Notes: generated by a model from the sequence alone, not told the origin. DNA of 61,069 nt from Spirochaetae bacterium HGW-Spirochaetae-1 (GCA_002839375.1 PGXY01000013.1:1-61069), one strand, 5' to 3'. Positions 1 to 61,069 are shown, counted from the stretch's first letter. A program made the numbers and translations.

Positions 1-977
1 TCATAGATGGCTTTCACTTTCCACTGGGCCTGGGCAAGAGCCATGCCGTATCCAGGAACGATCACCACTTTTTTCGCATCAGCTAATGATTTGATGCCCG
101 AAGAATTTCCTTTTACTGTCGGGGATGTCAGGGCAGGGGCCGGAGAAGCTCCATTTTTCTTTTTTAAAGAGGTGCCTCCCGTAAGAACATCTATAAGAGA
201 TCTGTTCATCGCCCTGCACATTATCTGGGTAAGTATAAGTCCCGATGCACCCACAACGGCGCCGACTGCAACTAATAGAAAATTATTAATTGCAAATCCA
301 CAGATTGCAGCCGCAAGTCCCGAATATGAATTGAGTAGTGAAATTGCCACAGGCATATCGGCTCCGCCGATGCGGATAGTAAACAGAACACCGAAAGATA
401 ATGCAAGAATAGATAGAGCGATACTGATTACTACTATATTACCTTTTGAAAAAAAGCTCAATGTTGTGAGCAGCACAAATGATAAAAGGATAGTCCAGTT
501 CAACAGATTGTGACCTTTCAACAAAACAGGACGCTGTTCCATTCTGCCGTCAAGTTTTGCAGCAGCGATGAGGCTTCCGCTCAAAGTTACTGCACCTACA
601 ATAATTGCCAGCATGCTTGAGAACTGATTGGTAAAATCAAGATTGCCGCCATCTTCGAAGATAACAATTAAAGCAACGAAAAACGATGCTCCACCTCCGA
701 AACCGTTAAGCAGGGCAACCAACTGAGGAATCTGAAGAGTCGTTACTTTCAGTGCGATAAAAATGCCGAATAAGCTCCCCACCGCCATTGAAACAGCCAG
801 GAGGGGAAGATTTATCACATTGTTACTTATCATTACCACCGCGATTGCACCAAACATGGCCAATGAACCGAGCCTGTTTCCTATAAACGCCGTTTTAGGG
901 CTGCTCATTAATTTTATGTTAAGGATGATGAGCAGAATTATTACCAGAGAAAGTATATCAAATATCCCGGGAGTCAT
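1..977 (-). CDS. pntB: NAD(P) transhydrogenase beta subunit (partial, C-terminus cut by window edge)
   Basis: Membrane-plus-NADP(H)-binding subunit of proton-translocating transhydrogenase, which uses the proton gradient to reduce NADP+ with NADH. Reading the minus strand from an ATG at 977 gives an uninterrupted frame to the window start (about 325 residues). It starts MTPGIFDILSLVIILLIILN, continues through glycine-rich membrane helices (NGFGGGASF, SLLNSYSGLAAA), and reaches the NADP-domain motif VIVPGYGMALAQAQ next to the edge. A GAGGA ribosome site precedes the ATG. It lies 10 bp behind pntA2 and is the third gene of the pnt operon. The C-terminal half of the NADP-binding domain is outside the window. 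Confidence 0.95.
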   Translation of the reverse strand, partial: MTPGIFDILSLVIILLIILNIKLMSSPKTAFIGNRLGSLAMFGAIAVVMISNNVINLPLLAVSMAVGSLFGIFIALKVTTLQIPQLVALLNGFGGGASFFVALIVIFEDGGNLDFTNQFSSMLAIIVGAVTLSGSLIAAAKLDGRMEQRPVLLKGHNLLNWTILLSFVLLTTLSFFSKGNIVVISIALSILALSFGVLFTIRIGGADMPVAISLLNSYSGLAAAICGFAINNFLLVAVGAVVGASGLILTQIMCRAMNRSLIDVLTGGTSLKKKNGASPAPALTSPTVKGNSSGIKSLADAKKVVIVPGYGMALAQAQWKVKAIY

Positions 978-987
978 TTCCTGATCC

Positions 988-1272
988 TCACTTTTTATCT
1001 TTTGGCTTAAACATCTGCAGCATCCGGTCGGTAACCAGAAATCCTCCAACAACATTTATCATGGCGAGGATGATTGATAAAGCTCCCAGTATCCTGCTTT
1101 CCAGAAGAATCGCAAAGGATGTGGATACAAGTGCACCAAGAATAGTGATGCCAGAAAAGGCATTCATTCCCGACATAAGAGGGGTATGCAGCAGCGAAGG
1201 AACATTGCTGATTAATTTATACCCGATGAGCATTGATGCAATGAAAACTGCCAGCAGGATATATCCGTTCAT
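988..1272 (-). CDS. pntA2: NAD(P) transhydrogenase alpha subunit, membrane part
   Basis: A 94-residue membrane protein with three hydrophobic segments (about residues 3-18, 38-58 and 62-82), including the family stretch HTPLMSGMNAFSGI. In E. coli this is the C-terminal part of PntA; here it is a separate gene, as in many bacteria with three-subunit transhydrogenases. Its start overlaps the end of pntA1 by 4 bp (1269-1272), which suggests translational coupling. It should form part of the proton channel with PntB. Confidence 0.93.
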   Translation of the reverse strand: MNGYILLAVFIASMLIGYKLISNVPSLLHTPLMSGMNAFSGITILGALVSTSFAILLESRILGALSIILAMINVVGGFLVTDRMLQMFKPKDKK

Positions 1273-2462
1273 TGAAGTCCCCCTGCCTTAAAGAGATTGA
1301 TTTCATCGATAACATCGGTATTGACTATTTTCCCCTCACGTGTAATCAGGGCTGAACGTAATATTTCATCGTCAGTATTTACAACAATTTTACCGTCATT
1401 AACTATAAGAGAAACGAGATGGAAGATGTTTTGTGCAAACATCCAACTTGCACTGGAGGGAACAGAGCCGGGTATATTCTGTGTCCCGTCAATGTAGATA
1501 TTGTGCTTGCAGGCAATAGTGCCTGGTTCGGTAAGCTCGCAGTTTCCTCCCTGGTCTACAGAAATATCAACGATATATGAACCGGGTTTCATGGATTTAA
1601 CCATATCCTCGGTTATAAGCAAGGGGGCGATTTTTTTTGGAATAAGCGCCGTCAATACCAGTATGTCAGATTGCGAAACGATATCCTTGATTGCTTCTCT
1701 TTCTTTTTTTAATAATTCATCGGGAAGGTGTTTGGCGTAACCGCCTTCACCGATAGCCAATGCGGGAGGGATGGTGGTATCGATGATTTTTGCACCAAGA
1801 CTGACAGCCTGTTCTACTGCGTCAGGCCTGATGTCCGCTGCATAGGTGACTGCTCCAAGCCGTTTGGCTGTAGCCAGGGCCTGCAGGCCGGCAACACCGG
1901 CGCCTATGATAAAAACGACAGCAGGTTTAATCGCTCCCACTGCAGTACCTACCATGGGTATGAATTTGGGTAGCTTGCAGGCTGCAGTAATGATGCCCTT
2001 GTAACCCGCCACAGTGCTCATGGAAGTAAGAGCATCCATGGATTGAGCCCTGGTTATTCTGGGAATGCAGTCCAGGGAAAAGCTTATTATGCCTTTCTCG
2101 GCAAGCTTGTTCACCATAGCATGATTGTTGGGATTGGCCGGGTGGATAAATGTTATGAGAATCTGATCCTTTTTCATCATATCAATTTCATGTATATTAT
2201 GGGTTTCGTTCAGTTTAGGTTCTTTTACCTTCATGATAATATGGGATCGTGTGAAAATTTCACGAACATCAGTAATTATCTCAGCGCCGGCTTGTACATA
2301 TTCCTCATCGGTAAAAAAAGATCCCTTTCCGGCATCTTTCTCAACGAGTATGACAGCGCCTCCGTCATGCATTTTTTTGACGGTCTCAGGAATGGCCGCA
2401 ACCCGGTTTTCATTTTTCATAATTTCTTTTGGGATCCCGATTGTTAGACCTTTAAATTTCAT
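1269..2462 (-). CDS. pntA1: NAD(P) transhydrogenase alpha subunit, NAD-binding part
   Basis: A 397-residue soluble subunit that binds NAD(H) on the cytoplasmic face. It begins MKFKGLTIGIPKEIMKNENRVA, typical of the alanine dehydrogenase/PntA N-terminal domain, and holds a Rossmann motif VFIIGAGVAGLQALATAKRLGA near residues 180-200 and the DQGGNCE segment near residue 305. An AAGGAG site sits 7 nt before the ATG. A TetR-type operator (2505-2522) lies 43 bp upstream of the start codon, so transcription is probably controlled by the neighbouring tetR product. It starts the operon pntA1-pntA2-pntB. Confidence 0.95.
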   Translation of the reverse strand: MKFKGLTIGIPKEIMKNENRVAAIPETVKKMHDGGAVILVEKDAGKGSFFTDEEYVQAGAEIITDVREIFTRSHIIMKVKEPKLNETHNIHEIDMMKKDQILITFIHPANPNNHAMVNKLAEKGIISFSLDCIPRITRAQSMDALTSMSTVAGYKGIITAACKLPKFIPMVGTAVGAIKPAVVFIIGAGVAGLQALATAKRLGAVTYAADIRPDAVEQAVSLGAKIIDTTIPPALAIGEGGYAKHLPDELLKKEREAIKDIVSQSDILVLTALIPKKIAPLLITEDMVKSMKPGSYIVDISVDQGGNCELTEPGTIACKHNIYIDGTQNIPGSVPSSASWMFAQNIFHLVSLIVNDGKIVVNTDDEILRSALITREGKIVNTDVIDEINLFKAGGLQ

Positions 2463-2504
2463 GACTGAACTCCTTCATATTGCAGTAATAAATTTAATCA
2501 AAAA

Positions 2505-2522
2505 TGAGTAAGTACTCACTCA
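2505..2522. promoter_or_regulatory. TetR-type operator in front of pntA1
   Basis: TGAGTAAGTACTCACTCA, an 18-bp inverted repeat with one mismatch between half-sites. It matches two other sites in this window (3371-3388 and 3576-3593) in the pattern TGAGT-N8-ACTCA. A minus-strand TTGACT (2553-2558) with a weak TAATCT-like -10 lies just upstream, so the palindrome would fall at or just after the transcription start of pnt. Binding by the adjacent TetR protein is inferred. Confidence 0.75.
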
Positions 2523-2617
2523 ATAATGACAGATTAGAAATATTATTATTAAAGTCAATAACAAATTATACTATGTTTGAATTTTAACCGTTTAGAAACG
2601 ATATTTCAACAGAAATT

Positions 2618-3274
2618 TTACTTCCTGGGGGCCAGGGCGCCGCGTATAAAGTGCATTATACCCTTGATCATTTTTTCGTCATTTTCAAGGGAATCTTCAC
2701 CGGCGAAAATCTTCATCCGTTCCTTGAAATATTCACTGGCGTAGGAGAACTGCAGTAACACAATCAGGTTATCCAGACAGAAGGAAAAAACGAATTCATC
2801 GATCGACTGATCAACAAGTCCGTCATTTTTAGCCTTATTTATCATGTCTCGATAGTATTTTGCCGTAATGCTTTCAAAATCGCGTGATAGTCTTTGCTGA
2901 AGATAGGTGAGGCCTTCCGAGGTGATATCCAGGTATATTTGCGTCAGTTCACGGTATTGCCGGGAGCTTTTCTGGGCAACTCTTATAAGGGATTCGAATT
3001 TATCAAAAATATCACCTTCCATCACGCTCACTTCGACAAGAGCCTTTTCGAGCAATTTGTATCCCTGGTCAAAAACAGTAAGGAAAAGGTCTTCTTTGGA
3101 GGCAAAATAATTATACATGGAGCCAATACTGATACCGGCATTTTTAGCGATGACGTTGATATTTGCCGCAGAAAAACCTTTTTCGGCGAATTCCTTTGTT
3201 GCAGCCTGGAGAATTCTTCCTCTCTTTTCATCGGAAATTTTATCGAAGGTCTCTTTGTGCCGTTTTTCATTCAT
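2618..3274 (-). CDS. TetR/AcrR family transcriptional regulator
   Basis: A 218-residue regulator with an N-terminal TetR DNA-binding domain: an RILQAATKEFAEKGF helix at about residues 19-33 and the helix-turn-helix with AGISIGSMYNYFASKEDLF at about 46-64. The C-terminal ligand domain is too variable to name a ligand. A GGAG site sits 8 nt before the ATG. The gene lies between the pnt operon and a divergent SCP2/aminotransferase/transketolase operon; all three units carry the same 18-bp palindrome upstream. The palindrome resembles the layout of the B. subtilis FadR site (TGAATGANTANTCATTCA), a TetR protein that senses long-chain acyl-CoA. A lipid-like or acyl-CoA ligand is therefore a reasonable guess, not a demonstrated fact. 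Confidence 0.9.
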   Translation of the reverse strand: MNEKRHKETFDKISDEKRGRILQAATKEFAEKGFSAANINVIAKNAGISIGSMYNYFASKEDLFLTVFDQGYKLLEKALVEVSVMEGDIFDKFESLIRVAQKSSRQYRELTQIYLDITSEGLTYLQQRLSRDFESITAKYYRDMINKAKNDGLVDQSIDEFVFSFCLDNLIVLLQFSYASEYFKERMKIFAGEDSLENDEKMIKGIMHFIRGALAPRK

Positions 3275-3360
3275 GCTATTTTCTCCATGATTTTATCCAT
3301 TAAAAAGCGGATATTCAGTCTGTAAATAAGAAATTAATTTTTTACCTGATTGTCAAATAA

Positions 3361-3398
3361 GTTAAGTATATGAGTGAACAATCACTCATATACTTAAC
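3361..3398. promoter_or_regulatory. Extended operator/inverted repeat upstream of tetR
   Basis: A perfect 17-bp inverted repeat (GTTAAGTATATGAGTGA and its complement) around the 4-nt centre ACAA. Its core at 3371-3388 (TGAGTGAACAATCACTCA) is one of the three matching operators. It lies about 90 bp upstream of the tetR start codon. A minus-strand TTGACA (3399-3404) abuts it, so bound repressor would block the tetR promoter: probable autoregulation. Confidence 0.75.
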
Positions 3399-3538
3399 TG
3401 TCAAGAAAATAAATTATTTTATATACTGATAATAAATCTATACAACGTTTAATATTATAAAATATTTACTTTCTTCTTATGAAAAATTATTGATATTTTA
3501 ACGAATAATGATAAATTCTAACAATTGCTGTTTTTTTC

Positions 3539-3593
3539 TTGACATTGTGGTAGTATAAGCAATAACTATTCATAATGAGTTAGCGCTCACTCA
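3539..3593 (+). promoter_or_regulatory. Promoter with TetR-type operator for the SCP2-transketolase operon
   Basis: A consensus -35 TTGACA at 3539-3544 is followed after about 17-18 bp by an A/T-rich -10 candidate (ATAACT or TAACTA, 3562-3568). The palindrome TGAGTTAGCGCTCACTCA (3576-3593) falls where transcription should start. The rest of the 446-bp gap between tetR and the first SCP2 gene is A/T-rich and shows no coding potential. The leader from here to the ATG at 3721 is about 130 nt. Confidence 0.65.
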
Positions 3594-3720
3594 TATAGCT
3601 GATTATTTGTAGATTAAGAACAACAATTATGGAGAGCAAGAGGAAAAATCGAAACTATAAAAAGGGAATTACAAGATTTTTCCGTTCTCCTATTTTTATC
3701 CAGTCATAAGGAGATACATC

Positions 3721-4482
3721 ATGAGCTATGATCTGATCAAAGCAAATCTTAATCTTTATGCTGTGTTGCAAAATCTCGAGGATATGATCAAATATGATTC
3801 CGAGATGAATGCGCTTGCAAAAGATTGGGATATTTCTATTCAGTTTCTGGTCAAAAACGGTCCCAAAGCCTTCATCGAATTTAAAAAAGGTGTCTGCACC
3901 GTGGGCCGCGGGAAGTATAAATGGCCATCGGTAAAACTATTTTTTACCTCACCTCAGCATCTAAATAAAATGATGGATGGGAAAGGGGGACCGATTCCAA
4001 TAAAAGGATTTACCAAAATCGGTTTTCTTTTAAAGGATTTTCCCAAAGTCACGGAAAAACTGGAATATTATCTCAAACCTACCGACGAACTCCTCAAAGA
4101 TGAAAATTTCGCGACAATGAATACCCGGCTTACCATGAATACCGCAGCATTTGCCATAAGGGAAATCGGGCTCAATGATCCGTTGCTAAAAAGTGTGGCG
4201 TCACATATGATGGATGGAACAGTCGGGCTTAATGTACTTGCCGGCGGACCCTCTGTGCATATTACATTCAGCCATGGTGAAATTACACCGGGCAAAGGGG
4301 CTGTGGATAAACCCATGGCGAAAATTGATTTCAAGAATCTGAAAATTGCTAATAACTTTCTCAACGGGAAGAGTGATGCCTTTACGGAAATTGCTTCAGG
4401 GAATGTTATGATTAAAGGGCAGACTGGCATGATAGACGGCATGTCCCTTATCCTTGATAGAATACCCTATTACTTAGGTTGA
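3721..4482 (+). CDS. Double SCP2-type lipid-binding protein
   Basis: A 253-residue soluble protein without signal peptide. Two halves each resemble an SCP2 sterol-carrier fold: about residues 37-115 (ending in the GKGGPIPIKGFTKIGFL stretch) and about 150-245 (with PSVHITFSHGEITPG, then IASGNVMIKGQTGMI). SCP2 domains hold hydrophobic ligands such as fatty acyl-CoA, sterols or isoprenoids. A strong AAGGAG site precedes the ATG. It is the first gene of the operon controlled by the operator at 3576-3593, 13 bp ahead of the aminotransferase. The last gene of the operon encodes a second protein of the same build. The ligand cannot be read from the sequence. The SCP2 assignment rests on the pattern of the conserved half-motifs and is fairly, not fully, secure. 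Confidence 0.75.
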   Translation: MSYDLIKANLNLYAVLQNLEDMIKYDSEMNALAKDWDISIQFLVKNGPKAFIEFKKGVCTVGRGKYKWPSVKLFFTSPQHLNKMMDGKGGPIPIKGFTKIGFLLKDFPKVTEKLEYYLKPTDELLKDENFATMNTRLTMNTAAFAIREIGLNDPLLKSVASHMMDGTVGLNVLAGGPSVHITFSHGEITPGKGAVDKPMAKIDFKNLKIANNFLNGKSDAFTEIASGNVMIKGQTGMIDGMSLILDRIPYYLG

Positions 4483-4495
4483 GAGAGGTGGAAAA

Positions 4496-5746
4496 ATGAA
4501 AACATTTACGTATAAAAAGCAGCAGGCACTGTTTAAAAAAGCAACCGGTGTTATGCCCTGCGGAATTTATGGACACTACAGTCCGGCCCCATTGATTCCT
4601 GCAACGGATTATCCCTTTTTCACATCGAAGGCAAAAGGGGCCCATATATGGGATCCCGATGGAAACCAGTTCATCGATTACATGTGCGCTTATGGACCCA
4701 TGGTTCACGGATATGCAAATCCGAAGATCGATTCTGCAGCAGCAAAATCGGCCAGACTGGGCAATTGCACAACGGGAGCTCCACCGGTCATGGTGGAACT
4801 TGCTGAATATCTTGTCGATATGACTGCCGGCATGAGCTGGGCTTTTTTCGCAAAGAATGGCGCCGACACTACAAATTATGCCGTAATGATTGCACGTGAC
4901 GCGACAGGGCGCAACAAAATCATTACTTACGACGGCTGTTATCACGGAACATCTCCATGGATGCAGGGGAATGGACATCACGGCGTCATTGAAGACGACA
5001 CAAAATATGTTCTCAAGGCAAAATGGAATGATTATGCCGATTTTGAACGGGTTGTCAGGGAAAACAAGGGACAGATAGCTGCCCTGATCGCATCTCCCTA
5101 CCTGGTTCCTACATTCAGGGACAATGAACTTCCCGCGGAAGGATACTGGGAAAATGTTGATGCCCTGTGTAAACGTGAGGGAATCATTCTCATTTCCGAT
5201 GATATAAGGCATGGATTCAGGATAGATCTTCGCGGTTCACATGCTAAATACGGATATGAGCCCGACCTGGTATGCTATTGCAAGGCCATAGGTAACGGTT
5301 ATCCGATTTCCGCTTGTCTCGGCACCAGTGGCATGAAACAGTATGCGGCCCGCGTATTCCACACGGGAAGTTATTGGTTCCAGTCCGAACCCATGGCTGC
5401 GGCTCTTGCGTCCCTGAAGGAGCACAAGAGACTGAATACTCCCAAGGTTTGTACTGAGAAGGGAACAAAACTTCTCACCGGCCTTGTCGGTATTGCGGCG
5501 GGATACGGTTATGAACTCAAGACCAGCGGTGACCCATCCATGCCGTACCTCAGGATAACCAATGATCCGAGCCTCATGCTGCATCAGGACTGGTGTGCTG
5601 AATCGACAAAACGTGGCGCGTTTTTCACCTCTCACCACAACTGGTTTATATCAACAGCCCATACCGATGCAGATATTAAAAAAACACTGCAGATCGCCGA
5701 TGAGGCTTTTAAAGTGATTAAGAAAAAATATGGTGACGAGTTTTAA
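4496..5746 (+). CDS. Class III PLP-dependent aminotransferase / aminomutase-like enzyme
   Basis: A 416-residue enzyme of the glutamate-1-semialdehyde aminomutase/class III aminotransferase type. Visible motifs: the N-terminal GAHIWDPDGNQFIDYMCAYG (about 47-66), the YHGTSPW segment, the PLP-ring aspartate in DDIRHGFR (D235), and the Schiff-base lysine in CYCKAIGNGYPISA (K263). It is not hemL in context: no other tetrapyrrole gene lies nearby, and the N-terminal LFKKATGVMPCGIYGHYSPAPL differs from the usual HemL start. It sits between a double-SCP2 protein and a split transketolase in one operon, so its amino acceptor could be a ketose or ketol made by the transketolase partner. That is inference. 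A GAGGTGG ribosome site precedes the ATG. Confidence 0.85.
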   Translation: MKTFTYKKQQALFKKATGVMPCGIYGHYSPAPLIPATDYPFFTSKAKGAHIWDPDGNQFIDYMCAYGPMVHGYANPKIDSAAAKSARLGNCTTGAPPVMVELAEYLVDMTAGMSWAFFAKNGADTTNYAVMIARDATGRNKIITYDGCYHGTSPWMQGNGHHGVIEDDTKYVLKAKWNDYADFERVVRENKGQIAALIASPYLVPTFRDNELPAEGYWENVDALCKREGIILISDDIRHGFRIDLRGSHAKYGYEPDLVCYCKAIGNGYPISACLGTSGMKQYAARVFHTGSYWFQSEPMAAALASLKEHKRLNTPKVCTEKGTKLLTGLVGIAAGYGYELKTSGDPSMPYLRITNDPSLMLHQDWCAESTKRGAFFTSHHNWFISTAHTDADIKKTLQIADEAFKVIKKKYGDEF

Positions 5747-5821
5747 CAGAAATGCTGACGAGTCATCGAGGGATATAAAATACCATCGTATATCCCGTTA
5801 AAAATATATCAGGAGGACAGT

Positions 5822-6655
5822 ATGCCACTTACAGATCAGGAAATAAAAGAGCTGAAAGCCAGAGCGAAACAGATTCGCCTGGATATAATTGACACGACTG
5901 TAGCTGCGGGCGGAGCCCATATCGGCGGCGGGATGAGCATAGTGGAAATTATGACCATCCTTTATTACAAGTATGCCAAAGTCGATCCATCAAACCCAAA
6001 ATGGGAGGATCGCGATCGTATTATAGTGAGTAAAGGACACGCCGGCGTATGCGTTGCACCGGTGCTGGCAAACAAGGGATATTTTCCCCGCGAAGATCTA
6101 AAAACATTTAATCAGTTCAATTCACCTTTCGGAATGCACCTGGACAGCCTGAAAGTAAAGGGAGTTGACGCCTCAACCGGTTCCCTGGGGCATGGATTAT
6201 CCATGTCCGTCGGAATGGCGCTGGGGGCCCGTGTCCAGGGAAAATCATGGAATACCTATTGCATCCTCGGCGACGGTGAGTGTAATGAGGGATCCGTATG
6301 GGAAGCCGCCATGTCGGCAAGCCACTTCAAACTGACAAATCTCATAACATTTGTAGATAGAAATAATCTTATGATTGACGGTCCGACAGAACAGGTTATG
6401 AGGCTGGAACCCTTCGCCGACAAATGGAAGGCTTTCGGATTTATCGTCAAGGAGATTGATGGTCACGACTTCAATGCTCTTTCGGAAGCAATTGAATATG
6501 CTCATTCTGAAAAGTCAGGCCCTGTATTAATCCTGTGTCACACGATAAAAGGGAAGGGTGTCGATTTTATGGAAAATGAAGTTAAATGGCACTACGGCAG
6601 TGTGGATTCCGTACTGGCCCAGAAGGCCCGTGAATCTGTTGAGAAAATGTCATGA
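5822..6655 (+). CDS. Transketolase, N-terminal (thiamine diphosphate-binding) subunit
   Basis: A 277-residue half-transketolase. It carries the substrate and TPP motifs GGGMSIVEIMTILYYKYA, SKGHAG, STGSLGHGLSMSVGMALG and the Mg-TPP signature GDGECNEGSVWEAA followed by VDRNN. A textbook AGGAGG site precedes the ATG, 75 bp after the aminotransferase. Split transketolases occur in archaea and many bacteria; they may serve the pentose phosphate pathway or transfer a two-carbon ketol unit in special biosynthesis. Wedged in a TetR-controlled lipid-binding/aminotransferase operon, a dedicated role is more likely than general sugar metabolism (inference). Confidence 0.93.
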   Translation: MPLTDQEIKELKARAKQIRLDIIDTTVAAGGAHIGGGMSIVEIMTILYYKYAKVDPSNPKWEDRDRIIVSKGHAGVCVAPVLANKGYFPREDLKTFNQFNSPFGMHLDSLKVKGVDASTGSLGHGLSMSVGMALGARVQGKSWNTYCILGDGECNEGSVWEAAMSASHFKLTNLITFVDRNNLMIDGPTEQVMRLEPFADKWKAFGFIVKEIDGHDFNALSEAIEYAHSEKSGPVLILCHTIKGKGVDFMENEVKWHYGSVDSVLAQKARESVEKMS

Positions 6656-6702
6656 CGGATTGCGTGACAGCGAATTTCATGAAATAACATGAGGAGGATT
6701 AC

Positions 6703-7719
6703 ATGAGCACAAAATCAGGAACAACCTGGACAGTATATGACGCAAACACCATGACGCAGGCCGAAATTTATGGTCAGGTGCTTTGCGATCTTGGTGCCGC
6801 AAACCCTAAAATCGTGGGGCTTTCTGCTGACCTTGCCAAGTCAACAAAAATAGGTATGTTCGGGGACAAATTCCCCGATAGATTTTTCAATGTGGGCATT
6901 GCCGAGCAGAATATGTTCGGTGTAGCTGCGGGCCTTGCCCGTTCCGGACTTCTGCCCTTTGTTTCAACGATGGCCGCTTTCGTAACCATGCGGGCCGGCG
7001 AACAGGTCAGGACCGATATCTGCTATCAGAATCTCGATGTAAAAATTATAGCCACCCACGGCGGAACATCCTTTGGCGCTGCCGGCTCTACACATCATTG
7101 CACGGAGGACCTGGCGATCACCAGGGCATTCCCCAACATGACGGTCATTGTGCCGGCCGATGGTATCGAAACGTCCAATGCGATCAAGGCTTGTGTTGAC
7201 TGGCCCGGTCCGGTTTATATCCGTATCGGAAGAGGATTCGAACCCACGTATTACCAGGATGAAAATTACGGATTCCAGATCGGGAAAGCCGTGGAACTCA
7301 ATCCCGGTACCGATATAACCATCATATGCTGTGGTATTACGGTACTGCAGGCCATGGAAGCGGCCAAAATCCTGAAAGAATCAGATGGCCTGAGCGTTCG
7401 TGTATTAAATATGCATACTATAAAGCCAATTGATGAAGAAGCTATTCTGAAGGCCGTTGTGGAAACACGGAGAATAATCACTTTCGAGGATCACAATGTT
7501 CTTGGAGGTTTAGGTTCTGCCGTAGCTGATGTAGTTGCCAAGAGCGGAAAGGGGTGTGCCTTTGACAAGGTAGGAATCCCCGACTGTTTCTGCGTAGTTG
7601 GCTATCCCGAGGACCTGTACTCCCATTATGGTCTTGATTCCAATTCAATTATCGACAAGGTGCGAGAGGTAATGGGCAAGGATTTCGAGGAAGACGAAAG
7701 CTGGGAAGACGAGGTGTAA
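6703..7719 (+). CDS. Transketolase, C-terminal (pyrimidine-binding) subunit
   Basis: A 338-residue partner of the upstream subunit. It contains the pyrimidine-binding-domain motifs SADLAKSTK, FNVGIAEQNMFGVAAGLA (with the catalytic glutamate of AEQN), HGGTSFGAAGSTHHCTEDLA and the C-terminal domain VETRRIITFEDHNVLGGLGSAVAD. The acidic tail EEDESWEDEV is longer than usual. An AGGAGG site precedes the ATG. It should form an alpha2beta2 enzyme with the product of 5822-6655. The downstream SCP2 gene starts 3 bp after its stop, so the two are probably translationally coupled. Confidence 0.93.
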   Translation: MSTKSGTTWTVYDANTMTQAEIYGQVLCDLGAANPKIVGLSADLAKSTKIGMFGDKFPDRFFNVGIAEQNMFGVAAGLARSGLLPFVSTMAAFVTMRAGEQVRTDICYQNLDVKIIATHGGTSFGAAGSTHHCTEDLAITRAFPNMTVIVPADGIETSNAIKACVDWPGPVYIRIGRGFEPTYYQDENYGFQIGKAVELNPGTDITIICCGITVLQAMEAAKILKESDGLSVRVLNMHTIKPIDEEAILKAVVETRRIITFEDHNVLGGLGSAVADVVAKSGKGCAFDKVGIPDCFCVVGYPEDLYSHYGLDSNSIIDKVREVMGKDFEEDESWEDEV

Positions 7720-7722
7720 ACC

Positions 7723-8499
7723 ATGGCAACAGAAAGGGATCTACTGGCATCACAAATTATATTAAAAGCAGTATTGCCGGTTGCCAAAGTGGTTATAGAA
7801 GAAGTACCGGCGATGAAGAAAAAGTTTCAGGGAGTGAACGCCACATTCCAGATTCAGGCAAAAAACGGCGATGAAAACATCGGGGCTTATTTCAAGTTCA
7901 CTGATGGGGAGCTTGAAATTGTCCAGGGTGTTCATGGAAACCCCGATATAAGGTTTGCCTTTGGTAAACCGGAAAGCATGGTTGCCTTTCTTACCGGCGG
8001 GATAGCACTGCCAAAAATAAAGGGACTTGGGAAGCCGGGACTTCTCATGAAATGCGTGGGATTACTGCTCAGTTTAACTATCCTGCTTCCCAACAAGAGA
8101 CCCAAAAAATATGACCAGGTTAGACTCAAGGTGAAGATGGTCATGTACATGATCACCACTGCGCTTTCACAGTACAACAAGGGAGGTGATCCCGAAATGG
8201 TAAGGTGGACCACCAAACAGCCGGATCGCATTTACCAGATGTCATGCGAACCGGAAGGGATTGCCGCCTATGTCCGCGTGAAAGCTGGTAAGACCAAGGC
8301 AGGCCGGGGGTACTATAAGAGGAAACACCCCTTTGTACATATGAAATTCCATGGCGCACAGGGTGCATTACCGGTTTTCATGAATGATGTCGAGTTCGTG
8401 GAAGCAGTGGCAAAAGGCTACGTGACTGTAGAAGGAGCGCCGGAATACGCTATGCATCTGAACAATCATATGCAGCAAATACAGGCGCTTATTACCTGA
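7723..8499 (+). CDS. Second double SCP2-type lipid-binding protein
   Basis: A 258-residue protein built like the first gene of this operon. Its first half (about 25-120) holds YFKFTDGELEIVQGVHGNPDIRF with FLTGGIALPKIKG, the usual SCP2 strand-loop-helix pattern. A hydrophobic helix follows (GLLLSLTILLPN, about 110-122). The second half (about 165-258) again shows the SCP2-like order, ending in FVEAVAKGYVTVEGAPEYA. No signal peptide. It is the last gene of the operon, directly coupled to the transketolase subunit, and is followed by a strong terminator at 8521-8560. It likely binds or presents a hydrophobic substrate or product of the pathway; the ligand is unknown. Confidence 0.72.
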   Translation: MATERDLLASQIILKAVLPVAKVVIEEVPAMKKKFQGVNATFQIQAKNGDENIGAYFKFTDGELEIVQGVHGNPDIRFAFGKPESMVAFLTGGIALPKIKGLGKPGLLMKCVGLLLSLTILLPNKRPKKYDQVRLKVKMVMYMITTALSQYNKGGDPEMVRWTTKQPDRIYQMSCEPEGIAAYVRVKAGKTKAGRGYYKRKHPFVHMKFHGAQGALPVFMNDVEFVEAVAKGYVTVEGAPEYAMHLNNHMQQIQALIT

Positions 8500-8520
8500 T
8501 ACATTACCGGAAAAGATACT

Positions 8521-8560
8521 AAATGAAGATGGCGTGGATAATTCCACGCCATCTTCATTT
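8521..8560. terminator. Bidirectional terminator between SCP2 operon and por operon
   Basis: A perfect 18-bp inverted repeat (AAATGAAGATGGCGTGGA and its complement) around the loop TAAT. Its A/T ends supply the U-tract in either direction. It sits exactly between two convergent operons (stop codons at 8499 and 8579). Confidence 0.9.
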
Positions 8561-8578
8561 GATCGATGTAATTATCCT

Positions 8579-9487
8579 TTACAGGTTACAGTAACCAAGC
8601 TGTCGGTATGTTTCCCACTTCGCGTCAACCCACTTCTGCAGTTCATCAATGGTTGCCCGGTCAATTCCCTGAAAGCGGGACTGAGCACGGATATACTCCT
8701 CGACGGGTTTCCGGCCTCCTTTTTCCGCAATTTTTTTGGAGGGACCGTAAAAGGAAAAAACTCCGTTTTCCACCTCGTAGAGATCAAACATGCCGCATTC
8801 AATGGCCATGCGTCCAATCTGGACGGTGTACTGGGGATCATATCCCCAGCCGGGCGGGCAGGGTATCAGGATATGGATATAGCGCGTTCCCGATATCTCT
8901 TTCGCCTTCCTGAATTTATCATGGAGATCCATGGGATATGACGGACTTACGGTTGCCACGTAGGGAATGTCGTGTGCTGCCATTATCCGGGCCATATCTT
9001 TTTTGTGCTGCAATTTGCCGCCTATGGTCGTCGTAGTACGGGCGCCCATGGGAGTGCTTCCCGATTTCTGAGTTCCCGTATTCATGTAAGCCTCGTTGTC
9101 GTAGCAGACATATATAAAGTCCTCATTCCTCTCGGCTGCACCGGAAAGAGCCTGAATGCCGATGTCGGCGGTGCCTCCATCCCCGGCCCAGCCGACGACG
9201 GTTGTAGTGTTCCTTCCCAAGGCTCTAAGTGCGGCCTTTATCCCCGTGGCTGAAGCCGCTGTCGTTTCAAAGGCTGTATTAAGACACGGCACCAGCATGG
9301 AGGAGACCGGATACATCCCCTGTAGAACCGTAAGACAGCTGGCCGGGACTGTCAGGATAACGTCGTCTCCCAGCGCTTTAAGTCCATGTCTGTAGGCGAT
9401 AGCCAAGCCGCATCCGACGCAGGCGCGGTTTCCCGGCAGGGCATATTCTTTTTCAATTAATGTGAGAGGCGTAGTTTTTTTATTCAT
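8579..9487 (-). CDS. porB: 2-oxoacid (pyruvate):ferredoxin oxidoreductase, beta subunit
   Basis: The TPP-binding subunit (302 residues) of a four-subunit oxidoreductase that converts pyruvate or a related 2-oxoacid plus CoA to acyl-CoA, CO2 and reduced ferredoxin. Motifs: the N-terminal CVGCG cysteines (about 22-26), the TPP/Mg signature GWAGDGGTADIG, and YDNEAYMNTGTQ, followed by the cysteine-containing LIPCPPGWGYDP segment. It starts 29 bp after porA in the order porC-porD-porA-porB. Pyruvate is the likeliest substrate from the motif pattern, but 2-oxoisovalerate or similar acids cannot be excluded. Confidence 0.92.
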   Translation of the reverse strand: MNKKTTPLTLIEKEYALPGNRACVGCGLAIAYRHGLKALGDDVILTVPASCLTVLQGMYPVSSMLVPCLNTAFETTAASATGIKAALRALGRNTTTVVGWAGDGGTADIGIQALSGAAERNEDFIYVCYDNEAYMNTGTQKSGSTPMGARTTTTIGGKLQHKKDMARIMAAHDIPYVATVSPSYPMDLHDKFRKAKEISGTRYIHILIPCPPGWGYDPQYTVQIGRMAIECGMFDLYEVENGVFSFYGPSKKIAEKGGRKPVEEYIRAQSRFQGIDRATIDELQKWVDAKWETYRQLGYCNL

Positions 9488-9516
9488 GATATAACCTGAT
9501 ATTCATGTGGTATGAT

Positions 9517-10770
9517 TCATATTTTACAATTGATCCATTCCTGTGTCTTGAACTGTTCATGTCGCGGTTTATCAAGGTACTCATAACTCTTTTTAAGGGC
9601 CTCAATAATATCCTGCACTTTTACATCTCTACCGCCAAGTCCCATGACATAAGAGTGAGCGAAAACCTCAACGTTGTGATCGAACAGGGCTGCCTTGGTA
9701 TCGCTGCAGAGAACGCCCTCGTATCCGTAACTGGTATTTTTTTCCATAACGGCAAGGCCTTTACAACCGATCGATCTGATGGCCTCGGCGATTTCTGCGG
9801 CTGGGAAAGGCCGGTAAAGACGCAGGTGCATGACACCTATTTCGTATCCTTCATCACGGAGCATATCGACGGCATCCATGGCTTCACTGGCCACGCTTCC
9901 CATGGAAAGGGCAATGAGCTTGGCATTATCGCATCGGTATGTATCGATAATCCCGTATTCGCGGCCGAAAAGTTTTCCGAATTCGCTTCCCACTTTCTTG
10001 GTAACGTCGATGGCCCTGGTATGAGCTTCCTGAAGCAGGTACCTGATCTCATAATATCCATGGCAGAGGGTCCCTTCGGCATTGATTCGCGGGTCCGCCA
10101 GGGTTACAGGATTTATATTCTGCGGGTTCTGCGGATCAAGCACCGTATGGGGAACATACTCGGGCAGGAAGGATTTTACCTTTTCGGCATCGGGTACGTC
10201 AACAGGCATCAAGGTGTGTGAAAGAACATACCCGTCATAGCAAACCATGATAGGTATATAAACTTCTTCGGCGATTTTGAAGGCCTGTATCACCGTATCC
10301 ATGACTTCCTGGTTGTTGCGGCAGTATATTTGCATCCATCCCGTATCACGCTGTGAGATGCTGTCCTGCTGGTCGTTGAGGATATTCCACGGCGCTGCCA
10401 CGGCACGGTTTGGTATGGCCATGACTATGGGAAGGCGGGTTCCGGCAGCCCAATGAAGCATTTCATGCATGAGGGCCAGGCCATTGGCGCAACTAGCCGT
10501 AAATACGCGGGCACCCACGGCTGAAGCGGCAATACAGACGGTGATTGCACTGTGTTCGCTTTCAACGGTGACGAATTCAGCCTTCATCTCGCCGCTGTCC
10601 ACATATTCCATGAGTTTTTCCACAACTGGAGATTGAGGCGTGATAGGATAGGCCGAAATAACCTGGACTTCAGCCAATTTTGCTGCACACGCGGCAGCAT
10701 GGTTGGCTGTCATTATGGCAACATCATTAGTGGTTTGTTTCACTGGTTTATTTTTTACGTTTTCGTTCAT
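9517..10770 (-). CDS. porA: 2-oxoacid (pyruvate):ferredoxin oxidoreductase, alpha subunit
   Basis: A 417-residue alpha subunit with the family start VISAYPITPQSPVVEKL, the EFVTVESEHSA segment and the NGLALMHEMLHWAAG region that contacts TPP. The C-terminal part has VMEKNTSYGYEGVL and YVMGLGGRDV. An AGAGGAAATA ribosome site precedes the ATG. It lies 9 bp behind porD. It provides the pyrimidine-binding half of the active site with PorB. Confidence 0.93.
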   Translation of the reverse strand: MNENVKNKPVKQTTNDVAIMTANHAAACAAKLAEVQVISAYPITPQSPVVEKLMEYVDSGEMKAEFVTVESEHSAITVCIAASAVGARVFTASCANGLALMHEMLHWAAGTRLPIVMAIPNRAVAAPWNILNDQQDSISQRDTGWMQIYCRNNQEVMDTVIQAFKIAEEVYIPIMVCYDGYVLSHTLMPVDVPDAEKVKSFLPEYVPHTVLDPQNPQNINPVTLADPRINAEGTLCHGYYEIRYLLQEAHTRAIDVTKKVGSEFGKLFGREYGIIDTYRCDNAKLIALSMGSVASEAMDAVDMLRDEGYEIGVMHLRLYRPFPAAEIAEAIRSIGCKGLAVMEKNTSYGYEGVLCSDTKAALFDHNVEVFAHSYVMGLGGRDVKVQDIIEALKKSYEYLDKPRHEQFKTQEWINCKI

Positions 10771-10779
10771 TATTTCCTC

Positions 10780-11085
10780 TTAACAAGTATGACTGAAGCC
10801 CCTGTCATCATCAACCATGGTTATAGCGCCCGTAGGGCATTCCTGGGCGCATATGCCGCATCCTTTGCAGTATTCCAGGTCAATGGTAAGAGGCACTGTC
10901 TTTGTCATGACGGCATCGGGACAGAAAGACCAGCAGATAAAGCAGCTCGGTTTTCCCGTTTTTGCCGGGGTACAAATATCATTATTTATCTCGGGATGTT
11001 TAACCCGCCAGTCGCCGGTTCTTCCTGCTTCTCCTATTGATGGCGTGGAAGATGCGGTGATGTGTTTGCAATCTCTTGTTCCCAT
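10780..11085 (-). CDS. porD: 2-oxoacid:ferredoxin oxidoreductase, delta (ferredoxin-like) subunit
   Basis: A 101-residue protein with two [4Fe-4S] cysteine sets: CFICWSFCPD with an upstream Cys in the first, and CKGCGICAQECPTGAI in the second. It passes electrons from the TPP site to free ferredoxin. The start is placed at the ATG at 11085 because GAAGGA lies 9 nt before it; the longer reading from 11118 would overlap porC by about 29 bp. It ends 9 bp before porA. Confidence 0.92.
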   Translation of the reverse strand: MGTRDCKHITASSTPSIGEAGRTGDWRVKHPEINNDICTPAKTGKPSCFICWSFCPDAVMTKTVPLTIDLEYCKGCGICAQECPTGAITMVDDDRGFSHTC

Positions 11086-11089
11086 ATAT

Positions 11090-11671
11090 TTATCCTTCGT
11101 ATACCATAGTTGCTTCATACGTCTGTCGTGCTGCAGTCACGTTCAGCTCACCCTTGCTGCCGGTAAACTTGCTTCGAATTGCCTCCTCAACAACGGGAAG
11201 TGAGACAAGTCCCGTGCTTTTAACAAAGGCTCCCAGAATGGGAGTGTTGAGAATCGCAGTTCCGGCTAGTGTGAGGCTGTTGGCCAGGGCTATGCTTGTT
11301 ATATCGGCTACGCCTACCTTCCTGAACATATCGAGGTCTATTTCCGATGGGCACTTGGTTGAATTGACAATGACAAGTGCATCGCTTTTATATTTTTTCC
11401 CAAGCTGAAGTATGGGCAGCAAAGTTGGATCGAGGACAACAATAATATCGGGATCGGCTATCTGTGAAAAAATCCGGATGGGTACATGGCTGAGACGTAA
11501 AAATGCCGCTACGGGAGCACCACGCCTCTCAGCGCCGAATGATGGAGCTGTTGTCACTCCTTCATATCCTTCCTTGTATGCCGCTTCAGCAATTATCTGA
11601 CTCGCCGTTATGGCTCCCTGGCCCCCGCGACCGAACCAGACAATCTCAATGTATTTTTTCTTTTCTGTCAT
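11090..11671 (-). CDS. porC: 2-oxoacid:ferredoxin oxidoreductase, gamma subunit
   Basis: A 193-residue gamma subunit with the family start IEIVWFGRGGQGAITASQIIAEAA and the SFGAERRGAPVAAFLR segment, the usual CoA-binding subunit of POR-type enzymes. It is the first gene of the operon porC-porD-porA-porB. The 292-bp gap upstream holds a minus-strand TTGACA (11753-11758) with a TATTTT-like -10 about 16 bp on, a possible promoter, and otherwise only A/T-rich DNA. Confidence 0.92.
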   Translation of the reverse strand: MTEKKKYIEIVWFGRGGQGAITASQIIAEAAYKEGYEGVTTAPSFGAERRGAPVAAFLRLSHVPIRIFSQIADPDIIVVLDPTLLPILQLGKKYKSDALVIVNSTKCPSEIDLDMFRKVGVADITSIALANSLTLAGTAILNTPILGAFVKSTGLVSLPVVEEAIRSKFTGSKGELNVTAARQTYEATMVYEG

Positions 11672-12005
11672 GATATGTCTCTACTCTGGTGATATTAATT
11701 ACATCCGAAGGAAATTTAGTTTTTTAGTGAAAAATAAATATCTACAGCCATCTGTCAAGGAAAAGTTGTAATATGAAAAATTTTTAATCTCTTCAGGCGG
11801 TTTAACTTTAAAAGACTCTAAAGACACACTATCTTTAATTAAATCGTATATTCAATAAACATTAAGAAAATAAAAGCGGCAATCACAAAGAAGGATTTTA
11901 TTGATTCATTACATATTAATGATTGATTTTGATCGAATAATAGGCCATAATCATCTATAAAATTTGAGCAAATTAAATGAATTTTTACTTGAAAGGGTCA
12001 ATCCT

Positions 12006-13559
12006 ATGCTAAAAGGATATAAAAGATATTTTTTGCATAAATACAGTGATGTCGATTATTTAACTCAATCCCGATCAAAACTTCTTCTTGCCTTTGAAAC
12101 CATTTTTATTCTTCTTATAGGTTTTCTGCAGGTCAGCATGCTTTTTGCCGGTTGGGAAGATTTTATCAAGACCCTGTATATAACACCGGGCCTTATCTTC
12201 GGCTTTGTTATCAGTCTGTTGTTTCTCAGGAAAGGGAAGTACATGACCGCGGCTAATATACTTATTTCGGTCTCAACCGTCGCTGTCGTAGCAGGACTTT
12301 TGCGGGAACCTTTTTTCCTGACCGATGTGGCCTATTCGAGTTACATTTATTTTGTATACCCCGTCATCGGCATGTGCATTATTTTCAGTACCATTAAATT
12401 TCTCACCATCATTACCATAATTCTGGCTTTAACGGACACGGCACTTTTTTTTATTATGATTCAGGTTGTTCAATATGACAACACCCGTCAGGTTATAATC
12501 GCTTTTACCGACAGCCTTTTTGCCATAGGTTTCCTGTATCTAATCGGGTGGTTTACCTCGAGAATTTTTCACGGCAATATCACGATGATAAACAACGAGT
12601 CGGAAAAAAACCAAAGGCACAACAATTTCATTACCAATGTTCTCAGGGACGGGATAAAAAACATTGTCACATCCATGCAGCAAATCACGGACCAGAGCAA
12701 CATGGTTTCACGAAACGCTCAGGACCAGGTCTCGTCCATTGAAGAGATAACGGGATCGATCGAGGAGATGTCGGCCGGTCTGGATAGCGTCAACCAGAAT
12801 GTTACATCACATGATGAAAACATTAATGCCATGTCCCGTATACTCGACGACCTGTCGAAAATAATCGACAACATCGATTCATCGATAAACAATACGCTCA
12901 GCTCGATGGAAGAAATTGCCAATAGGGCTCAGTCCGGCGGCATGGAACTGAACAATATGGAACAGAATATGGGAGCCATTAAAAGCCGGTCCATGGAAAT
13001 GACCGATATCGTAAATATAATTAACGACATATCTGACAGGATAAACCTCCTCAGTCTCAACGCCGCTATCGAAGCTGCCAGGGCCGGGGATGCAGGAAGG
13101 GGATTTGCCGTTGTGGCCGATGAAATATCAAAACTGGCAGACAAAACGGCGTCGAGCATCAAGAGCATTGAATATCTCATAGTTACCAATGAAGCTGAGA
13201 TTGAAAAAGGAATGGCAGGATTAAAAGTATCGGTTGAAACCATCGCATCGATTATAGACGATGTAAATCATATCACATCAAAAATGCGTGAACTCTCACA
13301 GTACAAGGTAAAGCAGCTGGAGACAAACCGGATCGCCAATGAACAGGCCGTTCTTTTGAAGAAGAGATCTGATGAAATAGCCACTTCGGCCCATGAACAG
13401 AAAGCCGCCATATCGGAAATACTCAGGGCCGTGGAACATATCAATGGTCTTTCCCAGTCCACTTCCACAGGTGTAGACAATATATCAGATAATGCCGGGA
13501 AACTTTATGCCGTTGTAGAGGAATTCAGACGGGTTGTTGAGGAATATAAGGATGAGTGA
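12006..13559 (+). CDS. Methyl-accepting chemotaxis protein with membrane-only sensor region
   Basis: A chemoreceptor of 517 residues if started at the ATG at 12006, which has GAAAGGG 8 nt upstream; a TTG at 11964 would add 14 residues but lacks a clear ribosome site. The N-terminal 220 residues form about six hydrophobic helices with little periplasmic sequence and no obvious HAMP domain. The signalling domain is typical: [19 protein letters not shown] near residue 350, with long methylation helices on both sides. It should cluster with CheA/CheW, none of which is in this window. Such receptors often sense energy state or ligands within the membrane (inference). A terminator follows at 13582-13610. 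Confidence 0.92.
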
Positions 13560-13581
13560 AAATATACGTGTGAAATAGAAG

Positions 13582-13610
13582 AGCGCCCATACCGGCTGAT
13601 AATGGGCGCT
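13582..13610. terminator. Terminator between chemoreceptor and gcvPB
   Basis: A 9-bp perfect stem (AGCGCCCAT / ATGGGCGCT) with an 11-nt loop between two convergent genes. The plus-strand T-tract (TTAGTTTTACCTT) is modest; the minus-strand side has A/T-rich flanks. It probably serves both genes. Confidence 0.7.
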
Positions 13611-13623
13611 TAGTTTTACCTTC

Positions 13624-15051
13624 CTATTCTTTTTCCCACTTGAGGACGGGCTTTCTGGCTGCAGTAACGGCATCGATACGTCGAAGCGGTGTTTTATGGG
13701 GAGCTTTTTTAACCATATCGGGATCCTCCATGGCCTCCTTTTTAATTTGTTTCATCACTTCGACAAAATCATCGAGATACTCCAGGCTTTCCGTTTCAGT
13801 TGGTTCTACCATGAGAGCGCCATCCACGATAAGAGGGAAATACACCGTCGGCGAATGTATGCCGTAGTCAAGAATTCTTTTGGCCACATCATTGGTTGTA
13901 ACATGGTTCGGCAAATCCCTGTCGCTGAGGACGAATTCATGCATGCAGGTTCTTTTGTAGGCCAGATGATATTCACTCTTCAGCCGTGCCATCAGATAAT
14001 TGGCGTTGAGTACGGCGTGTTCACTGACACCGCGTATTCCTTTTTCTCCCATCATACGGATATATATAAAGGCCCTGAGCATTATAAGGAAATTCCCGTA
14101 AAATGAATGAACCCGCCCGATGCTTCTCGTATTTTCATAGTTCAGGATGTATTGATTTTCCTGCTTCTCAACAACCGGCACCGGCAGATAGGGAGCCAAT
14201 TTGGACACGACACCAACGGGCCCTGACCCGGGACCGCCGCCACCATGGGGCGTAGAGAAAGTCTTGTGAAGGTTCACATGCATGATGTCGAATCCCATAT
14301 CCTTTATCTTTGCGACACCCATGACGGCATTCAGGTTGGCTCCGTCACAATAAAAAAGTGAACCATTATCGTGCAGAAGATGGGCAACCTGCGTAAGATG
14401 CCGGTCAAAAAGGCCCAGCGTGCTGGGGCTCGTGAGCATCATGGCGGCCACATTCGCGTCAAGAAGCGATTTCAGGGATTCAATATCCACATCACCTTCC
14501 TGATTTGAATGGACTGTCTTTATTTCAAAGCCGCACATAGCCACCGATGCCGGATTGGTGCCGTGGGCCGAGTCGGGGATGAGGATTACGGGCCTGTTTT
14601 CTCCCTTTTCCTGGAAGTATTTTTTTATCATCATAACGGCCGTGAGTTCGCCATGGGCACCGGCAGCGGGTGCCAGGGAGAATCTGTCCATACCTGTTAT
14701 GCTGCAGAGATATCCCGTCAACTCATGCATGATCTGGAGAGCTCCCTGGGAGTAGCAGCAGTCAATCATGGGATGGAGAGATGTGAAAGCCTCCATTGAT
14801 GCCAGTTTTTCATTGATCTTTGGGTTGTACTTCATGGTGCAGCTCCCCAGGGGATACATGCCCGTATCAACACCAAAGTTCAAGGTCGATAGTCCTGTGT
14901 AATGCCGGACCATTTCAGTTTCATTGACATCGGGCAGATCCACATGGGATCGTAGAAAAGACGGAGGTATGTCTCCCGATGAAGAGAGGCCATAGCCGGG
15001 GACAGCGTATTTGTTTTTACCGATTCTGCTTTTATCAAAAATTGTGCTCAT
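13624..15051 (-). CDS. gcvPB: Glycine dehydrogenase (decarboxylating) subunit 2
   Basis: The PLP-carrying half (475 residues) of the two-part glycine decarboxylase (P protein), which decarboxylates glycine and passes the aminomethyl group to lipoyl-GcvH. Motifs: MYPLGSCTMKYNPK near residues 65-78, the SAHGTNPASVAM segment, and the PLP lysine K263 in NLHKTFSTPHGGGGPGSG. It is the last gene of gcvT-gcvPA-gcvPB, 26 bp after gcvPA. A split P protein is common in Firmicutes, thermophiles and several anaerobic lineages; the fused GcvP is typical of proteobacteria. Confidence 0.96.
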   Translation of the reverse strand: MSTIFDKSRIGKNKYAVPGYGLSSSGDIPPSFLRSHVDLPDVNETEMVRHYTGLSTLNFGVDTGMYPLGSCTMKYNPKINEKLASMEAFTSLHPMIDCCYSQGALQIMHELTGYLCSITGMDRFSLAPAAGAHGELTAVMMIKKYFQEKGENRPVILIPDSAHGTNPASVAMCGFEIKTVHSNQEGDVDIESLKSLLDANVAAMMLTSPSTLGLFDRHLTQVAHLLHDNGSLFYCDGANLNAVMGVAKIKDMGFDIMHVNLHKTFSTPHGGGGPGSGPVGVVSKLAPYLPVPVVEKQENQYILNYENTRSIGRVHSFYGNFLIMLRAFIYIRMMGEKGIRGVSEHAVLNANYLMARLKSEYHLAYKRTCMHEFVLSDRDLPNHVTTNDVAKRILDYGIHSPTVYFPLIVDGALMVEPTETESLEYLDDFVEVMKQIKKEAMEDPDMVKKAPHKTPLRRIDAVTAARKPVLKWEKE

Positions 15052-15077
15052 GATGAACCTCGCTTTTATTTGTGATT

Positions 15078-16400
15078 CTATGAAATGGCCTTTTTACAGG
15101 CCGACAGAAGGGAATCTATCTCGTCACGGGTTCTGTATTCCGTAACACAGACAAGCATGCAGTCTTTCATGCCATATGCCTCGAGATTAAGCCCCAGGAT
15201 AAATCCATCACTCTTCAGTTTTTCGTACAGGATATTCATGTTATTTTTTTTAATGACAAATTCATTAAAAAATGGAGCCTGAAAAACAGCCGTAAACCCC
15301 ATTGACAGCAGTCCGGATTTCAGGTACGATGCAAGGGAATGATTCAGCCGGGCGATATCTGTCAACCGCGGACCGATAAGGCTCAGGTACATAACAGAAC
15401 GGAGTGCCATGAGACCCTCGTTTGTACAAATATTGGAAGTGGCCTTTTCGCGGCGGATATGTTGTTCCCTTGTCTGAAGAGTGAGAACATAGGCTTCCTT
15501 TCCATCGACGTCGGTCGTCTTTCCCACGAGCCGTCCCGGAATTTTACGCAGAAATTCCTTTCTGACAGAAATAAATCCCACCATAGGACCACCGAAAGCA
15601 GGATAGTTGCCGAAGCTTTGAGCCTCGCCGCATACTATATCGGCGCCGAATTCACCCGGGGGCTTCAGTAGGCCCAGACACATCATTTCATTCACAGCAA
15701 CGATAAAGAGAACATTCTTTTCCCTGGCCTTTTTTGAAAAAGAAGACAGGTCCTCTATGCATCCCAAAAAATTGGGATACTGGACCACGCAGGCCGCCAT
15801 GGAGTCATCGAGCAGGTTTTCCATGTCGGTCAGTGATGTCACTCCATTTTCCATGCCGACGACAACAACTTCCATGTCAGACGCCCAGGCATAGGTTCTA
15901 AGTACGTGAAGGTAGTTGGGATGGAGAGCCCCGCTTACAGCTATGCGGTTCTTTTTGGTGTGCGCTGAGGCCATCATTACCGATTCGGCCAGTGCCGTTG
16001 CTCCGTCATACATGCTTGCATTGGTTGCGTCCATGCCCGTAAGGTTGCTGATCATGGTCTGGAATTCAAAAATGGCAGTCAGCGTTCCCTGGCTTACTTC
16101 AGGTTGATACGGTGTGTAGGCCGTATAGAATTCAGACCTGGATGCCAGGGCATCAACAACAGCAGGCACCTGGTGCTGATAGACGCCGGCACCGACAAAT
16201 GATACGGGCAGGGTGTTGCCCGATGCATGTTTTTTCAGCAGCTTTTCAACCTCTATCTCAGACAGGGCTTCGGGCAGTTCAAGGGAGTAGGCCCTCCTGA
16301 TATTTTCAGGGATGTCTTTAAACAGGTCTTTTATATCGTTTACGCCTATTTCCCTGAGCATATGTTTTCTATCTTCTTCGGTTATAGCAATAAAGTTCAT
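15078..16400 (-). CDS. gcvPA: Glycine dehydrogenase (decarboxylating) subunit 1
   Basis: The second half (440 residues) of the two-part glycine decarboxylase. It shows the family stretches FVGAGVYQHQVPAVVDAL, AYTPYQPEVSQGTLTAIFEF, TGMDATNASMYDGATALAE and the C-terminal REQHIRREKATSNICTN. It lies between gcvT and gcvPB. A 7-bp hairpin (16430-16454) sits in the 65-bp gap to gcvT and could tune relative expression of T and P proteins. Confidence 0.96.
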   Translation of the reverse strand: MNFIAITEEDRKHMLREIGVNDIKDLFKDIPENIRRAYSLELPEALSEIEVEKLLKKHASGNTLPVSFVGAGVYQHQVPAVVDALASRSEFYTAYTPYQPEVSQGTLTAIFEFQTMISNLTGMDATNASMYDGATALAESVMMASAHTKKNRIAVSGALHPNYLHVLRTYAWASDMEVVVVGMENGVTSLTDMENLLDDSMAACVVQYPNFLGCIEDLSSFSKKAREKNVLFIVAVNEMMCLGLLKPPGEFGADIVCGEAQSFGNYPAFGGPMVGFISVRKEFLRKIPGRLVGKTTDVDGKEAYVLTLQTREQHIRREKATSNICTNEGLMALRSVMYLSLIGPRLTDIARLNHSLASYLKSGLLSMGFTAVFQAPFFNEFVIKKNNMNILYEKLKSDGFILGLNLEAYGMKDCMLVCVTEYRTRDEIDSLLSACKKAIS

Positions 16401-16429
16401 CGCTCTTCTCCTGGTTTTTCAAAAATATT

Positions 16430-16454
16430 CCGGTTCGTTTATTCACTGAACCGG
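16430..16454 (-). other. Intercistronic hairpin between gcvT and gcvPA
   Basis: A 7-bp perfect inverted repeat CCGGTTC/GAACCGG with an 11-nt loop, about 30 bp upstream of the gcvPA start. It has no T-tract typical of a terminator, so an RNA processing or stabilising role is as likely as partial termination. Confidence 0.4.
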
Positions 16455-16465
16455 TTATATATATA

Positions 16466-17551
16466 TCAGCCATTATATACGTAAAAGGGCCTTTTTACAA
16501 TAACAGCTTCAACTGGTTTGTTCCTGATTATGATCGATAGTGTATCACCCATTTTTGCCGTACCCGATTTGATGAGTCCCATGGCAATACCCTTTTTCAT
16601 AAGAGGCGAAAAAACACCGCTGGTGACGTAACCGGTATCGATGCCGTTTTTTTCAATACGGTATCCTTCCCTGGGAATTCCGCGGTCCGGGATTTCCAGG
16701 CAGATCAATTCCCTTTCAGTACCATTTGTTTTCTGACTTGTCAGTATGTCCCGGGCGGTATATTCGGCGTCGGAACTTATGAGCCAGGACAGGCCGGCTT
16801 CTACGGGGGATATATCATCGGTAAGCTCGTGTCCGTACAGGGAGTAGCACGATTCAATCCTCAGGCTGTCGCGCGCCCCGAGTCCTATGGGCTTTAACCC
16901 TAATTCAGCTCCGGCATTGAGAAGTCCATTCCATAAATCGACGGCGCGGCTATTATCTATATACAATTCATATCCAAGCTCCCCCGTATAACCACTGTTT
17001 GAAACAATGACCGTAGTTCCCATGAATTGTGTTTCATAAAAATAAAACCGGGGCAGTTCATCTATTTTTTTTTCATTTATGATTTTTTTAAGAACATTTT
17101 TTGATGCGGGACCCTGCAGGTCTAACTTGCAGGTCGATGATGATATATCCTCAATGGTTACGTCGTTCCCGGCATGTTGTTTGAGCCAGGCAAGATCTTT
17201 TTCAATATTGGACGCGTTTACTACGATCATATACCGGTCTACCGATACCATGTAAATAAACAGGTCATCGATGACGCCTCCGCTGGGATTGCTCAGGCAG
17301 CTGTACATGGCCTTCCCGGGTTCAAGTTTGTCAAGACGCGTAGGAATAACCTTCTTTAAAAGGGGAACCGATCCGGGACCGGAAATAATAAATTCTCCCA
17401 TATGCGAAATATCAAAAATTCCTGCAGCGGTTCTCACAGCCATATGTTCTTCAATGATGGACGAATACATAACCGGCAGCATCCATCCTGCAAATTCAAC
17501 AATTTTGCCGTTAAGTGCAACATGCTCGTTATAAAGCGCTGTTTGATTCAT
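16466..17551 (-). CDS. gcvT: Aminomethyltransferase (glycine cleavage T protein)
   Basis: A 361-residue T protein that transfers the methylene group from GcvH-bound aminomethyl-lipoate to tetrahydrofolate and releases ammonia. Motifs: MNQTALYNEHVALNGKIVEF at the start, GIFDISHMGEF, and the folate-site aspartate region NASNIEKDLAWLK; SGYTGELGYELY lies in the middle. The start is set at 17551 because GGAGGA lies about 10 nt upstream; an in-frame ATG 36 bp earlier has no ribosome site. It is the first gene of the gcv operon, preceded by a possibly structured leader (17594-17640). Confidence 0.95.
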   Translation of the reverse strand: MNQTALYNEHVALNGKIVEFAGWMLPVMYSSIIEEHMAVRTAAGIFDISHMGEFIISGPGSVPLLKKVIPTRLDKLEPGKAMYSCLSNPSGGVIDDLFIYMVSVDRYMIVVNASNIEKDLAWLKQHAGNDVTIEDISSSTCKLDLQGPASKNVLKKIINEKKIDELPRFYFYETQFMGTTVIVSNSGYTGELGYELYIDNSRAVDLWNGLLNAGAELGLKPIGLGARDSLRIESCYSLYGHELTDDISPVEAGLSWLISSDAEYTARDILTSQKTNGTERELICLEIPDRGIPREGYRIEKNGIDTGYVTSGVFSPLMKKGIAMGLIKSGTAKMGDTLSIIIRNKPVEAVIVKRPFYVYNG

Positions 17552-17593
17552 ATCAATTTTATCCTCCACGCATCTTGTCATTTTCATTTTTGA

Positions 17594-17640
17594 GCCCTGT
17601 CCGGAATAGTCCTATGTATGGAGCACCGCCTTTACAGGGC
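17594..17640 (-). promoter_or_regulatory. Possible structured RNA leader upstream of gcvT
   Basis: On the minus strand a 7-bp stem GCCCTGT/ACAGGGC encloses 33 nt; an alternative stem CACC-T-GCC/GGC-GGTG overlaps its 5' arm, so two mutually exclusive folds are possible. The location directly ahead of gcvT suits attenuation or a riboswitch. I could not match it to the glycine riboswitch core, so the class is unknown. Confidence 0.35.
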
Positions 17641-17721
17641 AGGTGTTCTGTTATGTCTCTTTTCTACCCGGGTTTCCTTTGCAATAAACTACTTATCCGA
17701 TTATTAATCGAAATATGATTC

Positions 17722-17757
17722 AGGGAACCTGTATATTGTGATGTATCAAGGTTCCCT
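17722..17757. repeat. 9-bp inverted repeat at the lrp stop codon (possible remnant of the TA-flanked element)
   Basis: AGGGAACCT (17722-17730) and its complement (17749-17757) enclose 18 nt. On the minus strand the sequence reads TA-AGGGAACCT, identical to the left end of the element at 35467-35605, and the TAA stop of the Lrp gene is formed by TA plus the first base of the repeat. No T-tract follows, so it is a poor terminator. It may be a shrunken copy of that element. Confidence 0.45.
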
Positions 17758-18200
17758 TATAAAAGATAGGGCAGCTTCATGTTATAATTCTTATATACAA
17801 CAAAAGTTTCCACGGATCTGACTCCCTTGATGCAGGACATCTCTTCTGTATAAAATTCCAGGATATCAAATCCTTCCTTGAGAAGTACAATCATTATAAG
17901 GTCATACTGACCGGTGACGACACTGACGGAAACAACTCCCTTGAGTGTGCTTATCTCTCTTCCCTTATTCACCAGGTCCATATTTTCCAGTTTAACACCG
18001 ATGATAACCATGCGGTGGCCCGGCAGTTTTTCCGGGTCCACAAGGCCGCTGATGTCCAGGACGCCTTCTTCAGTCATCTTTGCAACCCTGGACCGGACTG
18101 TATTTTCTGTTATGGAAAGATCGTCGGCTATCTCCTTGAAGGATTTCCTACCGTCACGGAGATGCTTTATTATTTCAATGTTTACATCATCAATTTTCAT
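17757..18200 (-). CDS. Lrp/AsnC family transcriptional regulator
   Basis: A 147-residue regulator: an N-terminal helix-turn-helix (IIKHLRDGRKSFKEIADDLSITENTVRSRVAKM, about residues 9-41) and a C-terminal RAM ligand-binding domain (VIIGVKLENMD... VVSVSVVTGQYDLIMIVLLK) that usually binds amino acids. It lies directly upstream of gcvT on the same strand, so control of glycine cleavage in response to glycine, leucine or a related amino acid is likely. Two phased 15-bp sites lie 48-93 bp upstream of its own start, suggesting autoregulation. Confidence 0.93.
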   Translation of the reverse strand: MKIDDVNIEIIKHLRDGRKSFKEIADDLSITENTVRSRVAKMTEEGVLDISGLVDPEKLPGHRMVIIGVKLENMDLVNKGREISTLKGVVSVSVVTGQYDLIMIVLLKEGFDILEFYTEEMSCIKGVRSVETFVVYKNYNMKLPYLL

Positions 18201-18247
18201 AATATCAGGAGCATAGTGCTTTTTTGCCCTAAGAAAAACGATTTACG

Positions 18248-18293
18248 AATATTCATGATATTGTCAATTATTATTTGGAATATTTATGATATC
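18248..18293 (-). promoter_or_regulatory. Two helically phased binding sites upstream of the Lrp-type gene
   Basis: AATATTCATGATATT at 18248-18262 and AATATTTATGATATC at 18279-18293. Each is an AATAT-N5-ATAT(T/C) dyad, and they are exactly 31 bp apart (about three helical turns). The size and phasing suit Lrp/AsnC proteins, which bind as octamers to spaced 15-bp sites. Autoregulation is inferred. Confidence 0.6.
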
Positions 18294-18360
18294 AGTAATT
18301 TGTGCATCAAAATATTATATATATATGAATTATTGGAGGGAAGCCGCCTGTTTGGCCAGG

Positions 18361-18867
18361 CTAAAATACTGTTCCGCAATTTTCACATCGTACGGTTTCA
18401 CCCTGCAGGTATACCCTCCCGAGGGGCGCCCCGCATGACGGACAGTAACGCATTTCTACGGTCTGAGCAGCGGCTTCATCGGTATAAAATTCGCCTGTTG
18501 TTCGGTCGAAGTTCCCCTTGAGGAGTCTGTCTGTTATGGCCCGGGCAATGAGTTTTTCACAGGTGTGGATGGGTATCCTCAATTTCTCTGCAAGGTCTGC
18601 CGTGGTAATTCTCCTGTGAGTCCTTGCCAGGGCGGCCACGGATTTGAGGAGAATTTCATCTTTGCCGGCCCTGATTCCAAGATATACAAGCAATATTCCC
18701 GGTGCGGCAAATGCCATGGATATGACAGCGATTGACGGACCATTCATGCGGTCAGTGGGGTCCGGATCAAACATCATACCGATACCGGCAGCAAGCATAA
18801 ATATGCCGAAGATGATAAGAGTGTATCCGATAAATTTTAAGATTGAATCCTTTATGTAGAAGGCCAT
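18361..18867 (-). CDS. Membrane-anchored protein with winged-helix-like segment and C-terminal zinc ribbon
   Basis: A 168-residue protein of unknown function. Two hydrophobic helices lie at about residues 11-32 and 45-65. A segment resembling a winged helix follows (about 75-115: VAALARTHRRITTADLAEKL with RIPIHTCEKLIARA). It ends in a zinc ribbon with two CxxC pairs (YCPSCG and CENCG). The build is like small bacterial proteins that couple a membrane anchor to an HTH and zinc ribbon; their role is not known. It stands alone between the Lrp-type gene and a STAS gene, all on the minus strand. Confidence 0.75.
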   Translation of the reverse strand: MAFYIKDSILKFIGYTLIIFGIFMLAAGIGMMFDPDPTDRMNGPSIAVISMAFAAPGILLVYLGIRAGKDEILLKSVAALARTHRRITTADLAEKLRIPIHTCEKLIARAITDRLLKGNFDRTTGEFYTDEAAAQTVEMRYCPSCGAPLGRVYLQGETVRCENCGTVF

Positions 18868-19010
18868 GCGCTACTCCCGTTCATTTTAAAGGTCAGAGTT
18901 TCATCTGGATAGATTTTTGATTATATCGGCGCAGTGTATTAATTCAACAACAAAATTCACTGGAAAATGCTATGGGGTGAAGCATTCTGGTGGATAAGGG
19001 AGAAGCATTT

Positions 19011-19319
19011 TTAATGAATGGATATCAGTTTATCCAGGGTGGATATTCTGAAAAGGGCAAGAACATCATCAGCCACATTGATCAATTGTATGGTTCCATC
19101 GTATTCCTTCATTTTTTTATACATGATGGCCAGTACACCCAGTGCCGATGAATCTATATAAAGAATTTCACCAAAGTCTATGGTGAGATCCGTGACTTTT
19201 TTTTCGATAATTGGATAGAAAGCTGCCCTGAATTTATTGACATTATGAAATTCAACGTTGCCGCTGACGGTCATTGTAGCGGTATTACTGCCGGGATGTT
19301 CATAAATTGTGATTTTCAT
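19011..19319 (-). CDS. STAS-domain protein (anti-sigma factor antagonist type)
   Basis: A 102-residue single STAS domain. The conserved loop ILYIDSSALGVLAIM (about residues 52-66) contains the serine that is phosphorylated by a partner kinase in SpoIIAA/RsbV-type proteins. No kinase or sigma factor is adjacent. A second STAS gene of similar length lies at 47433-47732. It probably acts in a partner-switching pathway. The 250-bp gap upstream holds only A/T-rich DNA and a 12-bp palindrome GCCCAGCTGGGC at 19420-19431. Confidence 0.85.
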   Translation of the reverse strand: MKITIYEHPGSNTATMTVSGNVEFHNVNKFRAAFYPIIEKKVTDLTIDFGEILYIDSSALGVLAIMYKKMKEYDGTIQLINVADDVLALFRISTLDKLISIH

Positions 19320-19569
19320 GTTGTTCTTTTCAGAATCACATGTATTGCGTATATCAGGAATACATGTTTAATATATGAACAATATCTATTATAGTCGATA
19401 AAAAATCAAGCACAATAAAGCCCAGCTGGGCGGAATAATAATATTTTTTACCTTTTTTTGCAATAATTACGGGGCCTGTGGTATAAATATGCATAGTTAA
19501 ACCGATTTTCACTTAAATTTTCTTTACAAATGAAGAAATTGTTTCACTGTGTCTTTCCGTGAGGTATGT

Positions 19570-20193
19570 ATGATAATTGAACAGATCCTGGTAACATCCA
19601 TGGCTGTTTTCTGCTATCTACTGGTGGATGAAAAAACTAAAGAAGCCATTCTCATAGATCCCGCCGGTGATTTTGAAAAGATTTTTTCTTTGGTAAAAAA
19701 GCACAATGCAACAGTGAAATGGGTAATTAATACCCATGGACATTTCGATCATACTTCGGGCAATGACCATGTGATGAAACAAACCGGCGCCGGGCTGCTC
19801 ATCCATGAAATGGACGCAGGTAAGCTTGGACGTATTTCCAACAAGCTCCTGTCAAGATTTGTGGGAGGGAAGGGGTCGCCGCAACCATACGGCATACTGA
19901 AGGATGGCGATGAAATCTCATTTGGCGACAGCAGCCTGACCGTCGTTCATACGCCGGGTCATTCCGATGGAAGCATATGTCTTTACAGCCCGGGAAACAT
20001 TTTTACGGGAGATACTCTTTTTACTGAAGGAATGGGCCGAACCGACCTTGGCGATGGCTCGTACAAAAAGATAATGATATCCATAACAAAGAAGATACTT
20101 TCGTTTCCCGATAAAACTATCATCTGGCCGGGACATCACTACGGCCGATTTCCCAATTCAACGGTGAAAGAACAGAAAACATATTATAAGTGA
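19570..20193 (+). CDS. MBL-fold metallo-hydrolase (glyoxalase II-like)
   Basis: A 207-residue metallo-beta-lactamase-fold hydrolase. Metal ligands are visible: NTHGHFDHTSGN (HxHxDH, about 56-67), the HTPGHSDGS histidine, FTGDTLF with the bridging aspartate, and the late histidines in IWPGHHYGRF. This pattern is typical of glyoxalase II-like thioester hydrolases. The ATG at 19570 has GAGG five nt upstream. Its last codons (AAG TGA) lie inside the end of a TA-flanked repeat element (20189-20267), so the present stop codon comes from that element. Confidence 0.9.
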   Translation: MIIEQILVTSMAVFCYLLVDEKTKEAILIDPAGDFEKIFSLVKKHNATVKWVINTHGHFDHTSGNDHVMKQTGAGLLIHEMDAGKLGRISNKLLSRFVGGKGSPQPYGILKDGDEISFGDSSLTVVHTPGHSDGSICLYSPGNIFTGDTLFTEGMGRTDLGDGSYKKIMISITKKILSFPDKTIIWPGHHYGRFPNSTVKEQKTYYK

Positions 20194-20267
20194 ACCTCTA
20201 TAAATTAAATTTTGGATGTTACCTTGTGGACACAAACATCGGAAAAACCTTTTTTTAGAGGTGCCCA
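20189..20267. mobile_element. Small TA-flanked inverted-repeat element (MITE-like), copy A
   Basis: A 79-bp non-coding element. The left end AGTGAACCTCTA and the right end TAGAGGTGCCCA are imperfect inverted repeats, flanked by TA on both sides (20187-20188 and 20268-20269), as expected for IS630/mariner-type transposition. It shares both ends and internal stretches (CACAAAC..GG.AAAA) with copy B at 35467-35605. It begins within the last codons of the MBL gene and supplies its TGA stop. No transposase is encoded. Confidence 0.65.
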
Positions 20268-20292
20268 TAAATAATCTGGAGATCGATTAAAT

Positions 20293-20703
20293 ATGACAGC
20301 AAAAAAACCATACATAGATTTTACTTTCACCGGCGTTGAAAATTTTTCCGGGACTCTGGACAAAGCGATGATCAGCTATTGTATTATGAGTCAGAGCGAA
20401 ACCGAGAAACTATATTCACTTGAACCCGGGATTTTTAACAAAGAGAATGACACCATCACCATGGGCTACTGCACAAAAAATGATAAAACTCTTTTCTTTC
20501 TCGAATTTGGCATGATGATTGCGCCTTCGATCTGTTCGCATATCGTCTTTATTTTTGACCACAAACCGGCTATTGACGAAATGATTATCGCAGCCCGGGA
20601 TCTGGAGAATCTCACCGTTGACAACCTGAAGAAGAAACACGGTAACGAAATCGCCGACATAGATGTTATTGACAACATTTCCGATGCCGGGACGCTTCAT
20701 TAG
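20293..20703 (+). CDS. Hypothetical protein, 136 residues
   Basis: A soluble, acidic protein without recognised family. It has no signal peptide or membrane segment; the middle (about 58-85) is hydrophobic and strand-like (TLFFLEFGMMIAPSICSHIVFIF), and the C-terminus is charged. TGGAGA precedes the ATG at about 10 nt. It begins 25 bp after the repeat element copy A. Base composition is like that of its neighbours, which supports a real gene, but nothing tells its role. Confidence 0.55.
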   Translation: MTAKKPYIDFTFTGVENFSGTLDKAMISYCIMSQSETEKLYSLEPGIFNKENDTITMGYCTKNDKTLFFLEFGMMIAPSICSHIVFIFDHKPAIDEMIIAARDLENLTVDNLKKKHGNEIADIDVIDNISDAGTLH

Positions 20704-20855
20704 AATTTATACTCCCCGTATCAAGATTTATTTTGCAACCCGTATCCCCGTTTCCCTGTCTGTATAATCAAACAGACATTATTCGCCAGCATCTTATCTA
20801 TGCAATTTTCATTACAGCCTACTAATTAATCAACATTTTTGTGGAGAGGTCAGTC

Positions 20856-22610
20856 ATGTCCCGAAGTATATTAATGATTTATCCGGAAATACCGATAACC
20901 TACTGGTCTTTTACGCACGCTTTGAAATACACCAGGGCAAAGACTTCTTACCCGCCTCTGGGCCTCATGACCATTGCAGCCATGCTTCCCAGTGAGTATG
21001 CGATTAAGCTTGTAGACATGAACGTTCAGCCATTGTCTGAAAAGGATATCAGGGAAGCTGACATGATTTTTATTTCTGCCATGATCGTCCAGAAAGAGTC
21101 CTTTGAAAATGTTATTCACCGCGTAAAAAAATACAATAAAACCATAGTAGCAGGCGGGCCATATCCCTCGTCAGCCTATAAAACCTTATATGGAGTGGAT
21201 CACATTATAATAAACGAATGTGAAACCACCCTCCTGAAATTTATGGAAGATTTTGAAAATGGATGTGCTGAAAGGGAATATCGGAGCGATGAATATCCTG
21301 ATATAACGACGACTCCTTCGCCGCGGTTTGACCTCGTCGATCATAGAAATTATTATTCCATGATGCTGCAGTTTTCAAGGGGATGTCCCTTCAGTTGTGA
21401 ATTCTGCGACATAATAGAGATGTTCGGCAGAAAACCAAGGACAAAAACACCAGATCAATTCATCAACGAGATGAACTCGTTATACGAAACAGGTTTCCGG
21501 GGATCACTCTTTATCGTTGATGATAATTTCATAGGGAATAAAGCGAACTGCCGCGAGCTGCTGAAGCAAATAATCCCATGGCAGAGAGACAGGAAATTCC
21601 CTTTCGGCCTTTTCACGGAAGCCAGCATGAATCTCGCCGATGACGATGAACTCATAACACTCATGGTTGATGCGGGATTTAACATGGTATTTGCTGGAAT
21701 TGAGTCTCCCTCCATCGAATCGCTTGCCGAGGCTCACAAGACGCAGAATATGAGAACGGACCTGTCCGAGGGCGTCAGAAAAATGCAGCAGAAAGGACTC
21801 GAGGTTACGGGAGGATTCATTGTCGGATTCGACAGTGATCCCGATGATATATTCGAGAGACAGTTCAATTTTATTCAGGCCGCGGGAATACCGGTCGCCA
21901 TGGTAGGCTTGCTTCAGGCATTTCCCGGAACACAGCTTTATGAAAGGCTTAAAAAAGAAGGCAGACTGACAGGTGAAACCAATGGGAATAATACTCACGA
22001 TCTGGATCTGAATTTCACATCGCGAATGGATGAAACCAGGCTGAGAGAGGGATACAAGGAACTGATAACGCGACTATATAATACCGAAAATTATTATATC
22101 CGCTGTAAAAATCTCCTCAAACGGCTTCCCGTCAACGATTTCCATGGCAGGAGCGTTGGGCTTGATGATATCCTCATTCTTTGGAAATTTACCGTGAAGA
22201 ACATGCTCTCTGCCGGCGGCAGGAAACACCTGAAATTTATACTATGGACTCTGTTAAATAACAGGAAGCTATTCCCCGATGCGGTAAGACTTTCCATAAT
22301 GGGAGTACATCTTATTGCTATAACCCAGGATCTTATAGAACTGGAAGGTTTCCGCACTTTTCTGAACAGCAATGTGACCATGCTGAATGATGCTCTCACA
22401 AGGCCCACGCGGGAACGGGAAAAAACAGTAGCAGCTTCCCTGCAGAGAAAGACAATGTTTGTCAAGAATGAAGCGGTAAACCGTTTTAAGCGTCTCAATG
22501 CAAATATAAAAAAATCCGCTAAAAATTATCTCGTTGAATTTCATGTGACTATTGACGAACTTATCAGCAATTCGCAGATGAATTTGAAAAAGAAAACAGG
22601 GGCATATTGA
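20856..22610 (+). CDS. B12-binding-domain radical SAM protein (DUF4070/HpnP-like type)
   Basis: A 584-residue class B radical SAM protein. An N-terminal cobalamin-binding-like Rossmann domain (about 1-140; PPLGLMTIAAMLP, IVAGGPYPS) is followed by the [4Fe-4S] motif CPFSCEFC at residue 177 and the radical-SAM barrel (FVDDN-like LFIVDDNF; GGFIVGFDSD). The C-terminal 170 residues resemble the DUF4070 tail found in hopanoid C-2 methylase HpnP and relatives. HpnP itself is not claimed: no hopanoid gene is nearby and the protein is longer. Start chosen at 20856 because GGAGAGG precedes it. It most likely methylates or rearranges an unactivated carbon of a lipid-like or other substrate. Confidence 0.85.
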   Translation: MSRSILMIYPEIPITYWSFTHALKYTRAKTSYPPLGLMTIAAMLPSEYAIKLVDMNVQPLSEKDIREADMIFISAMIVQKESFENVIHRVKKYNKTIVAGGPYPSSAYKTLYGVDHIIINECETTLLKFMEDFENGCAEREYRSDEYPDITTTPSPRFDLVDHRNYYSMMLQFSRGCPFSCEFCDIIEMFGRKPRTKTPDQFINEMNSLYETGFRGSLFIVDDNFIGNKANCRELLKQIIPWQRDRKFPFGLFTEASMNLADDDELITLMVDAGFNMVFAGIESPSIESLAEAHKTQNMRTDLSEGVRKMQQKGLEVTGGFIVGFDSDPDDIFERQFNFIQAAGIPVAMVGLLQAFPGTQLYERLKKEGRLTGETNGNNTHDLDLNFTSRMDETRLREGYKELITRLYNTENYYIRCKNLLKRLPVNDFHGRSVGLDDILILWKFTVKNMLSAGGRKHLKFILWTLLNNRKLFPDAVRLSIMGVHLIAITQDLIELEGFRTFLNSNVTMLNDALTRPTREREKTVAASLQRKTMFVKNEAVNRFKRLNANIKKSAKNYLVEFHVTIDELISNSQMNLKKKTGAY

Positions 22611-22619
22611 TTGCGGCCA

Positions 22620-24020
22620 CTATTTTTTAAATACAGGGCCTCGGCTGTACCTGTATACATCATCGAGCAATTCTTTAGCTTCTCTGTCATGGACGGGGAC
22701 CGGTTCGGAATAATTATGTATAATATAGGGAATCAACTCCGTCTGTATATGTCTTCCATCATAAAAATGATGCCGGGCAATGAGTCCCTGTCGATGATGT
22801 ATGGTCTGCATCTGGTCGAATAAAAAATTCCCCAGCCCGTATGAAATGAATTTTCCCCGGTAAAATTCAAGTCCCATGGGACGGTGTGATGAAGAGGATA
22901 CAAGAATATCAGCGCCCATCTCAGCGGCCAGGTGAAAATATTCTACCTGGATTTCATGGGGCACGGGGTTGTCTTCATTTCCCCACTGAACGGTGACAAA
23001 TACCACATGGGAATTTTTGCGCGCCTCGCTGATAAGATCTATGAAGCGTTCTCTGGTAAGTTTTAGCGCCCCGGCACGGCTCTCCGTCGCCCATGCATCG
23101 GGAGGGCCCCACTGGTTAAAACCAACAAAAGAAAATATCTTTCCCTTGATCGTAATATATCGCACCTTCATGGCCTCGGAGAGATTCTCACCGCCTCCGA
23201 AATAGATCATCCCCGCTTCTTTCAGCATGACCATGCTGGCAGTGTTATAATTCCATCCAAAATCATTATTATGATTTCCCGTGAGTTCAATTATATCAAA
23301 ACCTGATTTTTTCAGAATATCAAAATAAGGCGGGGGTGAACAGAAAAGCATTCTGTCTTTCAGTGGCCACGAGCACCCCGGCACAAAGGAGACTTCATTG
23401 GAGGTCATGGCCAGATCCGCAGCGGAGGTTATTGCCTCAACAGCGCGAATGGGACGGTAAATATCCCCATGTTTATTAACGGTACGCATAAAGGCCCGCG
23501 TCATGGCTGTAACACCAGTCTGAACAATAGTTACATGAAGTGATTTATCAAAGAACGATATACCTTTTACCATCAATGGGTAGGCATCAGAATCTGAAAT
23601 AGTGTAATCGGCGTTCGTAACGCCCCAGGGATAGTTATTGTTTATGGACAGCACCTTCATCGAAGATTTTATACCTCCCATATCGGTGATGAGAAGAGCG
23701 TTTTGGTCAGAATGGGGCGGCGTATTAGAGGCAATACATGTTTTGAAATTCAGCGAAGGAAACCGTCTTTTTATTATTGTTTCAATTTTTGCATCGACAA
23801 AAACATGAAAGGGGGTTACCATTTTACCGGGGAGCCGGCCATTGTTCAATATGTAATGAGCCTGGTTGAGGCTTATATCATTAAGCCGGCTGGTGACATG
23901 GACAAGGAGTAATAGTGGTCCCTGGTCAGCGGCACGGCATTCTAAGAATGAAATTGCTGTAAACATTAACAAAGCCGCTGTGCATGCAGCAATCTTATTC
24001 AATTTGTCGACGATAATCAT
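22620..24020 (-). CDS. CapA-family (PGA_cap) putative exported metallophosphatase-like protein
   Basis: A 466-residue protein with an N-terminal signal peptide (about residues 1-29). Residues 30-190 have no clear family. The rest matches the CapA/PgsA fold: DLAMTSNEVSF, FDIIELTGNHNNDFGW, and late histidine motifs VTVQWGNE and SSSSHRPMGLEFY with SYGLGNFLFDQ. CapA proteins are linked to poly-gamma-glutamate or other surface polymers. It is transcribed divergently from a lipoprotein and a transglutaminase-like gene, which could form one cell-surface function. The 94-bp gap between them must hold both promoters. Confidence 0.82.
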   Translation of the reverse strand: MIIVDKLNKIAACTAALLMFTAISFLECRAADQGPLLLLVHVTSRLNDISLNQAHYILNNGRLPGKMVTPFHVFVDAKIETIIKRRFPSLNFKTCIASNTPPHSDQNALLITDMGGIKSSMKVLSINNNYPWGVTNADYTISDSDAYPLMVKGISFFDKSLHVTIVQTGVTAMTRAFMRTVNKHGDIYRPIRAVEAITSAADLAMTSNEVSFVPGCSWPLKDRMLFCSPPPYFDILKKSGFDIIELTGNHNNDFGWNYNTASMVMLKEAGMIYFGGGENLSEAMKVRYITIKGKIFSFVGFNQWGPPDAWATESRAGALKLTRERFIDLISEARKNSHVVFVTVQWGNEDNPVPHEIQVEYFHLAAEMGADILVSSSSHRPMGLEFYRGKFISYGLGNFLFDQMQTIHHRQGLIARHHFYDGRHIQTELIPYIIHNYSEPVPVHDREAKELLDDVYRYSRGPVFKK

Positions 24021-24114
24021 GGATAGGTCTTCCCCGGATATGATATTTCTTTTTACTTGACATTATGTTCCTCCTGCGATTCTTTACAAGATTAATTCAT
24101 AGGGGAGAAAAAAA

Positions 24115-25299
24115 TTGAAGCTGAAAACTATTTATTCTATTTTCATCGTTGCGGGACTGATTGCTTTTTTCCCCGGGTGCAGGCCCGAAAATGGTTCAAA
24201 CAATACGGACTCACGATACCATGACATCCGCATACCGAAAACTAAAAATGGATTCAGGGACACGGCCATATTCCTCGGAGCGCTACCTTCCGGGAAGGAT
24301 GTATCCTGTCATGACCTGACCAAAACCCGTCAGTATGAGGCGTATAAAAAATCCGTAGAGCGGAGCTGGGAAAACTTTTTCAAACCCAATTTATGCAGGA
24401 TAGAAGGATGGACCAGTAGCAATCTTCCATCCCGATACGCTAAAACAATTTTTTATCCCTTCAGCGGCCCCGACATATTGAATCCTCTAGCCTTTTATCC
24501 CGAAGCCCGGGACATCATCATGTTCGGACTTGAACCAACGGGCGGGATACCGGACCTGACATCTATGCCGCGTCAAAAAATACTGCCCGGCCTCAATGAA
24601 CTTTTGCCGGCCATCAATTTTATGCTGGATCACGCATTCTTTATCACTACTGAGATGGAAAAAAGTGTGGGCAAAACACCGCTTTCAGGCATTACGGCAA
24701 TCATGGTCTTTTTTCTCGCCAGGGGAGGGTACCAGGTTATGGATATAAACCTGGTACATGTTGACGAAAGAGGAAGACTCCTCCGGGGGGCCGGTAAGCC
24801 TGCTAAAGGACGCTTGAACGGGGTAGAAATAATTTTTTCCAGAAATGATACCTCTCAGCCGAGGAGAGTCCGCTATTTCCAGATCAACATAGCTGACGGT
24901 TCCCCCCAGCTTGGACGTTTCAGCGAATGGCTTCGTGGCCAAAGTCCCTTTTCAACTATCATCAAATCGGCATCATATCTCATGCATAACAGTAATTTTT
25001 CAACTATACGGGATATAGTCCTCTCTCTCAGCAGTTCTATTCTCCAGGATGACAGCGGAATCCCCTATACCTATTTAAAGAATAACAAGGATTGGGAAAT
25101 CCGCCTTTTTGGGAAATATCATCGACCACTGCCCGTTTTTAAAGAAAGATATCAGGTTGAATTACAAAAGGACCTGGCCAACACGTCGGGGGAGCCTCTT
25201 CCCTTCGTATATGGATACGGATATGGATATGGCGATATGACATACCACCTGCTCCTGGCCCTTCGCAGGGAACATACGGCAGGCTATAGAGCACCATGA
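24115..25299 (+). CDS. Putative lipoprotein of unknown function
   Basis: A 394-residue exported protein. The start is a TTG with GGGGAG seven nt upstream. A lipobox FFPGC at about residues 18-22 indicates a lipid-anchored protein. Inside are the stretch YPFSGPDILNPLAFYPEARD, an uncharged middle, and a C-terminal run VYGYGYGYGD. I do not recognise the family. It is followed at once by a transglutaminase-like gene whose ATG lies two bases after its stop, so the two are probably made and act together. Confidence 0.75.
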   Translation: MKLKTIYSIFIVAGLIAFFPGCRPENGSNNTDSRYHDIRIPKTKNGFRDTAIFLGALPSGKDVSCHDLTKTRQYEAYKKSVERSWENFFKPNLCRIEGWTSSNLPSRYAKTIFYPFSGPDILNPLAFYPEARDIIMFGLEPTGGIPDLTSMPRQKILPGLNELLPAINFMLDHAFFITTEMEKSVGKTPLSGITAIMVFFLARGGYQVMDINLVHVDERGRLLRGAGKPAKGRLNGVEIIFSRNDTSQPRRVRYFQINIADGSPQLGRFSEWLRGQSPFSTIIKSASYLMHNSNFSTIRDIVLSLSSSILQDDSGIPYTYLKNNKDWEIRLFGKYHRPLPVFKERYQVELQKDLANTSGEPLPFVYGYGYGYGDMTYHLLLALRREHTAGYRAP

Positions 25300-25300
25300 C

Positions 25301-26452
25301 ATGAACAGGCTGACAATATTCACGGGCTGCATCATTGCAGCAGCTATGGCCATGTTTGCTGTTGGAATAATGGCATGGGCCGCAGAACCTGAAATTCAAA
25401 GACAGCCGTATCTGTTCGTCCACGAAGCCTGGGATCATCCGGATCTAAACCGACTCAGGGAACAATATGATTTTGATGAGTATTGTCTGAAGGAAAATAA
25501 TGAATTTAACCGGATGGTCATGCTCAAATCCTGGGTATATCATCATCTCCGATATAGCTTCAATTCTCCATATCCGCAGTTAAGAAATTCCCTGGAGATT
25601 CTCAGAAAATCGTCAGAAGGAACAGCTTTCCTCTGTTCGTCCTATGCAGCGCTCTACATGCAGTGCGCCCTCAGTATGGGCTGGACGTCCCGGTATATTT
25701 TTCTTCGTAAGCCTTCGGGGGAAATGCATGCAGCCGTTGATGTATGGTCCAATGTTTATAAAAAATGGGTTTATATAGACCCTACATGGAATATACATCT
25801 TGAAGGAACAAAAGAGCAGGTACCTCTATCCGTGCTGGAAATGCGTGATGACTGGATCAGGGACCGCGGTAAATCCATGATATACGTTTATGGTGCGGGC
25901 CGAACTCAGAAGAGGTATGATTTTCATAAACTTCCCATAACCCGGAACGATTCCGTACTCTGGCGCAGAATGCCTGTCACAAAGGAATGGATCAGCTATA
26001 CCTATGAGATTGCCTATGTGGGAAGGAATAATTTTTTCACTCATGGAGACGGCTCTGGAATGGATATATGGGACTCCATGTATATTATAAAAGATAATAT
26101 CAATGGAAAAGACAGGAATTGGCCCTTTGCTGATAAAACACCATTGTCTGCCGATCGGCTTTTACATGATCTCAATATATGCCGGGGAAAAATAGCTGAA
26201 TATAATCCCAAAAATGAAACATACCATATACGCTTCGTTTCTTCTGAATATAATTTTTATACGCCGTCATTCAGTCAATTTCAGGTGGAGACAGAAAATA
26301 ATAAGTGGACAATACTTCCCGGATTTATTGAAATTGGAAAAAAAAAGCTCCGTGAAGGCTTCCGCATCAGAACTTTAAACAAACGGAATGTTCCGGGACC
26401 AGCATGTCTTATCAGAATGACTGATGAAGGCATCCTTGATACCGTTGATTGA
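25301..26452 (+). CDS. Exported transglutaminase-like protein
   Basis: A 383-residue protein with an N-terminal signal/anchor (about residues 5-27). The transglutaminase catalytic triad is visible: Cys in GTAFLCSSYAALYMQ, His in EMHAAVDVW, Asp in YIDPTWN. The order and spacing fit the bacterial transglutaminase-like (cysteine protease-type) superfamily. Its role may be cross-linking or peptide cleavage at the cell surface. It is coupled to the lipoprotein gene upstream and followed after 48 bp by a MATE transporter. Confidence 0.85.
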   Translation: MNRLTIFTGCIIAAAMAMFAVGIMAWAAEPEIQRQPYLFVHEAWDHPDLNRLREQYDFDEYCLKENNEFNRMVMLKSWVYHHLRYSFNSPYPQLRNSLEILRKSSEGTAFLCSSYAALYMQCALSMGWTSRYIFLRKPSGEMHAAVDVWSNVYKKWVYIDPTWNIHLEGTKEQVPLSVLEMRDDWIRDRGKSMIYVYGAGRTQKRYDFHKLPITRNDSVLWRRMPVTKEWISYTYEIAYVGRNNFFTHGDGSGMDIWDSMYIIKDNINGKDRNWPFADKTPLSADRLLHDLNICRGKIAEYNPKNETYHIRFVSSEYNFYTPSFSQFQVETENNKWTILPGFIEIGKKKLREGFRIRTLNKRNVPGPACLIRMTDEGILDTVD

Positions 26453-26500
26453 CTGCCATCATGCCGCAAAAATAAAGATCTCCAGGTCTGAACAACAATT

Positions 26501-27910
26501 ATGATACCAATTATTTCCACATTATCAAAGCGTTTCTTAATACGCTGGAATGCGCCTTTCGGATACCGTCATCTGCTCGTGCTGGCCATACCGCTCATTA
26601 TCAGCACAGGGTCATGGTCCATTCAGCATGTCATTGACAGAATGTTTCTCACCTGGCATTCCGAAGCAGCAATTGCCGCGTCCATGCCTGCGGGAATTCT
26701 GAATTTTACCATAATAAGTTTTTTTATGGGCACGGCCAGTTATGTGAGTACTTTTGTAGCCCAGTATTTCGGATCAGATCAGCATAAGATGGTGGGACCC
26801 ATCGTATGGCAGGGAATGTATGTTTCTCTCATGTCGGCTTTCACTCTTTTTATGCTTATCCCTTTTGCGCCCCAGATATTCACGCTCATCGGTCACGATG
26901 AAGCGGTGAGGATACTTGAAACCGATTACTTCCAGATACTGTGCTTCGGCGGATTTCCCGTTGTCGCCTCATCTTGCCTGGCAGGACTTTTCTCCGGTCT
27001 GGGAAAAACCTGGATTGTTATGTTCGTTAATATTTTTTCTACAATAGTAAATATTGTATTTAACTATCTTCTTATTTTCGGCAACTACGGTTTCCCTGCC
27101 ATGGGCATCAGGGGAGCAGGTATTGCCACGGTAATTTCGGCCTGTGTGAACTTTCTCATCTATTTTGCCATAACTCTCGGTCCCTATTACCGGTCGGTTT
27201 TTGATTCGGTGCGGGGCTGGCGATTCAACAGGGTGTTGTTTATGAGGCTGATGAAATATGGACTGCCCAGCGGCGCCCAGTTTTTCCTCGATGTGGCTGG
27301 TTTTACTTTTTTCATTCTTATCATAGGTCGTCTCGGGAAAGTCAGTCTGGCCGCATCCAATATAGCGCTCACCGTAAACAACCTGGCCTTCATGCCCATG
27401 ATAGGGTTGGGAATTGCCGTGTCCATTCTTGTGGGACAGAATCTTGGTAGAAATGAACCTGAAAATGCTGAATACAGCGCCTATTCAGGATTTCACCTGA
27501 CCTTTATATATATGACAGCTATTGCGGCTCTTTTTGTTTTTTTCCCTGAAATATTCATTGGTATCTTCGCTGCCAAGGCAGATCCTGAAAAATTCAGAAA
27601 AATTTTTGAATTGACCGTTATTCTTTTGCGATTCGTAGCCTTCTATTCTGTTTTTGATACGCTCAATATCATATTCGCATCGGCAATTAAAGGAGCCGGG
27701 GATACACGCTTTGTCATGTATATGATTTCCAGTCTATCACTTACCGTTCTTGTCATTCCCACCTACGTATGCGTTGTCATATTTGAAATGGGTTTGTATG
27801 CCGGATGGACAATTGCTTCGGCATATGTCATTCTACTGGGATTTGTATTTCTCCTGCGGTTTAAAAACGGCAAGTGGAAAAAGATGCGCGTGATCGACAT
27901 GGGAAAATAG
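26501..27910 (+). CDS. MATE-family efflux transporter
   Basis: A 469-residue polytopic membrane protein with about twelve helices. Signature stretches: VIDRMFLTWHSEAAIAASMP near residues 45-65, IRGAGIATVISACVNF, AFMPMIGLGIAVSILVGQNLG, and IFASAIKGAGDTRFVMY. MATE proteins export cationic drugs or metabolites in exchange for Na+ or H+; those near polymer genes may move polymer precursors. It is the last gene of the lipoprotein-transglutaminase-MATE series. The ribosome site is weak. About 146 bp of unremarkable DNA separate it from the convergent hybrid kinase. Confidence 0.92.
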   Translation: MIPIISTLSKRFLIRWNAPFGYRHLLVLAIPLIISTGSWSIQHVIDRMFLTWHSEAAIAASMPAGILNFTIISFFMGTASYVSTFVAQYFGSDQHKMVGPIVWQGMYVSLMSAFTLFMLIPFAPQIFTLIGHDEAVRILETDYFQILCFGGFPVVASSCLAGLFSGLGKTWIVMFVNIFSTIVNIVFNYLLIFGNYGFPAMGIRGAGIATVISACVNFLIYFAITLGPYYRSVFDSVRGWRFNRVLFMRLMKYGLPSGAQFFLDVAGFTFFILIIGRLGKVSLAASNIALTVNNLAFMPMIGLGIAVSILVGQNLGRNEPENAEYSAYSGFHLTFIYMTAIAALFVFFPEIFIGIFAAKADPEKFRKIFELTVILLRFVAFYSVFDTLNIIFASAIKGAGDTRFVMYMISSLSLTVLVIPTYVCVVIFEMGLYAGWTIASAYVILLGFVFLLRFKNGKWKKMRVIDMGK

Positions 27911-28056
27911 TGATATGGAATCGGCAAGGGAAAGTATTAATCTTGAAACATACATTTTCAACAGTGGTAAGACAGGCTTGGCATAAAAGATTATTTTACA
28001 GATATAGCGCGGAATGGGTATACTATCATCTGATGAAAATACTGTGAATTGGAATA

Positions 28057-31000
28057 TCAGGATACGCTTTTAAGCATTCTATCAATATCCTGAAGCTGGT
28101 AAGGTTTGACAAGAATGCCTTTGAATCCATAATTACGGTAGTTGGCCATAACCTTATCGTCGGAATAACCGCTGGAAACTACGGCCTTGACATCGGGATC
28201 AATACTTATCAGCTCTTTTATAGTCTGGGCTCCCCCCATTCCTCCCGGAATCGTTAGATCTATTATAACCAGGTCAAACCGTGCACCTCTCTCCAGGTTT
28301 TCCCTGTACAGGCGGACTGCCTGGGACCCATCCCTGGATTTTACGACTGAGTAGCCAAGATGCCGGAACATTTTGTCAGCGACCTCTAAAATATAATCCT
28401 CGTCATCCATAATCAGTATCCTTCCCTCATGCATCTCAGGCTCCTGGTCTGAATCAGCCTGTTGTTGTATCTTGCCGATGGATTTTGTAAGGTATATGGA
28501 GAAAGAGGTTCCCGAACCGGGCTGGGATTTAACATCAATATAACCGCCATGTCTTTTAATAATGGAATAGCTGCTGGCAAGTCCGAGCCCGCTTCCTGAT
28601 TTTTTGGTAGTGAAATATGGATCAAAAATCTTTCCTATATTTTCCGATGGTATTCCGCAGCCGTTATCTGAAATAGTAATCTTCACATATTGACCGTCTG
28701 GAATCGGGAGATTCGCGGGAATGGAATGGATATTGCCTGCCGAAATAGTAATGATACCACCCTCGGTCATGGCCTGCATGGCATTGATTATCATATTACT
28801 GAAAACCTGGCTTATCTGGTCGATGTCGATTTCCACGGGCCAGATGTCACTATCTATCGTGATGGTGCAGGAAATACTGGAGCCTGCCAGTATAAAATCA
28901 ACACTGTCCTGGATCAGATCGCCTATTGAGACGGTATGCTTGATGGGCTCTCCACCCTTTGAAAATGTCAACAACTGACGTGTCAGATTGACCGCTCTTT
29001 TCCCCGCCTGTTCTGATTTATCTAGCAATTCCAGTAATTCTCTCGATTCCGCACTCATGGTTTTTGCGATGGAGATATTACCAATTATGCCCGTCAACAG
29101 ATTGTTGAAATCATGGGCTATTCCTCCTGCCAGTATGGAGAGAGACTCCATTTTGCTGATTCGCATTATTTCTTTTTCAAGTTTGCTCTTTTCAGTTATA
29201 TCCCTGATGGCAAGAACCATGCCCGCCATGACATCATGTTCCAGAAGAATAGGCGCGCAGTTTATCTCCACAATACATTCTGTACCATCTCTGGATATCA
29301 TGGCAAAGGGCATACCGATCGTATCAAGGTTGCCGATTTCTCTTATAAATTCAATATTACTGAAAAATAGTTCCTTGGCCCTCTGGTCCTTGAGATTAAT
29401 TACATCACTTATATGCATGGATACCGCTTCTTGCTGAGACCAGCCGGTAAGACTTTCTGCGACCTTATTAAGAAGGATAACCATGCCGTCCCTGTCACAG
29501 CTTATGACCGCATCTCCGATAGAACGTAGCGTTGCCGAAAGATGTTCCTTTTCCTGATTTATTTTATCCGTTGCATTGATAAGTTCATCATGGGTTTCCG
29601 ATAATTCTGTGTTCAGTTCTTCCAGTGCAGCACACTGATTCTGAATTTCATCATATTGGCTGCGTATTGTGTTTTCCGCCAGCTTCAATTCCGAAATATT
29701 CGTGATGATGGCAATTGACGCTTTCTGACCTTTGATGGAAGTCAGAGCAGCAGAAATGATTACATCGATGATCTTTTTATCAGCTGTAAACATTTGTGCC
29801 TCATATTGTGATGACGCAGCTTTTTCCGAATGGCGGTTATTGTACTGTTTCATCACCATCTCTCTTCCCGTTGGCGTATCGGGAAAAAAATCGTCAAGTT
29901 TAGTTGTATAAAAATCCCTTTCATTTTTACCGGTCATTTCTATCATTTTGTTATTGGCATAAATGGGTTTTTCATCGACAATAAGCATTATACCGTCATG
30001 TGCATTTTCTATAAGTATCCTGTACTTTTCCTCCGATTCTTTTAAATCCTTTTGTGCTTTTTCCCGTTCTCTCCTGTAAATATTTATTTTCTCAGCGATA
30101 CCAAGTGAGAGAAGGAGAACCAGCAGCGAAGACCCAATTTGATACGTCCAGTTTGTTAAAGTAGTGATGGTAGTCAGGCCGAATGCCCGGGCAGCATAAA
30201 TAAGGGCACCCAGGAGAAAAATAATCCATGACCCCATGTAGAAATATGCTTCGCGACGTCTTTTCAGAGCCGCTATAAATCCGGTAGCAATAAAGATTGT
30301 CATGATGATTAAAACATATATGACTGAAACCTGGGTGATGAGGAAATAGTCCATGAAAAACACAGCGATGATCAATGGCAAAGTACAAACCAGATAAACT
30401 ATAAAAATTTTATTCGCAAAGGGGAGAATTTTCTTCAGGTTGAGAAAACTTCTCGTAAAAAGCAGGCCGAAAGCACCGCTGAAAAATATAAAAAAGGGAT
30501 TGGAATAATGGGCCCATGCGATGGATTCAGGCCATAAATGCTGGAATGCAAGACCATTTTGATTCATGGAATACATGGAAATACCGAAGATGAAGCCAAC
30601 AAGATAGAGATAGGCCCAATCTTTGAAAGAAAAGAAAATTACCACATTGTAGAATATCAGGGCGATCATTATACCGTAGTAAATCCATAGCCACATCATT
30701 TCGTTATTCGTTTTTTTATAAAATTCAGTTGGTGACCAGGCTGATAGATTAAGGACAAGCGATCCCGTGGAATTCACTCTTATGAAAATATCCGAATCGC
30801 CCGGCGGGGATTCAACGGGAAAAACAAAGGAACGGGATTCAACCTGCCGTTTGGCAAAAGGATACTTATCCCCACCTGCATAATGAGTGGTTCCGCCAGA
30901 GTCCATTATATAGATATCGATAAAATCGATGAGAGGATATTCCTCTTCTAGCAGCCAGCTGATTGCATGATTTGTGAAATTATGCACTTTCATCTTGAGC

Positions 31001-31254
31001 CAGAATGTGGAACGGCTGTATCCAAAACTTTTTGTTTCATTGCTCAAATTCCGGAATTGCATGGTGATGGGCTCGGTTAGAACGTCACTGAGATTGAGAT
31101 TGCCTTGGGGGTCTTCATAATACTGCATCCAGGTTGAGAGCCGTGTCGATTTTAAATCATCACCGAGCCTGAATATATTTTCAGCAACCAGTGGAGTTGT
31201 TGCTAAAAACAAAAAAATGATATTTATAGCGATTCTTTGCGTGTATTTTATCAT
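28057..31254 (-). CDS. Hybrid sensor histidine kinase (7TMR-DISM, two PAS, HisKA, HATPase, receiver)
   Basis: A 1065-residue kinase. Order: signal peptide; extracellular 7TMR-DISM domain (about 35-175); seven membrane helices (about 185-395); PAS 1 (about 410-530); coiled-coil (about 535-570); PAS 2 (about 575-695); HisKA with the phospho-histidine in [11 protein letters not shown] (about 710); HATPase with DNGCGIP and [12 protein letters not shown] (about 815-930); receiver with the phospho-aspartate in [13 protein letters not shown] (about 945-1060). The receiver being fused means the phosphate goes to an unlinked partner or the receiver acts on the kinase. The 7TMR-DISM type is common in Leptospira and other diderms. 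No response regulator gene adjoins it. Confidence 0.95.
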
Positions 31255-31518
31255 GAATATTCTATCTGAAACATAATTATGTTTTCACATTCTATACGTA
31301 TAATTGAATAACTACCAAATGTCAAGATTTAATACGGATCGGCTCTTCTTAAAAATGCTTTTTGGGGATCGGTTATTCAAATGAATCACTGTCTCGCTCC
31401 CATTTATCGATAGTATATGTGCAATAATCCGGCAGGAAAAATAAGAAAAAGTACTTGCCTGTCCGATGACGGGAGAAAATATAGCCGTGACTTTAATTAT
31501 AATGTTCCGGAGAAGTAA

Positions 31519-32028
31519 ATGAACGCTCCCGACTTCAGTAAAACATTGAAATTGCTTCCCAACAGGGATGATCATAACTGTTTTGGCTGCAGTCCCTCAA
31601 ACCAGTCAGGGCTGCAGATGAAATTTTATACCGATGATACTAGAGTTTATTCCAGGCTTTCCGTGCCGGAGCATTTATGTGGATGGAACACGCTTGTCCA
31701 TGGAGGAGTGATATCAACTATCCTGGATGAAATAATGAGTTGGGGTGCCATATACCTGCTGAGACAGATAGTGCTGACAAAATCCATCTCTGTAGATTTT
31801 CTGCAGCCCATCATGATCAATGAAGATATACGGGTAGAAGGGAAGGTGCTTGAAAGGACCGGTGAAAGGGAAGCTGTCATGCAGGGTTTTATTTACAATG
31901 ATAAAGGCGTTCTTGCAGCCCGTTCCACGGGGATATTTGCCCTTTTTTCTCCCGATGTTCTTAGAGAAAAAGGAATCATGTCCGATAAGGATATCCAGTA
32001 CTTTGAAATGATGATGCTGAACAATTGA
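31519..32028 (+). CDS. PaaI-type hotdog-fold thioesterase
   Basis: A 169-residue hotdog-domain acyl-CoA thioesterase. An N-terminal NCFGCSPSNQSGLQMKF is followed by the active-site loop LVHGGVISTILDEIMSW, typical of the PaaI/YigI-like group (HGG with a downstream Asp/Glu). It likely cleaves short or aromatic acyl-CoA. GGAGAAGTAA precedes the ATG. It stands alone, divergent from the hybrid kinase, and is followed by a strong terminator. The 264-bp gap upstream shows no gene. Confidence 0.88.
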   Translation: MNAPDFSKTLKLLPNRDDHNCFGCSPSNQSGLQMKFYTDDTRVYSRLSVPEHLCGWNTLVHGGVISTILDEIMSWGAIYLLRQIVLTKSISVDFLQPIMINEDIRVEGKVLERTGEREAVMQGFIYNDKGVLAARSTGIFALFSPDVLREKGIMSDKDIQYFEMMMLNN

Positions 32029-32057
32029 AAGCAATAGTATGATTAATCTATCATATA

Positions 32058-32092
32058 AAGATGCCCCGCAGCAGAATGGAGCGGGGCATCTT
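32058..32092. terminator. Bidirectional terminator after the thioesterase gene
   Basis: A 12-bp perfect stem (AAGATGCCCCGC / GCGGGGCATCTT) with an 11-nt loop, placed between convergent genes ending at 32028 and 32137. Confidence 0.85.
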
Positions 32093-32136
32093 AAAACTGT
32101 TACCGATGATTCCGGAATATTATGCAGCAACTCACA

Positions 32137-32982
32137 TTACTTTTTAAAGTTATACGGCACATTGGACATTTCCTCAACCCTGTTTTGCAGCTGCCTGTAA
32201 AGAGTTTTTTCATCTTCCACGATTAACTCAATTGCATTCTGCTTGCAGGTTTCGATGCACATACCGCAGGCCTTGCAATCGGCCGAAATAGTGGCCTTGC
32301 CGTTTATCATCCTCATTTCATTGACAAAGCATTTTTCTATGCAGATCCCGCAACCGTTGCATTTTTCAGCATTGACACGAATAGAAAGACCGGGGAGTTT
32401 TTTATATGTCCGGTTCAACTCCGGGCCGCGTACTTTCATATGTTTGCGGTAAAGACACTTGTTATCATCGCAGAAACAGATGAACATAAGCCTCTTAAAA
32501 TCGGGAAGCTGGAAAGCGAGGGCATCGATCCATACATGTGCCAGGTTTGCCACAAGACCGGCCTCGGCGGCCCGGCCTATATGGCTGACTGCCTCTTCTG
32601 GAGAAACGAATCTGCCATGGGAAGGATGTATCCGCCGCGTGGCAGGACCATAGGCGATGCAGCCGATTTTCATCCGGGGGCTTTTTCTGTCCATTACTCC
32701 GTGGCACATGCATTCATTAAGGACAAAGATGTTTTCCTTAATATCATACATAAGTTTTTCCAGCACTTTTCTCGGCACGGGAGTTGTGTCCGGAGGACTG
32801 ACTTCTTCTTTTATGGGAATTGATGTCAGTTCATTGTGAGGCGCCTTAAAAAAGAGATTGATGAATGACCGGAGATAGGGAACATTGCTCAATCTTTTTC
32901 CCAAAATAATAGTAGGCCAGGAAAGCCATAACTGCAGCTTCACCAGCGCATTGTTGGGACCATAGCGGAGTATATTTTTCAT
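32137..32982 (-). CDS. 4Fe-4S dicluster-domain protein of unknown function
   Basis: A 281-residue protein. Residues 215-265 hold two ferredoxin-type clusters: CNGCGICIEKCFV and CKACGMCIETCKQN. The first 200 residues carry further cysteines (ECMCHGV, MKIGC, FICFCDDNKC) that may bind another cluster. There is no signal peptide; a hydrophobic patch near residues 18-30 could touch the membrane. It is probably a redox protein that accepts or passes on electrons. It lies convergent to the thioesterase and 55 bp from a small membrane protein gene upstream. Confidence 0.82.
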   Translation of the reverse strand: MKNILRYGPNNALVKLQLWLSWPTIILGKRLSNVPYLRSFINLFFKAPHNELTSIPIKEEVSPPDTTPVPRKVLEKLMYDIKENIFVLNECMCHGVMDRKSPRMKIGCIAYGPATRRIHPSHGRFVSPEEAVSHIGRAAEAGLVANLAHVWIDALAFQLPDFKRLMFICFCDDNKCLYRKHMKVRGPELNRTYKKLPGLSIRVNAEKCNGCGICIEKCFVNEMRMINGKATISADCKACGMCIETCKQNAIELIVEDEKTLYRQLQNRVEEMSNVPYNFKK

Positions 32983-33037
32983 AATTTCATCTACCTTTGG
33001 TTGTTGTGGTGTTTGACTGTTGGAGAACCAGTATTTT

Positions 33038-33307
33038 TTAGTTGTCTATTATATTTTTGCTGAGTGGAATCCACCAGGTAAAACCGAAAATGAAGGCTTT
33101 AACGGCGGATTTTGTTTTTGATATCCCCCTGGACGAGCCGACCTGTATTCCTTTTTTTATTTCCGACACATGAAGGATTATCAGGGCAATAAAGACTCCC
33201 CAGCCCCAGAGTGGTTTTCCAAAAAAGTATCCTAAAAAAATAACGGCCGGCCAGAGTAAAAGTGCTCCTGCCATGAGATTATACCAGAAGAATTTTGACT
33301 TAAACAC
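33038..33307 (-). CDS. Small membrane protein, 89 residues, unknown function
   Basis: Begins at a GTG at 33307 with GGAGG eight nt upstream; an earlier in-frame ATG would overlap the kinase gene. Two hydrophobic helices (about residues 8-28 and 33-48) and a third at the C-terminus (about 70-82, FIFGFTWWIPL) are visible, with VSEIKKG between. It starts 20 bp after the end of the sensor kinase gene on the same strand, so it is probably co-transcribed. The family is not recognised. Confidence 0.65.
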   Translation of the reverse strand: MFKSKFFWYNLMAGALLLWPAVIFLGYFFGKPLWGWGVFIALIILHVSEIKKGIQVGSSRGISKTKSAVKAFIFGFTWWIPLSKNIIDN

Positions 33308-33327
33308 AGGTGAAGCCTCCTTTGCTT

Positions 33328-35367
33328 TTATTGTCCTGTTACGGCAGGGAGGGAGACCGAGAAGCAGGTCCATTCTCCTTCTTTTGATGTAACCGAAATA
33401 CTACCCTGATGATTATTGGTGATGATAAAATATGAGATATAAAGTCCGAGGCCTGTTCCCTGTCCCGTGTCTTTCGTGGAAAAGAAAGGCTCGAAAATAT
33501 GCTTCTGTATGTGGGCCGGAATTCCCGGTCCATTGTCGCATATTTCAATAACTATTTTATCGTCACGCAGATATGTGTTTATTTGTATTTCAGGCTCCAC
33601 GCTGATCCCGGTCCTCTCTGCCATGGCTTGCGCAGCATTCTTCAGAAGATTCAGAAAAACCTGCTCCATCTCAGTGGAGGAACACAGGGGCTTTTGTATC
33701 TGCGTGTCGTAATTTTTTACTATATTTATATTTCTGAAATCATATTTTTTTTTCAGATCATAATCATTAATGGCGAGGTCAATTGATTTGTCAATAATAT
33801 CATTAATATCACAGACAATTCTGCCCGATTTAGAACCTTTGCTGAATTCAAGCATATTCTGTATTATCTTTGAGGCCCTGATTCCTGCTTCCAGTATCCC
33901 GTCGAGGTAGTATGGAATTTTTTTATCTTCAAACAGTCTCTGAAGAGCCGTCGGTTCAATGCCATATTCCTTGAAAATACTATTGTTGTAACTTTCTCCT
34001 GGAGAGATCCTTCTGATTACACTTTGTATCCCCTGTATTATGATGCCCAGGGGATTATTTATTTCGTGAGCCATCCCTGCCGCAAGACCTCCCACGGTAA
34101 GCATTTTATCGTTAAGAACCATCAATTCCTGCATTTTTACTCGTTCAGTCGTGTCATCAATTCGTATAACGACTCCTTTTCTTTCTTCGTCCAGTACCGG
34201 GTATATAATAAGATCGTTATAAAAGCGGTTGTCCCCACGGTAGTTTACCAGTTTTTCCCGTACAATGATTTCCTGTGTTGCAATTGCTTTTTGAATATCA
34301 TCACTATACTGATTATAAGCGGGTACAATGTCTTCCAGCTTTTTACCAAGAGCTTCTTCTTGAGAGATTCCAGTCTTGTTCTGGGCGCAGGAGTTCCATT
34401 GTGTTATTTTCAGCTCTTCATTTAAACATATCACGATTGAAGGCATAAAATCTATAATTCCGTTAAGTATATTTTTGGTATCCTTCAGCTTACTTTCTGC
34501 ATCCTTCCTTTTTCCGATCATGTGATTGGCTGATTCAGCCAGATCCCTGAATTCAGACAATGACAGACGGTCGATGTCTATTGTCCCATAGCTGTCGGCC
34601 GATTGATTGAAAAATTTTGAAAAGACCTTGTACTCTCCGTCAAGCTTTTTTGAAATGAATAAGGCAATGATGAAGACTATACACAATATCCCCAGCGACA
34701 GGAACAGAATCTTATAGATTAGCCGGATCACATGAGATTGGAGTTCTTTTCGACTTTTCTCAATATAGTTGTCAATTTCATAAACATAAATACCCAGTCC
34801 CACGTACCATTCCCATTCGCCCACAGCCTTCACATAGCTGATTTTAGGCCTGGGCTCCGTACCCTCGAATTCAGGCATGACATAGTGAAGGTATCCGCCC
34901 CCTGTCTGGGAAAGGGCTATAAGTTCCCTGACGATCTTCACCCCATTAGTGTCTGTCACATCGATCATGTTTTTTCCCCGGGCAGGCCCCAGGAGGCTGA
35001 TGCCATCCCATGTACCGGCAAAAATATACCCCTGCTTGCCGAATGTCATCATCGATAATCGCTCCAGGACATCTCTCTGAAGTTTCTTCTTGTTGTAATC
35101 ATGTTTTTGTTCTGAACCCGATGTCTCCATGAGCTTTCGTTTAAGGAAATAGACACTCTCGACTGCCATATCCACATTATTTTTTAATTTTACTCTTTCA
35201 CTCTCCAGATAACGTTCTTTTATCAGAGCAGCTTCAACATCAAATTTTTTGTATTCAGAACTGACCCAGAGATAATTAATGGGAACCATGATTATCAAAG
35301 TGATAAAAAGCATGGAGAAAAGAAAAATTGAAGTGATGCTTCTTTTTTTTAAGCGTTTTATGATCAT
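33328..35367 (-). CDS. Sensor histidine kinase with Cache-type periplasmic domain and PAS
   Basis: A 679-residue kinase. A membrane helix (about residues 13-33) leads to a periplasmic Cache-like domain (about 35-205: GYIFAGTWDGISLLGPARGKNM, GGYLHYVMPEFEG, YVGLGIYVYE). A second membrane helix (about 220-240), a PAS domain (about 295-405), HisKA (GGLAAGMAHEINNPLGI, about 440) and HATPase (NLLKNAAQAM, CDNGPGIP, GQGTGLGLY, about 555-675) follow. Cache domains bind small molecules such as amino acids or organic acids. No response regulator gene is next to it; a small membrane protein gene follows. Confidence 0.92.
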   Translation of the reverse strand: MIIKRLKKRSITSIFLFSMLFITLIIMVPINYLWVSSEYKKFDVEAALIKERYLESERVKLKNNVDMAVESVYFLKRKLMETSGSEQKHDYNKKKLQRDVLERLSMMTFGKQGYIFAGTWDGISLLGPARGKNMIDVTDTNGVKIVRELIALSQTGGGYLHYVMPEFEGTEPRPKISYVKAVGEWEWYVGLGIYVYEIDNYIEKSRKELQSHVIRLIYKILFLSLGILCIVFIIALFISKKLDGEYKVFSKFFNQSADSYGTIDIDRLSLSEFRDLAESANHMIGKRKDAESKLKDTKNILNGIIDFMPSIVICLNEELKITQWNSCAQNKTGISQEEALGKKLEDIVPAYNQYSDDIQKAIATQEIIVREKLVNYRGDNRFYNDLIIYPVLDEERKGVVIRIDDTTERVKMQELMVLNDKMLTVGGLAAGMAHEINNPLGIIIQGIQSVIRRISPGESYNNSIFKEYGIEPTALQRLFEDKKIPYYLDGILEAGIRASKIIQNMLEFSKGSKSGRIVCDINDIIDKSIDLAINDYDLKKKYDFRNINIVKNYDTQIQKPLCSSTEMEQVFLNLLKNAAQAMAERTGISVEPEIQINTYLRDDKIVIEICDNGPGIPAHIQKHIFEPFFSTKDTGQGTGLGLYISYFIITNNHQGSISVTSKEGEWTCFSVSLPAVTGQ

Positions 35368-35466
35368 CTTTTTATTGTATCCCGAGAAAAGACCACACCT
35401 GGTTGATGAATTATATATTAGCCGTAAAGATTATTCAAGTAATTAACTATAATAAAAACCTTGATA

Positions 35467-35605
35467 AGGGAACCTCTATGAATCATTATTTAGCAGAGTG
35501 AGCTGGTTCTGCATTCGATCATCGTGATCAGCAGGCACAAACTTTGGGAAAATAAGGTTTTTTCATTTTATTGTTAATGAAAAACCTTATTTTTAGAGGT
35601 GCCCA
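35467..35605. mobile_element. Small TA-flanked inverted-repeat element (MITE-like), copy B
   Basis: A 139-bp non-coding element in the 333-bp gap between the sensor kinase and phosphofructokinase. The left end AGGGAACCTCTA and the right end TAGAGGTGCCCA are imperfect inverted repeats and TA flanks both (35465-35466 and 35606-35607). It shares TATGAAT/TATAAAT after the left end, the CACAAAC..GG.AAAA stretch and the AGAGGTGCCCATAAAT right side with copy A (20189-20267). Inside, AAGGTTTTTTCATT pairs with AATGAAAAACCTT (35553-35587) before a T-run, a possible weak terminator. The rest of the gap shows no gene. Confidence 0.65.
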
Positions 35606-35701
35606 TAAATTATATGAATAAAGATGTCTTTTCTCTTGACTGCTTCACAATGCTGGCATAGAGTATATTTATTTATAGTAGCAACAGGTTATGAGGAGCA
35701 T

Positions 35702-37021
35702 ATGAATTTTATAATTAAATCGCTTGGCGAAAACAAATACAGGGCGAAGGATATTGTCAATTTTGCTGTTAAGGATTCCTACATAGTTTCAGACGAAAAA
35801 CGCCTTCTGCATAACATTTTTATCGATGAAAGGGGATACGATCCCTCTGACATGAAAAAAAGCTTTGAACTGGCCGGTCCCAGGGAAAAGCTTTTTTTCG
35901 ATCCGAAAACAACGAAATGCGCCATTGTAACCTGTGGTGGACTCTGTCCCGGGCTGAACGATGTTATCCGTTCCATTGTAATGGAATCCTACTACCGCTA
36001 TGGTGTTCGTTCAATAATTGGCATTAGATATGGTTATAACGGGCTTAATCCAGCCATGGGCTACCATCCCATAGAATTAACTCCCGAACTTGTGGAATCC
36101 ATACACATGGACGGCGGCACTATCCTTGGTTCGTCCAGGGGCGGAACCGACGATATGGAAATTCTGGTGAATACCCTGGAAAATATGAGTATAAACATTC
36201 TATATACTATCGGTGGTGATGGGACACTTCGGGGTGCCCATAAAATAAACGAGGTGGCAAAAAAAAGGGGTTATGATCTTTCTGTCGTCGGTATCCCTAA
36301 AACGATTGACAACGATATAAGCTTCATTCAGCGTTCTTTTGGTTTTGAGACTGCCTTCTCGAAGGCATCGGATTCGATTTACGCAGCCCATGCCGAAGCA
36401 AAGGGAGCACCTAACGGGATTGGTCTTGTGAAACTCATGGGCAGGCAGTCGGGATTTATCGCTGCCAACGCCACACTTGCCATGAATGATGTTAATTATG
36501 TTCTGGTGCCGGAAGTGCCTTTTGATCTGTATGGCGACCATGGGTTTTTGAACTGTCTTGAGAAGCGATTGTTAAATCGGGGGCATGCCGTTATCTGCGT
36601 TGCCGAGGGAGCAGGGCAGGACCTGATTAAAAAGGAACAGGAAAACAGGGGCCATGACGCTTCGGGGAATATTGTGCTGGATGACATCGGTATTTTTTTA
36701 AAGCACACTATCAATGAGTATTTCAAGGAGAAAAAGATTACTATCAATCTCAAATATATTGATCCAAGTTACATAATAAGAAGCGCTCCGGCAGTTCCCA
36801 ATGATTCAATATTCTGTGCAATTCTTGGACAGTACGCCGTACATGCGGGTATGGCAGGAAAAACCGATCTGGTGATCGGACAGTGGAACAATGTCTTTAT
36901 CCATATACCTATTGAACTTGCCATATCCAGTAGAAAGCAAATAGATCCAAATTCCCCATTCTGGAACAGTGTACTAGAGGCGACTGGTCAACCCGCATCC
37001 ATGGTTAATGCACAGTCGTAA
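35702..37021 (+). CDS. pfk: 6-phosphofructokinase (ATP-type motif)
   Basis: A 439-residue phosphofructokinase of the long, plant/spirochaete-like group. It shows [29 protein letters not shown], the PKTIDND active-site motif, [11 protein letters not shown] and [20 protein letters not shown]. The second glycine position of GGDGT points to ATP rather than pyrophosphate, although PKTIDND carries the lysine seen in both PPi- and plant-type ATP enzymes. The start is set at 35702, where GAGGAG precedes the ATG. The stop overlaps the next start (TAATG), so it is coupled to a cNMP-GGDEF gene, which is unusual for a glycolytic enzyme. Confidence 0.88.
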
Positions 37022-38013
37022 TGATGGATATTATTACAGAAAAAAAAATTCTTCTTCTGCAATCACAGCTCTTTTCAAAACTCAGAGAGGAGGAGCTGGA
37101 AATAATTGTCAGATACAGTGAGTTCATTTATTTCCAAAGTAACGAGGTTGTTTTCAGGATACATGATCCGGCCCGATCATTGTATCTCATTGCGGACGGA
37201 GAAATCCTCATAACCAAAACAGAATCAGGGGCCGATGAGAGGGATGTGGCGAAATATTTGTCGGGAGAATGTTTCGGTGAACTTTCTCTGTTCAGATCTT
37301 CCCGGCAAAATGCCAATGCAATTGCCGTATTAGATTCTCGTATTTTACAATTCCCGGCTGCATCCTTTAAATTCTGGGATATTGCAGAAATGCATGGTGA
37401 AGTCTTCGCCAATATCCTTTATAAGCTTATAGCCATTATCGCGGGAAGAATACGCCGTACTAACAGGCTTATCAACGACAGAACGCCATGGCTTCATGAA
37501 CTGAAAAGAAATCTCTATACGGACAAATTAACGGGAATATTCAACAAGAATTATCTTGATGAGGACCTTCCCGAAGGCATTTATAACATGGATATTCCGG
37601 TTTGTCTCCTTATGGTAAAACCGGATAATTTCAAACAGGTTAACGATACCTTCGGTCATGACGCGGGTGACCGTGTTCTGAGGCTCATTACTATTTTTAT
37701 TCAATCACTGCTTAAGGAAGAGGATATTGCAGTGAGATACCGGGGAGACGAATTCGTGGTTGTTCTGACGGGAACCAGTCTTGACCGTGCCATCATATTT
37801 TCACGGGACATGCAGCAGACCCTGTACGCCATGGATTTAAGCAATGCCTTACAGACCGGCGAGTTTCATGTAACGGTCAGTATCGGTATTTCCATATTTC
37901 CCGGCGAGGCGAATAATGCAGAAGATTTGATAAAGCAGGCACATGCTAGAATGATGACCGCCTGGGAAGCCGGCGGTAACAGCATACAGACCGGGGTGTT
38001 TCTGGGTGAATAG
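37021..38013 (+). CDS. Cyclic-nucleotide-binding plus GGDEF-domain protein 1
   Basis: A 330-residue protein: an N-terminal cNMP-binding beta-roll (about 15-135, with YLIADGEILI and LSGECFGELSLF) and a C-terminal GGDEF domain (about 170-325: DKLTGIFNKNYLDEDL, VRYRGDEFVVVLTG). The signature reads RGDEF instead of GGDEF, a change tolerated in some diguanylate cyclases, so activity is uncertain. Its start overlaps the end of pfk by one base. A paralogue follows after 12 bp. The cNMP domain would let a cyclic nucleotide, or another small ligand, control c-di-GMP synthesis (inference). Confidence 0.88.
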   Translation: MMDIITEKKILLLQSQLFSKLREEELEIIVRYSEFIYFQSNEVVFRIHDPARSLYLIADGEILITKTESGADERDVAKYLSGECFGELSLFRSSRQNANAIAVLDSRILQFPAASFKFWDIAEMHGEVFANILYKLIAIIAGRIRRTNRLINDRTPWLHELKRNLYTDKLTGIFNKNYLDEDLPEGIYNMDIPVCLLMVKPDNFKQVNDTFGHDAGDRVLRLITIFIQSLLKEEDIAVRYRGDEFVVVLTGTSLDRAIIFSRDMQQTLYAMDLSNALQTGEFHVTVSIGISIFPGEANNAEDLIKQAHARMMTAWEAGGNSIQTGVFLGE

Positions 38014-38025
38014 GAAAAAAATATC

Positions 38026-38997
38026 ATGACCGATCTTCATAAAAATATACTGAAATGCAGCCATCTTTTCTCTTTACTGACGGACTATGAAGCAGAAATA
38101 ATTTTCGAATACTTTACGCAAGTTTCGATAAATGAGGAAACAGTAATTTTCCTTGAGGGCGATGCCGGGGAGGATTTATATATTGTCATTGCAGGGGAGA
38201 TTGTTTCAACGGTACAGCTCCCCGACGGACACCGGCGTGTTTTGGCAAAGTTCACCGAAGGTGAATTTTTTGGAGAAATGGCCATATTCGAACAAGCGCC
38301 CCGATCCGCAACATGTACGAGCTTTTGTAAATCTGAATTACTGAAACTACGGAAAAACGATTTTTATGATATAATACACAAATACCCCGACATTGCAATA
38401 AAAATGATGTATCGCATGCTTAATATAACCACGGAGCGGCTCGAGGAAAAAAATCAGTTCCTTTCCGAAATGGTTACCTGGGGAGAGGAGGCGCGAAAAC
38501 GGGCTATAACCGATGAACTGACAGGCTCATATAATAGACGGTACTTTGATGATGCACTTCACCTGGCAATAACCAGGGCAAAGGCCACATCGGCACAATT
38601 TTCTCTGGTGATGATTGACATGGATTTTTTCAGAAAAATCAACGAGGTCTATTCCCATGATGAAGTTGACAAGATACTGAAAGAAGTGACAAGTATCTGT
38701 CTGAAAAATCTGAAACAGAAGGACATTTTTGCCAGATATGGCGGAGATGAATTTGTTCTCATTTTACCGGAAACAACCATGGATCAGGCTAAGAGTGTTT
38801 CCGACAGACTGTGCTCGGCGGTTGGGAACATGGATCTGGCTGAAATTTCCACTAAAGTAAGTACGAGTGTAACTATAAGTCTGGGAATTGCTACGTATCC
38901 TGAAAGCGGGCTCGACGCTGAAACTCTTATAAGGGAATCCGACAGGGCTCTCTACGAGGCCAAGAATAGCGGAAGGAACAGGGCTGTGTGTGCATGA
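38026..38997 (+). CDS. Cyclic-nucleotide-binding plus GGDEF-domain protein 2
   Basis: A 323-residue paralogue of the preceding protein: cNMP-binding domain (about 15-130: LYIVIAGEIVSTVQL, FTEGEFFGEMAIFEQAPRSA, which includes the phosphate-binding cassette with its arginine) and a GGDEF domain (about 165-320: DELTGSYNRRYFDDAL, ARYGGDEFVLILPE). The full GGDEF signature is intact, so this one is probably an active diguanylate cyclase. No RxxD inhibitory site is clear. It lies between its paralogue and a DHH phosphoesterase gene (29 bp) in what looks like one operon. Confidence 0.9.
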   Translation: MTDLHKNILKCSHLFSLLTDYEAEIIFEYFTQVSINEETVIFLEGDAGEDLYIVIAGEIVSTVQLPDGHRRVLAKFTEGEFFGEMAIFEQAPRSATCTSFCKSELLKLRKNDFYDIIHKYPDIAIKMMYRMLNITTERLEEKNQFLSEMVTWGEEARKRAITDELTGSYNRRYFDDALHLAITRAKATSAQFSLVMIDMDFFRKINEVYSHDEVDKILKEVTSICLKNLKQKDIFARYGGDEFVLILPETTMDQAKSVSDRLCSAVGNMDLAEISTKVSTSVTISLGIATYPESGLDAETLIRESDRALYEAKNSGRNRAVCA

Positions 38998-39026
38998 AAG
39001 GATGCTTGTAAAAGGATGAGAACATT

Positions 39027-40184
39027 ATGGCAAAAAAATCAATAGAAACCATCTTTCAGAAAAATACCATCGTCAATAATATTATCAATGCTATCAGCAC
39101 GATGGAAAACTTTCTGATTCTGGGACATAAAAATCCCGACGATGACTGTGTTGCCTCAACGGTGTCCATGGCGCTGATCCTGACTAAATTCTCTAAAAAT
39201 GTTTATATCTATTATGGCTATCCCGTCCATGATCACTATAATTACCTGATGAATATATGCCGCTATAATTCCATAACTATCGTTGAAAGAAATGAAACTG
39301 TGGCCCAGACGCCCGACGCTGTTATCATCTGCGATACACCCAAACCTTCAATGGTTGACACCAATCGCATGATTGATGAATATATTTCCAATCCGGAAAT
39401 CATCAAGATAGAACTGGACCATCACCTCGGTGCCGACAGTGATTACAATGGAGACCCTGATTATTCCTTTGTCCTGGAAGCGTCTTCTGCCAGCGAACTG
39501 GTGGGGTATCTCGCTTTGAAAATGAGGAATAACAAGGATCTCATGAAGCAGTATCAGATTAAAAATCTCATGACAAGAAATTTTGTCCTTGCCGTTCTCA
39601 CGGGAATTATTGGTGATTCGAAAATGGGAAGCTTCCTGAAATCAAAAAGAGAACTGAGGTATTATGATATATTCAGTCGTCTTTACAATTCTATATTATC
39701 ACGAGAGACAATAAAAAAAACCAATCTTGCCAACATGAATGAAGTCTTTACTGAAATTCAGAAATTATCAACATCGGAAGAAAAATGCGCGAATTACATG
39801 ATGAAAAAGAAAAAGTTAACATCTCACTTCGGATACATCATTATGGATCAGGATGATATGAAATATCTCTACAAAGAGTTTGATGATGATACCATTGTTT
39901 CCATAACCAGGGGTATTGCCGATAGAATGGCTGAAGAAAGTAAAAAATTCGGGTTTGTCAGTTATTTTGAAAATGATGAAAAATCGGATCTTATTCAGTT
40001 CAGGATACGGCGCAGTAAATCATTCAAGGATTATGATCTTCGTAATGTATTAAAAATATTCAATATTGAAAATGGGGGAGGCCATGAAGGGGCCATCGGC
40101 TTCAGGCTTTCCCGTTCGAAGGTGGAGAATGTTGAGGCGTTTGTGCAGGATATAATCGTAAAAGTTGAAGGTTTGATGAAATAA
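39027..40184 (+). CDS. DHH-family phosphoesterase
   Basis: A 385-residue DHH/DHHA1-type protein. Motifs: GHKNPDDDCVAST (about 29-41), the aspartate of IICDTP, the DHH motif in IELDHHLGADSDY, TGIIGDSKMG and the DHHA1 glycine run NGGGHEGAIGFR near the C-terminus. Relatives include NrnA-type nano-RNases and c-di-AMP/pGpG phosphodiesterases. Standing next to two GGDEF genes, cleavage of pGpG or another second-messenger product is plausible but unproven. AAAGGATGAG precedes the ATG. About 205 bp of A/T-rich DNA follow. Confidence 0.85.
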   Translation: MAKKSIETIFQKNTIVNNIINAISTMENFLILGHKNPDDDCVASTVSMALILTKFSKNVYIYYGYPVHDHYNYLMNICRYNSITIVERNETVAQTPDAVIICDTPKPSMVDTNRMIDEYISNPEIIKIELDHHLGADSDYNGDPDYSFVLEASSASELVGYLALKMRNNKDLMKQYQIKNLMTRNFVLAVLTGIIGDSKMGSFLKSKRELRYYDIFSRLYNSILSRETIKKTNLANMNEVFTEIQKLSTSEEKCANYMMKKKKLTSHFGYIIMDQDDMKYLYKEFDDDTIVSITRGIADRMAEESKKFGFVSYFENDEKSDLIQFRIRRSKSFKDYDLRNVLKIFNIENGGGHEGAIGFRLSRSKVENVEAFVQDIIVKVEGLMK

Positions 40185-40390
40185 TTCGATTTTACGGTTT
40201 TTTAACTGAAACACTTTTATTCTCCAGCCAATATGTAATACTACCGGCATTTATTTATTTTTTTTCTTGATATTATCACCTTTCTTTTTTAGATGATATC
40301 ACTTTAACTGTAAATTTTTAAATAATATTTTTTTACTGCAATCCCGTATTATATTTTATTAACAATCATATATCAGTTAAGGGAGATGAA

Positions 40391-41494
40391 ATGAAGAAAA
40401 TATTGACACTGGCATTTACAATACTGTTCTTCCTCGGAGCGGCTCTTACTCTGTATTTTGTGAAATCAGAGAAGATAATTATAAGAACCCCCATTGTGAT
40501 TCAGCAGGATATTGTGGTTACATATGTAATCGGAAAGGTGAAATATAAATCAATGGCGGAAAATGACTGGCATAACTGCATTGTAGGCACTACGCTTGAA
40601 GAAGGAAGTGAGATAAAAACCGGCAAGTTGTCACTGGCTGATATACGGCTTCATAATGATACGGCTATTAGAATCAATGAGAACTCACAGATGAAAATTG
40701 ATCAGGTGAGCGTAAAAAATCTGCTTATTAAAATGGAAAAAGGTTCATTATACGGTAAATTTAAGCGTGTATTCGACAGGCACCAGATAAGGATACAGAC
40801 ACCCACTACTATGGCTTCTATCCGCGGCACCGAACTGGCAATTGAAATAAATGAGCCTGAAGGGGAAGATGAGCCGGTTGATTCCGTGACTGCAACAAAA
40901 ACAAAAAAAGTAAATAAGAACGCTGTTAAAAAAACAGGACTAAAAAAAATAGAAGGTAATGAAACAAGTACAACGGTATTCAATATATCGGGCATAATTG
41001 AAATCAGCAATCCGCAATTTCAAAATCAATCCATTCTTCTGTCGAATCAGAAAAAGGCGAGCAATGGACTGTCCGAACTTCCAGGAAATCCCGAAGATAT
41101 GACGACTGATGAAATATTAAACTTTCAATCCAAACTCAATTCTTTGCATCTCAATGAGGTCCTGCTTATAACCAACAAGATTTATTTTGAAACGGCTAGT
41201 GCCAGCATCCTGCCGGAATCATATCCCGAACTGGATAAGATTGCCGAGATTCTTAAACAAAGGAGCGAGGACATCATGATAGAGGGACATACGGACAGTG
41301 TAGGCCCCGCTTATGAAAACCAGGAACTCTCCGTTCAACGGTCGCGGTCCATTCAGGAATACCTGGTAAAACATGGAGTCAGCGATAAACGCCTTCTTGT
41401 TTCAGGATATGGGGAAAGCAAACCCATTGCCGGTAATGATACCGAGGACGGGAAAGCCATGAACAGACGAGTCGAATTTATTATCATGAAGTAG
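40391..41494 (+). CDS. FecR-domain and OmpA-domain fusion protein
   Basis: A 367-residue envelope protein: N-terminal membrane anchor (about 5-25), a FecR domain (about 45-170: VTYVIGKVKYK, EGSEIKTGKLSLADIRL, TPTTMASIRGTELAIEI), a lysine-rich linker, and a C-terminal OmpA domain (about 265-367: YFETASASILPES, IEGHTDSVGPAYENQELSVQRS) that should hold peptidoglycan. A bulk FecR fold joined to a cell-wall anchor is an uncommon pairing seen in spirochaetes and some delta-type proteobacteria. GGGAGATGAA precedes the ATG. The gene lies 69 bp before gcvH but is probably a separate unit. Confidence 0.87.
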   Translation: MKKILTLAFTILFFLGAALTLYFVKSEKIIIRTPIVIQQDIVVTYVIGKVKYKSMAENDWHNCIVGTTLEEGSEIKTGKLSLADIRLHNDTAIRINENSQMKIDQVSVKNLLIKMEKGSLYGKFKRVFDRHQIRIQTPTTMASIRGTELAIEINEPEGEDEPVDSVTATKTKKVNKNAVKKTGLKKIEGNETSTTVFNISGIIEISNPQFQNQSILLSNQKKASNGLSELPGNPEDMTTDEILNFQSKLNSLHLNEVLLITNKIYFETASASILPESYPELDKIAEILKQRSEDIMIEGHTDSVGPAYENQELSVQRSRSIQEYLVKHGVSDKRLLVSGYGESKPIAGNDTEDGKAMNRRVEFIIMK

Positions 41495-41563
41495 CGCAAC
41501 AACACATGTATCATATTGCGGATTACATGAAAAATATTAATACCTATACAGGAGGATTATTGC

Positions 41564-41956
41564 ATGAGTAATATTCCAGAAGATTTGAAATACACCAAGG
41601 ATCATGAGTGGATACGAATGGATGAAGAATTCACCGGAACCTGCGGAATAACCGATCACGCTCAGGAATTGCTTACCGATATTGTTTTTGTCGAATTGCC
41701 TGAAGTCGGAATGGAAGTAAAAAAAGGGGAACAGATTGCCGTCGTCGAATCTGTAAAGGCGGTTTCCGATGTTTACGCCCCCGTTTCCGGAAGCATAATG
41801 GCCGTCAATAAAGACCTGGAAGATGCCCCGGAACTTATCAATTCAGATCCCTACGAGGGAGGATGGATTTTTCAAATAGAAGTGAAAGATAAAAACGAGC
41901 TCAGGGAGCTTATGGACGCCGATACCTACAGCCAGCATGTTGAAAAAGGCGACTGA
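41564..41956 (+). CDS. gcvH: Glycine cleavage system H protein
   Basis: A 130-residue lipoyl carrier protein. The lipoylated lysine lies in the [17 protein letters not shown] motif (about residues 66-82), and the start [10 protein letters not shown] is typical. It carries the aminomethyl group between GcvP and GcvT. It is placed 24 kb from gcvT-gcvPA-gcvPB and 9 bp before lipA, which installs the sulfur atoms in lipoate. A perfect AGGAGG site precedes the ATG. Confidence 0.96.
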
Positions 41957-41965
41957 TGACTATAC

Positions 41966-42820
41966 ATGGAAACGACTAGCGCTAGAAAACCGGGCTGGAT
42001 ACGCTTTAAAATTCCCGGCGGAGAAAAATATACCCGGGTAAAAAACATAATCAGGGAAAATAGGCTTCATACGGTTTGTCTTGAAGCGGGCTGTCCCAAT
42101 ATAGGGGAATGTTTCGGGTGTGGGACAGCCACGTTCCTTATTATGGGGAATATCTGCACACGAAACTGCCTGTATTGCGCTGTATCGCAGGGAACTCCGG
42201 AATCCCCCGATGCTGATGAACCGGAAAATATTGCCAACGCCGTTAAACAATTGGAATTGAAATATGCCGTTATAACATCAGTCACCAGGGATGATCTTAC
42301 CGATGGCGGATCTTCCGTTTTCGCAAAAACGACAAACGCCATCAGGGCCAGGTATCCTCAATGCAGAATTGAACTGTTGGTGCCCGATTTTAAGTCAGCA
42401 ATGGAGACGTCCCTTGATGTTATTGTTTCATCGGGACCGCATGTGATAAATCATAATATTGAAGTTGTATCTTCTTATTATAAACAGCTTCGCCCGGCAG
42501 GCGATTACGAATTATCTCTTCGTCTTCTGAGTCGGGCTGCCGCTTCCGGTATACCGGCAAAATCCGGTCTCATGATAGGTTTCGGTGAGAATGTCGATGA
42601 TATTGAAAGAACATTCAGTGACCTCTATGCTGCGGGCTGCAGGATACTTACCGTGGGACAGTATCTGAAATCCAGGAAAAACGGTTTTCCCGTAAAAAAA
42701 TATTATACTCCTGAAGAATTTACCATTATCGGTGATATGGCAAAAAAAATCGGATTTGACAAGGTCATGTCAGGTCCGCTGATCAGAAGTTCTTATCATG
42801 CGGCGGATATGTCTGCATGA
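41966..42820 (+). CDS. lipA: Lipoyl synthase
   Basis: A 284-residue radical SAM enzyme that inserts two sulfurs into the octanoyl group on GcvH and other lipoyl proteins. It carries both clusters: auxiliary CLEAGCPNIGEC (Cx4Cx5C) and radical-SAM CTRNCLYC (Cx3Cx2C). The C-terminal SGPLIRSSYHAADM holds the conserved RSSYHA stretch that ligates the auxiliary cluster. It follows gcvH directly and is convergent with lipB. Confidence 0.96.
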   Translation: METTSARKPGWIRFKIPGGEKYTRVKNIIRENRLHTVCLEAGCPNIGECFGCGTATFLIMGNICTRNCLYCAVSQGTPESPDADEPENIANAVKQLELKYAVITSVTRDDLTDGGSSVFAKTTNAIRARYPQCRIELLVPDFKSAMETSLDVIVSSGPHVINHNIEVVSSYYKQLRPAGDYELSLRLLSRAAASGIPAKSGLMIGFGENVDDIERTFSDLYAAGCRILTVGQYLKSRKNGFPVKKYYTPEEFTIIGDMAKKIGFDKVMSGPLIRSSYHAADMSA

Positions 42821-42847
42821 TGAAAGTCTGTTCACGGGACTTGAGCT

Positions 42848-43489
42848 TTAATCATTGAATAATTTTTCATAAATGGTTGTGATTTCGTGAGCGACCTCAC
42901 GAACTGATATTTGTTTCTCTGCGAGACGGCAAAGGGTAGTGAGGCTGATACCCTCCATTCCGCAGGGAACAATATAGGAAAATCCATCCAGTGTATTACA
43001 TATATTGATTGATATCCCGTGCATGCTTACCTTACCGGTCAGATCAAATCCTGAGAAGCAGAGCTTTTCATTCCCATGCCATATGCCTGGTCGGGACGCG
43101 TCATAGTAAACATCACATTTGTAGATGCTGTTAAGCATATCGGCGACGGGTGAAACAAGATTCCGTATAAACCGGCCCGTATCTTTCGATTTAACAGGCA
43201 GGACATAGTATACGACAAGCTGACCGGGCTCATGAACGGTAATATCACCACCACGGCTTGACATGGCCACCTGGTAGCCGCATTGCATGGCATATTCAGC
43301 CTTGACCTTCAGGTTTTCTCTTGCGGCATGTCTTCCCAGGGTTATAACCGCTGGAACGTGTTCCAGCAGAAAGACCGATCCGCAGCTCGAAGATGAAAGA
43401 ACCCTGGTGCGCTCATTTTCCTGTATTTTGACCGCCGAGGCATAATCCATTCTGCCTAAATATGATATATTTATCTTTTTATCAATCAT
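42848..43489 (-). CDS. lipB: Lipoyl(octanoyl) transferase
   Basis: A 213-residue LipB that moves octanoate from acyl carrier protein to the target lysine. The LGRHA motif, SRGGDITVHEPGQLV, the lysine of NEKLCFSGF and the catalytic cysteine in IVPCGMEGISLTTL are visible. It lies convergent to lipA (27-bp gap), completing lipoate supply for the nearby gcvH. Confidence 0.93.
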   Translation of the reverse strand: MIDKKINISYLGRMDYASAVKIQENERTRVLSSSSCGSVFLLEHVPAVITLGRHAARENLKVKAEYAMQCGYQVAMSSRGGDITVHEPGQLVVYYVLPVKSKDTGRFIRNLVSPVADMLNSIYKCDVYYDASRPGIWHGNEKLCFSGFDLTGKVSMHGISINICNTLDGFSYIVPCGMEGISLTTLCRLAEKQISVREVAHEITTIYEKLFND

Positions 43490-43627
43490 GATGCCTGTTC
43501 GTGTTTAGTATCATTTATCTGAATATCAATCCCGTGTGAAGAAAATGGGCTTGATATTTTAATAAACTTTTTATATTGTATATGTATATAAATTAAAATC
43601 CAATTAAAAATTGATGGAGCGTTTCTT

Positions 43628-43945
43628 ATGAATGGTGAAGTTCTTGTCCAAAATGTCTTTAACCTGTTCATTGTTGCCATAATTCTTGAATCATCGATTA
43701 TGGCGCTTTTTTCCATGTCAGCATTAAAAGATATATCCAATTCAAAACCCGTTGAAATAGCCCGGGATTCTCTCATCCTGATACTTGCCCTGGTTCTCTG
43801 TTACAAGGTGGAATTACTCACATTGTTCAGGGGGACCGGTATAAAATTGCCACTTATACTTGATACAGCTATAAGTGCACTCGTTCTCACAAGAATGACC
43901 AATTTTCTCAAGGACTTTTTTTCAAGAATTCGCCTTGAAGATTGA
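43628..43945 (+). CDS. Small membrane protein, 105 residues, unknown function
   Basis: Three hydrophobic helices (about residues 9-28, 44-62 and 72-90) followed by a basic tail. GGAGCG precedes the ATG. The family is not recognised. It lies between lipB and trkA, with the same strand as trkA, 126 bp ahead of it. A small 4-bp hairpin sits between the two genes without a T-tract. Confidence 0.65.
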   Translation: MNGEVLVQNVFNLFIVAIILESSIMALFSMSALKDISNSKPVEIARDSLILILALVLCYKVELLTLFRGTGIKLPLILDTAISALVLTRMTNFLKDFFSRIRLED

Positions 43946-44071
43946 TATTCTCCGGTTGCAAATACATTATATCAACTTCCGATAAGATATATTATGTCTC
44001 ATTAGAATATTATACAGCCGCCTTGCAGTCAGCGGTATATTAAATCAATTAAACAGGGAATACAAAGTATT

Positions 44072-45415
44072 ATGCATATCGTAGTTCTTGGTGCCGGAAT
44101 CGTAGGAGTCCAGATCGCCTCTAAGCTTATTGCCGAGGGGAAAAACATCGTCGTAATTGAGAAAAATATGGAGAGAGCTCAATACGTCAACAGTCATCTC
44201 GATTGCATGGTGATTAACGAAGAAGGAAATAATATTCATACGTTGAAAAAAGCCGGTATTGAAAAAGCCGATATTTTTATCAGCGTCACAAACTCCGATG
44301 AAGTCAATATGATTGCCTGCGCTCTCGTGGACAGCGAATTTACCGTTCCGATTAAAATTGCAAGGGTGAGAAACCTTGATTATTCAAGACTTAAGATAAC
44401 AGAAAAGAACTTTTTGGGCATTGACTATATTGTTAATTCCGAAGTTGAGACCGCGAGACAGATTGCCAACATTGTTGCCCTGGGAGCAAGCAGTGATGTC
44501 ATGCTTTTCGAGAATACTGAATTGCAGATGCGGAATATCATCATAACAAGGAATTCATATTTCAGAAACAGAACCCTGCGCGAAATCCGCCATCACATTA
44601 AAGAATCATTTCTCATGGCCGGGATCTTACGTGATTCTGAATTCATTATACCTACCGGCGATACAATGGTTAAGGAAAATGATAATGTATACCTGCTGGC
44701 AACACAGAAAGAGTTTACACGTCTTTTCATCCAGACCGGCCGTAAACAGGAAAATATTGATCGTATTGTCATAATCGGTGGAGGTAAAATCGGATCGCTC
44801 GTTTGTCAGTATCTTATCAGGACCGGCAGGAAAATAACCATCATCGACAATAGTTACGAAAACTGTAAAATCCTGTCGGAAAAATTCCCTGAAGCACTCG
44901 TACTCAATGCAGATATTTCCGATGAAGATATATTTGAAGAAGAGCAGCTTAATAAATATGATCTGATAATTGCCACTACGGATAACCAGGAACTTAACAT
45001 TTTAACATCAATATATGCGAAGACTCTCGGAACCAGGAGATCCATAGCCCTGGTAAACAAATCAAATTATTTACCAATTGCGTCCAAACTCGACATAGAT
45101 GCAACCATCAGTCCGAAAATGAGCACGGTTGATGCTATCATGAAATTCATACGGCGCGGAGAAATAAAGAGCATTCACAGCATATTTGACGGTAAAGCCG
45201 AAGTCATTGAATTCTCCGTGGACGGAAATAATCAGCTTGCCCGTAAAAAGATAAAAGACATGGAGCTCCCTGCAAATTCACTGATCCTATCAATAGTAAG
45301 AGATAACATGAACGTTCTCCCCGACGGGAATCTTGTCATAGAACCCGGAGATGTGGCCATAATAATTGCCAGCAAAACGTCTATAAACAAAATTGAAGAA
45401 TACCTGGCCGGATAA
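44072..45415 (+). CDS. trkA: Trk potassium uptake regulatory subunit TrkA
   Basis: A 447-residue cytoplasmic gating subunit with two RCK units. Rossmann motifs HIVVLGAGIVGVQIASKLI (about 2-20) and IVIIGGGKIGSLVCQYLI (about 229-246) bind NAD(H), and each is followed by a TrkA-C domain. The duplicated build is that of proteobacterial-type TrkA. It gates the membrane subunit TrkH encoded 15 bp downstream. Upstream no c-di-AMP riboswitch was recognised. Confidence 0.95.
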   Translation: MHIVVLGAGIVGVQIASKLIAEGKNIVVIEKNMERAQYVNSHLDCMVINEEGNNIHTLKKAGIEKADIFISVTNSDEVNMIACALVDSEFTVPIKIARVRNLDYSRLKITEKNFLGIDYIVNSEVETARQIANIVALGASSDVMLFENTELQMRNIIITRNSYFRNRTLREIRHHIKESFLMAGILRDSEFIIPTGDTMVKENDNVYLLATQKEFTRLFIQTGRKQENIDRIVIIGGGKIGSLVCQYLIRTGRKITIIDNSYENCKILSEKFPEALVLNADISDEDIFEEEQLNKYDLIIATTDNQELNILTSIYAKTLGTRRSIALVNKSNYLPIASKLDIDATISPKMSTVDAIMKFIRRGEIKSIHSIFDGKAEVIEFSVDGNNQLARKKIKDMELPANSLILSIVRDNMNVLPDGNLVIEPGDVAIIIASKTSINKIEEYLAG

Positions 45416-45430
45416 GCCGTAATATATTAC

Positions 45431-46879
45431 ATGAATATTAAAATAGTCTTAAAAATGATTTCCCTGCTGCTTCTTATCATAGCCGGATTTATGATCGTCC
45501 CTGCCGGAATAGCAGCCTATTGCCAGGAAACAGCTTCTCTGTATAGCTTTCTTTACACCATTGCAGGCACACTGACAATTTCAGTATTCTTTCTTTTTCT
45601 TTTCAGGAAGGTAAAATCAAATAAACTCTCAACCCGCGACGGCTTCCTGTTTGTAACAGGAAGCTGGGTATTCGCTTCAGTTGCCGGCTCCCTCCCCTTT
45701 TATTTATCCGACTGTATACCGTCCTTTACCAACGCGTTTTTTGAAACTATTTCCGGTTTTTCCACAACCGGTGCTTCCATTCTCACAGTAACCGATGCTA
45801 TTCCCCGTTCCATGCTGTTCTGGAGGTCTCTAACGCACTGGCTCGGAGGGATGGGTATTGTAGTTCTTGCCGTGGCCATACTGCCACTCCTGGGCATTGG
45901 CGGCATGCAACTCATCAAGGCTGAAGCTCCAGGACCTACAATCGACAAGCTCACACCGAGAATTACCGAGACCGCCAAATTATTATGGTATATCTATACG
46001 GGGCTCACCGTAATCGAGACCCTGCTTCTCATGGGCGGTGGAATGGGGCTTTACGATGCACTGACTCATACTTTCGGGACATTGGCCACGGGAGGTTTTT
46101 CCACCAAAAATGCCAGTGTAGGTCATTTCAATTCAGCATATATAGACTATGTCATTACCTTCTTTATGGTAATTGCCGGGGTCAATTTTATACTTCACTT
46201 TAATCTGATTACAGGCAGATATAAAAGTCTCTTTAAAGATACCGAATTCAAGGCCTACCTGCTTATTTTTTTCTTTTCAACCATGCTGGTTACAATCAAT
46301 CTTAACGGACACGTGTATGATTCTTTTGAAAAAAGTTTCAGATATGCCAGCTTTCAATGCGCCACAATTTTAACAACAACGGGATTTGCCACAACCGATT
46401 ATGAAAAATGGCCTTACTTTAGTCAGATGATATTGTTTATCCTAATGTTTGTCGGAGGATGTTCCGGTTCCACGGGAGGCGGCATAAAGGTGATTCGCAT
46501 TGTGACATTGTTTAAACAGGCCCTGAACGAAATGAATCTTTTGCTCCATCCACGAGGCGTATTTACCTTACGAATAAGAAAGGCTGCAGTACGAAAGAAT
46601 ATTGTTTATGCAATTTCCGGTTTTTTCTTTCTGTATATTGTTCTTCTTCTGATTGTAACGAGTGTCGTAGCTTTTTCAGGGCATGATCTGTTAACGGCCT
46701 TTACTGCTTCCCTGGCAACGGTGGGAAACATCGGACCGGGCTTTGGCAGAGTTGGCCCCACGGAAAATTATGCCTTTTTCGAGGATTACGTGAAGTGGGT
46801 TTTATCCTTCGGGATGCTTACCGGCCGACTGGAACTCTATACTGTTTTAGTTTTATTTACTCCGCGTTTCTGGCGGTAG
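45431..46879 (+). CDS. trkH: Trk potassium transporter membrane subunit TrkH
   Basis: A 482-residue polytopic protein with four pore-type repeats. Selectivity-filter stretches are visible: ISGFSTTGASI, HTFGTLATGGFSTKN, TILTTTGFATTDY and SLATVGNIGPGFG. It conducts K+ and is gated by TrkA. It is the second gene of the trkA-trkH pair and ends 30 bp from the convergent ispF. Confidence 0.95.
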   Translation: MNIKIVLKMISLLLLIIAGFMIVPAGIAAYCQETASLYSFLYTIAGTLTISVFFLFLFRKVKSNKLSTRDGFLFVTGSWVFASVAGSLPFYLSDCIPSFTNAFFETISGFSTTGASILTVTDAIPRSMLFWRSLTHWLGGMGIVVLAVAILPLLGIGGMQLIKAEAPGPTIDKLTPRITETAKLLWYIYTGLTVIETLLLMGGGMGLYDALTHTFGTLATGGFSTKNASVGHFNSAYIDYVITFFMVIAGVNFILHFNLITGRYKSLFKDTEFKAYLLIFFFSTMLVTINLNGHVYDSFEKSFRYASFQCATILTTTGFATTDYEKWPYFSQMILFILMFVGGCSGSTGGGIKVIRIVTLFKQALNEMNLLLHPRGVFTLRIRKAAVRKNIVYAISGFFFLYIVLLLIVTSVVAFSGHDLLTAFTASLATVGNIGPGFGRVGPTENYAFFEDYVKWVLSFGMLTGRLELYTVLVLFTPRFWR

Positions 46880-46908
46880 TAAATCCAAATTGTTTAAGCA
46901 TGCAACCA

Positions 46909-47403
46909 TCATTCCGGCAGCATGATCAGTGCCGAAGCCATTGAGGCAATACCTTCGCTCCTGCCGGTAAATCCCAGTTTTTCCGTAGTAGTTCCCTTTA
47001 TACCGATCCGGCTGCTATCCATCCCGCCAAGACATTCCGCAATGGATTTTTTCATGGCCGGCACATACGGCAATATCCTTGGTTTTTCACAGATAATCGT
47101 ACAGTCGATATTGATGACGGTAATATTTTTTTCTTTAAAAATAGTTCCAACGGAGGAAAGAAGACTTGTACTTCTGATATTCTTGTATTGCATTTCACTA
47201 TCGGGAAATAGCTGGCCAATATCACCAATTCCTGCCGCTCCAAGCAGGGCATCAATGATTGCATGAATTAGAACATCGGCATCGGAATGGCCCTGGAGGC
47301 CTTGACGATGATCTATTTTGATTCCGCCAAGAAATAAATCCCTGCCTTCGGCAAAGGCGTGGACATCGAAACCATTTCCTATGCGAAGATTTTTATAATT
47401 CAC
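46909..47403 (-). CDS. ispF: 2-C-methyl-D-erythritol 2,4-cyclodiphosphate synthase
   Basis: A 164-residue enzyme of the MEP isoprenoid pathway. Motifs: GNGFDVHAF (the DxH metal site, about 9-17), LQGHSDADVLIHAIIDALLG and the C-terminal KGTTTEKLGFTGRSEGI. It acts as a trimer. It stands alone between trkH and a STAS gene; other MEP genes are not in the window. Confidence 0.95.
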   Translation of the reverse strand: MNYKNLRIGNGFDVHAFAEGRDLFLGGIKIDHRQGLQGHSDADVLIHAIIDALLGAAGIGDIGQLFPDSEMQYKNIRSTSLLSSVGTIFKEKNITVINIDCTIICEKPRILPYVPAMKKSIAECLGGMDSSRIGIKGTTTEKLGFTGRSEGIASMASALIMLPE

Positions 47404-47432
47404 GAGGGGTAACTCATTAATACAGATATGAG

Positions 47433-47732
47433 TCAGATATTGAATACATCGGAGAGGGAACTTAACTTCAAAACATTGAGAACCTTCGAGCTTACCTTGT
47501 TAATTTTCAGTGTCTTTCCTTTTTTCTTCTGCAATTTTAGAAGACTAATGAGAACACCTACTCCCGATGAATCTATATAGTCCACGCTGGATAAGTCAAT
47601 TTCTATATCCTTATCCACATTTTGTCCAATTTCAAAGAGTTTCTGTTTGAAGGTTTTAATAGTCATCATCTCGATATCGCCGTTAACGATTATGTTGACC
47701 AACTCATCATTCTCTTTTATTTCTATATCCAT
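47433..47732 (-). CDS. STAS-domain protein (anti-sigma factor antagonist type) 2
   Basis: A 99-residue STAS domain with the loop VDYIDSSGVGVLISLLK (about 50-66) carrying the serine phosphorylated in SpoIIAA/RsbV-type switches. It resembles the gene at 19011-19319 in size and motif, but the rest differs. No kinase partner is near. The 290-bp gap upstream to the divergent 48023 gene holds a pair of direct repeats (47848-47858 and 47880-47890). Confidence 0.87.
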   Translation of the reverse strand: MDIEIKENDELVNIIVNGDIEMMTIKTFKQKLFEIGQNVDKDIEIDLSSVDYIDSSGVGVLISLLKLQKKKGKTLKINKVSSKVLNVLKLSSLSDVFNI

Positions 47733-47847
47733 AGTTTAATCCCATCGCAGAGTTGTTATATATTACAATTATCATAACGCCATATTCTTTTAAGTCAAAC
47801 ATAAATTTTGTTAAATATTAAATTATTTATGTATACCCCCCATGGAA

Positions 47848-47890
47848 CGTTAATATATTTTTAAAAACCACCCCTCAGTCGTTAATATAT
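47848..47890. repeat. Direct repeat pair CGTTAATATAT
   Basis: CGTTAATATAT occurs at 47848-47858 and 47880-47890, 32 bp apart, each preceded by a C-rich run (CCCCCATGG and CCCCTCAGT). It lies between the divergent STAS gene and the 48023 gene pair and could bind a regulator on one face of the helix. Confidence 0.35.
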
Positions 47891-48022
47891 GTACCTCGGG
47901 AGATCAATCCAATGGCAGTTGAAGACACTTTATATTTTTTGATAATATCTGAATTTGTATTGACGATTATAATATAAATGCTATATAAATTGAAATATAT
48001 TCGTTTTTCAGGTTAAAATAAA

Positions 48023-48382
48023 ATGAAATCAAAAATCCGAATGAAAAGAAAATATTTCGTAATTCTGACCACATTTTTTGTGGTATGCTCCATGCAAGTC
48101 CAGGCAGCTGAGAAAGAGGAAGTCCAAAGCCTCATCTCTATTGCAGAAAAACGACTGGAAGCCATAAAACAGAAAGGCGACATGGGTCATGCTAAGAGTG
48201 AAGTAGATAAAATCAGCATCTATATAAATGAGGCAAAAAGCGACCTTAAAAGTGGAGATGAAGAGATGGCTTATTATAAAATAAGCATCGGTATGGCATA
48301 CTTCAGAAAGATAGAGGCCTCACAGGAACTTATTGATGCAGAGACGGAATTAAATCAAATAAAAGACAAACTGGGTAAATGA
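48023..48382 (+). CDS. Exported small helical protein, 119 residues
   Basis: A signal peptide (about residues 1-28, ending VQAAEK) is followed by about 90 residues rich in helix-forming charged residues, with an AKSEVDKI... DEEMAYYKISIGMAYF stretch. A similar EYSEAVISIRSARIQF pattern occurs in the next gene, so both may carry the same DUF4398-like helical domain. The start could also be at the methionine at residue 7. The next gene starts 7 bp after its stop. Its function is unknown; it is probably a periplasmic partner of the OmpA-like protein. Confidence 0.65.
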   Translation: MKSKIRMKRKYFVILTTFFVVCSMQVQAAEKEEVQSLISIAEKRLEAIKQKGDMGHAKSEVDKISIYINEAKSDLKSGDEEMAYYKISIGMAYFRKIEASQELIDAETELNQIKDKLGK

Positions 48383-48389
48383 GGAGACA

Positions 48390-49139
48390 ATGAAGCAGCG
48401 CATAATACTGTCATTTTGCCTGATTATGATATTCTCCACCAATTTGATGGCGTGGAATAAAAATAAATCAATATTGATGATTCAGGAAGCTGAATCAATG
48501 GTAAATGATCTGGATTATAATTATGAACTGAAAGAATTCATTCCACACGACGAATACAGTGAAGCGGTGATCAGTATTCGCAGTGCCAGGATACAGTTTG
48601 ACAAAGATAATTTTAAAATGGCATATTTTTATGCCGCCATATCGATTGTAAAAATAGAAACGACCTCGCTCACAGCGCAGGCAAGAAAAGCGAGATATGA
48701 GAAGTTAGCGCTTGAAAGGGATTATTATCGCGACCATCAGGCAATTGCGGAGCAAACAACTGCTCCAGGCAATGAAATCGTCGATGCCGGTCTTTTAAGG
48801 AAAGATAATGTATACCGTACAATCATGCTGGACAAGCGAATTTTTACACAAAAAGGATACCGGCTTACAAAAAGCGCCAGGAATCAGCTGGACCGTATCG
48901 CTGCTGTTTTGAACAAGCATCCTCAGGCCGGGATAAAAATTGTCGGACATTCCAGTTACAGGGATCTCAAGGATTATACAAAAAGGAAAGCCGAGAATAT
49001 TAAAAACTATTTAATAAGCAAGGGAACGGCTGCCGGCAGAATTTCCGTAATAGGTCTTGGCAACACCGAGGTGATGGATACAGCTGTAGGATACAGAAGA
49101 ATTGACAGGATAGAAATAATAATTACAGGAATAGAATGA
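48390..49139 (+). CDS. Exported protein with helical repeat and OmpA-like C-terminus
   Basis: A 249-residue exported protein. Signal peptide about 1-21. The helical segment (about 28-105) resembles the whole of the preceding small protein. The C-terminal part (about 145-249) has an OmpA-like pattern (YRLTKSARNQLDRIAAVLNKHPQAG, KIVGHSSYRDLKDY, KAENIKNYLISKG), though the key GHTD has become GHSS, so peptidoglycan binding is uncertain. GAGGAGA precedes the ATG. It ends 5 bp from the convergent recJ. Confidence 0.78.
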   Translation: MKQRIILSFCLIMIFSTNLMAWNKNKSILMIQEAESMVNDLDYNYELKEFIPHDEYSEAVISIRSARIQFDKDNFKMAYFYAAISIVKIETTSLTAQARKARYEKLALERDYYRDHQAIAEQTTAPGNEIVDAGLLRKDNVYRTIMLDKRIFTQKGYRLTKSARNQLDRIAAVLNKHPQAGIKIVGHSSYRDLKDYTKRKAENIKNYLISKGTAAGRISVIGLGNTEVMDTAVGYRRIDRIEIIITGIE

Positions 49140-49144
49140 AATAA

Positions 49145-51211
49145 TCAGGCAGAAACATCCATATCGACGATAACCATTCGTGGATAAAGATTCCCTCTGA
49201 ATTTATTAACTTCCAGTGTATAAACCAAATCTACTCCGCCGGTCTTATTGAAATAGTCCACCATTTTATCCGCCTGGCCCCACCCGATTGCTGTTAAGCC
49301 TCCATTACCTTCAATGCCGTATTTGCCATGGTTTCCGCTCTGACCAAAACGGCTGAAGCTGTTTATCCGAACATTCCTGGTAATAAAAACAGGATCCTCA
49401 TTTCCTTTTCCATATGGCTCTAAAACGGAAAGCGATTTAATGAAATAACTGCTGACGTCTTTGATAGACAGCTCTGCATCGATAGCAATATTTGATTCTA
49501 TAACCGGAGTCGTTTTAATCGATTCCATGATATTATCGATTGCCTTTCCCAGATTTTCTTCTTTAATTGTAAAACCGAAAGCCTGACTGTGCCCTCCTAA
49601 GCGGTCAAACAGTTCTGCATGTTTTTCAACTATTTCGAGCATATTGAAATTATTGATGCTTCTTCCCGACCCTTTAACCATACCATCTTTTGCAGGAAAT
49701 ACCGTAACTATCACAGGCTTTTTCAATAAATCAGATATCCTGTTGGCAATAAGTCCGGCAAGGCCATCGGGTATTTCAGAATATTCAATATGGACCATGT
49801 TATGGGAAACATGGATTTTGCCTTCACTAATATCCCGCTCAATATTGCTCTGTATATTTGAAACAAGATTTTTACGGTCCTCATTCAGTTTTTTTATGGA
49901 TTTAATGATTTCAAGGACAATGGAGGTGTCATCTTCCAAAAAAAAATCGGCAGTGAGTTGCGCTTTTCCGAAACGCCCGGGAGTGTTGAGCAAAGGCGCT
50001 ATATCCCAACCGATGGTTTTGGATGTTACAGCATCATCGGTGACAAGGCAGGCAAGTCCTGTATGTTCAGTTTTACCAAGGAACTTCAGACCATAATGGG
50101 ACAACACCCTGTTCTCTCCCGTCAACGGCATTACATCGGCTATACTGCCGATTGAAACAAGGGCCAGGGAAAACTGAATAAATTCAAGAACCCGGGGAGA
50201 GTTGAGAACCTGCGCTTCCTGAAAGAGTATTTTTAATCTGTCTATTTTTCTGTGATAGATCGTATCTTTAATTGCCGAACGGGAAAATAATTTTTCAAGC
50301 CTGTCCGGTGTATTCTGTGCCCCATCCTGCATTGCCACGGGAAACAGGTCCCATAAAGACAGGTAATTTATGCTGCTCCTGGTTTGCTGCATCATCTTCT
50401 TATAGAGCGATTCTTCGTGATACAAAACGTAATCGCCATCGTTCAAACCTTCGGCTATCTTAACTACGTCTTCAAATACACTCGTTTCCTCTACAGGACC
50501 CGGAGTATAATTAAGTATCTTTGATGTATAATATTTTTCGTTTTCGGTTGTGACAAGAAGAAATGATTTATTGAATGAGGGCAGATAACTCAATAATACT
50601 GCATATCCCACTTTAAAAGCGACACCAACGCCGGCTAGGTGTTTGAAAGGATACTGGCATGTATGCTTCTTGGGATTGACTATTACAGCATCGGGTAGTA
50701 GTTCATCGGGTTCATGATGATCGGTAATTATGACATCAATATTTTTTTCACGTATACAGGCTATTTCATCAATATCCCGGATACCGGAATCAACGGTTAT
50801 AAGAAGCGTGATATCGGCATTTATGAACTCCTGTATTATATTCCTGCTCAGCCCATATGCTTCATCATTCAGAGGAAACCTGTAAAATATTTCGATAGAA
50901 AACTTCTTGAACAGGTTGTAAAGAATTGTCAGAGAAGTTAAGCCATCCAGATCGGAATCAGCAAAAATACCTATCTTTTCCTTCCCGGAAATCGCCTTTC
51001 TTATTCTGTCCACTGCGGGGAATATACCTTCCAGTAAAAAAGGGCTATGCATGGAGGAAAGCCGTGGGAATAAATAGCTATCAATATCCTCAAAGGTTGA
51101 TACACCCCGATTATGCATTATTTCAATAATTTTTTTACTTACATTAAATATGCCGGAGAGCTTCTCCGCATCGGGACTGGAGTGTTTAGGTAGATGCCAG
51201 TTCTGTTTCAT
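49145..51211 (-). CDS. recJ: Single-stranded-DNA-specific exonuclease RecJ
   Basis: A 688-residue DHH exonuclease, longer than the about 575 residues of E. coli RecJ. Motifs: FADSDLDGLTSLTIL (motif I), VDSGI, ITDHHEPDE (DHH), LVSIGSIADVMPL and the DHHA1 RLGGHSQAFGF stretch. The extra length lies mainly between about residues 210 and 345, ahead of the SIADVMPL motif. It degrades single-stranded DNA 5'-3' in recombination and mismatch repair. Its ATG follows the stop of the RNase H-like gene without a gap (TAAATG), so the two are translationally coupled. Confidence 0.93.
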   Translation of the reverse strand: MKQNWHLPKHSSPDAEKLSGIFNVSKKIIEIMHNRGVSTFEDIDSYLFPRLSSMHSPFLLEGIFPAVDRIRKAISGKEKIGIFADSDLDGLTSLTILYNLFKKFSIEIFYRFPLNDEAYGLSRNIIQEFINADITLLITVDSGIRDIDEIACIREKNIDVIITDHHEPDELLPDAVIVNPKKHTCQYPFKHLAGVGVAFKVGYAVLLSYLPSFNKSFLLVTTENEKYYTSKILNYTPGPVEETSVFEDVVKIAEGLNDGDYVLYHEESLYKKMMQQTRSSINYLSLWDLFPVAMQDGAQNTPDRLEKLFSRSAIKDTIYHRKIDRLKILFQEAQVLNSPRVLEFIQFSLALVSIGSIADVMPLTGENRVLSHYGLKFLGKTEHTGLACLVTDDAVTSKTIGWDIAPLLNTPGRFGKAQLTADFFLEDDTSIVLEIIKSIKKLNEDRKNLVSNIQSNIERDISEGKIHVSHNMVHIEYSEIPDGLAGLIANRISDLLKKPVIVTVFPAKDGMVKGSGRSINNFNMLEIVEKHAELFDRLGGHSQAFGFTIKEENLGKAIDNIMESIKTTPVIESNIAIDAELSIKDVSSYFIKSLSVLEPYGKGNEDPVFITRNVRINSFSRFGQSGNHGKYGIEGNGGLTAIGWGQADKMVDYFNKTGGVDLVYTLEVNKFRGNLYPRMVIVDMDVSA

Positions 51212-51883
51212 TTACTTATTATATAATTGCTCAAGGCTCTTCTGTGCAAGACACACTGCTTTATCATTCATGGCCTTAGAAATAGAATCTACTTTAAAAC
51301 TTTCGAAAGCCGTCGATAAGGCAAAAATCGCATCTCTGAATTTTTTTATTTTCAGGTCATCGATGGTTATTTCTCCGTGTATCTGTTTTGCAGCAGTTTC
51401 AGAATCTATTCTGATTTTAAGTGAATCTGTGTTAAAATACCTGGCGATCTTCATGGCACGGATTATTGCGACAAAGGGTACGTATTTATTTTCCTGTTTG
51501 CCAAGGTATGTTGAAATTTTGCCCACCTGACGATTTTCTTTGTCATAAATGATTATGCCAATACCGGACTCAAGAGTTTCGTGATTAGTGTAACCGGCAA
51601 TGTATATCGACAATTGAGAGGAAACAGGAACAGCGGAAAGTTCTGCTCCAGCCAGAATCAGTTTAATCTCGGAATCATCGTGATCTTCGGTTTCCGGCGT
51701 ATTCTTTTTCTTAAGAATTATTTTTTTCCGGGAAAGCTGCTTTTCATATTTGCCCAGAATAAGCCTGGCCTCCTCTATAACACCGACGACATCATTTATT
51801 TCACAGGAAGCGAGTTCGGAAATTTTATCGATGGTTTTTCCTTCGGCAAGTAATTGCAATACCCTGTCAATACTTAGCAGCAT
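51212..51883 (-). CDS. RNase H-fold protein with degenerate active site
   Basis: A 223-residue protein. The N-terminal helical part (about 1-60) looks like an HTH-type module. The C-terminal part (about 90-222) has the RNase HI layout, but catalytic positions differ: the first Asp of the YTDG-type strand is replaced in YIAGYTNH, the AExxAL glutamate position reads AIIRAM, while the Asp of RIDSETA is kept. Activity is therefore doubtful; a structural or nucleic-acid-binding role is more likely. It is translationally coupled to recJ. This combination suggests a DNA-repair or nucleic-acid role. Confidence 0.72.
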   Translation of the reverse strand: MLLSIDRVLQLLAEGKTIDKISELASCEINDVVGVIEEARLILGKYEKQLSRKKIILKKKNTPETEDHDDSEIKLILAGAELSAVPVSSQLSIYIAGYTNHETLESGIGIIIYDKENRQVGKISTYLGKQENKYVPFVAIIRAMKIARYFNTDSLKIRIDSETAAKQIHGEITIDDLKIKKFRDAIFALSTAFESFKVDSISKAMNDKAVCLAQKSLEQLYNK

Positions 51884-51963
51884 AATATACCTTTCACATT
51901 GATGATTTTATCAGTGTCACTGACAATAAATAATACGATTTCAAAGAAAAAAAACACAACAAA

Positions 51964-52665
51964 TTATTGCTTATAAATATATCTTCCACAATTTGTGCAG
52001 CTGACGGTTTTTACGGAACTAGATGCATCCTGGGCAAGCTGCGATGGTATCTGGAAATTACAGGTTCCGCAAATCTCGCCATGCACTTCGCCTATTGCCT
52101 TGCCATCTTTTGACTGGAGCAGTTTTGTGAACCTCGATTGATGGGAAGCATGGAGGTTCGGTAATAATGAATCAAAAGAATTCTTGTTTGAAGAAACAAT
52201 TGAATTATAATTTTGTATATCATTGTTTAATTTTTCAACACTTTTTGCTGTTTCCGCTTTTTGTTCCTGCAACAAGGTCTGTTCGGCCAATATTTCATTT
52301 TCCATGATCTCCAGGCTCTCCATCAATTCCAGGAGATGTCCTTCGAGTTCTTCATCATCAGATTTTACTTTTTTCATTTCATTGTCAAGAGCTTCCATCT
52401 CTCTTTCCGTTTTTAGCTGTATCCTTCTGCTTTCAAGTTTTTTTATGCGATCATCGAGTTCATTCAGATGGAGTTCTTTCTCCCTGAGATCGGCCTTCCC
52501 TGTCTTTAAATCCTGGCTCATCTTCAAAAGCATTTTTTCTTTTTGTGCGAGTTCATTTTCCCAGTATGTGATATTTTTACTGCAACGCTCTATTTCTTTT
52601 TTAGCCAGTGAAATATTGTCCCAATAACGCTGCAGCTCGATCATGATTTTGATATCTTTATTCAT
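51964..52665 (-). CDS. Zinc ribbon coiled-coil protein (CT398-like)
   Basis: A 233-residue protein: a long coiled coil (about 1-180, very rich in Glu/Lys/Leu) and a C-terminal zinc ribbon with CGTC and CTNC pairs (about 200-228). It belongs to the broadly conserved C4-type zinc ribbon family (CT398-like), whose role is uncertain although a link to RNA polymerase or secretion has been suggested. Its start overlaps the end of the Nif3-like gene by 4 bp, a gene pair found in many bacteria. Confidence 0.87.
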   Translation of the reverse strand: MNKDIKIMIELQRYWDNISLAKKEIERCSKNITYWENELAQKEKMLLKMSQDLKTGKADLREKELHLNELDDRIKKLESRRIQLKTEREMEALDNEMKKVKSDDEELEGHLLELMESLEIMENEILAEQTLLQEQKAETAKSVEKLNNDIQNYNSIVSSNKNSFDSLLPNLHASHQSRFTKLLQSKDGKAIGEVHGEICGTCNFQIPSQLAQDASSSVKTVSCTNCGRYIYKQ

Positions 52666-53480
52666 ATAATATCCGGATAAACTTTGAAGGGATTTCTTTC
52701 ATTTACTGATTTAATTAATCTGAACTCTTTTCCCTGTGGAATATTTGTCAAGCATTCATCAATGGTTCGCATTAAAAATTCCAGAAGTATTTTTTCCGTA
52801 CCGAAGTGTCCTGCATCCACTATGGATATTCCATGATCCTGGCCATACTTTGCGTTATGATAATTAACGTCGCCGGTAATGATGCAATCTATATCATGGG
52901 ATTCCAGTATCTTTTCGATACTCCCGCCTCCAGCTCCGTTTAAAATGGCTATTCTGGATATACTGCAAGTAATATCCCCGGTGTAAATCAGATATTCCAG
53001 GTTTAGTGTTGCTTTTATGTGTCTCAGCAGATCCTGGAGAGACACATTATTTTCCAATTCTACAACTGATCCGAATCCAACATCATTCCCCTCATCGAGC
53101 TTCCTTTCCGGGAAAAGGATCTGTCTGCTCACGAATCCCAGTTTTTCTGCGAGCTTGTTATGGAATATTTTATCAAGGTTTGTGTGAATTGCGAAAAGAC
53201 TAATACGATTACTGATACATTGAATGATAATTGACGACCTTGGTTCTTCTGAATGTATCCTCGAAAGAGGCTTAAAAAACAAAGGGTGATGGGATATTAT
53301 CAAATTACAGTTTTTCTCCAGGGCTTCTTTGATCGTAATCTCATCAACGTCAAGTGAGAAAAATACACCGGTGATGTCTTCTTGAGGGAATAGTATTTGT
53401 TCACCGGTATTATCATACTTCTCCTGGAGAGCCGTGGGAAATATATCATTTATTATATTTATGAATTCCAGTATTTTCAT
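52662..53480 (-). CDS. Nif3-like dinuclear metal-centre protein
   Basis: A 272-residue member of the Nif3/YbgI family (GTP cyclohydrolase I type 2-like), with ISHHPLFFKPL (metal-binding His pair, about 65-75), AIHTNLDK (about 100) and the late motif DAGHFGTEKILLEFL. The start is taken at the ATG at 53480 where homology begins (MKILEFINIINDIFP); earlier in-frame ATGs lack support. The biochemical role of the family is not settled. It is coupled to the zinc-ribbon gene. Confidence 0.9.
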   Translation of the reverse strand: MKILEFINIINDIFPTALQEKYDNTGEQILFPQEDITGVFFSLDVDEITIKEALEKNCNLIISHHPLFFKPLSRIHSEEPRSSIIIQCISNRISLFAIHTNLDKIFHNKLAEKLGFVSRQILFPERKLDEGNDVGFGSVVELENNVSLQDLLRHIKATLNLEYLIYTGDITCSISRIAILNGAGGGSIEKILESHDIDCIITGDVNYHNAKYGQDHGISIVDAGHFGTEKILLEFLMRTIDECLTNIPQGKEFRLIKSVNERNPFKVYPDII

Positions 53481-53565
53481 CGGCAGCATGGAAAAAAAGC
53501 AATAGTAAGTCAAGCGATTGGGATTATTATAGAAAAAGACTGTTCAATGTAAAGATATTATTTTT

Positions 53566-53922
53566 TTATTCACTGGATCTATTCATAAAAGACGATTTAT
53601 AGAATACTTTCTTACCAAGTAAAAACAGGATTATTCCGATGATATCGGCCAGCAAATCTGACAATGCAAAAGTCCTGTAAGGAAGGAAGTACTGTATCAA
53701 TTCTATCAGAAATCCATATACCGCGAGGTACAGGACCAGGGAGACGGGAGAATTTTTATAGGCTATGCTGCCCAAAAGGGATAAAACAAAAAATGCGACG
53801 CCATGGAGTATCTTGTCGTTTATCGATTCTGTTCCGGGAACCGGGCTGGGAATAAGTGCGGCCACCAGTATACCCGTGTTGGCAAGCCAGAAAATTATTC
53901 TGAAAAATTTACCACTATGCAT
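53566..53922 (-). CDS. VanZ-like membrane protein
   Basis: A 118-residue protein with four hydrophobic helices and the VanZ pattern: SINDKILHGVAFFVLSLLG (DK...H), then FLIELIQYFLPYRTFALSDLLADIIGI. The family role is unclear; some members affect teicoplanin or antibiotic tolerance. It follows queA by 15 bp on the same strand. Confidence 0.85.
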   Translation of the reverse strand: MHSGKFFRIIFWLANTGILVAALIPSPVPGTESINDKILHGVAFFVLSLLGSIAYKNSPVSLVLYLAVYGFLIELIQYFLPYRTFALSDLLADIIGIILFLLGKKVFYKSSFMNRSSE

Positions 53923-53937
53923 CTCGGATATACACCT

Positions 53938-54972
53938 TTAAGTGATAATCATGGCATCACCGTAAGAGAAAAAATTATATCTCTCTCTCACCGCTTCCTG
54001 ATAAGCCTGTTTTATCTTATCATAACCTGCGAAAGCTGATACAAGCATTAACAGGGTTGAATAGGGAGTGTGAAAATTGGTGATCAATGCATCTATAGAT
54101 TTTATTTTATAGGGAGGATATATGAATATCTCCGTTTCACCATATCCGGCCTTATAATTGCCGTTATCGTAACAGCTCTCAAGTACGCGAAGTGAAGTCG
54201 TTCCCACTGCGATAATTCGCCGGTTTTCCCTTTTCGCCCGAGCCAGTGATTGGGCCGTTTTTTCCGGGAGGATATATCGTTCATTGTGCATTTTATGCCT
54301 GGCGAGATCGTTTTCTCTCACAGGCTGGAAGGTCCCCCAGGATACATGGAGAGTAAGAAAATGCTGTTCTATTCCCTTTTTTGCGATTATATCCATCAGG
54401 TCGTTAGTAAAATGGAGTCCAGCCGTGGGAGCAGCAACTGCCCCGCTCTCCCGGGCGTAAACTGTCTGGTATCTTTCCGCGTCATCTCCTTCATGCTCTC
54501 TCTTGATATAGGGCGGGAGAGGAATTTCTCCGATTTCATTTAAAACATCATCATCAAGGGAGCAGTTGCATTCAACCCTGAGATAGTCGTCCACACGATC
54601 CATAACTTTTAATTCTATTGCATGATCTTTATCGACTTGGAGCAGTTCACCCGGGTTCATTCTTTTGGTTCTGTTGCAGATAACGAGCCACTCCGTGTCA
54701 TTGATGCGTCTCGTCAGTATTACCTCAATTTTCCCGCCGGTTTTTCTCCGGCAGAATATCCTGCCCGGAATAACTCTCGCATCATTGAAAACGAGGATGT
54801 CCCCCTCATGCAGTTCCGCTGGAAGATCACTGAACACGGAATGTCTGAAATCTGAAGATTTTCTGTCCATGACAAAAAGCCGGGATTCATCCCGTTTTTC
54901 CCGGGGATATTGAGCAATCAGTTCCTCGGGGAGGTGGAAGTTAAAATCTTCCAGTGTATAGTGAGGGTTCAT
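53938..54972 (-). CDS. queA: S-adenosylmethionine:tRNA ribosyltransferase-isomerase
   Basis: A 344-residue QueA that adds the epoxycyclopentane ring to 7-aminomethyl-7-deazaguanine in tRNA, a late step of queuosine synthesis. Motifs: FHLPEELIAQYPREKRDESRL at the start, FNDARVIPGRI, TVYARESGAVAAPTAGLHFT and LHVSWGTFQPVR. No other queuosine gene is present here. tRNA-Tyr (GUA), one of its substrates, lies at 60899-60980. Confidence 0.95.
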   Translation of the reverse strand: MNPHYTLEDFNFHLPEELIAQYPREKRDESRLFVMDRKSSDFRHSVFSDLPAELHEGDILVFNDARVIPGRIFCRRKTGGKIEVILTRRINDTEWLVICNRTKRMNPGELLQVDKDHAIELKVMDRVDDYLRVECNCSLDDDVLNEIGEIPLPPYIKREHEGDDAERYQTVYARESGAVAAPTAGLHFTNDLMDIIAKKGIEQHFLTLHVSWGTFQPVRENDLARHKMHNERYILPEKTAQSLARAKRENRRIIAVGTTSLRVLESCYDNGNYKAGYGETEIFIYPPYKIKSIDALITNFHTPYSTLLMLVSAFAGYDKIKQAYQEAVRERYNFFSYGDAMIIT

Positions 54973-55041
54973 ATATGTCGTAAAACAGCATTAGAAGATT
55001 TCTGTCAAGAATTTGAAAAATAATTTGAGGTTTATTTTAAA

Positions 55042-56211
55042 TTACCGTGAAGCATATCGGTCTTTCCCTTTACCGTTAAGCTTCGCTATTTTTGTGTCAT
55101 GATAATAGTAATTGAGTATCTTTTTATATGAGGCTCCATTTTCAGCCTGGCCTTTAGCACCCCACTGGCACAAACCCACACCATGCCCCCATCCATGCCC
55201 CTTGATTTTCAGGCCGTTTCCCTGTTTTATAGATGTAAAATAGAGACTTTTTATCATTTTGGTAGGGAATAGTAATCTGAATTCATTGCCGTTTAAATTT
55301 ATAGTTCCTGAATTGCTCTTGACCCGCACTTCGACAACACGACCATCTTTTTTATAAAAGGCGATATTTTTTATTGCTCCCATGCTCTTATATTTGACGC
55401 TGAGATGCTGTTTTATTTCATCTATGGTGATAAAAATCTCCCACATGGCATTGGGAGAATTGCTGCAAAAGGGACAGCGGACACTTTTCAGATATGGAAG
55501 ATCATTCCCTATCCAGACATATTTATCATCTACCGTCCGGCCGCCGCAGGCAGAATGGAAATAAGCAACTATCGGTTTGTAGTTATCGACTATCACTTCA
55601 CCGTTTGTTTTCATAACCGCTTCTGAAGTCGACTCAGTCTCTACAGATATTCCTTTGTATACCTGAAAATTTGTTGTAGCATCAAGATCATATATACCCT
55701 TTTCGTTGGATTTATTTGACAGATGATAATAGGCATAGGTTCGCGCAGCTACAGCCTGTGCTTTCAAGGCCTCCATGGGCCATGAGGATGGAATCTCGCT
55801 GGGTACTACACTTTTAATATAATCTTCCATTCTGATCAGATTTATAACATGCAGGTTTCCCAGAACATTGGTAATCTCGATAGACCCGCGATAAGCTGTA
55901 TTCTGAATAGATAAAGGACTATTCCATGATTCAATAAGTACCCTGGATTTTATTTTATCCGGCGTAATTTTTACGATTCCCCGGGATGCATCATAAACAA
56001 TACGGTTATCTTTGAGGTCAGTTATCCGCATTCTTGCTTTCGATGAGATGGTAATCATATCATGAGACTTTAATAACAGCACGCGGATATATTCTGAATC
56101 CTCGGCAACTGAGTGTCCTTTTTTCTTCAGATATTGCTGCGAAGGTGTGCAGGAAAAAATCAGAGTTACGATGCACAGCGCAAATATATCAATAAAATAA
56201 AATTTTTTCAT
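55042..56211 (-). CDS. SpoIID/LytB-domain lipoprotein
   Basis: A 389-residue exported protein with a lipobox (IFSCTPSQ, Cys about residue 21). The SpoIID domain (about 115-370) is marked by VVPSEIPSSWPMEALKAQAVAARTYAYY, YFHSACGGRTV and the terminal GHGWGHGVGLCQWGAKG. SpoIID proteins are lytic transglycosylase-type enzymes acting on peptidoglycan; in non-sporulating diderms they may shape or divide the wall. GAGGGGAT precedes the ATG. A terminator for the upstream xer gene lies just before it. Confidence 0.92.
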   Translation of the reverse strand: MKKFYFIDIFALCIVTLIFSCTPSQQYLKKKGHSVAEDSEYIRVLLLKSHDMITISSKARMRITDLKDNRIVYDASRGIVKITPDKIKSRVLIESWNSPLSIQNTAYRGSIEITNVLGNLHVINLIRMEDYIKSVVPSEIPSSWPMEALKAQAVAARTYAYYHLSNKSNEKGIYDLDATTNFQVYKGISVETESTSEAVMKTNGEVIVDNYKPIVAYFHSACGGRTVDDKYVWIGNDLPYLKSVRCPFCSNSPNAMWEIFITIDEIKQHLSVKYKSMGAIKNIAFYKKDGRVVEVRVKSNSGTINLNGNEFRLLFPTKMIKSLYFTSIKQGNGLKIKGHGWGHGVGLCQWGAKGQAENGASYKKILNYYYHDTKIAKLNGKGKDRYASR

Positions 56212-56220
56212 ATCCCCTCA

Positions 56221-56247
56221 AAATAAAAGAGGGGGTATCCCCCCTCC
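56221..56247 (-). terminator. Intrinsic terminator of the xer gene
   Basis: On the minus strand, GAGGGGG and its complement CCCCCTC flank a 4-nt loop, followed by TTTTATTTT. It sits between the end of the recombinase gene (56261) and the start of the SpoIID gene (56211). Confidence 0.85.
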
Positions 56248-56260
56248 CGTATTACCAGTG

Positions 56261-57154
56261 TTATCCCTTCGGATGGTACTGCTTGTGTATCTTTTGCAAT
56301 TTTTCTTTTGCAAGATGTGTGTATACCTGCGTGGTCGAAATATCCATGTGTCCCAGCAATTCCTGGACAGATCTCAGATCAGCACCATTTTCTATTAAAT
56401 GAGTGGCAAAAGAATGACGCAACGTATGCGGTGTGATATTCTTTGTTATTTTAGTTCTTACAACGTAATTCTTAAGAAGCCTCCACACCGACTTCCTGTT
56501 CAGCTTTGAGCCTTTTTTGCTTACAAAAAGATACTCACTCTCGCGGGTACCGAGAATGTCCTGTCTTGAATCCCTGAGATATTTCAGGAGCAGTCTTTTA
56601 GCTTCTTCATTTACCGGAACGATACGTTCCTTGTCCCCTTTCCCGATAATACTCAGAAAAGAATTTTCAAAATCCATTTCGTCAATTTCCAGGTCTACTG
56701 CTTCACTTATGCGCAGTCCCGATGAATACAGTAATTCAAATATGGTTTTATCACGCAATTCATAAGGATCTTCTTCGGATATGGAGCTGAATAACTTATC
56801 TACTTCTTTAATTGTAAGAAAATCCGGAAGCGTCTTCTCTATATGGGGAGATTCAATCTTAGTAGTAGGATTATCAATATTCACCTCAGTATCGGACAGA
56901 AAGTTATAAAACTGCCTTATAGCTGCAAGCGATCTGGCCAGGGTTCTGGTCGAGTTTTTCTTTTTTGTTTTCTCAAACTTTAAAAACTGCTGAACATCTT
57001 CCTGTGTTGCCGCCAATATATCTTTGTTTTGTGACGTCAGATATTCACTGAACTTTTTAAGATCATAGGTATACGAATAGATCGAATTGGGAGAGAGACC
57101 CTTTTCTACCTGTAAAAACCTTTTAAATCTACTTATTGCCTGCGTTTCTTTCAC
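56261..57154 (-). CDS. xerD: Tyrosine recombinase XerC/XerD type
   Basis: A 297-residue site-specific recombinase. The N-terminal SAM-like domain (about 5-90: FLQVEKGLSPNSIYSYTYDL) precedes the catalytic domain with Arg in SSGLRISEAVDL, HTLRHSFATHL (His and Arg), LLGHMDISTTQVYTHL (His and the nucleophile Tyr). It most likely resolves chromosome dimers at dif; XerC and XerD cannot be told apart here. The start is set at a GTG at 57154 because GGAGG lies nine nt upstream; the longer ATG reading adds 11 residues. No dif site was recognised in the window. Confidence 0.9.
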   Translation of the reverse strand: MKETQAISRFKRFLQVEKGLSPNSIYSYTYDLKKFSEYLTSQNKDILAATQEDVQQFLKFEKTKKKNSTRTLARSLAAIRQFYNFLSDTEVNIDNPTTKIESPHIEKTLPDFLTIKEVDKLFSSISEEDPYELRDKTIFELLYSSGLRISEAVDLEIDEMDFENSFLSIIGKGDKERIVPVNEEAKRLLLKYLRDSRQDILGTRESEYLFVSKKGSKLNRKSVWRLLKNYVVRTKITKNITPHTLRHSFATHLIENGADLRSVQELLGHMDISTTQVYTHLAKEKLQKIHKQYHPKG

Positions 57155-57300
57155 TTGGGATATCCTCCAGGTACGTAGTAATCCCACTCCTATACTATTA
57201 ATACAACTTTTTACCAGGAAAGTTAAAATAAATTTTCTTATTTATTTCAATATTAATATCGGATATGCCGGTATTATGTCTTAATAAAAGGAGGATAAAA

Positions 57301-58074
57301 TTATTTATTTTTAGCAGATTTAGTATTTTTTTGCGATCTGGATTGCGGGATTCTTCTTTTTGAGACAGGTGAATCTTCAATTATCTGCCCGTCACGGAAA
57401 ACGACTTTACGTTTTGTATATTCCGCCACTTCAGGTTCGTGCGTTACCATAATTATTGTAATGCCCTTTTCCTCATTGAGGCGGGTAAACAAATCCATAA
57501 TCTCGCTCGTGTTTTTAGTATCGAGATTACCGGTCGGCTCATCGGCCAGGATAATGGCTGGATTGTTTATAAGAGCCCGGGCTATGGCTACTCGCTGTTG
57601 TTCTCCTCCTGAGAGTTTATTAGGGTGATGGTCCTCTCGGCCGGAGAGCCCAACCTCGGCAAGAAGACCCGATGCCTTTTTGCGCAAATCACGGGGGTTA
57701 ACACCTCCCCGGTAAAACAGGGGCAATTCAACGTTTTCTAATGCCGAAGTCCTGGAAAGAAGATTGAATCCTTGAAATACGAAACCTATTTTCCTGTTCC
57801 TTATTTCTGCCTTTTCATCATTCGTCAAAGAACTGCCTTCAATGCCATCAAGAATATAAGAACCCGACGTCGGAGAATCAAGAAAACCAAGTATATTCAT
57901 GAATGTCGATTTCCCTGAACCGGAGGCTCCCATAATGGCAATGTATTCACCCAATGCAACATCAAGAGAGACCCCTTTAAGGGCCTTCACACTCACTTCA
58001 TCGCTGAGTTTATATATCTTCTGAAGATCCTTTATTTCTATAATTTTATTCTTTTTAGTTTTCTTTTCACTCAT
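57301..58074 (-). CDS. ABC transporter ATP-binding protein (MacB/LolD type)
   Basis: A 257-residue ATPase with Walker A GASGSGKST, Q-loop, signature LSGGEQQRVAIARAL, Walker B IILADEPTGNL and the switch histidine in VTHEPEVAEY. This is the MacB/LolD subtype that usually works with a four-helix permease. Its lysine/serine-rich tail (about 235-257) is unusual. It overlaps the adaptor gene by 8 bp. No permease gene lies on either side: downstream there are only 146 bp before xer. Confidence 0.93.
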   Translation of the reverse strand: MSEKKTKKNKIIEIKDLQKIYKLSDEVSVKALKGVSLDVALGEYIAIMGASGSGKSTFMNILGFLDSPTSGSYILDGIEGSSLTNDEKAEIRNRKIGFVFQGFNLLSRTSALENVELPLFYRGGVNPRDLRKKASGLLAEVGLSGREDHHPNKLSGGEQQRVAIARALINNPAIILADEPTGNLDTKNTSEIMDLFTRLNEEKGITIIMVTHEPEVAEYTKRKVVFRDGQIIEDSPVSKRRIPQSRSQKNTKSAKNK

Positions 58075-59164
58075 TAGATTTTACAACCTTTACCAGAACT
58101 TCTTCTCCGTCCTTTAGATTCTTAATGATTTCAGTATACATGTCCCCGGAAAGGCCCGTCTCAACTTTAACCTTAATAAGTGGTTTATCCTTGACAAGAT
58201 TTTTGTTTTTTATCCATACAAATTTTCCGCCCTGCGTTGAAAAATCTTCAACGTTGGGTGACACCAGAAATGCCTGGTTCGGCACATATAAAACTTTTTC
58301 CTTCTTCGCCACGATTATAGTCGAAGTGGCGGTCATTCCAGGACGTAAAAGCAGCTCGGAATTGTCACATACGACCATTGACTGATATGTTACCAGATTA
58401 TCTTTCATTATCGGATTCAATGAAACGTTTTGAATTGTTCCGGTAAAGTTTTTTTCAGGATATGCGCTTACCGTAAATGTTACCTTAAGATCTTTCTTAA
58501 CACTGCCTATATCAGATTCGTCGATATTTATCGTTAGCAGCATTTTACTTAAATCAGGAGCAATAAAAAAAAGGGGTTGATTCGGCTGAACGAGAGAATT
58601 CTGTGTAATATCATTTGAAAGTATTATTCCGCTGATAGGTGAAACTATCCTGGTCTGGTTTTTCTGACTCAGTATTTCATTGTAATCAATCCTGCTGAGC
58701 TTATGGTCATTGAGGGCTGTCTGATATTCAAGTTCTGCCATTTCAAAGGCCTGCTTCGAAATCAAATTATCTTTATATAAACTGGATTTGCCTTCATAAT
58801 CTCTTTTGGCTGCCAATAGTTTGAGTTCCGTACTTTCCAGTCTTGTTTTCAGTTTCAGAATTTTAGGATCAATATCTGATGATTCAATTAATGCGAGCAA
58901 TTCCCCCCGTTTCACTCTCTGGTCGGGATTAACATAAATTTTCTGGATAAACCCGTCTATCTTGCTTAAAATAGTTCTTTTATCCTGAACATCCAGAACA
59001 CCAGTGGCGGCTACGGTCTTTATAACCTGTCCGACTTTTGCCTTTTCAAAAGAATATTCAACCTGGGATGAATTTCCGCAAATTTTTGTTAAAAGTAACA
59101 ATGCAAGAATGCAAGAGATTCCTGCAATTGAGTAAATTAATTTTTTATTACCTTTTATTTGCAT
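58067..59164 (-). CDS. Periplasmic adaptor (membrane fusion) protein
   Basis: A 365-residue HlyD/MacA-type protein anchored by a single N-terminal helix (about 8-28). The lipoyl/hairpin/beta-barrel order is seen in VKTVAATGVLDVQDKRT, IDGFIQKIYVNPDQRVKRGELLALIES and RIVSPISGIILSNDI, then a beta-barrel (LRPGMTATSTIIVAKKEKVLYVPNQAF). It overlaps both neighbours (10 bp with the TolC gene, 8 bp with the ATPase), so the three are made together. Confidence 0.93.
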   Translation of the reverse strand: MQIKGNKKLIYSIAGISCILALLLLTKICGNSSQVEYSFEKAKVGQVIKTVAATGVLDVQDKRTILSKIDGFIQKIYVNPDQRVKRGELLALIESSDIDPKILKLKTRLESTELKLLAAKRDYEGKSSLYKDNLISKQAFEMAELEYQTALNDHKLSRIDYNEILSQKNQTRIVSPISGIILSNDITQNSLVQPNQPLFFIAPDLSKMLLTINIDESDIGSVKKDLKVTFTVSAYPEKNFTGTIQNVSLNPIMKDNLVTYQSMVVCDNSELLLRPGMTATSTIIVAKKEKVLYVPNQAFLVSPNVEDFSTQGGKFVWIKNKNLVKDKPLIKVKVETGLSGDMYTEIIKNLKDGEEVLVKVVKSNE

Positions 59165-60528
59165 AGGGTTTCCTCTTCAACTCCTGCTGTTCTGGCAAGT
59201 AATGCTAATGATAAATAATACTTATATATGGCTGAGAGATAAGATAGCTCCGACCTGATAACACCCATCTCAGCTTCCTGTAGATCGAGCAGCGTGCCAA
59301 TGCCTTTTTCATAACTTTTAGAAGCAAGAAGAGCATGTTTTTTTGAATTATCAATTATCAGCTGTGACATCTTTGCCTGTTTATCCAGCTCATTCAGATC
59401 CACAATGTAATTTTCAATATTCTTTTTAAGATTAAGGAGTATCTCTCTTTCTTTATAAACCATTTTATTATATTGTGCTTTTGCAGCATCCACTCGTGCC
59501 GAGATTGCTCCACCATAGTAAACAGGAATTGATGCTGTCATTGTTCCGGTGAAAACCGGCTCCCAGTTGTTAGCTTTGAAGGTATCGGAAAATTTTCCTT
59601 CGTTTGTATTAAATAGATATAAAACTTTACTTTCATATCCCAAAGCAAAGACGATGTCTACCTTGGGATAATGTGATTCATTTTCAATTGCAATGTTGAT
59701 TTTACTCAAGTCTCGCTGTAGTGCCATGGCACGCACTTCAGGATTGTACAATACCGCAAGTTTGTTTATTTCATCAATGGAGTATTTCAAAGGAGGCAGA
59801 TTTTCTTTTGATATGGATACGATATTGAGTTCCATCTCACCCTTAATGCCCATTGCAGTATACAGCTCCGAGCGCCTGATCCTTTCATCATTTTTTGCCT
59901 TTTCGTAATCAAGTGTTGCCTGGGCCACTCCCACATCGGCCTTGCTGACGTCAAGCAATGGACGAAGACCATTTTCGTAGAGCTTTTTAGAAAGAACCTT
60001 TTTTTCTTGAAATTTTTCCAGCAATTTCTTCATGAGGTCAAGGGTATCCTGGGAGTATAAATATTCATAATAGGCTTTTTTGACATTAAAAATGATATCA
60101 TCAGTGACAAATTGAAATTGAGCCTTGGCAAGATTAACGCCAATTTTTGCCGATTCTTCCATCTTTTCCTTTTTACTGTCAAAAATGGTGTAGTTTGCTG
60201 AAAGACCCGCGAATAATCCAATATCCGTATCTTTTCCAGGTATTCTGAAATTACTGTCCGATGAGGCATTTGCTTTTAATCGCTCGACTGTTTTTGCCTG
60301 TCCATTTATGATTATACTTCGGTTGGCTTTTGATATCTGGTAATCGGTCAGACTTATATTGCTGTCTTCCTGCGCGACTAAAAGATCGGGATGATTCTGC
60401 AGTGCAATTTTTATACAGTCATCGAGAGCTATTACCTTGTCCTCAGTCAATGCCGGGGATGGGAAAATAAAAAGGCTGGAAAATAATATGACCGCGATAG
60501 CTAATGTTGTTTTTGCTTGATATACCAT
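59155..60528 (-). CDS. TolC-family outer-membrane channel
   Basis: A 457-residue exported protein with a signal peptide (about 1-28) and two outer-membrane-efflux repeats: IALDDCIKIALQNHPDLLVAQED at the start, KKLYENGLRPLLDVSKADVGVAQATLDYEKA in the middle and SYEKGIGTLLDLQEAEMGVIRSELSYL near the end. It would form the outer-membrane part of a tripartite exporter with the adaptor and ATPase genes behind it. The 290-bp gap upstream to tRNA-Thr is A/T-rich; the only open frame there is antisense to the tRNAs. Confidence 0.93.
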   Translation of the reverse strand: MVYQAKTTLAIAVILFSSLFIFPSPALTEDKVIALDDCIKIALQNHPDLLVAQEDSNISLTDYQISKANRSIIINGQAKTVERLKANASSDSNFRIPGKDTDIGLFAGLSANYTIFDSKKEKMEESAKIGVNLAKAQFQFVTDDIIFNVKKAYYEYLYSQDTLDLMKKLLEKFQEKKVLSKKLYENGLRPLLDVSKADVGVAQATLDYEKAKNDERIRRSELYTAMGIKGEMELNIVSISKENLPPLKYSIDEINKLAVLYNPEVRAMALQRDLSKINIAIENESHYPKVDIVFALGYESKVLYLFNTNEGKFSDTFKANNWEPVFTGTMTASIPVYYGGAISARVDAAKAQYNKMVYKEREILLNLKKNIENYIVDLNELDKQAKMSQLIIDNSKKHALLASKSYEKGIGTLLDLQEAEMGVIRSELSYLSAIYKYYLSLALLARTAGVEEETLCK

Positions 60529-60766
60529 TTTAAAATGCTTTTTAATTTAGGATTTTAAATATTATTATCTGCATGCAAATAATATAGTAGAAAAGAAGAT
60601 TCAGGTACACGTCTAAATCGATATAAAAGACTAACAATTATTGATCAGAATGTCAATACATATTCACTGGATTAAATAGTTCAATCATTTTTTCCTGTCC
60701 GCATTCTTTTGTGTCACTCGATATATTGGTGGAAGGCCTGATGAAAAAATAAAAATAAAAAATATA

Positions 60767-60801
60767 TTGACAGTAATGCTTATATCTTTTTTAAGTACAT
60801 T
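60767..60801 (+). promoter_or_regulatory. Possible promoter of the tRNA-Thr/tRNA-Tyr unit
   Basis: A consensus TTGACA (60767-60772) lies 47 bp before tRNA-Thr. The -10 is not clear: TTAAGT (60791-60796) at 18 bp is the best fit. Assigned mainly from position. Confidence 0.4.
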
Positions 60802-60818
60802 ATCCTTAAAAGCAAACT

Positions 60819-60891
60819 GCTGGCGTAGCTCAATCGGCAGAGCAGCTGATTTGTAATCAGCAGGTTGGGGGTTCAACTCCTCTCGCCAGCT
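60819..60891 (+). tRNA. tRNA-Thr (anticodon TGT)
   Basis: A 73-nt cloverleaf: acceptor GCTGGCG (60819-60825) pairs with CGCCAGC (60884-60890). The anticodon stem GCTGA/TCAGC encloses TTTGTAA with anticodon TGT. The T-arm reads GGTTCAACTCC-like. The discriminator base is T; CCA is not encoded. Confidence 0.95.
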
Positions 60892-60898
60892 CTTAATC

Positions 60899-60980
60899 GG
60901 TGAGGTTCCCGAGTGGCCAAAGGGAACAGACTGTAAATCTGTCGGCGCAGCCTTCGATGGTTCGAATCCATCCCTCACCA
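60899..60980 (+). tRNA. tRNA-Tyr (anticodon GTA)
   Basis: An 82-nt class II tRNA with a long variable arm. Acceptor GGTGAGG (60899-60905) pairs with CCTCACC (60973-60979), discriminator A. The anticodon stem ACAGA/TCTGT encloses CTGTAAA with anticodon GTA. It is 7 bp behind tRNA-Thr, so both are probably one transcript. Confidence 0.96.
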
Positions 60981-60984
60981 AAGG

Positions 60985-61019
60985 AAAAAGGGGGGTGTCT
61001 CAAAAGGGCACCCCTTTTT
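60985..61019 (+). terminator. Terminator after the tRNA pair
   Basis: Stem GGGGTG/CACCCC with an A-rich 5' flank and a TTTTT run after it, a few bases behind tRNA-Tyr. It probably ends the tRNA transcript. Confidence 0.85.
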
Positions 61020-61031
61020 GTATTTTTGGAT

Positions 61032-61047
61032 GTCCCGGAACCGGGAC
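61032..61047. repeat. Dyad symmetric G/C-rich motif near the window edge
   Basis: GTCCCGGAACCGGGAC, a 7-bp inverted repeat around AA. The two-base centre makes an RNA hairpin poor, so it is more likely a protein-binding site or a copy of a dispersed palindrome. Only 22 bp of context follow. Confidence 0.35.
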
Positions 61048-61069
61048 AAGGTGAATGCAGGAGGGGGTT

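Follow-up and report, generated by a model that had tools for sequence, protein, structure and literature searches.

The five-gene operon at positions 3721-8499 of the window, the 61,069-nucleotide stretch of Spirochaetae bacterium HGW-Spirochaetae-1 DNA that was analysed, probably encodes an inducible pathway for the breakdown of sphingoid bases. The fuller version of this reading, for which we put the balance a little past even, is a route independent of phosphorylation and of oxygen, in which a transketolase would cut the lipid backbone and pass two carbons to the pentose-phosphate pathway, each enzyme would have a double-SCP2 carrier, and at least six phyla, including gut lineages, would share the system. 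The genes, their folds and conservation, the active-site substitutions, the operator sites and the neighbours were observed directly; from these we infer the substrate, both reactions, their direction, the roles of the carriers and the binding of TetR.

All five ORFs lie on the + strand in the order SCPa, AT, TKn, TKc and SCPb, with intergenic gaps of 13, 75, 47 and 3 bp. The features of the region are:

988-1272, - strand: PntAB-like subunit of NAD(P) transhydrogenase, an ORF directly after pntA
1269-2462, - strand: PntAA-like transhydrogenase alpha subunit (AlaDH/PNT family), an ORF with a phmmer match to an AlaDH/PNT protein of locus L093
2505-2522: operator-like site TGAGTAAGTACTCACTCA, one mismatch, 43 bp upstream of the pnt genes
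2618-3274, - strand: TetR-family regulator, divergent from the operon (Pfam TetR_N, 3.7e-15)
3360-3399: main operator, a 40-bp palindrome with perfect 18-bp arms and the core TGAGTGA-N4-TCACTCA at 3371-3388
3576-3593: second operator site, in the operon promoter, matching the operator motif with one mismatch
3721-4482, + strand: SCPa, double SCP2 domain, predicted lipid carrier for AT (model, Foldseek, adjacency to AT)
4496-5746, + strand: AT, FumI-like class III PLP aminotransferase, predicted sphingoid-base deaminase (Pfam, tree)
5822-6655, + strand: TKn, N-terminal ThDP-binding half of a split transketolase (Pfam Transketolase_N)
6703-7719, + strand: TKc, C-terminal half of the split transketolase (Pfam Transket_pyr and Transketolase_C)
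7723-8499, + strand: SCPb, double SCP2 domain, predicted lipid carrier for TK (Pfam SCP2, model, Foldseek)
8521-8560: perfect hairpin with 18-bp arms, probable terminator between convergent genes

These coordinates agree with the original prediction of five co-directed genes, 3-75 bp apart, opened by an operator and closed by a perfect terminator. The hairpin has its T-run on the - strand, and therefore probably also serves the convergent gene. The PntAB-like family (c26) occurs at the same position in three other loci (L072, L076 and L120), and the gene is a probable member of the regulon.

SCPa and SCPb had each been proposed to consist of two SCP2-like halves, and this holds for both proteins, because the SCP2 unit appears twice in each AlphaFold model (pLDDT 94.1 for SCPa and 92.3 for SCPb) and the Foldseek matches are to SCP2, UbiJ and alkylsulfatase SCP2 domains (E <= 1e-3), which makes known SCP2 domains their nearest folds. 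SCPb has a Pfam SCP2 match (4e-5) and SCPa has no Pfam match, and the two are homologous over their full length (hhalign 99.7%).

AT has the fold-type I profile of a class III aminotransferase (Pfam Aminotran_3, 8.3e-39) with the PLP lysine and aspartate, and these residues, singled out earlier as K263 and D235, do not vary among the 57 aminotransferases compared. Its closest solved relative is the aminopentol aminotransferase FumI (PDB 6hbs; 7e-87, 295 bits), above the best glutamate-1-semialdehyde aminomutase at 161 bits; with the AT family profile the scores are 434 and 244 bits. An assignment as glutamate-1-semialdehyde aminomutase (HemL) was rejected, since the score of 194 bits falls below the equivalog cut-off of 527 and the FumI match is stronger. 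In an IQ-TREE phylogeny 56 of the 57 operon aminotransferases form a pure clade (support 100), and a larger group with support of 99 joins all 57 to FumI and the plasmid relatives of FumI, to the exclusion of the other spirochaete paralogues. FumI does not fall in the same clade as the operon enzymes but in a sister clade (99%), and at 38% identity AT is thus filed as FumI-like, not as FumI. In the FumI reaction hydrolysed fumonisin B1, an analogue of sphingoid bases, loses its 2-amino group to pyruvate (PMC2933618), and by analogy AT may deaminate a sphingoid-type amine with pyruvate. The match alone does not fix the substrate, given the level of identity and the fact that FumI's own clade holds aminotransferases encoded beside class II aldolases, tetronate kinases and ABC transporters.

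TKn and TKc match Pfam Transketolase_N (3e-49) and Transket_pyr plus Transketolase_C (2e-38 and 2e-29), so that both halves of the predicted transketolase are present: a ThDP-binding N half, and a pyrimidine and C-terminal half with the catalytic Glu and His. The catalytic Glu (E366 equivalent) is kept in all SCPb-linked transketolases compared, and H33, H73, H106 and H257 are invariant in 28. The contacts to sugar phosphate and hydroxyl are altered, with A20 and A126/A127 of TKc replacing human R318 and E423/D424. All 39 SCPb-linked transketolases have Ala or Gly at the aldose-hydroxyl contact D424 (D469 in E. coli), and 36 of the 39 have Ala or Ser in place of the phosphate Arg R318 (R358 in E. 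coli); the other three of the four phosphate contacts, S345, H416 and R474, are kept. The ordinary split transketolases of carrier Firmicutes retain both the Arg and the Asp. The top solved relative of TKn and TKc, the Carboxydothermus hydrogenoformans enzyme (6yaj/6yak; PMC7661550), is likewise encoded by two genes with the same domains, but its phosphate and hydroxyl contacts are still R, E and D where the operon enzyme has Ala. The operon enzyme also differs from it in having a conserved acidic C-terminal tail and, around the catalytic His, AHIGG for GHPGG. Set against common transketolases, the operon enzyme has this change and also GMHLD for GHPD near its catalytic histidines. Substitutions at R358, S385, D469 and R520 let E. 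coli transketolase act on a broader set of aldehydes, moving it off sugar phosphates (PMC5073344, PMC7661550). Judged by its residues, the operon enzyme is a transketolase by fold with altered specificity, and may handle a hydroxymethyl ketone with a non-sugar tail. A housekeeping transketolase role for it was considered and rejected, as the genome carries a separate 672-aa transketolase.

The gene set is widespread among anaerobic bacteria. A search of 59 Spirochaetota relatives with AT as the query found orthologs (at least 58% identity) in 17 besides the window's own genome, and SCPa adjoins every AT ortholog at this level. The original prediction had raised a check for genomes in which the enzymes occur without SCP2 genes in plain sugar operons; as far as this was run, only distant AT homologues (35-38%) are so placed, in clusters for sugar acids or ABC transporters that have no SCP2 gene. 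When named genomes were scanned with the SCPa alignment as a profile, 59 loci were obtained from Spirochaetota, Desulfobacterota (Desulfatibacillum alkenivorans, Desulfosarcina widdelii, Desulfosudis), Myxococcota, Hydrogenedentota, Bacteroidota (Draconibacterium, Flavobacteriaceae), Firmicutes (Oscillospiraceae, Paenibacillus) and one Anaerolineae. SCPa and AT are adjacent in 57 of these loci, the remaining two being fragments; this figure is conditional on SCPa, since SCPa was the query, and the AT-query search of the Spirochaetota serves as its reverse test. The full five-gene order, which had been proposed as something to look for in other genomes, recurs in about 26 of the 59 loci. Such conservation across phyla argues that the gene set is not due to chance.

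TKn, TKc and SCPb form a second module. One spirochaete family has it at a distance from AT, the window's own genome (L087) carries it twice, and the Firmicutes with SCPa and AT alone lack it. SCPb follows TKc even where the module stands apart. Across these arrangements SCPa always goes with AT and SCPb with TK, which suggests one dedicated carrier for each enzyme.

A shared operator sequence links the operon to ceramidase. Within the 5.2-Mb host genome, TGAGTGA-N4-TCACTCA occurs three times without a mismatch, where 0.02 are expected from composition, and 23 times with up to two mismatches, versus 6 for the reversed control. The perfect copies precede this operon, a secreted neutral ceramidase and a phosphofructokinase-family gene. 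The ceramidase copy sits 27 bp before the ATG of a gene with both Pfam ceramidase domains, and Desulfosudis has a one-mismatch copy 99 bp before its ceramidase. Palindromes with the same core lie upstream of SCPa in L089, L091, L104/L105, L107, L110, L113 and L114. Alanine dehydrogenase is another candidate regulon member, with the same 18-mer as TGAGTAAGTACTCACTCA 26 bp upstream of the gene in L092 and an operator copy 86 bp before it in genome G029, and in genome G037 a copy lies 90 bp before an SPT-like ORF. TetR orthologs occur at 52-62% identity in operon carriers, and the regulator is predicted to bind at the operator copies. It may serve lipid catabolism more widely, because in one operon-less genome (G006) a perfect site stands ahead of a phosphofructokinase gene, and two others (G003 and G015) retain a TetR ortholog. 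In G003, which lacks the operon, neither of the two ceramidases checked has an operator site nearby, and this counts in favour of the link. Other TetR regulators have operators similar to the TGAGTGA one, which counts against it.

Sphingolipid genes also occur beside the operon and in the genomes that carry it. In a Eubacteriales locus (L143) the gene order is SPT-like, KDSR-like, SCPa, AT; the best match of the first is the serine palmitoyltransferase model NF047600 (516 bits, below the cut-off of 640), and that of the second is the 3-ketodihydrosphingosine reductase model NF049977 (218 bits, below the cut-off of 400). SPT-like genes (at least 440 bits) are found in 11 of 18 spirochaetes with SCPa versus 2 of 21 without it (Fisher p = 0.0015, a test that ignores kinship). 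At a 1e-60 threshold the window's host gave no SPT-like hit, and D. alkenivorans and several other carriers have none at the threshold used. Where an SPT-like gene is present, the operon genes could serve either turnover or synthesis. In gut Oscillospiraceae the SCPa-AT pair occurs together with an SPT-like gene; the dihydroorotase and pyrimidine genes that follow SCPa-AT in this family were judged to be chance neighbours. The window's host has four ceramidase-like genes, but the distribution of ceramidases among Spirochaetota does not follow that of the operon, so that only the promoter sites are used as ceramidase evidence. Other neighbours are a FadL-type porin gene after SCPb in L107, an aldehyde dehydrogenase beside the operon in four Bacteroidota loci and alanine dehydrogenase in L093. 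A GH116 glycosidase adjoins the operon in two Flavobacteriaceae and is suggestive of glucosylceramide, but is not used as proof because the family includes other glycosidases.

The operon was originally proposed to make an amino-ketol or amino-sugar-like head group on a hydrophobic molecule. Joint action of AT and TK on the amino or ketol head group of such a molecule agrees with our results; the making of an amino-sugar-like product is not supported by them. Breakdown of sphingoid bases (2-amino-1,3-diols) is favoured because of the operator at the ceramidase, the lack of an SPT-like gene in the host at the threshold used, and the use of pyruvate by FumI for deamination. Secreted ceramidases would free sphingoid bases outside the cell, and SCPa would present the long-chain base to AT inside it. 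AT would convert sphinganine and pyruvate to the 1,3-dihydroxy-2-ketone and alanine, and this deaminated sphinganine, HOCH2-CO-CHOH-R, is shaped like a transketolase donor. The split transketolase, altered so as no longer to need a sugar-like substrate, would take C1-C2 as a glycolaldehyde unit and transfer it to an aldose phosphate, giving a fatty aldehyde and a ketose phosphate that enters the pentose-phosphate pathway. The long-chain aldehyde would be held by SCPb and then converted to fatty acid, alanine dehydrogenase (in the window's host, transhydrogenase instead) would handle nitrogen and reducing power, and the divergent TetR would repress operon and ceramidase until a lipid signal appears. 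Natural D-erythro bases would give a 3R ketol, and ordinary transketolases make and use 3S ketols; the pathway therefore needs an altered stereopreference in TK. Besides this stereochemical demand, several observations were counted against sphingoid-base breakdown: the low identity of FumI to AT and the sugar-acid or ABC-transporter settings within FumI's clade, the mismatch between ceramidase and operon across Spirochaetota, the carriers with an SPT-like gene, the likeness of the operator to those of other TetR regulators together with its presence and that of TetR orthologs in operon-less genomes, and the Firmicute SCPa-AT carriers that lack this TK and SCPb.

The main rival, which we consider unlikely, is that the same enzymes run in reverse, with TK extending a fatty aldehyde by two carbons taken from a ketose phosphate, and AT aminating the ketol, in a sphingoid-base synthesis free of SPT. 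Both reactions are reversible, the host, D. alkenivorans and several other carriers have no SPT-like gene at threshold, alanine dehydrogenase could supply the amino donor, and the pairing of transketolase with transaminase is well established in the laboratory for making amino-alcohols (PMC5813273). However, the same operator stands at a ceramidase promoter in two phyla, the FadL and aldehyde dehydrogenase neighbours and the TetR control also speak against synthesis, and many carriers already have an SPT-like gene. It is quite improbable that the substrate is instead another long-chain amino-ketol or amino-alcohol lipid, such as a 1-deoxy or aminopolyol lipid. The substrate of FumI is a 1-deoxy aminopentol, SCP2 proteins bind many lipids, and the AT and TK residues point only to a substrate other than a phosphosugar, but the ceramidase sites and the operon of SPT, KDSR, SCPa and AT point to sphingolipids, and 1-deoxy lipids do not offer the 1-hydroxy-2-ketone that a transketolase requires. 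Plain sugar or amino-sugar metabolism, with the SCP2 proteins incidental or acting as enzyme partners, would accord with the distant AT relatives beside class II aldolases and tetronate kinases and with the three phosphate contacts kept in TK, but is very hard to reconcile with the strict SCPa-AT and SCPb-TK pairing over many phyla, the loss of the sugar-hydroxyl Asp in 39 of 39, and the lipid neighbours and regulon.

Sphingoid-base breakdown by this operon would resemble the eukaryotic sphingosine-1-phosphate lyase route, which also ends in a long-chain aldehyde and a two-carbon piece. That route needs a kinase and a PLP lyase and leaves nitrogen on the two-carbon piece (ethanolamine phosphate), whereas in the proposed route nitrogen leaves first and the two carbons would enter sugar phosphates; sphingosine kinase and PLP lyase are both absent from the operon and its annotated neighbours. 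The nearest characterised aminotransferase, FumI of Sphingopyxis fumonisin degradation, uses pyruvate, and no oxygen, to take the C2 amino group off a sphingoid analogue (PMC2933618). That system differs in its separate sister clade, in having no known SCP2 proteins or transketolase, and in a substrate without the 1-hydroxyl that a transketolase needs. The Sphingopyxis fumonisin cluster contains a different ThDP enzyme. The Pseudomonas sphBCD system (PMC11893366) is also an inducible bacterial means of sphingosine removal, but relies on a periplasmic oxidase, cytochrome c and a predicted PLP aldolase, and has no genes in common with the operon. Laboratory transketolase-transaminase cascades (PMC5813273) likewise interconvert aldehyde, ketol and amino-alcohol, but are designed, use small substrates and run in the synthetic direction, and are not a natural operon.

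Each part of the operon belongs to a known family. In the open-access literature we found no description of the combination or of a transketolase acting on a lipid backbone, in line with the earlier claim that no pathway with this gene set has been described, and sphingosine together with transketolase gave nothing relevant there. We know of no transketolase that acts on a membrane lipid. The operon would be a variant of sphingolipid catabolism, and a new pathway if the transketolase step were proven.

If the reading is correct, anaerobes would be able to exploit the plentiful sphingolipids of guts and sediments, and a gene set now annotated as aminotransferase, transketolase and SCP2 would be explained. 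The operon would tie lipid turnover to sugar-phosphate metabolism, would parallel in nature the transketolase-transaminase cascade of the laboratory, and would supply enzymes with which sphingoid bases and related mycotoxins could be made or removed. Since gut Oscillospiraceae carry SCPa and AT along with an SPT-like gene, it may also bear on the exchange of sphingolipids between host and microbe.

The C-terminal transketolase half, TKc (window 6703-7719), ends in an acidic tail, FEEDESWEDEV, which is nearly invariant across phyla and which the solved split transketolase of Carboxydothermus hydrogenoformans (6yaj/6yak) lacks. The tail is possibly a docking site for the double-SCP2 protein SCPb. 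The other double-SCP2 protein, SCPa, and the class III aminotransferase AT form a tight single gene row with SPT-like and KDSR-like genes in an Eubacteriales MAG (L143:7960-12002). At two other loci (L126:8582-12806 and L088:8300-9769), the gene immediately 5' of SCPa-AT encodes an amino-acid permease (APC) or a SNF-family symporter.

Copies of the operator palindrome also occur at other genes. In f7 spirochaetes (L277, L283-L286), secreted proteins of about 330 aa form a family that matches no Pfam entry. In several genomes the promoter of the family's gene holds a perfect copy, and the family is possibly an additional lipid hydrolase. Phosphofructokinase-family genes are the following:

L263:6342-7457, perfect operator copy just upstream
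L279:1520-2737, in the operon-less genome G006, perfect operator copy just upstream
L266:5257-6450, adjoins a weaker operator site
L267:5624-6649, adjoins a weaker operator site
window 35624-37021

At L086 (G000:C4:68001-88000), L154, L158, L159, L163 and L166, a glyoxalase/VOC gene comes after the gene for an AT paralogue (38-42% identity); L086 carries an SDR gene and a lactate-racemase-like gene as well. These loci are a putative second system in spirochaetes that have the operon. An additional TKn-TKc-SCPb module, with no aminotransferase, lies at L087 (G000:C3:386001-406000) in the window's own genome and also at L148 and L149; the genes on its two sides encode an extended SDR and a sorbitol/threonine DH-like zinc alcohol dehydrogenase. 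This module perhaps applies the transketolase chemistry of the operon to a non-amino polyol lipid.
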